A stretch of 19,625 bases of DNA from Paracoccus sp. (in: a-proteobacteria). Its GTDB lineage: Bacteria; Pseudomonadota; Alphaproteobacteria; Rhodobacterales; Rhodobacteraceae. Below are positions 1 through 19,625 of this stretch, one piece after another. The DNA is taken from assembly GCA_018056045.1 (NCBI GenBank), contig JAGPGI010000005.1, positions 1-19,625 on the forward strand, read 5' to 3'. Numbering within the stretch: position 1 is the first letter of the stretch; every line of letters begins with the position of its first letter. A program made the position numbers and the translations under genes. Below the pieces are notes generated by a model. It saw only the letters and a list, made by a program, of their open reading frames with translations, ran no database searches and was not told the DNA's origin.

Positions 1-22
1 CGGCGGAAAGACCGGCCGCCAT
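1..22 (-). CDS. possible 5' end of the next operon gene (partial)
   Basis: The stop codon of the alcohol dehydrogenase gene (TGA, 24-22) shares its last base with an ATG at 22-20, giving a TGATG junction typical of translational coupling. Only seven codons (MAAGLSA) lie inside the window, so the product cannot be identified. By position it would be the third gene of the minus-strand sugar-acid unit. It could also be a chance ATG. Confidence 0.3.
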
Positions 23-1044
23 CACGCCGCCCCCATGTCGATGATGATCTTGGTGACCGCGCCGGGCGCGCTGGCCCAGTCGCGCAACGCCCCGGTGGCG
101 GCCTCAAGCCGGGGCATCCGCGTCACGATCAGATCGGCCAGTTCGGGATGCCCGCGCAGATGCGCGATGACCGCGTGGAAATCGGCAAGGGTCGCCCCGC
201 GCGAGCCGTAGATCTCGATCTCCTTCATCGGAAAGAGCCGCGTCTCATAGGACACCTCGGTGCTGGTATAGCCGACATAGACCACCCGCCCGCAGGCGGC
301 GACCGCATCCACCGCCTGCCGGAAGGTGGCGCCAGCGCCGGCGGCCTCGATGATCACCGCCGGTCCCTCGCCATCGGTCAGCTCGTTCAGGCGGGCGAGC
401 GTATCTTCGCGGGCGCCGTTCACGCCGGTCTCGGCGCCAAGCCGTCCGGCCAGATCAAGCTTGCCATCGGCCAGATCGACGGCGATGACGCGGGCACCGC
501 GCGCGCGGGCCCCCAGAAGCACCCCCAGACCGATCATGCCGACGCCAAGAATGGCGACGGTCTCGCCCGGCTGGATCTCGGCGCGGGCCGCGGCGTGAAA
601 GCCCACGGCGAGGGGCTCGATCAGCGCCAGATCGCGCTGGCGAAGGCCCTCGACCGGGATCACATGCCGGCGCGGCACGCAGACATATTCCGACATCGCG
701 CCTTCGCGCTGGACGCCCATGGTCTGGTTGTTGCGGCAGGCATTCGGGCGGCCCTTGCGGCAGGCCACGCAGTTGCCGCAGTTGAAATAGGGCAGCACCG
801 TCACGCTTTGTCCCTTGGCCAGATCGATGACGCCGGCCCCGGACTTGTCGACGATGGCGGCGATTTCATGGCCGGGCACGCGCGGAAAGCTGACCATCGG
901 ATTGCGGCCCTGATAGCTGGAGAGGTCCGATCCGCAAAAGCCGACATGGGTCAGCCGCAGCCGCACCTCGCCCGGCGCGGGCAGGGGGGCGGAGATCTCG
1001 ACCAGGGCGACCGCGCCGGGCGCCTCGATCCTGACCGCCTTCAT
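22..1044 (-). CDS. zinc-dependent medium-chain alcohol/polyol dehydrogenase (sugar-acid dehydrogenase type)
   Basis: NAD(P)-dependent oxidoreductase of the zinc MDR superfamily (sorbitol, threonine and L-gulonate 5-dehydrogenase relatives). Counting from the MKAVRIEAPG start (340 residues), the catalytic zinc site is C37, H59-E60 and E143. The structural zinc site is C89, C92, C95 and C103. The Rossmann glycine motif GVGMIG is at 167-172. The length is normal for the family. An ATG directly upstream (1047-1045) is an equally possible start; the AAGG just before it is poorly spaced for either. The gene follows the enolase-family gene after a gap of about 20 nt, so the two are probably cotranscribed. 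The pairing suggests that one enzyme dehydrates or epimerises a sugar acid and the other oxidises it. The exact substrate cannot be read from the sequence; L-gulonate or another hexonate is only one possibility. Confidence 0.9.
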   Translation of the reverse strand: MKAVRIEAPGAVALVEISAPLPAPGEVRLRLTHVGFCGSDLSSYQGRNPMVSFPRVPGHEIAAIVDKSGAGVIDLAKGQSVTVLPYFNCGNCVACRKGRPNACRNNQTMGVQREGAMSEYVCVPRRHVIPVEGLRQRDLALIEPLAVGFHAAARAEIQPGETVAILGVGMIGLGVLLGARARGARVIAVDLADGKLDLAGRLGAETGVNGAREDTLARLNELTDGEGPAVIIEAAGAGATFRQAVDAVAACGRVVYVGYTSTEVSYETRLFPMKEIEIYGSRGATLADFHAVIAHLRGHPELADLIVTRMPRLEAATGALRDWASAPGAVTKIIIDMGAA

Positions 1045-1066
1045 CATCCTTGCCACGCTCTGCACC

Positions 1067-2173
1067 CTAGGCCACGCCAAAGCGCGCCAGCGCGTCGGGG
1101 CGCAATGTGGTGCCCGCGCCCGGCTCGCGCGGGACCACATACCAGCCGTCGCGGACCGTGGCCGGCTCGGTGAAGCACTCGCGCAGCCACGGGATGTATT
1201 CCAGCATCGAACTGGAGGGATGGCCGATGGCGGTGTGCAGATGCGTCTGCATCATGTCACCAACATGGCTGACCACCGGCAGGCCCCGCGCCATGGCCAT
1301 GTCGGCCACCTGGATCCACGGCGTCACGCCGCCCAGACGGGCCACGTCAGGCTGGGCGTAATGCACCGCGCCCGCATCGAAAAAGGTCTGGAAGTTATGG
1401 GCAAGGTAAAGCTGCTCGCCAAGCGCGATCGGGGTCTGGATGGTTTCGGCCAGCCGCTTGTGGCTGATGACATCGTCATACCAAAGCGGTTCCTCGAACC
1501 ACATGACGTCGCAATCGGCCAGATATTTGCCAAAGCGGATCGCCGTCGGCAGGTCCATGCGGCCATTCGCGTCGACGGCCAGCGTGACCTTGTCGCCGAT
1601 GGCCTTGCGCACCGCCTCGAGCCGCTCGACATCGGTGCCCAGATTGTCCGAGCCGACCTTGATCTTGACGCCCAGATAGCCCTCTTCCTCGACCAGCCGC
1701 CGGCAGTCCGAGACCAGCGTGTCCAGGGACCAGTTCAGCCAGCCGCCATCGGTGTTATAGGCCTGAATGGCGCGTTCCGTGCCGCCCATGCATTGCCACA
1801 AGGGCTGCCCGGCCGCCTTGGCCTTGATGTCCCACAGCGCCACGTCAATGGCGCCAAGCGCCAGCTGGGTGATGCCCCCACGCCCCACCCATTGCACCGG
1901 CGGGAAACGTTCCATCTCGCGAAACAGCGCCGTGGTCTCCAGCGGGTTGCGCCCGACCAGCCAGTCAAAGCAGGTTTCGATGCATTGGGTGATCAGCCGG
2001 TCCGAGGGGAGATGCGCATGGGTGCCGGAATAGCCGACCCCGGTGATGCCGGCATCGGTCTCGACGATGACGCCGGGCGCGCCCCAATGCGACAGCGTAT
2101 GGATGCTGTCGGCGACGCCGTCGCGGGTGACGGGCACATGCAGGATGAAGGTCTTGAGCGCGGTGATTTTCAT
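1067..2173 (-). CDS. mandelate racemase/muconate lactonizing enzyme family protein (enolase superfamily)
   Basis: A 368-residue enolase-superfamily enzyme with an N-terminal capping domain (about 1-125) and a (beta/alpha)7-beta barrel. It carries the mandelate-racemase-type KxK motif K170-x-K172, metal ligands D201 (AVDANG), E227 (FEEP) and E253 (GEQ), and a candidate Asp/His dyad D276 and H303 (VVSHVGDMMQ). Such enzymes abstract a proton alpha to a carboxylate held on Mg2+; the outcome is dehydration, racemisation or cycloisomerisation. Next to a polyol-type dehydrogenase and a GntR regulator, a sugar-acid dehydratase is most likely. Betaine or amino-acid epimerases of this superfamily remain possible. 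The start is supported by AGGA about 6 nt upstream. It is the first gene of the minus-strand unit, behind the promoter at 2239-2267. Confidence 0.9.
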   Translation of the reverse strand: MKITALKTFILHVPVTRDGVADSIHTLSHWGAPGVIVETDAGITGVGYSGTHAHLPSDRLITQCIETCFDWLVGRNPLETTALFREMERFPPVQWVGRGGITQLALGAIDVALWDIKAKAAGQPLWQCMGGTERAIQAYNTDGGWLNWSLDTLVSDCRRLVEEEGYLGVKIKVGSDNLGTDVERLEAVRKAIGDKVTLAVDANGRMDLPTAIRFGKYLADCDVMWFEEPLWYDDVISHKRLAETIQTPIALGEQLYLAHNFQTFFDAGAVHYAQPDVARLGGVTPWIQVADMAMARGLPVVSHVGDMMQTHLHTAIGHPSSSMLEYIPWLRECFTEPATVRDGWYVVPREPGAGTTLRPDALARFGVA

Positions 2174-2238
2174 TGGGATTCCTGAGGCGGTTTGTGCAGC
2201 AACGACGCGGGTCCGAAGTCGATCCGCGGCAGGATAGC

Positions 2239-2267
2239 ATCATATGTATAATGTCGGTAAGATACAA
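2239..2267 (-). promoter_or_regulatory. sigma-70-type promoter for the enolase/dehydrogenase operon
   Basis: Read on the minus strand, a -35 box TTGTAT (2267-2262, 4 of 6 to consensus) and a -10 box TATGAT (2244-2239, 5 of 6) are separated by exactly 17 nt. Transcription would start near 2232, leaving a leader of about 59 nt to the ATG at 2173. Predicted by eye only. On the opposite strand a perfect TATAAT (2247-2252) could serve the divergent regulator, but no good -35 accompanies it. Confidence 0.55.
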
Positions 2268-2275
2268 AATTACCG
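2255..2275. promoter_or_regulatory. 21-bp inverted repeat, candidate operator of the GntR regulator
   Basis: CGGTAA (2255-2260) and TTACCG (2270-2275) form perfect 6-bp arms around a 9-nt AT-rich centre, giving an arm-centre spacing near 1.5 helical turns. It lies in the divergent spacer and covers the -35 box of the catabolic promoter, as expected for a local repressor released by the pathway substrate. Binding by the adjacent regulator is inference. Confidence 0.5.
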
Positions 2276-2335
2276 GTGGCGATTGAATCCACCGGCCCAA
2301 AGCCGTTCAGTGCAGGCAAAGCATCGGGTGAGCAG

Positions 2336-3346
2336 ATGACCTCAGAGCCGCAACGCATTCAGGACGTGGTCTATTCCGTCCTGCTGGAGAATCTGCGCGC
2401 CGCAAGGCTGGCCCCCGGCATGCGGCTGCGTGAATCCGATCTGGCGCGGCAGTTCGGCGTCAGCCGGGTGCCGATCCGGGCGGCGCTGAAGCGTCTCGAG
2501 GACGAATCGCGCCTGACTTTCAATGGCCGGCAGGGATATGCGGTTCCGGGCGATCCCGGCACGCCGCATGCCGACATCCTGGCTCTGGCGCTTGTCATCC
2601 CCGACACGGCGCGCGACGGGCTCGAGGCGCGCAACTGGCGCCAGCGGCTCTTTGAAGAGGCGCAGACGGCGATTGCCTCGGCCATGGTCTTCGGCCGTTT
2701 CGGCATCAATGAAAAGGCCATGGCCGCACATTACGGCGTCAGCCGCAGCGTCGCGCATGAGATCATCACCCGGATGGAACGCGTGGGGCTGGTCTCGCAG
2801 CAGGCCAATGGGCGCTGGCAGGTCGGGCCGATGACCGAGGCCGATGTCCACGACCATTACGCCATGCGCCGCATCCTTGAGCCGATCGCGCTTGGCGAGG
2901 CGGCGGCCAGGCTGGCGCCCGCGCTGATCGACGCCCAGATCGGGGCGCTGCAGGGCTTTCGGGCGGATCCGGGCCGGATCGGCACGCGCGAGCTTTTGCT
3001 GATCGAGCGCTGGCTGCATCAGGATATCGTGCTGGCATGCGACAACCGCGTGCTGGCGGATTCGATCAAGCGCAGCCAGTTGCCGCTGATCTCGACCCAT
3101 ATCTCGTTCACCGCCACCCGGTCCACGGCCTCGATCCTGAACACCATCGACCAGCACCTGCAGGTTCTCGAGGCCCTGCGCCGCCATGATGTCCCCGCCG
3201 CCGCTGCCGCGCTGGCCCGGCATCTGGAACAGGCCGCCGAAGTTTCGGGCCAGCGGATCAAGCGGCTGTCATCGGCAGATATCCCGACTGAGCTGCCATT
3301 CCTGACCCGGCTCGACCCGGCCGACCCGCCAGAGCCTGCCGGCTGA
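2336..3346 (+). CDS. GntR/FCD-like transcriptional regulator with two winged-helix domains
   Basis: Probable local regulator of the divergent sugar-acid genes. Residues 8-71 form a classic GntR winged helix (LRESDLARQFGVSRVPIRAAL, then a GYAV wing). Residues 105-166 look like a second, degenerate GntR-type winged helix (MAAHYGVSRSVAHEIITRME, then a RWQVGP wing). Residues 173-305 form an all-helical FCD-like ligand domain with candidate metal-binding D272, H274 and H296. At 336 residues it is about 100 longer than usual GntR/FCD proteins, which the second DNA-binding domain explains. The ATG at 2336 follows a GGTGA-like ribosome site; an in-frame GTG at 2276 would add 20 residues but would start right after the operator and has no ribosome site. 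The gene ends 14 nt from the convergent ATP-grasp gene. Confidence 0.85.
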   Translation: MTSEPQRIQDVVYSVLLENLRAARLAPGMRLRESDLARQFGVSRVPIRAALKRLEDESRLTFNGRQGYAVPGDPGTPHADILALALVIPDTARDGLEARNWRQRLFEEAQTAIASAMVFGRFGINEKAMAAHYGVSRSVAHEIITRMERVGLVSQQANGRWQVGPMTEADVHDHYAMRRILEPIALGEAAARLAPALIDAQIGALQGFRADPGRIGTRELLLIERWLHQDIVLACDNRVLADSIKRSQLPLISTHISFTATRSTASILNTIDQHLQVLEALRRHDVPAAAAALARHLEQAAEVSGQRIKRLSSADIPTELPFLTRLDPADPPEPAG

Positions 3347-3360
3347 GCCTTGGCCGCCCG

Positions 3361-4308
3361 TCAGCCGGCATGGGCGCGGGCGTGGCGCTCCAGCGTGGCG
3401 GCGATGGCTTCAGGGATCGGCTGCCCGGTCCGGTCCACGCAGAACAGGTATTCGCCGGCGGGATTGATCTCGAAGAAGACATGCTCGCCCTCGGGGGTCA
3501 GGCGGAAATCGGCGGCGCCGAAACGCAGCTCCATCCGCCGCATCATCTCCAGAAGCTTCTGGCCGACCTCGTCGGGCAGGGCATAGGGCGCCACCTCGGC
3601 GCTGCCGATGCCGCCGCGATAATCGACCTCGTATTCGGGGGTCGAGCGAAAGCCGGTGGTGAAGATCTCTCCATCAATGACCGTGACCCGCAGGTCCAGC
3701 GCCAGCGGGATATATTCCTGAAAGATCACCGGGGCAAAGCGCACCGCGTCCAGTTGGCGCAGCTCGTCCGCGCCGACCCTGAGCGTGGCGCGCGGGGCCT
3801 GCGGGATATTGCGAAACGCCTTGCGGATCACGCCGGTCGCGGCATGGGCCTCGATAAAGGCGCGCGCCTCGTCGGGGCTGTTGGTGACCAGCGTTTCGGG
3901 GATGCGGAGCCCGATGCGCCGCGCCAGCCGGTGCTGATAGACCTTTTTCAGCGCGCGCTCATCGGCATGGGGCGGGTTCATCCAGAAACAGTCCATGCCA
4001 TGCCAGATCCCGTCCAGCGCCTCGGCGCATTCCGACCAGGCGAAGGTGCGCGCAGTCTCGTCGGTCAGTTGCGGATCCAGCGTATAGGGGCGGATACGGC
4101 GGTGCCAGACGGCGCCGACCTCGTCCAGCGCCAGCCGGCGCCCGTCGGGCAGGTCGAGGGAAAACGCGTCGACCGCGGCGCCGGCGCGCGCCTGCATCCG
4201 CATCTGCGAGGGAAACCACGCCAGATCGACGATTTCATAGGGCATGGACAGGTGCCGGGTCACCCGACGCACATGTTCGTTGTCGAGAAATGAGATGATC
4301 AGGATCAC
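3361..4308 (-). CDS. MvdC/MvdD-like (graspetide-type) ATP-grasp peptide ligase
   Basis: 315-residue ATP-grasp ligase resembling the microviridin/graspetide maturases, which activate Asp/Glu side-chain carboxylates with ATP and join them to Ser/Thr hydroxyls or Lys amines. Visible features are an N-terminal MILIISFLDNEHV strand, AVWHRR (66-71), WMNPP (109-113), K121-K122, K163, the adenine-contact segment IFQEYIPLALDLRVTV (195-210), ADFRL (266-270) with D267, and the Mg-binding FEINPAGEYLF (279-289) with E280 and N282. These are hallmarks of the MvdD-like branch rather than RimK or carboxylate-kinase branches (family judgement from memory). The GTG start has AAGG 10 nt upstream. No short precursor-peptide gene is evident; the gene directly upstream encodes the M43 protease with Lys-Asp repeats, the obvious candidate substrate. 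It is last in the four-gene unit, after a terminator-like hairpin. Confidence 0.82.
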   Translation of the reverse strand: MILIISFLDNEHVRRVTRHLSMPYEIVDLAWFPSQMRMQARAGAAVDAFSLDLPDGRRLALDEVGAVWHRRIRPYTLDPQLTDETARTFAWSECAEALDGIWHGMDCFWMNPPHADERALKKVYQHRLARRIGLRIPETLVTNSPDEARAFIEAHAATGVIRKAFRNIPQAPRATLRVGADELRQLDAVRFAPVIFQEYIPLALDLRVTVIDGEIFTTGFRSTPEYEVDYRGGIGSAEVAPYALPDEVGQKLLEMMRRMELRFGAADFRLTPEGEHVFFEINPAGEYLFCVDRTGQPIPEAIAATLERHARAHAG

Positions 4309-4336
4309 GACCGATACGCCTTGCCAGAGAAAGGGG

Positions 4337-4360
4337 GGGACCCGGCGCGAACCGGATCCC
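4337..4360 (-). terminator. terminator-like hairpin between the M43 gene and the ATP-grasp gene
   Basis: Read on the minus strand, arms 4360-4352 and 4345-4337 form a 9-bp stem with one U-G wobble and a 6-nt loop. It is followed by a C-run and a short UUUCU stretch. The weak U-tract suggests partial termination or an RNA-stability element that lowers ligase output relative to the protease. Predicted by eye. Confidence 0.45.
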
Positions 4361-4373
4361 TCGTGGCTGCGGG

Positions 4374-6038
4374 TTATTGTCCTCCGATCTGGCGATAGGC
4401 GTCATAGGCCTGTTGCCATGCGCTGAGCCCCTGTTCGTCCAGCAGTCCGCGCTGCCAGAGCCCGGCATAGTTTTGCAGGATCATCGCGTAATGGGCGTGC
4501 AGGTCTGCCATCGGATCGGCGGGCTGCTGATCGGCCGCGGCCGGCGCCTCGCCCGTCGCCAGCACGAAGGGCGTGGCGCCGGCATGCTGCGCATGGCCGC
4601 CAAACGGCACCTGCACGGGGCCGGGCAGGCCCGGGAAACCTCCGGGCGGGGTGAAGGGCGGCTCCAGCGCGCTTTTCGGGTCGGCGGGCGGCTCGAAGAT
4701 GGTCTTGGGGCCGGGGTCGAACGGGCGATCCTTGGGGCCGTCCTTGGGGATATCCTTGACGAAATCCTTGGGCCGGTCCTTGGGGATGTCCTTGGGTGCG
4801 TCCTTGAAAACCTCCTTGGGGGTGTCCTTGACCAGATCCTTGGGCCGGTCCTTGGGCGGATCCTTGGGAATATCCTTTGGAATGTCCTTTGGCGGATCCT
4901 TGGGGACGTCCTTCAGCCCGTCCTTGGGGATGTCCTTGATGATGTCCTTGGGGCGATCCTTCGGGAACTCCTTGACGATGTCCTTGGGTCCGTCCTTGGG
5001 GATATCCTTTGGTCCATCCTTGGGCGCTTCCTTGATGACGTCCTTGGGCCGGTCCTTGGGGAACTCCTTGATGACGTCTTTGGGGCCGTCTTTGGGGATG
5101 CTCTTGGGCAGCCCGCTGCACGAGATCGACTCGCCGATGGCGCTGCGCGGCCCGTCCAGGCAGGCATGCATCCGCGTCACCTGTCCCTCGGTGAACATGA
5201 CCATGGTGTCGTCATCGACATAATCCATGTAATTCATGAACATGTCGCCATTGGGGCCATTGTTGCACGAGATCGTCGGAAAGCTGGGCTTGCCGCCGTT
5301 CGAACCGCCCTGATTGGGCGTGTCATCGACGAAATCCGAACCCGAACATCCGGCGCCGTCATCGCCCCAGATATGGCGCAGGTTCAGCCAGTGGCCGATC
5401 TCATGCGTGGCGGTGCGCCCCAGATTGAAGGGCGCCGCCGCCGTCCCGGTGGTGCCAAAGCCGGCATGGGTGATGACCACGCCGTCGGTATCAGCCGGCC
5501 CGCCCGGAAACTGCGCATAGCCCAGAAGCCCGCCGGAAAGCTGGCAGACCCAGATATTGAGATACTCGTCGCGCGGCCAGGCATCCGAGCCGCCGCTGGA
5601 CGCGCGCTTGACCGCATCGTCGCCGCCGAAATTGTCGCGCGTGGTCTGCACGCGGACGACGCCGCTATGGGCGTTGCCCGCGGGATCGCGGTCTGCCAGC
5701 CGGAACTCCAGCCGCGCATCCGCCGCCACGCCGGCAAAGACCCCGGGCACGCTCGAGACATCGGCATTGCGTTTGCGAAAGTCGCGGTTCAGGACCTCGA
5801 TCTGGCTGTCGATCTGCGCCTGCGAGATGTTCTGCGCCGAGGTTTTCCAGACCACATGCACGACGACGGGAATGCGCGTGCAGCCGGGGCGCAGGACCAT
5901 CAGCCCCTCGCGGGCACGGAAGGCCTGTTCCTCGATCCGCGCAAGGCGGCGGGCATAATTGGGATCGGTATCGAGCAGGCGGCGATGGACCTGCATCGTG
6001 CCGCATTCCCGGCGTGTCGGTAGGTTTTCGTCGGTCAT
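4374..6038 (-). CDS. M43-family (pappalysin/cytophagalysin-like) zinc metalloprotease with Lys-Asp tetrapeptide repeat tail
   Basis: 554-residue zinc endopeptidase. The catalytic domain (about 10-308) has the zinc site H212-E213-x2-H216-x5-H222 ([11 protein letters not shown]), the Met-turn MNYMDY (268-273), and cysteines C231, C258, C293 and C307 as in cytophagalysins. C12 in RRECGTM sits where a cysteine switch could act (inference). The tail has three parts. Residues 315-438 are 31 unbroken tetrapeptides of the form [P/V/I/L/F]-K-[D/E]-x. Residues 439-505 are a Pro/Gly-rich linker. Residues 516-551 are a short helical module shared with the M28 peptidase. There is no N-terminal signal peptide or membrane segment. 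The ATG is preceded by GGAGAA 5 nt upstream. Third gene of the unit, with 65 nt before the ATP-grasp gene. Export route and substrate are unknown. Confidence 0.9.
4386..4493 (-). other. C-terminal module of the M43 protease shared with the M28 peptidase
   Basis: Residues 516-551 of the M43 protein align without gaps to residues 489-524 of the M28 protein. There are 11 identities in 36 positions, including HY, YA, a mid-module G and L, WQ and a final Q, with conservative hydrophobic matches at several others. Both copies follow a long low-complexity linker and sit at the extreme C-terminus, so a sorting, docking or enzyme-recognition role is plausible. Confidence 0.7.
4725..5096 (-). repeat. 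31 x 12-nt coding tandem repeat (Lys-Asp/Glu tetrapeptides)
   Basis: Inside the M43 gene, 372 nt encode exactly 31 tetrapeptides in unbroken register. Lys occurs at every fourth position from 316 to 436, each followed by Asp (27 units) or Glu (4 units). Most units begin with Pro and vary at the fourth position (G, V, F, R, A, I, P, L, T). The DNA copies are similar (PKD mostly CCCAAGGAC or CCAAAGGAC forms) but not identical, so the register seems maintained by selection rather than by very recent duplication. Confidence 0.9.
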
Positions 6039-6069
6039 CTGACTTCTCCAATAATATGAGCACCTCTGC

Positions 6070-6087
6070 CCGCCGTGATTGCGGCGG
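6070..6087 (-). other. intergenic stem-loop
   Basis: CCGCCG (6070-6075) and CGGCGG (6082-6087) form a perfect 6-bp stem with a 6-nt loop in the 79-nt gap between the lipocalin-like gene and the M43 gene. No U-tract follows, so it is more likely an RNA processing or stability element than a terminator, if it matters at all. Confidence 0.35.
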
Positions 6088-6117
6088 TCCCCGGCTACTG
6101 ATCAAACCACGCGAGGG

Positions 6118-6426
6118 TCAGAGCTTTTCCAGAACGAGACGGTCGTCCGTCAGCTCGCGGATGTCGTAATTTCCGTCCCATCCGGGCAGGATGACATGCA
6201 GTCTTTCACCCTCGCTGCTCCAGGAGCCGGCGCTTTCGGGAACCGGGGCGTCGGTCGGACCCTGACCCTTGCCCATGGCCGCGCCCGAGGCGGCCAGTTC
6301 AAGCCGCCGCCGCGGCTGGCGCGAGGGCGGCAGGACATCGCCAGCCGGGCGCAGGACCAGCCGGTTGCCCGAGCTTTCCTCGCGCATTTCGACCCAGTCG
6401 CGGCACAGTGCTTTCCTGTCGGCCAT
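6118..6426 (-). CDS. small lipocalin-like beta-barrel protein (hypothetical)
   Basis: 102 residues with no signal peptide. The pattern resembles small lipocalin-like domains: an early aromatic (W11), a strand GNRLVLRPAGD (20-30), a PPSR turn (33-36), LELAASG (42-48), a disordered middle, then GSWSSEGERLHVIL (67-80) and a closing DDRLVLEKL (94-102). No catalytic motif is visible. The start is supported by AAGGA 9 nt upstream. It lies between the M28 and M43 peptidase genes (94 and 79 nt gaps), so an inhibitor or chaperone for one of these proteases is conceivable; that role is inference from context, and the fold call is a judgement from the strand pattern. Confidence 0.72.
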   Translation of the reverse strand: MADRKALCRDWVEMREESSGNRLVLRPAGDVLPPSRQPRRRLELAASGAAMGKGQGPTDAPVPESAGSWSSEGERLHVILPGWDGNYDIRELTDDRLVLEKL

Positions 6427-6520
6427 GTTCCCGTTTCCTTGCGGCACGCGCCGCCGTTTGCTCTCTGGATATTTCCGGTGTCCGGGAACGGGCATCGGCT
6501 GCGTATGACAGGCCGCGGCG

Positions 6521-8110
6521 CTATCGCGGCTTGCGGTCGAGTTGGCCAAAGGCAAGCAGGGCAGATTGCCATCCGGCCCGATCGGCCGGACCCAGCCGGC
6601 CGTCGCGGTTGATCCGGGCATATTGCGCGAAAAGCGCCTGATAATGCCCGTTCACCTGGTTGACATGAGACGTCGCGGCCTGTTCGGCAGGCCCGCGACC
6701 GCTTGCGGGGCCGCAACCGCAACCGCAGGCGCCGGGCTGTGCGGGCGGCACCGGCAGGGGGTTGGGCTGAGTGCCGGGCTGAGTGCCAGGCTGGGGGGCG
6801 GGCGTTCCGGGCTGGCTTGCCGCCATGATGCCGGCCTCGGCTGCCAGCCAGCCGGCATTCATGCGCAGGATCTGGGTGGCGTAATCCATGTCCAGCCGGT
6901 CCAGCGTGTCCTGCCCGGAATGGACCGCGTCATTGGCGGAATCGGCGCCTTCGATGGTCAGGACGGCGGGGATGCCGGCCTCGATGAAGGGGACATGATC
7001 GCTGGCAAAGGGGTTGAGCGAGGTCTGGATCACCAGCGTGGTATGATCCTGCGCCGATTGCGCCAAGGCAGCGATCATACCCTGGCTCAGCGCTGCGCCT
7101 TCCAGCATCACGGTCGGCGGTGGACTGTTGACGCGGCCGATCATGTCCATGTTCAGCATCGCCCGGATGCGCCCGCGCTCGGCCTGCGAGAGCGCCGCGA
7201 CATATTGCGTCGATCCCAAAAGCCCCTGTTCTTCGCCCCCGAACAGAAGAAAGACCAGATCATGGGCAAAGTCCCGCGTGGCCATGGCGGCGGCCAGCGT
7301 CAGCACCCCGGCCGAGCCGCTGGCATTGTCGTCGGCGCCGGGGGCGGGGGCCGAAGGGCCGGCACCGTGATTGACGGAATCAAGATGCGCGCCCACAAGC
7401 ACCACCCCGCGCCCCGGTTCGGAAGCTTGTCCCGCCTTGGTGACGATCAGGTTCAGGCTGGTGGCGCCGCCGACGGTGACGCTGGCGGTGGTGCAGTTCA
7501 GGCCAAGCGCCTCGAACTGGCCCTGCGCCCATGCGACGGCGTCGCGGAAATCGGCGCTGGTCGAATGCCGGGTCCGGTATGAGGCGAGATGCGTCACCGC
7601 CGCCTCGAAGCCCGCGCGGGATACCGCCGCGACCGCCGCCGCGATCTCGGGGGCGGGCAGGCGGGCGGCTTCGCGCCGGGGAAGCTGGCGATAGATCGCC
7701 ACGTTTTCCGGCAATGGCCGGATGACGAAGGCCGGGGCGTGGCTGTCGCCCAGCTTCCGCGCGGCCTCGCGGTCGAATTCGACGATCAGGTAGCGGCCCT
7801 TGCCGGCCAGCACCCGGGCATCGGGATGGGCATGCTCAAAGCTGCGCCCGGTCTGCACGACCAGATGCAGGTCGGGCTTGCGCACCTCGTCGGCGGCGCC
7901 GGCGATCTCCAGCCGCCCGGCCAGCGCCTCCCATTTGCCATTCGCCGCGCAGATGAAAACCTCGTCGCCGAGCCCGACCCAGAAGCCGCCCTGCGCCTGG
8001 ATGGCGTCCAGTCCCGCCGCGCTTTCGGGTCGGGCGCCGCTGTCCGGCGCCGCCTCCTGCGCCGGGATGGGGAAATCGCTTATCCTTAAAGGTAATACCG
8101 CAAATTTCAT
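6521..8110 (-). CDS. M28-family zinc aminopeptidase with C-terminal Pro-rich linker and shared module
   Basis: 529-residue co-catalytic dizinc aminopeptidase. The N-terminal 1-150 resemble a propeptide or accessory domain. The M28 core (about 165-428) has H242 and D244 (GAHLDS), D260 (GADDNASG), E293-E294 (GGEEQG), D322 (NMDMIG) and H372 (SDHVPF), so the full metal and catalytic set is present. A Pro/Thr/Gln-rich linker (about 432-460) leads to a CGCGC stretch (C462, C464, C466) and a C-terminal module (489-524) homologous to the M43 protease tail. No signal peptide is visible. The ATG at 8110 has GGGGGA 7 nt upstream; the ATG at 8125 has no ribosome site and would lie only a few bases after the predicted transcription start. 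First gene of the four-gene unit, divergent from the trypsin-nuclease gene. Confidence 0.9.
   Translation of the reverse strand: MKFAVLPLRISDFPIPAQEAAPDSGARPESAAGLDAIQAQGGFWVGLGDEVFICAANGKWEALAGRLEIAGAADEVRKPDLHLVVQTGRSFEHAHPDARVLAGKGRYLIVEFDREAARKLGDSHAPAFVIRPLPENVAIYRQLPRREAARLPAPEIAAAVAAVSRAGFEAAVTHLASYRTRHSTSADFRDAVAWAQGQFEALGLNCTTASVTVGGATSLNLIVTKAGQASEPGRGVVLVGAHLDSVNHGAGPSAPAPGADDNASGSAGVLTLAAAMATRDFAHDLVFLLFGGEEQGLLGSTQYVAALSQAERGRIRAMLNMDMIGRVNSPPPTVMLEGAALSQGMIAALAQSAQDHTTLVIQTSLNPFASDHVPFIEAGIPAVLTIEGADSANDAVHSGQDTLDRLDMDYATQILRMNAGWLAAEAGIMAASQPGTPAPQPGTQPGTQPNPLPVPPAQPGACGCGCGPASGRGPAEQAATSHVNQVNGHYQALFAQYARINRDGRLGPADRAGWQSALLAFGQLDRKPR
6539..6646 (-). other. C-terminal module of the M28 peptidase shared with the M43 protease
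   Basis: Residues 489-524 of the M28 protein, paired without gaps with residues 516-551 of the M43 protein. The module is predicted helical, begins with HY, has a central YA then G-x-L, and ends with WQ-x-A-x2-A and Q-[IL]. It is absent from the trypsin-nuclease protein, the lipocalin-like protein and the ligase. Confidence 0.7.
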
Positions 8111-8137
8111 CGGGTTGTCCCCCATGAGCCGGGCAAC

Positions 8138-8166
8138 AGCATAGCTCAGAACCGGCCGATTCTCAA
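8138..8166 (-). promoter_or_regulatory. sigma-70-type promoter of the M28/lipocalin-like/M43/ATP-grasp unit
   Basis: Read on the minus strand, TTGAGA (8166-8161, 5 of 6 to the -35 consensus) and TATGCT (8143-8138, 4 of 6) are separated by 17 nt. Transcription would start near 8131, about 20 nt before the ATG at 8110, which supports that start over 8125. Predicted by eye. Confidence 0.5.
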
Positions 8167-8258
8167 ATGCTGACCGCTGGCTGGCCCCGATCTCCGCAGC
8201 AATCCGTCACAATCCATGGTAGATTGAGCCAGGCGCAAGATGACAGGCAGAGGCAAGC

Positions 8259-10517
8259 ATGGACGACGACAACATCCATTCCGATACCCTGCGTCTGGCA
8301 GAGGAGGCACTGGCCCGCTGGCAGGCGCGATCCAAGGTCCGCAACGGCCGCAGCAAGGCGCTGCGCGCGGGCAAGGCCTTGCTGGCCGACACCCCGTCAC
8401 GGCTGGCGGCGCGGGTCAATGTTCTGGTGGGCGAGGTCCGGCGCTACTGCGAATGGGGGCAGATGCCCTCGAACGATGTGCTGCGCGAGCTGGTCGAGCG
8501 GCCGGCGCCGGTGGTGGCCGAAGAGCTGACCGACCGGATCGTCAACGAGGCGCTGATCGGGACCTCGGATTTCCTGTCGGTCGAGTTTCTGGAACGCGGC
8601 GCGCTGGCGGCGCGCAGCGTCGGGCGGATCCTGATCGAGGTAGATGGCGGACGGGCGGCGCTTGGCACCGGCTTCATGGTCGGGCCGGGGCTGTTGATGA
8701 CCAATCAGCATGTGCTGACCTCGGACCGGCGCGCGGCGCGCTGCGTGCTGCAGATGGATTATGAATTGCGCCTGTTCGGCGCCCCGCGCGCGCCGCAGGA
8801 ATTCGCGCTGGAGCCGCAGCGGTTCTTTCTGGCGCATGAGGATCTGGATTTCGCGCTGGTCGCCGTGGCCGGGACCAGCGCCATGGGCCTGCAGCTGGAG
8901 GGCTATGGCTGGCTGCCGCTGGTCGAGGCGCAGGGCAAGATCGCGATCTCGGACAAGGACCATATCAACATCATCCAGCATCCCCGCGGCGAGGAAAAAC
9001 AGGTCGTGCTGCGCAACAACCGGGTGCTGGACATGCGCACCGGCGACGACCCCAAGGACGAGATGATCGGCTCGTTCCTGCATTACGAGGCCGATACCGA
9101 CAAGGGCTCGTCCGGCGCGCCGGTGCTCAGCGATACCTGGCAGGTGATCGGGCTGCATCATTCGGGGGTGCCGGCGCTGCATGAAAAGGGCGGCTGGCTG
9201 CACAGGAATGGCGACCAGTGGCAGGACGGCCGCGACCGGCTCGAGGATGTGGTCTGGGTCGCCAACGAGGCGGTGCGCATCTCGGGCATCATGGGCGCGA
9301 TCAAGCTGGCGCAGCTTGATCCGCTCCGGCGCGGCTTTGTCGATGCGGCGCTGGCCGCAAGGCCGCGGGTCGCATGGGCGATGCCGGGCACGACCGAGGC
9401 GATCACCACCATCCTGAACACGCCGCCGGCCGCTCCGGTGCCGCCCCAGCCTGCCCCGCAACCCGTGCTTGCGCCAGCGGTGCTGGCCGGGGGCAGCGTC
9501 GATATCCCGCTGCGGGTGACGATCTCGCTGGGCGGGGCGGTTCCGGGGGCGGCTCCGGAAATCGCCCTGAGCGACGGGCGCGGCGGATCCGACACGGCCC
9601 TGCTCGAGGCGATCTCGCCAAGCGACATGGCCGACCGCAAGGGTTACGACCCGCATTTCCTTGGCTTTGATCTGCCGCTGCCGGGGATCAAGTCCAAGCC
9701 CGCCTTTGGCGGCGCGCAGCGGATCACCCAGCCCTCGCATCCCGAAGACGAATACGAGCTGCGTTATCACGGCTATAGCGTGCTGATCTGCGCCGGGCGC
9801 CGGCAGGCCTATCTTTCGGCCTGTCAGGTCGATTTCAACGCGCCGGTGACGGTGGGACGCGAGGGCGGCGGCAACTGGCGCTATGATCCGCGCATTCCCC
9901 GCGCCGCGCAGCTTGGCAGCCGCTATTACGACAACAATCCCTATGATCGCGGCCACCTGTCACGCCGTGACGACCTTGCCCGTGGCCCCACGCGCGAGGC
10001 CGCGATCGCCGCCAACAGGGACAGCTTTTTCTGGACCAATTGTGCGCCCCAGCATTACCTCTTGAACCAGTCCGGGGCCACCGGCGCCAATCTGCGGCTC
10101 TGGGGCGATCTTGAGAATTACATCTCCGAGCAGGGGCCGGCGCATGGCAGGCTGTCGGTGTTCAACGGGCCGGTCTTCGGCGCGGCCGACAAGCCGCTTT
10201 ATGACGCGCTGGTGCCGATGGCCTTTTACAAGATCGTCGTCTGGGGCGGCCCGGATTGCGGCGATGCCGGCGCGCTTGGCTTTGTCCTTGAGCAGGCCGA
10301 TCTGGTCAGGGACCTGCCCGAGCAACGGCTCGCCCCCGGCATCTTCTCGATCCGCCAGCGCCCGATCAGCGCCATCGGCGAGGGGCTGGATGTCGATCTG
10401 CGCGATCTGGCGGCGCTGGACCGCATGCAGCCGGCCGGGCGGCGCGGCAAGACGGCCAAGGGCGCGCAGGACAGCGACGGCATCGAGATCACCTCGGTCG
10501 AGGATATCCGCTTCTGA
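8259..10517 (+). CDS. trypsin-like serine protease fused to DNA/RNA non-specific (NUC1-type) endonuclease
   Basis: 752 residues, two enzymes in one chain. Residues 1-115 are helical and charged, without a signal peptide. Residues 118-345 are a trypsin-like domain with H151 (TNQHVLT), D195 or D197 (EDLDFAL) and S285 (GSSGAPV). Residues 388-410 are a Pro/Ala linker, and 465-700 a beta-beta-alpha-metal nuclease of the NUC1 type with DRGH (563-566, general base H566), N594 (TNCAPQ) and the downstream W615 and L618-E619. Both active sites look complete. AGAGG lies 5 nt before the ATG. The gene is divergent from the M28/M43/ATP-grasp unit across a 148-nt spacer. The architecture suggests a nuclease kept inactive or released by its own protease, as in biological-conflict effectors, but a nutritional secreted nuclease is also possible. 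A recognised secretion signal is lacking. Confidence 0.9.
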   Translation: MDDDNIHSDTLRLAEEALARWQARSKVRNGRSKALRAGKALLADTPSRLAARVNVLVGEVRRYCEWGQMPSNDVLRELVERPAPVVAEELTDRIVNEALIGTSDFLSVEFLERGALAARSVGRILIEVDGGRAALGTGFMVGPGLLMTNQHVLTSDRRAARCVLQMDYELRLFGAPRAPQEFALEPQRFFLAHEDLDFALVAVAGTSAMGLQLEGYGWLPLVEAQGKIAISDKDHINIIQHPRGEEKQVVLRNNRVLDMRTGDDPKDEMIGSFLHYEADTDKGSSGAPVLSDTWQVIGLHHSGVPALHEKGGWLHRNGDQWQDGRDRLEDVVWVANEAVRISGIMGAIKLAQLDPLRRGFVDAALAARPRVAWAMPGTTEAITTILNTPPAAPVPPQPAPQPVLAPAVLAGGSVDIPLRVTISLGGAVPGAAPEIALSDGRGGSDTALLEAISPSDMADRKGYDPHFLGFDLPLPGIKSKPAFGGAQRITQPSHPEDEYELRYHGYSVLICAGRRQAYLSACQVDFNAPVTVGREGGGNWRYDPRIPRAAQLGSRYYDNNPYDRGHLSRRDDLARGPTREAAIAANRDSFFWTNCAPQHYLLNQSGATGANLRLWGDLENYISEQGPAHGRLSVFNGPVFGAADKPLYDALVPMAFYKIVVWGGPDCGDAGALGFVLEQADLVRDLPEQRLAPGIFSIRQRPISAIGEGLDVDLRDLAALDRMQPAGRRGKTAKGAQDSDGIEITSVEDIRF

Positions 10518-10518
10518 G

Positions 10519-10552
10519 CCGCGCGCCCCGGCTTCAGGCGTCGGCCGCGCGG
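10519..10552 (+). terminator. candidate terminator of the trypsin-nuclease gene
   Basis: CCGCGCG (10519-10525) pairs perfectly with CGCGCGG (10546-10552), starting 2 nt after the stop codon. The loop is 20 nt and only a short TTCTCGT follows, so if it terminates it is a weak or Rho-assisted site. Confidence 0.35.
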
Positions 10553-10571
10553 TTCTCGTAACGCCCGAGAC

Positions 10572-10608
10572 CTGCGGGTGCAGCGCCAGCGTGGTGACGC
10601 ACCCGCAG
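10572..10608. repeat. perfect 10-bp inverted repeat
   Basis: CTGCGGGTGC (10572-10581) and GCACCCGCAG (10599-10608) flank a 17-nt loop. This is the longest perfect arm pair I noticed in the spacer. It may be a bidirectional terminator, a protein site or the trace of a dispersed intergenic repeat. Confidence 0.6.
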
Positions 10609-10714
10609 TCATGGGTGGCCTCGAATTTCAGCCAGAAGCCCCGAGATCGAGGCTCGAGCAGCAAATCCGGGCCCGCCCCCCGCATAACCCTGCCCGAAGG
10701 TCGGGACCGACGCG

Positions 10715-10757
10715 GCGGCGCTTTCTCTGCGCCGCGGAATAGGTTACAGCGGCGCAG
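10715..10757 (+). promoter_or_regulatory. alternative-hairpin element upstream of bioM
   Basis: Segment B (CTGCGCCGC, 10727-10735) can pair perfectly with the upstream segment A (GCGGCGC, 10715-10721; 7-nt loop TTTCTCT) or with the downstream segment C (GCGGCGCAG, 10749-10757; 13-nt loop). The two structures exclude each other, as in attenuators. In GC-rich DNA this can arise by chance. Confidence 0.35.
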
Positions 10758-10793
10758 TTGCCGCGGATGGTCGCGGGAACGCTGGCGAACGGG

Positions 10794-11600
10794 ATGCGGG
10801 ACGAGACCTTGCAGCACGAGAAATCCTTGCCTTGGCCAAAGGGGGACAGCCACCCGCAGGCGCGTCCTGCCCAGCCGGCGGCGGTCGGCATCGTGCTCGA
10901 GGGTGTCGACTACACGGTCGAGGGCAGGCCGATCCTGCGCGATCTGAGTTTTTCGGTCTCGGCCCTGCGGCTTGGCGTCGTCGGGCGCAACGGCTCGGGC
11001 AAGTCGACGCTGGCGCGGCTGGTGGCCGGGCTGATCGCGCCGGGCAAGGGCAGTTGCCGCGTCAATGGCCGTGATCTGGCCCGCGACCGCAAGGCCGCCA
11101 TCGCCGAGGTCGGTATCCTGTTCCAGAACCCCGACCATCAGCTGATCTTTCCCACCGTGCTCGAGGAAATGATGTTCGGCCTGCGCCAGCGCGGCCAGAG
11201 CCGCGCCGAGGCCGATGCCGGCGCGCGCCGGACGCTGGCCCGCTTTGGCAAGGCGCATTGGGCCGATGCGGCGGTCGTCAGCCTGTCGCAGGGGCAAAAG
11301 CACCTGCTGTGCTTGATGGCGGTGGTGGCGATGGCGCCGGGGCTGCTGGTTCTTGACGAGCCTTTTGCCGGTCTGGACGCGCCGACGCGGATGCAGCTGC
11401 GCCGCTATCTCGATCTTTACGCCGGGGCGGTGCTGCATATCTCGCATGATCCGGCCGATTTCGACAGCTATGACACCATGCTGTGGCTGGATCAGGGCCG
11501 CATCCGCGATGCTGGCGCGCCGGCGGCGGTGCTGGCCGCCTATAGCGCCGAGATGACACGATTGGGGGCCGAGGATGATATCTCTGACCTCGCCGGTTAG
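10794..11600 (+). CDS. bioM: biotin ECF transporter ATPase BioM
   Basis: ATP-binding subunit of the energy-coupling-factor transporter for biotin. It drives uptake together with BioN (T component) and BioY (biotin-binding S component), the arrangement characterised in Rhodobacter capsulatus. Visible motifs are Walker A GRNGSGKST, the Q-loop segment FQNPDHQ, a signature-like SLSQGQKH, Walker B LLVLDEPFAGLD and the switch His in HISHDP. Homology to BioM begins about 35 residues after the ATG at 10794, so the real start may be the GTG at 10893, giving 235 residues; none of the candidate starts has a strong ribosome site. The 3' end overlaps bioN by 26 nt, showing tight operon packing. Confidence 0.88.
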   Translation: MRDETLQHEKSLPWPKGDSHPQARPAQPAAVGIVLEGVDYTVEGRPILRDLSFSVSALRLGVVGRNGSGKSTLARLVAGLIAPGKGSCRVNGRDLARDRKAAIAEVGILFQNPDHQLIFPTVLEEMMFGLRQRGQSRAEADAGARRTLARFGKAHWADAAVVSLSQGQKHLLCLMAVVAMAPGLLVLDEPFAGLDAPTRMQLRRYLDLYAGAVLHISHDPADFDSYDTMLWLDQGRIRDAGAPAAVLAAYSAEMTRLGAEDDISDLAG

Positions 11601-12186
11601 AACGCGCGCCCATGACTGGCCTGCCGGGGCCAAGCTCTTGGCGCTGTGTCTGGCCACGCTCGGGCTGTTCTTCGTCGAAAGCCTGACCCTGCAGGCGATC
11701 GCCTGCGCGGCTGTGCTCATGGCCTATCTTCTGCCGGGGCGGGTGTTTTTCCGCGCCGGCATGTCGCGGCTGTTCATCCTGTGGCCCTTTGTGGCGGTGG
11801 TGCTGCTGTGGCATCTGCTGGCGGATGATTTCCGCGCCGGTGCGGTGATCATCCTGAGGATGATCTCGGTCGTGGCGCTGGCGAACCTCGTCACCATGAC
11901 CACGCGCCTGACCGAGATGACCGACCTGATGCGGCGGCTGCTCGCGCCGCTGCGGCGGCTGGGGATCAGGACCGATGCGATCGAGCTGGCCATGGCGCTG
12001 GTCGTGCGCGCCACGCCGGCTTTGCTGGACAAGGGGCAGAACCTGCGCGACGCGTGGCGGGCAAGGACGCATCGCCGCCCGTCATGGCGCATCGTGCTGC
12101 CCTTCATGCTTTTGGCTGTCGACGACGCCGAACATCTCGCCGAGGCGCTGAGGGCGCGCGGCGCAATCACAAACCAAGGGGAGTAA
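11575..12186 (+). CDS. bioN: biotin ECF transporter transmembrane T component BioN
   Basis: 203-residue membrane protein of the CbiQ/BioN family that couples BioM ATP hydrolysis to BioY. Several hydrophobic segments are visible (LLALCLATLGLFFVES, AIACAAVLMAYLLP, LFILWPFVAVVLLWHLL, VIILRMISVVALANLVTM). The cytoplasmic region carries the Ala-Arg-Gly coupling motif (LRARGAI) near the C-terminus. The gene starts inside the end of bioM, with GGGGG 7 nt upstream, and stops 1 nt before the bioY ATG. Confidence 0.9.
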   Translation: MISLTSPVRTRAHDWPAGAKLLALCLATLGLFFVESLTLQAIACAAVLMAYLLPGRVFFRAGMSRLFILWPFVAVVLLWHLLADDFRAGAVIILRMISVVALANLVTMTTRLTEMTDLMRRLLAPLRRLGIRTDAIELAMALVVRATPALLDKGQNLRDAWRARTHRRPSWRIVLPFMLLAVDDAEHLAEALRARGAITNQGE

Positions 12187-12187
12187 T

Positions 12188-12733
12188 ATGGAAAAGAACA
12201 TCGCCTATATCGCGCTTTTCGCAGCGCTGATCGCGGTCCTGGGGCTGATCCCCAAGATCACCTTGGCCTTTGGCGTGCCGATCACCGCGCAGAGCCTTGG
12301 CGTCATGCTGTGCGGCACGGTTCTGGGGGCGCGGCGCGGCGCGCTGGCGGTGGGGCTGTTCCTGCTGCTGGTGGCGCTTGGGCTGCCGCTGCTGGCGGGC
12401 GGACGTGGGGGCCTTGGGGTCTTTGCCTCGCCGACAGTGGGCTTTCTGGTCGGTTTTCCGGTCGCGGCCTTCGTCACCGGCTGGATCACCGAACGCTGGC
12501 GCAGCGCCCCGGTCGGGATCGCGGCGGGTGTCGCGGCCGTCATCGGCGGGATTGTCGTGCTTTATGCCTTTGGCATCGTTGGCATGTCGGTCGTGATGGG
12601 CAAGACCCTGACCGAGGCGGCCATGCTGGTCACGGCCTTCATCCCCGGTGACCTGCTCAAGGCCGGGATCGCGGGCATGCTGACCTCGTCCCTGGTCAAG
12701 GCGCGCCCGGGCAGCGTGCTGTCGCGCTCATGA
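12188..12733 (+). CDS. bioY: biotin transporter substrate-binding component BioY
   Basis: 181-residue integral membrane S component with about six hydrophobic helices and the BioY family pattern: PITAQSLGVMLCGTVLG near the N-terminus, a LGLPLLAGGRGGLG loop, PTVGFLVGFPVAAFVTGW, and FIPGDLLKAGIAG at the end. BioY binds biotin with high affinity. The ribosome site AAGGGGAG stands 5 nt before the ATG. The last codon and stop overlap the next gene's ATG (ATGA), coupling a nitroreductase to the transporter. Confidence 0.95.
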   Translation: MEKNIAYIALFAALIAVLGLIPKITLAFGVPITAQSLGVMLCGTVLGARRGALAVGLFLLLVALGLPLLAGGRGGLGVFASPTVGFLVGFPVAAFVTGWITERWRSAPVGIAAGVAAVIGGIVVLYAFGIVGMSVVMGKTLTEAAMLVTAFIPGDLLKAGIAGMLTSSLVKARPGSVLSRS

Positions 12734-13419
12734 CACTGACGCCGGTCGAGGAGACGCTTTTCGGCCGGCGCTCGGTCCGGGCCTATAGGGGGACACCCGT
12801 CCCCCGGCCCGATATCGAGCGCATCTGCCGCGCCGCGCGCGCCGCGCCCAGCGGCGCGAACCTGCAACCGGGGGCGTTTCATGTCCTGACCGGCGAGGCG
12901 CTGGCGGGCCTTTCCCGCGCGCTTCTGGCCGCCATAGATGCGGGCGTGCCGGTCGCCAGAGAATATTCCTATTTCCCCGACCCGATGCCGCAGGAACTCA
13001 AGTCCCGCCAGCGCGCGGCGGGCTATGCGCTTTACGCGGCTCTCGGGATATCCCGGCGCGACCTTGACGGGCGGCGCGCCCAGTTCGACCGGAATTACCG
13101 CTTCTTCGGCGCACCCGTGGGCATCGTGGTGACCATCGACCGGCGCATGGGCGCGGGTTGCTTCATGGATCTGGGCATGGCGCTGATGGCGTTCCAGCTT
13201 GCCGCCGAGAGCCTCGGCTACGCGACCACGGGTATCGGCGCGCTGGCCAATTACGGCCCCGTCGCCCACGCGCATCTGGACCTGCCCGAGGATGAGATGG
13301 TGGTCTGCGGGCTGGCCCTTGGCAGACCCGACCACGCCGATCCGGCGAACGGCTTTCGCACCGAGCGCGCGCCGCTGGATGCCTATACCCGCTTTTACGG
13401 CTTTCCCGATCAGGACTGA
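12730..13419 (+). CDS. nitroreductase-family flavoprotein
   Basis: 229-residue FMN-dependent NAD(P)H oxidoreductase of the nitroreductase fold. The FMN-binding RRSVRAY (13-19), APSGANLQPG (39-48) and the C-terminal GIGALANY region are visible. These enzymes reduce nitro groups, quinones or enones, and the physiological substrate is usually unknown. It is translationally coupled to bioY by an ATGA overlap, so it is the fourth gene of the biotin operon. A link to biotin chemistry is possible but undemonstrated. It ends overlapping the convergent thiolase gene by 10 nt. Confidence 0.88.
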   Translation: MTLTPVEETLFGRRSVRAYRGTPVPRPDIERICRAARAAPSGANLQPGAFHVLTGEALAGLSRALLAAIDAGVPVAREYSYFPDPMPQELKSRQRAAGYALYAALGISRRDLDGRRAQFDRNYRFFGAPVGIVVTIDRRMGAGCFMDLGMALMAFQLAAESLGYATTGIGALANYGPVAHAHLDLPEDEMVVCGLALGRPDHADPANGFRTERAPLDAYTRFYGFPDQD

Positions 13420-14510
13420 AGAACCAGCGCCGTCCCGATCCCGCCCGCCGCCGCGATGGCCGCAAGCCCGGCGCCGCCGGCGGCGCGCAATTCGTGATAA
13501 AGCCGCACCGCCAGAACCGCGCCCGAGGCGCCGATCGGATGGCCGCGCGCCAGCGATCCGCCACCCGCGTTCATCACCGCCGGATCCAGCCCGGCCAGCC
13601 GCTGGCAGGCGATGGCCTGAACCGCGAAAGCCTCCATCACCTCGCTGCGCGCAAGATCCGTGGGCCGCAATCCGGACCGGGCCAATGCGCGCGCAATGGC
13701 CGCGACCGGCGCGCTGCCCGGCATGGCCGGATCATCGCCCAGGGTCGCGCCGCCGGTCAGCTCGACCGCGTCCAATCCGCGCGCCGCCCGTTCCGAGACA
13801 AGGACGCAAAAGGCCGCGCCATCGGCGGCCACCGACATATTGGCGGCGGTGATCTCACCGGTCACCGGCTGCGCGCGGGCGGCAAGGCGCAGGCCAAGGT
13901 CGCGGGCAAAGGGATCGTGCCCGATCCCGGCGATGGTGGTGATCTCGGCGGCCAGCCTTGCGGATGCCGCCCGCGCCTTGCCGTGGCTTTCGACCGCCCA
14001 GGCGTCCTGCTCGCCGCGCGAAATGCCAAGGCGGCGGCCCAGCAGATTCGCCGCCTCGGCCATGTCGGGATCGCGGTCGGGAAAGGGGGTAAAGGGCGGT
14101 GCGTCATAGGCTTCGGGCGCGCGCCCGTCGGCAAAGGTGCGCATCCGGACGGGTCGGCGCGAATAGCTTTCGACACCGCCCGCGACGACGATATCATGCT
14201 GGCCCGAACGGATCAGCGCCGCGCCCAGCAAGAGCGCATCCAGCCCGCCCGCGCATTGCCGGTCGATGCTGAGCCCGGCGACGGTCTGCGGCAGCCCCGC
14301 GGCCAGCGCCGCCAGCCGCGCCGGGTTGCCGCCCGCCCCCAGCGCGTTCGCGGCGATCAGTTCGCCCACCTCGTCCGGCGCGATGCCGGCATCGCCAAGC
14401 GCCGCGGCAATAACCGGCGCGGCCAGATCGTGCAAAGCCAAGGCGGCAAGGGCGCCACCCCGTGGCACGACGGGGCTGCGGCGGGCGGCGGCCAGAAACA
14501 CCCGGCTCAT
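13410..14510 (-). CDS. thiolase-family protein with non-canonical active site
   Basis: 366-residue thiolase-fold protein. The nucleophilic cysteine C86 (DRQCAGGLDA) and H324 (GHPIGASG) are conserved. However, the usual Asn of the NEAF motif is Met (M292 in MEAFA), and the second catalytic Cys of the usual CIGGGxG motif is Ala (A353 in AAAGGIG). Claisen condensation and thiolysis in classical thiolases use both missing groups, so it may act as a condensing or acyl-transfer enzyme, or have altered chemistry. The start codon overlaps the stop of the acyl-CoA ligase gene (ATGA), so the two are translated together. The substrate is unknown. Confidence 0.88.
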   Translation of the reverse strand: MSRVFLAAARRSPVVPRGGALAALALHDLAAPVIAAALGDAGIAPDEVGELIAANALGAGGNPARLAALAAGLPQTVAGLSIDRQCAGGLDALLLGAALIRSGQHDIVVAGGVESYSRRPVRMRTFADGRAPEAYDAPPFTPFPDRDPDMAEAANLLGRRLGISRGEQDAWAVESHGKARAASARLAAEITTIAGIGHDPFARDLGLRLAARAQPVTGEITAANMSVAADGAAFCVLVSERAARGLDAVELTGGATLGDDPAMPGSAPVAAIARALARSGLRPTDLARSEVMEAFAVQAIACQRLAGLDPAVMNAGGGSLARGHPIGASGAVLAVRLYHELRAAGGAGLAAIAAAGGIGTALVLQS

Positions 14511-15697
14511 GCGCGGGCTCCAAGCTGCGCGCGCAAGGTGACCAGATCGGGCTTGCCGCCGGCCAGCATCGGCAATTGCTCGACAAACACCACCCGGCGC
14601 GGCGCGGATGCCGCCCCCAGCCGGTCGCGGCAGGATGCCCGGATCGCGGCCGCGTCGCCGGCCCCCTCGATCACCGCGACCAGCGCATGGCCGCGCATCT
14701 GGTCGGGCAGGGCCAGAACCGCGCATTGCCGGATTCCGGGCAGGGTCAGCAGATGCGCTTCGATCGCTTCGGGAAAGACGTTCTGATCGGCGACGGTGAC
14801 CATGCGGTTCCGGCGCCCCATGAGATAGAGATTTCCCTGCCCGTCGATCCGGCCGAGCTCGCCCACGGTCAGAAAGCCGTCCGACCAGCGGGTGTCGTCG
14901 GACGAGCCCTCGGCATAGCGCAGGAAAAGATAGGGGCTCCGGACCCAGATTTCGCCCGTGCCATCGGTCCGGCGATGGGACGCGTCGCGGATCTCGATCC
15001 GGACGCCCGGATAGGCGCGTCCGACCGAGGCCGGCGGCGTGTCGTCCCCCGAGATGGTGATGAAGCTGGTCTCGGCCGCGCCGTAGAATTCGCGGATCCG
15101 GGCCTCGGGGCAAAGCCCGCCTGCCGCCTGCAGGCAGGCCTTGTCCAGCTTGCCGCCGCCACAGATGACATGGCGAAGCGCGGTCAGAGGCGCCGCCCCA
15201 CGCGCGGCGGCGATCAGCAGGCGCAGTTGTGCCGGGCTGCAATAGAGGACGCTCGCCCCGGTCTCGGACAATTGCCGCAACTGCCGGGCCGGGCTTGCGC
15301 CGCAAAGGTCGATCAGCCCGGTGCCGAGATGCATCGCCTCGACCGCCGCATAGCTGGCGAGCGAGCTTGCAAGGCTGCCCAGAATCGCATGGCGGTCGGT
15401 GCCGGTCAGGCCAAGGGCTTGCTGGTTGACCTCAAAACTGCGGATCCACGAGGCCTGGCTGCGCAGGATCCGCTTGGGCGGCCCGGACGAGCCCGAGGTC
15501 TGACACGACAGTTGCGGCGCCTCGCCCGGCAGGCCGGGCAGCGCGTCGATCCGCAGGGCGGGGGCGGTGCTGATGGCGAAGGACTGCCCGGCCACGATCA
15601 TCCGGGCAAGCTCGGCCAGCAGCGCGGCGTTGTCGCCCGGCCGCGCCGGTTCGATCAGCCGGAAGCCTTCGTGCAGGCGAAATTGCTCATGCGCCAT
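14507..15697 (-). CDS. short AMP-forming acyl-CoA synthetase/ligase
   Basis: 396-residue member of the ANL superfamily that activates a carboxylic acid as acyl-AMP and transfers it to CoA (or another thiol). The P-loop TSGSSGPPK is at 67-75, FYGAAET at 204-210, the VGELGRID core at 278-285, the hinge GRRNRMV at 294-300 and the catalytic Lys in GGKPD at K382. The P-loop normally lies 80-130 residues further in, so the N-terminal subdomain is much reduced, and this is the family's short form. The start is supported by AAGGAG 8 nt upstream. It is the first gene of a two-gene unit with the thiolase. The acid it activates is not evident. Confidence 0.88.
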   Translation of the reverse strand: MAHEQFRLHEGFRLIEPARPGDNAALLAELARMIVAGQSFAISTAPALRIDALPGLPGEAPQLSCQTSGSSGPPKRILRSQASWIRSFEVNQQALGLTGTDRHAILGSLASSLASYAAVEAMHLGTGLIDLCGASPARQLRQLSETGASVLYCSPAQLRLLIAAARGAAPLTALRHVICGGGKLDKACLQAAGGLCPEARIREFYGAAETSFITISGDDTPPASVGRAYPGVRIEIRDASHRRTDGTGEIWVRSPYLFLRYAEGSSDDTRWSDGFLTVGELGRIDGQGNLYLMGRRNRMVTVADQNVFPEAIEAHLLTLPGIRQCAVLALPDQMRGHALVAVIEGAGDAAAIRASCRDRLGAASAPRRVVFVEQLPMLAGGKPDLVTLRAQLGARA

Positions 15698-15922
15698 TTG
15701 CCGCGCTCCTTGCTTTGGCCTGCAAAGCCATATCAGCGCGCACCCCGTGCGGCAATTCAGGCGCGGCCTTGCCCGCAAGTTGCGCGTGGTGGTCGGGGAG
15801 GCGGCTGCTGGCGGTGGGCCGCCCCGATCATGTCGCGCGGGCAGGGGCGGTCATTGCCCCCTCGACGGGTTTTCCCGCGCGGGGTATCAGCGCGGCGGAA
15901 CCTGTCGCGGGAGTGTCGGAAC

Positions 15923-16600
15923 ATGCAGGAACTCGAGCAGTTGCGGGCGCTGGCCGACCCGGAGAAGGCGGCCGAAATGGCGGCCTATCACAAGGCGGAG
16001 CGCGTCTATCTGGGCGTGACGGTGCCGGTCATCGACGAGATGGCCCGCGAATGGCGCGCCGGACTGGACGTGCCGGGGCGGGTCGATCTGGCGCGCCGGC
16101 TTTGGGACAGCGATATCCACGAGGGGCGCGTCGCCGCCGCCAAGCTGCTGACGCAGGCGCGGATCCGGCCCGATGACGGGGTCTGGGCGCTGATCGCCTC
16201 ATGGGTGCCGCAATTCGATGGCTGGGCCATCGCCGACCAGGCCATGAATGCGGGCGAGCGGCGGCTGATGGCCGATCCCTCGCGGCTGGACGAGGTCGAG
16301 ACCTGGCTCGAAGATCCAAGCTTCTGGGTGCGGCGCGCGGCGCTGGTCGGGACCTTGCCCTGGACCAGCATCCGCAATCCCAAGCCCGAGGATCTGGCCC
16401 GGCGCGAGCGGGTGCTGGGCTGGCTGGAGCGGCTGGCCGACGACCGCGAATGGTTCATCCAGAAGGCCATCGGCTGGTGGCTGCGCGACCTGTCCAAGCA
16501 CGATCCGCAGCGCGTCCGCGACTGGCTCGGGGCGCATGGCGCGCGGCTGAAGCCCTTTGCCCGGCGCGAGGCCGGGCGGCGGCTGGATCAGCCGGAATAA
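15923..16600 (+). CDS. AlkD-like DNA alkylation repair protein
   Basis: 225-residue all-helical protein of the AlkC/AlkD HEAT-like-repeat DNA glycosylase family, which removes 3-methyladenine and 7-methylguanine bases. Visible family features are LYLGVTVPVID-like start (YLGVTVPVIDEMAREW, 28-43), AKLLTQARIRPDD, the FDGWAIADQAM segment (99-109), the FWVRRAALV segment, and WFIQKAIGWWLRDLSK near 180-195. The Asp and aromatic residues of the latter regions line the active site in AlkD. GGGAG lies 9 nt before the ATG. Its stop overlaps the end of the convergent lipoprotein gene by 13 nt. A specific regulator or SOS box is not visible. Confidence 0.9.
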   Translation: MQELEQLRALADPEKAAEMAAYHKAERVYLGVTVPVIDEMAREWRAGLDVPGRVDLARRLWDSDIHEGRVAAAKLLTQARIRPDDGVWALIASWVPQFDGWAIADQAMNAGERRLMADPSRLDEVETWLEDPSFWVRRAALVGTLPWTSIRNPKPEDLARRERVLGWLERLADDREWFIQKAIGWWLRDLSKHDPQRVRDWLGAHGARLKPFARREAGRRLDQPE

Positions 16601-17142
16601 ACCTCGATCAGCGGCAGGTCGGTCAGGCTGACCCCGATCAGTTGCAGCGCCGGCAGGGACACCTGACTGCCGCCACCGGCACCGCCCAAGGGGATCAGCC
16701 GCACCTTGGCGGATTTGCCATTGGCCGGGTTCACGATGCGGCCATCGGTCTCGGATTGCACCAGCGGCGTCTTGACCCAGAAGCCCGGCTGCGAGGGATC
16801 GCCGAGCGAGGCGACGGTGCTGCCCAGCCGGCGCTCGCCCGTCGTGGCGGGCGCGGCGGCGGCGGCGCTGCGTTCGACCTCGGTCGTGGTGTTCAGGGCG
16901 GCGGCGCTTTGTCCCGCCGGAACGCCGATGCTGCTGGCCGATGTGTTTTTGCCCGGCGTGCGCGGTGCCGTGCCCTTGAGCACCGGGCCTGCGATCACCG
17001 GCTGGCCGGTGCCCGGATCGGTCATCGTTTCCAGCACCGGCGCCTGACCCGGAGGGGCCTGCGGGGTCTTGGCAGTTTGCGAACAGGCGGCCAGCGTCAG
17101 AAGCGATAAAGCAAGCAGGCTGCGAAGAAGGGGCGCGGTCAT
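16588..17142 (-). CDS. putative outer-membrane or periplasmic lipoprotein
   Basis: 184 residues with an N-terminal lipoprotein signal ending LTLAAC (Cys20 as the lipidated residue). A long Pro/Ala/Thr-rich, probably disordered segment (23-105) follows, then a compact C-terminal region (about 110-182: LGSTVASLGDP..GFWVKTPLV..ALQLIGVSLTDLPLIEVY). Proteins of this shape are common in Rhodobacteraceae and are sometimes mislabelled as D-galactarate dehydratase; nothing in the sequence supports such an enzyme. The ATG at 17142 has GAGG 6 nt upstream and gives the cleanest signal peptide; two upstream ATGs (17154, 17157) add only a few residues. No function can be assigned. Confidence 0.8.
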   Translation of the reverse strand: MTAPLLRSLLALSLLTLAACSQTAKTPQAPPGQAPVLETMTDPGTGQPVIAGPVLKGTAPRTPGKNTSASSIGVPAGQSAAALNTTTEVERSAAAAAPATTGERRLGSTVASLGDPSQPGFWVKTPLVQSETDGRIVNPANGKSAKVRLIPLGGAGGGSQVSLPALQLIGVSLTDLPLIEVYSG

Positions 17143-17284
17143 GAAATGCCTCATCATCCGAATTACCGGGTCAGGCTAACGGCCGGGCCGGGGCGCTGTC
17201 CACCGCCACCTGCGATATTGGTTACAGATCCATCAACGGATCGGCTGGCTTGTGCCGATGCCGGGCCGGGCTTATCTATAGGCC

Positions 17285-18292
17285 ATGGATTCCGTGACGC
17301 CCCTTATCGACCCCTTCGCCCGCCCGATCACCTATCTGCGGGTCTCGGTCACGGATCGCTGCGATTTTCGCTGCACCTATTGCATGTCCGAGCATATGCA
17401 GTTCCTGCCCAAGCGCGACCTGCTGACGCTGGAGGAACTGGACCGGCTGTGCTCGGCCTTTGTCGGCATGGGGCTGCGCAAGCTGCGCGTGACCGGGGGC
17501 GAACCCTTGGTGCGGCGCAATATCATGGAGTTCTTTCGCGCCATGTCGCGCCATCTGGGGCAGGGGCTGGATGAGCTGACCGTGACCACCAATGGCAGCC
17601 AGCTGGGCCGTTTCGCGTCCGAACTGGCAAGCTATGGCGTGCGGCGCGTCAATGTGTCGCTGGATACGCTGGACGAGGCGCGCTTCGCGCAGATCACCCG
17701 CTGGGGCAGATTGCCGCAGGTGCTTGAGGGGATCGAGGCCGCGAAGGCTGCCGGCCTGCGCGTCAAGATCAACACCGTGGCGCTGAAGGGCTTCAACGAG
17801 GATGAGGTATTCGGTCTCATCGACTGGTGCGCCGCTGAGGGCCATGACCTGACCTTCATCGAGGTCATGCCCATGGGCGAGATGGGCGAGGAGCAGCGCC
17901 TTGACCAGTATTGGGCGCTGTCGGACCTGCGCCGCCGCCTTGAGGAACGCCTGACCCTGACGCCGCTGACCGAGCGGACCGGCGGCCCCGCCCGCTATGT
18001 CCGCATCGAGGAAACCGGGCAGAAGATCGGCTTCATCACCCCGCTCAGCCATAATTTCTGCGAAAGCTGCAATCGCGTGCGTCTGACCTGCACGGGCGAG
18101 CTGTTCATGTGCCTGGGACAAGAGGACCGCGCCGATCTGCGCGCGCCGCTGCGCGCCGGCCCGGACGATACGCTTGTGCGACAGGCGATCCGCGACGCCA
18201 TCGCCCGCAAGCCCAAGGGCCATGACTTCGACTATTCCCGCCAGCATGTCGCAGGGCAGGTCAGCCGCTACATGAGCCATACCGGCGGCTGA
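17285..18292 (+). CDS. moaA: GTP 3',8-cyclase MoaA (molybdenum cofactor biosynthesis)
   Basis: 335-residue radical SAM enzyme of molybdopterin synthesis; converts GTP to 3',8-cyclo-7,8-dihydro-GTP before MoaC acts. The radical SAM cluster motif is C26-x3-C30-x2-C33. The second 4Fe-4S cluster is bound by C259, C262 and C276, with the NRVRLT arginines R264 and R266 that bind GTP. The C-terminal Gly-Gly needed for activity is present. VTGGEPL (69-75) and NVSLDT are typical core motifs. No clear ribosome site stands before the ATG (only AGG at 2 nt). A TATCTA hexamer at 17273-17278 with TTGTGC 17 nt further up would put the transcription start at or near the ATG, hinting at a leaderless mRNA. The other moa genes are outside the window. 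Confidence 0.96.
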
Positions 18293-18784
18293 TCAGCGAT
18301 AGTCCAGCGTCACGATATCCTTGATGTGGCGCGCGCCGCGCAGATCGCCCGGAACCACCATGCGCAGCCCGTCGGAAAGTGGGGCGCCGTTCATTTCATA
18401 GGCCAGAACGACCGGGGTATTGCCGAAATCGGGCGCGATCTCGCCCACTGAAAAGGCGATCTGATGGCCGTCGCCCGCCGTCACCAGCACGACATGGCGC
18501 AGCGCAGGCTTGTGATCCTGGCCCACCAGCCCCGTGGCTTGCAGCAGATCCCACAGCAGCACCCCCTTGTAGATGCCGGTCTCGATCCCTTTCGAGCTGC
18601 GATAGGCGGCGGCGGTCTCGGTCGCCGGCATTGCGGCCAGACCCTCCACGCTCAGCTCGGTGCGGGTGCCGTCCGGGGCGGTCAGCACCGCAGATTCGGC
18701 CGCCGCCAGATTGCCTGCGCAGATCAGGGCGCAGGCAAGCATGGCGGCGGGACTGAAAATGATTCGATGTATACCATTAAACAT
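18293..18784 (-). CDS. exported sulfite-oxidase-fold (molybdopterin-oxidoreductase-like) small protein
   Basis: 163 residues with a signal peptide (hydrophobic [15 protein letters not shown], cleavage probably near residue 29-30). The mature part resembles the molybdopterin-binding fold of the sulfite oxidase family ([49 protein letters not shown]). It is shorter than full Moco enzymes and has no Cys in the mature part, so the usual Mo-ligating Cys is missing; cofactor binding is therefore doubtful. It abuts the moaA stop tail-to-tail with no gap, but the strands oppose, so cotranscription is impossible. Role unknown; possibly a periplasmic partner or a non-catalytic homologue. Confidence 0.82.
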
Positions 18785-18841
18785 ATCGGAGATATAACCA
18801 GCCTCGTTTCATAAGGCAATCGTCACATTTCGGGATAGAGT

Positions 18842-18856
18842 GTTCGCGTGATGTTC
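18842..18856. promoter_or_regulatory. SOS box (LexA-binding site) upstream of uvrA
   Basis: GTTC (18842-18845), seven bases, GTTC (18853-18856): the direct-repeat SOS box of Rhodobacter-type alphaproteobacteria, 77 nt before the uvrA start. LexA would repress uvrA until DNA damage. It also sits in the spacer of the divergent exported protein, which might share the control. Confidence 0.8.
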
Positions 18857-18933
18857 TGTTTTGCGGTTGCCATTTCGCCCGGCATGCCTATGTGTTGCGC
18901 TTGGCGGAATCAGGACGTGATCGGGACGTGGCG

Positions 18934-19625
18934 ATGGAACAGAAGTTCATCGAGGTTCGCGGGGCGCGCGAACACAATCTGAAGAACGTGGACATGGACA
19001 TCCCGCGCGACCAGCTGGTGGTGATCACCGGCCTGTCGGGCAGCGGCAAGTCCAGCCTTGCCTTTGACACGATCTATGCCGAGGGGCAGCGGCGCTATGT
19101 CGAAAGCCTGTCGGCCTATGCGCGCCAGTTCCTCGACATGATGGGCAAGCCGGACGTGGACCATATCAGCGGCCTGTCCCCGGCGATCTCCATCGAGCAG
19201 AAGACCACGTCCAAGAACCCGCGCTCGACCGTCGGCACGGTGACGGAAATCTACGACTATCTGCGGCTGCTGTTTGCGCGGGCGGGCACGCCCTATAGCC
19301 CCGCGACCGGCCTGCCCATCGAGGCGCAGCAGGTGCAGGACATGGTCGACCGCGTCATGGCCATGGAGGAGGGGACCCGCGCCTATCTGCTGGCCCCCAT
19401 CGTCCGCGACCGCAAGGGCGAATACAAGAAAGAGTTCCTTGAACTGCGCAAGCAGGGCTTCCAGCGCGTCAAGGTGAACGGCCAGTTCCATGAACTGGAC
19501 GAGCCGCCCAGCTTGGACAAGAAATTCCGCCACAATATCGACGTGGTCGTGGACCGCGTCGTCGTCGGCAAGGGGATGGAGACGCGGCTGGCCGACAGTT
19601 TCCGCACCGCGCTGGATCTGGCCGA
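18934..19625 (+). CDS. uvrA: excinuclease ABC subunit A, N-terminal part (runs off the window)
   Basis: The first 230 codons of UvrA, the damage-recognising ATPase of nucleotide excision repair. The N-terminal [14 protein letters not shown] and the Walker [10 protein letters not shown] (33-41) lead into [24 protein letters not shown] and [31 protein letters not shown], which are strongly conserved in all UvrA proteins. The usual zinc-finger cysteines and the second ATPase lie beyond the window. The ATG at 18934 gives the normal N-terminus ([16 protein letters not shown]); an in-frame GTG 6 nt upstream is possible. It is controlled by the SOS box at 18842-18856. Confidence 0.97.

Follow-up and report, generated by a model that had tools for sequence, protein, structure and literature searches.

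Among the closest described relatives of the locus reported here are ATP-grasp ligases encoded beside peptidases of diverse families, namely branches 7 and 8 in the accessible text of Makarova et al. 2022 and group 32 in that of Carter et al. 2026. In these texts, branch 7 is often accompanied by a YscW-like protein (Makarova et al. 2022), and the peptidases are read as processing or resistance enzymes. No precursors were predictable for branches 7 and 8, and it was suggested that they lie elsewhere in the genome (Makarova et al. 2022). Among graspetides, corallotide (group 15) has a large repeated substrate with Lys-Asp isopeptides (KxxxD), carried on a separate, oxygenase-modified precursor of ~22 kDa for which the accessible text describes no protease domain (Carter et al. 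2026). In Nostoc, a microviridin precursor with TLKFPSDRED cores and the motif PFFARFL is found beside both MvdC and MvdD.

We analysed a 19,625-nt stretch of DNA from Paracoccus sp. (the window), in which such a ligase adjoins peptidases and a lipocalin-like gene, and we infer that this and related loci belong to branches 7/8 or group 32. We read the peptidase as the substrate rather than as a processing or resistance enzyme: with a probability of about 0.7, the ligase cross-links the C-terminus of the neighbouring M43 protease, so that enzyme and graspetide precursor would form one fusion protein, in which a leader-like motif follows the core. The five genes that had been predicted to share this locus are all present as ORFs (Table 1), separated within the four-gene run by the predicted gaps of 65, 79 and 94 nt.

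Table 1. Features of the locus, with positions in the window
Feature	Positions	Strand	Basis
MvdC/MvdD-like ATP-grasp ligase, predicted to form side-chain amides or esters	3361..4308	-	Pfam, NCBIfam, PDB relatives, FEINPAG motif
M43 pappalysin (ulilysin type) with C-terminal module, likely ligase substrate	4374..6038	-	Pfam, pro-ulilysin match, conserved residues
Repeat region of M43 (aa 306-489), PKDx units, proposed multi-core substrate	4572..5123	-	composition; pLDDT <50
PFVLATG, leader-like motif C-terminal to the M43 repeats	4551..4571	-	kept in relatives
C-terminal tail of M43 (aa 508-554), two helices in model, alike in M28	4377..4517	-	local alignment, structure model
Lipocalin-like small protein, probable dedicated M43 inhibitor or partner	6118..6426	-	start MADRK, 102 aa
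M28 exopeptidase, no evident signal peptide	6521..8125	-	Pfam
C-terminal tail of M28 (aa 489-534), alike to M43 tail	6524..6661	-	local alignment
Trypsin-NUC1 fusion, divergently oriented, optional associate	8259..10517	+	Pfam, neighbourhood counts

For the ligase, Pfam finds the ATPgraspMvdD pre-domain (4.5e-10) and RimK (4e-05), and PF21068 scores above its cut-off, which places the protein in the MvdC/MvdD/GRASP_SAV_5884 group. Its matches to the NCBIfam models GRASP_SAV_5884 (6e-62), MvdC (9.5e-53) and MvdD (5.1e-50) all lie below the curated cut-offs, and the equivalog cut-offs of MvdC and MvdD are not reached (179.4 of 425 and 170.5 of 475 bits). The best PDB matches are graspetide ligases (5ig9, 4.3e-39; 5ig8, 8e-39; also 7m4s, 7mgv, 9bou and 7drm), with RimK far behind at 4.7e-4. 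The motif FEINPAG is present in the ligase.

The M43 protein matches Peptidase_M43 in Pfam (2.7e-16) and pro-ulilysin in the PDB comparison (4.9e-118). It shares the catalytic domain, the Cys-switch and the S1′ Asp with ulilysin and mirolysin, whose solved structures match only its pro-segment and catalytic part; we know of no repeat/PF module or ligase for either of these enzymes. A residue-by-residue check of active sites, which covered the M43 protein and the ligase, found C12, the 11 residues at aa 212-222, M271, Y273 and D276 of the M43 protein conserved. The M43 protein thereby shows the features of unicellular pappalysins (zinc motif, Met-turn, S1′ Asp and CG switch). The roles of these residues, including that of the S1′ Asp in setting the Lys/Arg preference of M43 pappalysins, are taken from the accessible part of PMC6949598.

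The catalytic domain is followed by a 184-aa repeat region with 34 K and 35 D/E, then by PFVLATG and finally by a two-helix tail. The text of the original prediction mentions neither this K/D repeat region with PFVLATG nor the likeness between the M43 and M28 tails. Repeat types differ between the M43 relatives (PKDx and TLKFRDD) and a set of S8 proteins (TPxxxD), and a nucleophile and an acid are kept in all three, often five residues apart. With repeat-class patterns drawn up after the sequences had been seen, an acid follows at +5 from K with a frequency of 0.88 in the PKD class and from T with 0.71 in the KFxDD class and 0.69 in the S8 proteins (base 0.13-0.18); in the PKD class, acids are equally common at +1 (0.84) and -3 (0.82), as any period-4 repeat would give. 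A PF-type motif is present in 79 of 82 PKD-class and all 16 KFxDD-class M43 relatives, and is missing from L010 and L009 only through a contig end and a run of N; M43s of the KKxEPD type (8 of 120) have no PF motif, and a plasmid search with one of them (P0204) gave no record covering 80% of the query.

The same kind of module occurs on proteases of another family. Eight S8 proteins carry TPxxxD repeats, PFVLST and a tail, and in two genomes the repeats, PFVLST and a tail end an S8 protease with a ligase gene 87 nt (L136) or 64 nt (L142) downstream; a plasmid search with the S8 module gave no match. As judged from its sequence, the module is a candidate ribosomal substrate with a repeated nucleophile (K/T/S) and acid (D/E). 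It resembles microviridins and multi-core graspetides in the ligase family, in repeated nucleophile-acid cores, in a TLKF...(E/D)D unit (TLKFRDD here) and in a PF-type recognition motif. Unlike in microviridins, the precursor forms the C-terminal part of a ~400-600-aa protease, there is one ligase only, and no N-terminal leader precedes the core, the PF motif following the repeats in both M43 and S8 proteins.

A stand-alone small precursor gene was not found beside the ligase in the window, where the 65-nt gap to the M43 gene leaves no room for one and an opposite-strand regulator ORF ends 14 nt from the ligase gene, nor in the M43-to-ligase gaps of 12 loci (-4 to 135 nt). We therefore rejected a short precursor ORF between the genes.

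Across 80 M43 loci, the ligase keeps to the repeats: of the 12 M43 rows with repeats it adjoins 11, and the remaining one (L010) is cut inside the M43 gene by a contig end; of the 72 rows without recognised repeats, 10 of which are not classable by pattern, it adjoins none. Profile searching of these loci and of 33 viral M43 loci turned up no additional ligase. In a ligase tree with 7 controls, the 15 module-linked ligases group together in one clade (100/99), within which two groups track repeat type and not phylum; this tree leaves out the L009 ligase (N runs), the long-branch Phyllobacterium and Pedobacter ligases, and the partial L136 ligase, L137, L138 and L139, these last four removed after an earlier tree. 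In the earlier tree, which contains L137 and L138 but likewise lacks the L009, Phyllobacterium and Pedobacter ligases, the module-linked ligases do not come out as a single resolved clade, and when both long-branch controls are kept, the Phyllobacterium ligase falls among the M43-linked ones. Independent origins of the ligase-repeat pairing are few: in an M43 tree without L001, L010, L086-L090, L093 and the viral loci, ligase presence is explained by only 2 changes and repeat type by 2, and the one-clade test for repeat type gives p-AU 0.178, with 2 independent pairs.

The other genes differ in how closely they follow M43. A lipocalin-like gene is near M43 in 63 of the 80 loci (ten phyla, one archaeal), a strong M28 match in 14, the ligase in 11 and trypsin-NUC1 in 3. 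Among 125 Paracoccus genomes, 4 have M43 and these 4 alone have M28; a close ligase (at least 76% identity) is present in 3 of them and trypsin-NUC1 in 2, and another 4 genomes lack M43 but carry a more distant ligase. M43 was found in a single genome of the 200 sampled at phylum level and of the 394 sampled at family level, each time the window's own, and was too rare there for wide sampling of gain and loss, which we set aside. From the counts in the loci and the genus, lipocalin-M43(-M28) looks like an old unit, the ligase goes along with M43s that bear repeats, and trypsin-nuclease appears a loose partner. Of the predicted co-occurrence of five families, a conserved system therefore stands, with a different core.

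The M28 protein (Peptidase_M28, 7.8e-39), whose relatives P0002, P0005 and P0006 start at MKF, ends in a tail like that of M43 (local score 77 versus a shuffled mean of 30, SD 5.7, maximum 52 of 200). M28s in ligase-free loci lack this tail, with the exception of L010, where the contig stops too early for a ligase to be seen, and those of Kribbella end in the lectin-like repeat that also ends their M43; both observations favour a docking role for the tail. We rejected M28 as a ligase substrate, the M28 linkers that were read being Gly/Pro/Cys-rich without K/T-D/E repeats, and also the tail alone as a sufficient ligase handle, given that the Myxococcota M43 of L046 has a similar tail (by eye) without repeats, PF motif or ligase.

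For the 102-aa small protein Pfam found nothing and Foldseek gave no match below E 0.06, while its AlphaFold model (100 of 102 residues, pLDDT 95) is a lipocalin-like barrel. Among 46 small proteins, Pfam matched Lipocalin_4 in 9 (best E 0.0051) and YscW in none up to E 1. As with potempins, a small protein is encoded beside a protease, and its fold may match that of potempin E; in contrast to potempins, the window's protein, which begins MADRKALCRDW without a hydrophobic stretch, has neither signal peptide nor lipoprotein signal. It is probably the inhibitor of M43, and would act free in the cytosol.

In the mechanism we propose, the ligase would make side-chain cross-links (Lys to Asp/Glu amides, or Thr esters in the sister types) inside the M43 repeats, with PFVLATG, perhaps together with the helical tail, taking the part of PFFARFL in microviridin leaders, so that in the fused precursor a follower would replace the leader. 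For ThfB, leaders moved to the C-terminus are functional, according to the accessible part of PMC13003496. By prediction, the protease cleaves N-terminally of Lys/Arg and is latent through its Cys-switch; its Lys-rich tail, once cross-linked, should resist self-cleavage and be able to serve as a built-in inhibitor or rigid tether, and the M28 exopeptidase would use its like tail to dock to a partner or site in common with M43. The sequences show the architecture, the co-occurrence and the like module on S8, and the chemistry, the leader and inhibitor roles and the docking are inferred. Both the repeats and aa 223-275 of the catalytic domain have pLDDT below 50 in the M43 model, from which a docking pose is therefore not obtainable.

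The peptidases could instead free peptides from other proteins, the ligase modifying those or a small precursor encoded elsewhere. Processing is the published view of Makarova et al. 2022, and Carter et al. 2026 consider maturation or resistance (each in its accessible text); a protease that processes microviridin is known (accessible part of PMC13039773), and two genus relatives (L137 and L138), whose ligases group with the partial L136 ligase, have them beside a serralysin, with no repeat/PF module found nearby. This explanation is nevertheless unlikely, since it accounts neither for the restriction of the ligase, among the loci seen, to M43s with nucleophile-acid repeats nor for the like module on an unrelated S8 protease. 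The repeats might also be a charged, Pro-rich stalk that spaces the tail, with the ligase adding amino acids as RimK does or modifying the tail, for example for docking control. Disorder would explain the low model confidence, the low-complexity composition with K close to D+E is polyampholyte-like, and the ligase has a RimK-like domain; yet the solved ligase relatives, the microviridin-like KFxDD units and the tracking of repeat type by ligase group make this quite doubtful.

It is highly improbable that the five genes form a toxin or defence module whose effector is the trypsin-NUC1 fusion (Trypsin_2, 1.4e-19; Endonuclease_NS, 1e-22). The fusion does adjoin M43 in the window, L092, L033, L050 and L084, but its rarity among the 80 M43 loci speaks against this role, as do its relatives in 115 plasmid records, one of which (L094) was examined and shows no annotated M43 in the vicinity. 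PADLOC found no convincing defence-model match at the locus, only weak ones to RT-Protease_XI (1.2e-07 and 1.3e-06, trypsin part) and Csx25 (0.0093, M43). The alternative wording of the original prediction, a modified proteolytic complex, came close; what is added here is the protease itself as the likely substrate.

Going beyond cross-linking itself, we tentatively consider that graspetide chemistry may armour and control the enzyme: a Lys/Arg-specific protease could cut only lysines that are not cross-linked, and the tethered multi-core tail would thereby inhibit it in cis and act as its latency switch. Since the module sits on unrelated M43 and S8 proteases, ATP-grasp ligases would then be maturation enzymes for whole protease families. 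Counting against our main reading of the M43 tail as a graspetide, the named graspetide inhibitors act, in the accessible literature, on serine proteases and not metalloproteases.

For the peptidase-linked branches 7 and 8, the precursor that eluded Makarova et al. 2022 could be the protease C-terminus, and if so, the question of these branches becomes directly testable with two genes. If true, our reading would carry graspetide chemistry beyond peptides into large enzymes with cross-linked regions, and would offer natural C-terminal recognition motifs for peptide engineering and a pointer to genetically encoded protease-inhibitor fusions.

Sequence inspection agreed with the original prediction on the five genes and their strands, as well as on the gaps of 94, 79 and 65 nt, and domain searches bore out the M28, M43, trypsin and NUC1 domains and the MvdC/MvdD-like ATP-grasp ligase. 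The small protein, which has no match in Pfam, is a lipocalin-like barrel in its predicted structure (pLDDT 95). A 3.04-Mb genome, 72% complete, contains the window as its contig 199. A feature absent from the prediction is that the M43 protein extends past its catalytic domain. The following 184 residues comprise PKDx-type repeats and a linker (34 K, 5 R, 29 D, 6 E), and the C-terminus is ordered as repeats, a PF motif (PFVLATG) and a tail modelled as two helices. The tails of the M43 and M28 proteins are alike (score 77, versus 30 ± 5.7 and a maximum of 52 in 200 shuffles).

Among the best 120 of 7993 M43 relatives found, 82 carry PKD/PKE repeats (79 with the PF motif), 16 TLKFRDD-like repeats (all with the motif) and 8 KKxEPD repeats (none), 6 have a short C-terminus only (none) and 8 were classed as 'other' (6 with the motif). 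In the PKD class the ratio K/(D+E) has a median of 0.96 (interquartile range 0.95-1.00; repeat regions 66-225 aa long), which the PKDx unit alone yields. M43 proteins without such repeats have no extension, a lectin-like repeat or other extensions instead. The KKxEPD proteins without the motif (P0196, P0204, P0206, P0221, P0222, P0225, P0231, P0239) have, where complete, a C-terminus of a different kind. Another conserved C-terminal stretch, VERLLxDxERLTxEVLxxIxxALGLV, occurs in actinobacterial M43s (L050, L066, L069, L071, L079, L084), and Gly/Met-rich stretches precede the Cys-switch in those of Oxalobacteraceae and Kribbella (L018-L021, L023-L030, L035-L037, L044).

A ligase adjoins 11 of the 12 repeat-bearing M43 rows in the best 80 loci, which were ranked by similarity to the window's M43, so that repeat-bearing ones are favoured; the twelfth row (L010) ends inside the M43. 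None of the 72 rows without recognised repeats has a ligase, with 10 of the 72 unclassable by pattern and two loci (L016, L081) lacking downstream sequence. These 84 rows were drawn from at least 580 M43 stretches confirmed within the GTDB species collection, and were classed by fixed patterns composed once the sequences had been seen. A ligase profile search found no additional ligase in the 80 loci or in 33 viral M43 loci. Beyond this set the same M43-ligase order recurs in L003 (Burkholderia), located via its ligase and thus biased, and in L091 and L092, which share the window's genus. An Azospirillum locus (L002) contains the M28, M43 and lipocalin-like genes, both peptidases without extensions, and no ligase was found in its 25 kb.

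Counted on M43 alone, the association of ligase and repeats is not very independent, because the ligase label requires only two changes, and the repeat type two, when placed on a 90-domain M43 tree (15 domains with a ligase). The M43 of L013 groups among PKD-type proteins, yet has KFxDD (TLKFRDD) repeats and a KFxDD-group ligase, which hints at joint movement of module and ligase; a single clade for the KFxDD M43s is not rejected (p-AU 0.178). The reading that the ligase cross-links repeats in the C-terminus of the protease encoded beside its gene would predict such a module, again with a ligase of this kind, on proteases of unrelated fold. Within the window's genus, 7 of the 125 genomes searched yielded the ligase. 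In one of them (G300, locus L136), a ligase of 44% identity, truncated by the contig end, begins 87 nt past the gene of a subtilisin-like S8 protease (PF00082, 2.3e-27); this protease ends in TPxxxD repeats, PFVLSTPH and a tail. In G600 (locus L142), from another genus of the same family, an S8 protein has this type of end too, and a complete ligase gene lies 64 nt downstream of the gene for it. This end occurs on eight further S8 proteins, and close S8 relatives were found only in G300 and G600 among the 125 genus and 394 family genomes searched.

In a tree of 15 module-linked and 7 other ligases, the module-linked ones form one clade (100/99), divided into a PKD-type group (99/99) and a KFxDD, T/D and S8-linked group (94/96). 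Both groups include Pseudomonadota and Acidobacteriota; therefore, ligase type follows repeat type. Counting against this, when the partial L136 ligase and those of L137, L138 and L139 were added, relations between groups were weak and L136 joined L137 and L138. In the first ligase tree a Phyllobacterium control on a very long branch was placed among the M43-linked ligases. Six control ligase regions from plasmids included one tgmA-tgmB and one microviridin region with MvdC and MvdD; in the remaining four, no M43 is annotated within 5 kb. The L137 and L138 ligases, near which the search revealed no PF motif, may be inactive, judging from their sequences, because FLDIDPAG replaces the catalytic motif FLEINPAG.

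Coordinates of individual features in the compared loci
Locus	Feature	Coordinates	Observation
L137	ligase of a genus relative	6378-7259	beside RTX serralysin and regulator
L138	ligase of a genus relative	6293-7171	beside RTX serralysin and regulator
L040	small protein	5382-5759	lipoprotein-like signal; none of the other nine signal-bearing M43 rows (10 in all) has a lipocalin-like gene

The TLKFRDD unit resembles a known core. The Nostoc microviridin precursor, a control encoded beside MvdC and MvdD, has PFFARFL followed by the cores TKKYPSDKED and TLKFPSDRED, and TLKFRDD is like the latter minus PSD. An acid lies at +5 from the nucleophile at frequencies of 0.88 (K, PKD), 0.71 (T, KFxDD) and 0.69 (T, S8), against a base of 0.13-0.18. 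Spacing does not fix the connectivity, because other distances score equally high (PKD +1 0.84 and -3 0.82; KFxDD T +6 0.69; S8 T -4 0.70). In TLKFRDD an acid follows K at +4 with a frequency of 0.67; this is the KxxxD spacing reported to give the Lys-Asp isopeptide of corallotide, where the linked Lys is trypsin-resistant (PMC13097080). PF[VI]L resembles a leader motif, Phhx(1,2)h, described by Makarova et al. (PMC8939145), but lies C-terminal to the core; the graspetide ligase ThfB reportedly accepts an engineered C-terminal leader at a two-fold slower rate (PMC13003496).

The M28 C-terminus, HYQALFAQYARL..., is conserved across 44 aligned M28 sequences including the window's, and M28 and M43 occur in the identical 4 of 125 genus genomes. 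Since the two carry matching ends in Kribbella (lectin-like repeat) and in Roseovarius and the window's genus (helical-type tail), the shared end is probably a docking end. In the Kribbella loci (L034-L037, L044, L054), M43 and M28 share an operon and both proteins end in WGPxRLDVFxxGTD lectin-like repeats. In L093 (G302, window's genus), a lectin-type M43 is split across two frames and the M28 has an internal stop; its 4.4-kb contig has no ligase. The locus may be a degenerating copy or may be badly assembled. Trypsin-NUC1 adjoins M43 in the window, L092, L033, L050 and L084, and is present in only 3 of the best 80 M43 loci; its relatives occur in 115 plasmid records, and L094, the one record examined, has no annotated M43 nearby.

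Makarova et al. 2022 describe branches 7 and 8 of the ligases as linked to unrelated peptidase families, with precursors unpredictable, and branch 7 as often accompanied by a YscW-like protein (PMC8939145). Carter et al. 2026 interpret the diverse proteases neighbouring group 32 ligases as serving maturation or resistance. We take our loci to be putative members of branches 7/8 and group 32. Among the open-access literature matches listed, none was seen to describe a protease with a fused graspetide core.

The window's M43 matches pro-ulilysin (4.9e-118) and mirolysin, and the CG Cys-switch, zinc motif and S1' Asp are conserved; these residues are reported to confer latency and cleavage before Lys/Arg, and ulilysin and mirolysin to trim themselves at both termini (PMC6949598). 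A Lys-rich C-terminus next to such a domain would be a target of self-cleavage unless its lysines were blocked. Microviridins and plesiocin reportedly inhibit serine proteases, plesiocin with a potency that grows with motif number (PMC13097080). Because the tail would be cleavable unless blocked and graspetides inhibit proteases, our guess, by analogy, is that the M43 tail may be a tethered cross-linked inhibitor or a cleavage-proof tether.
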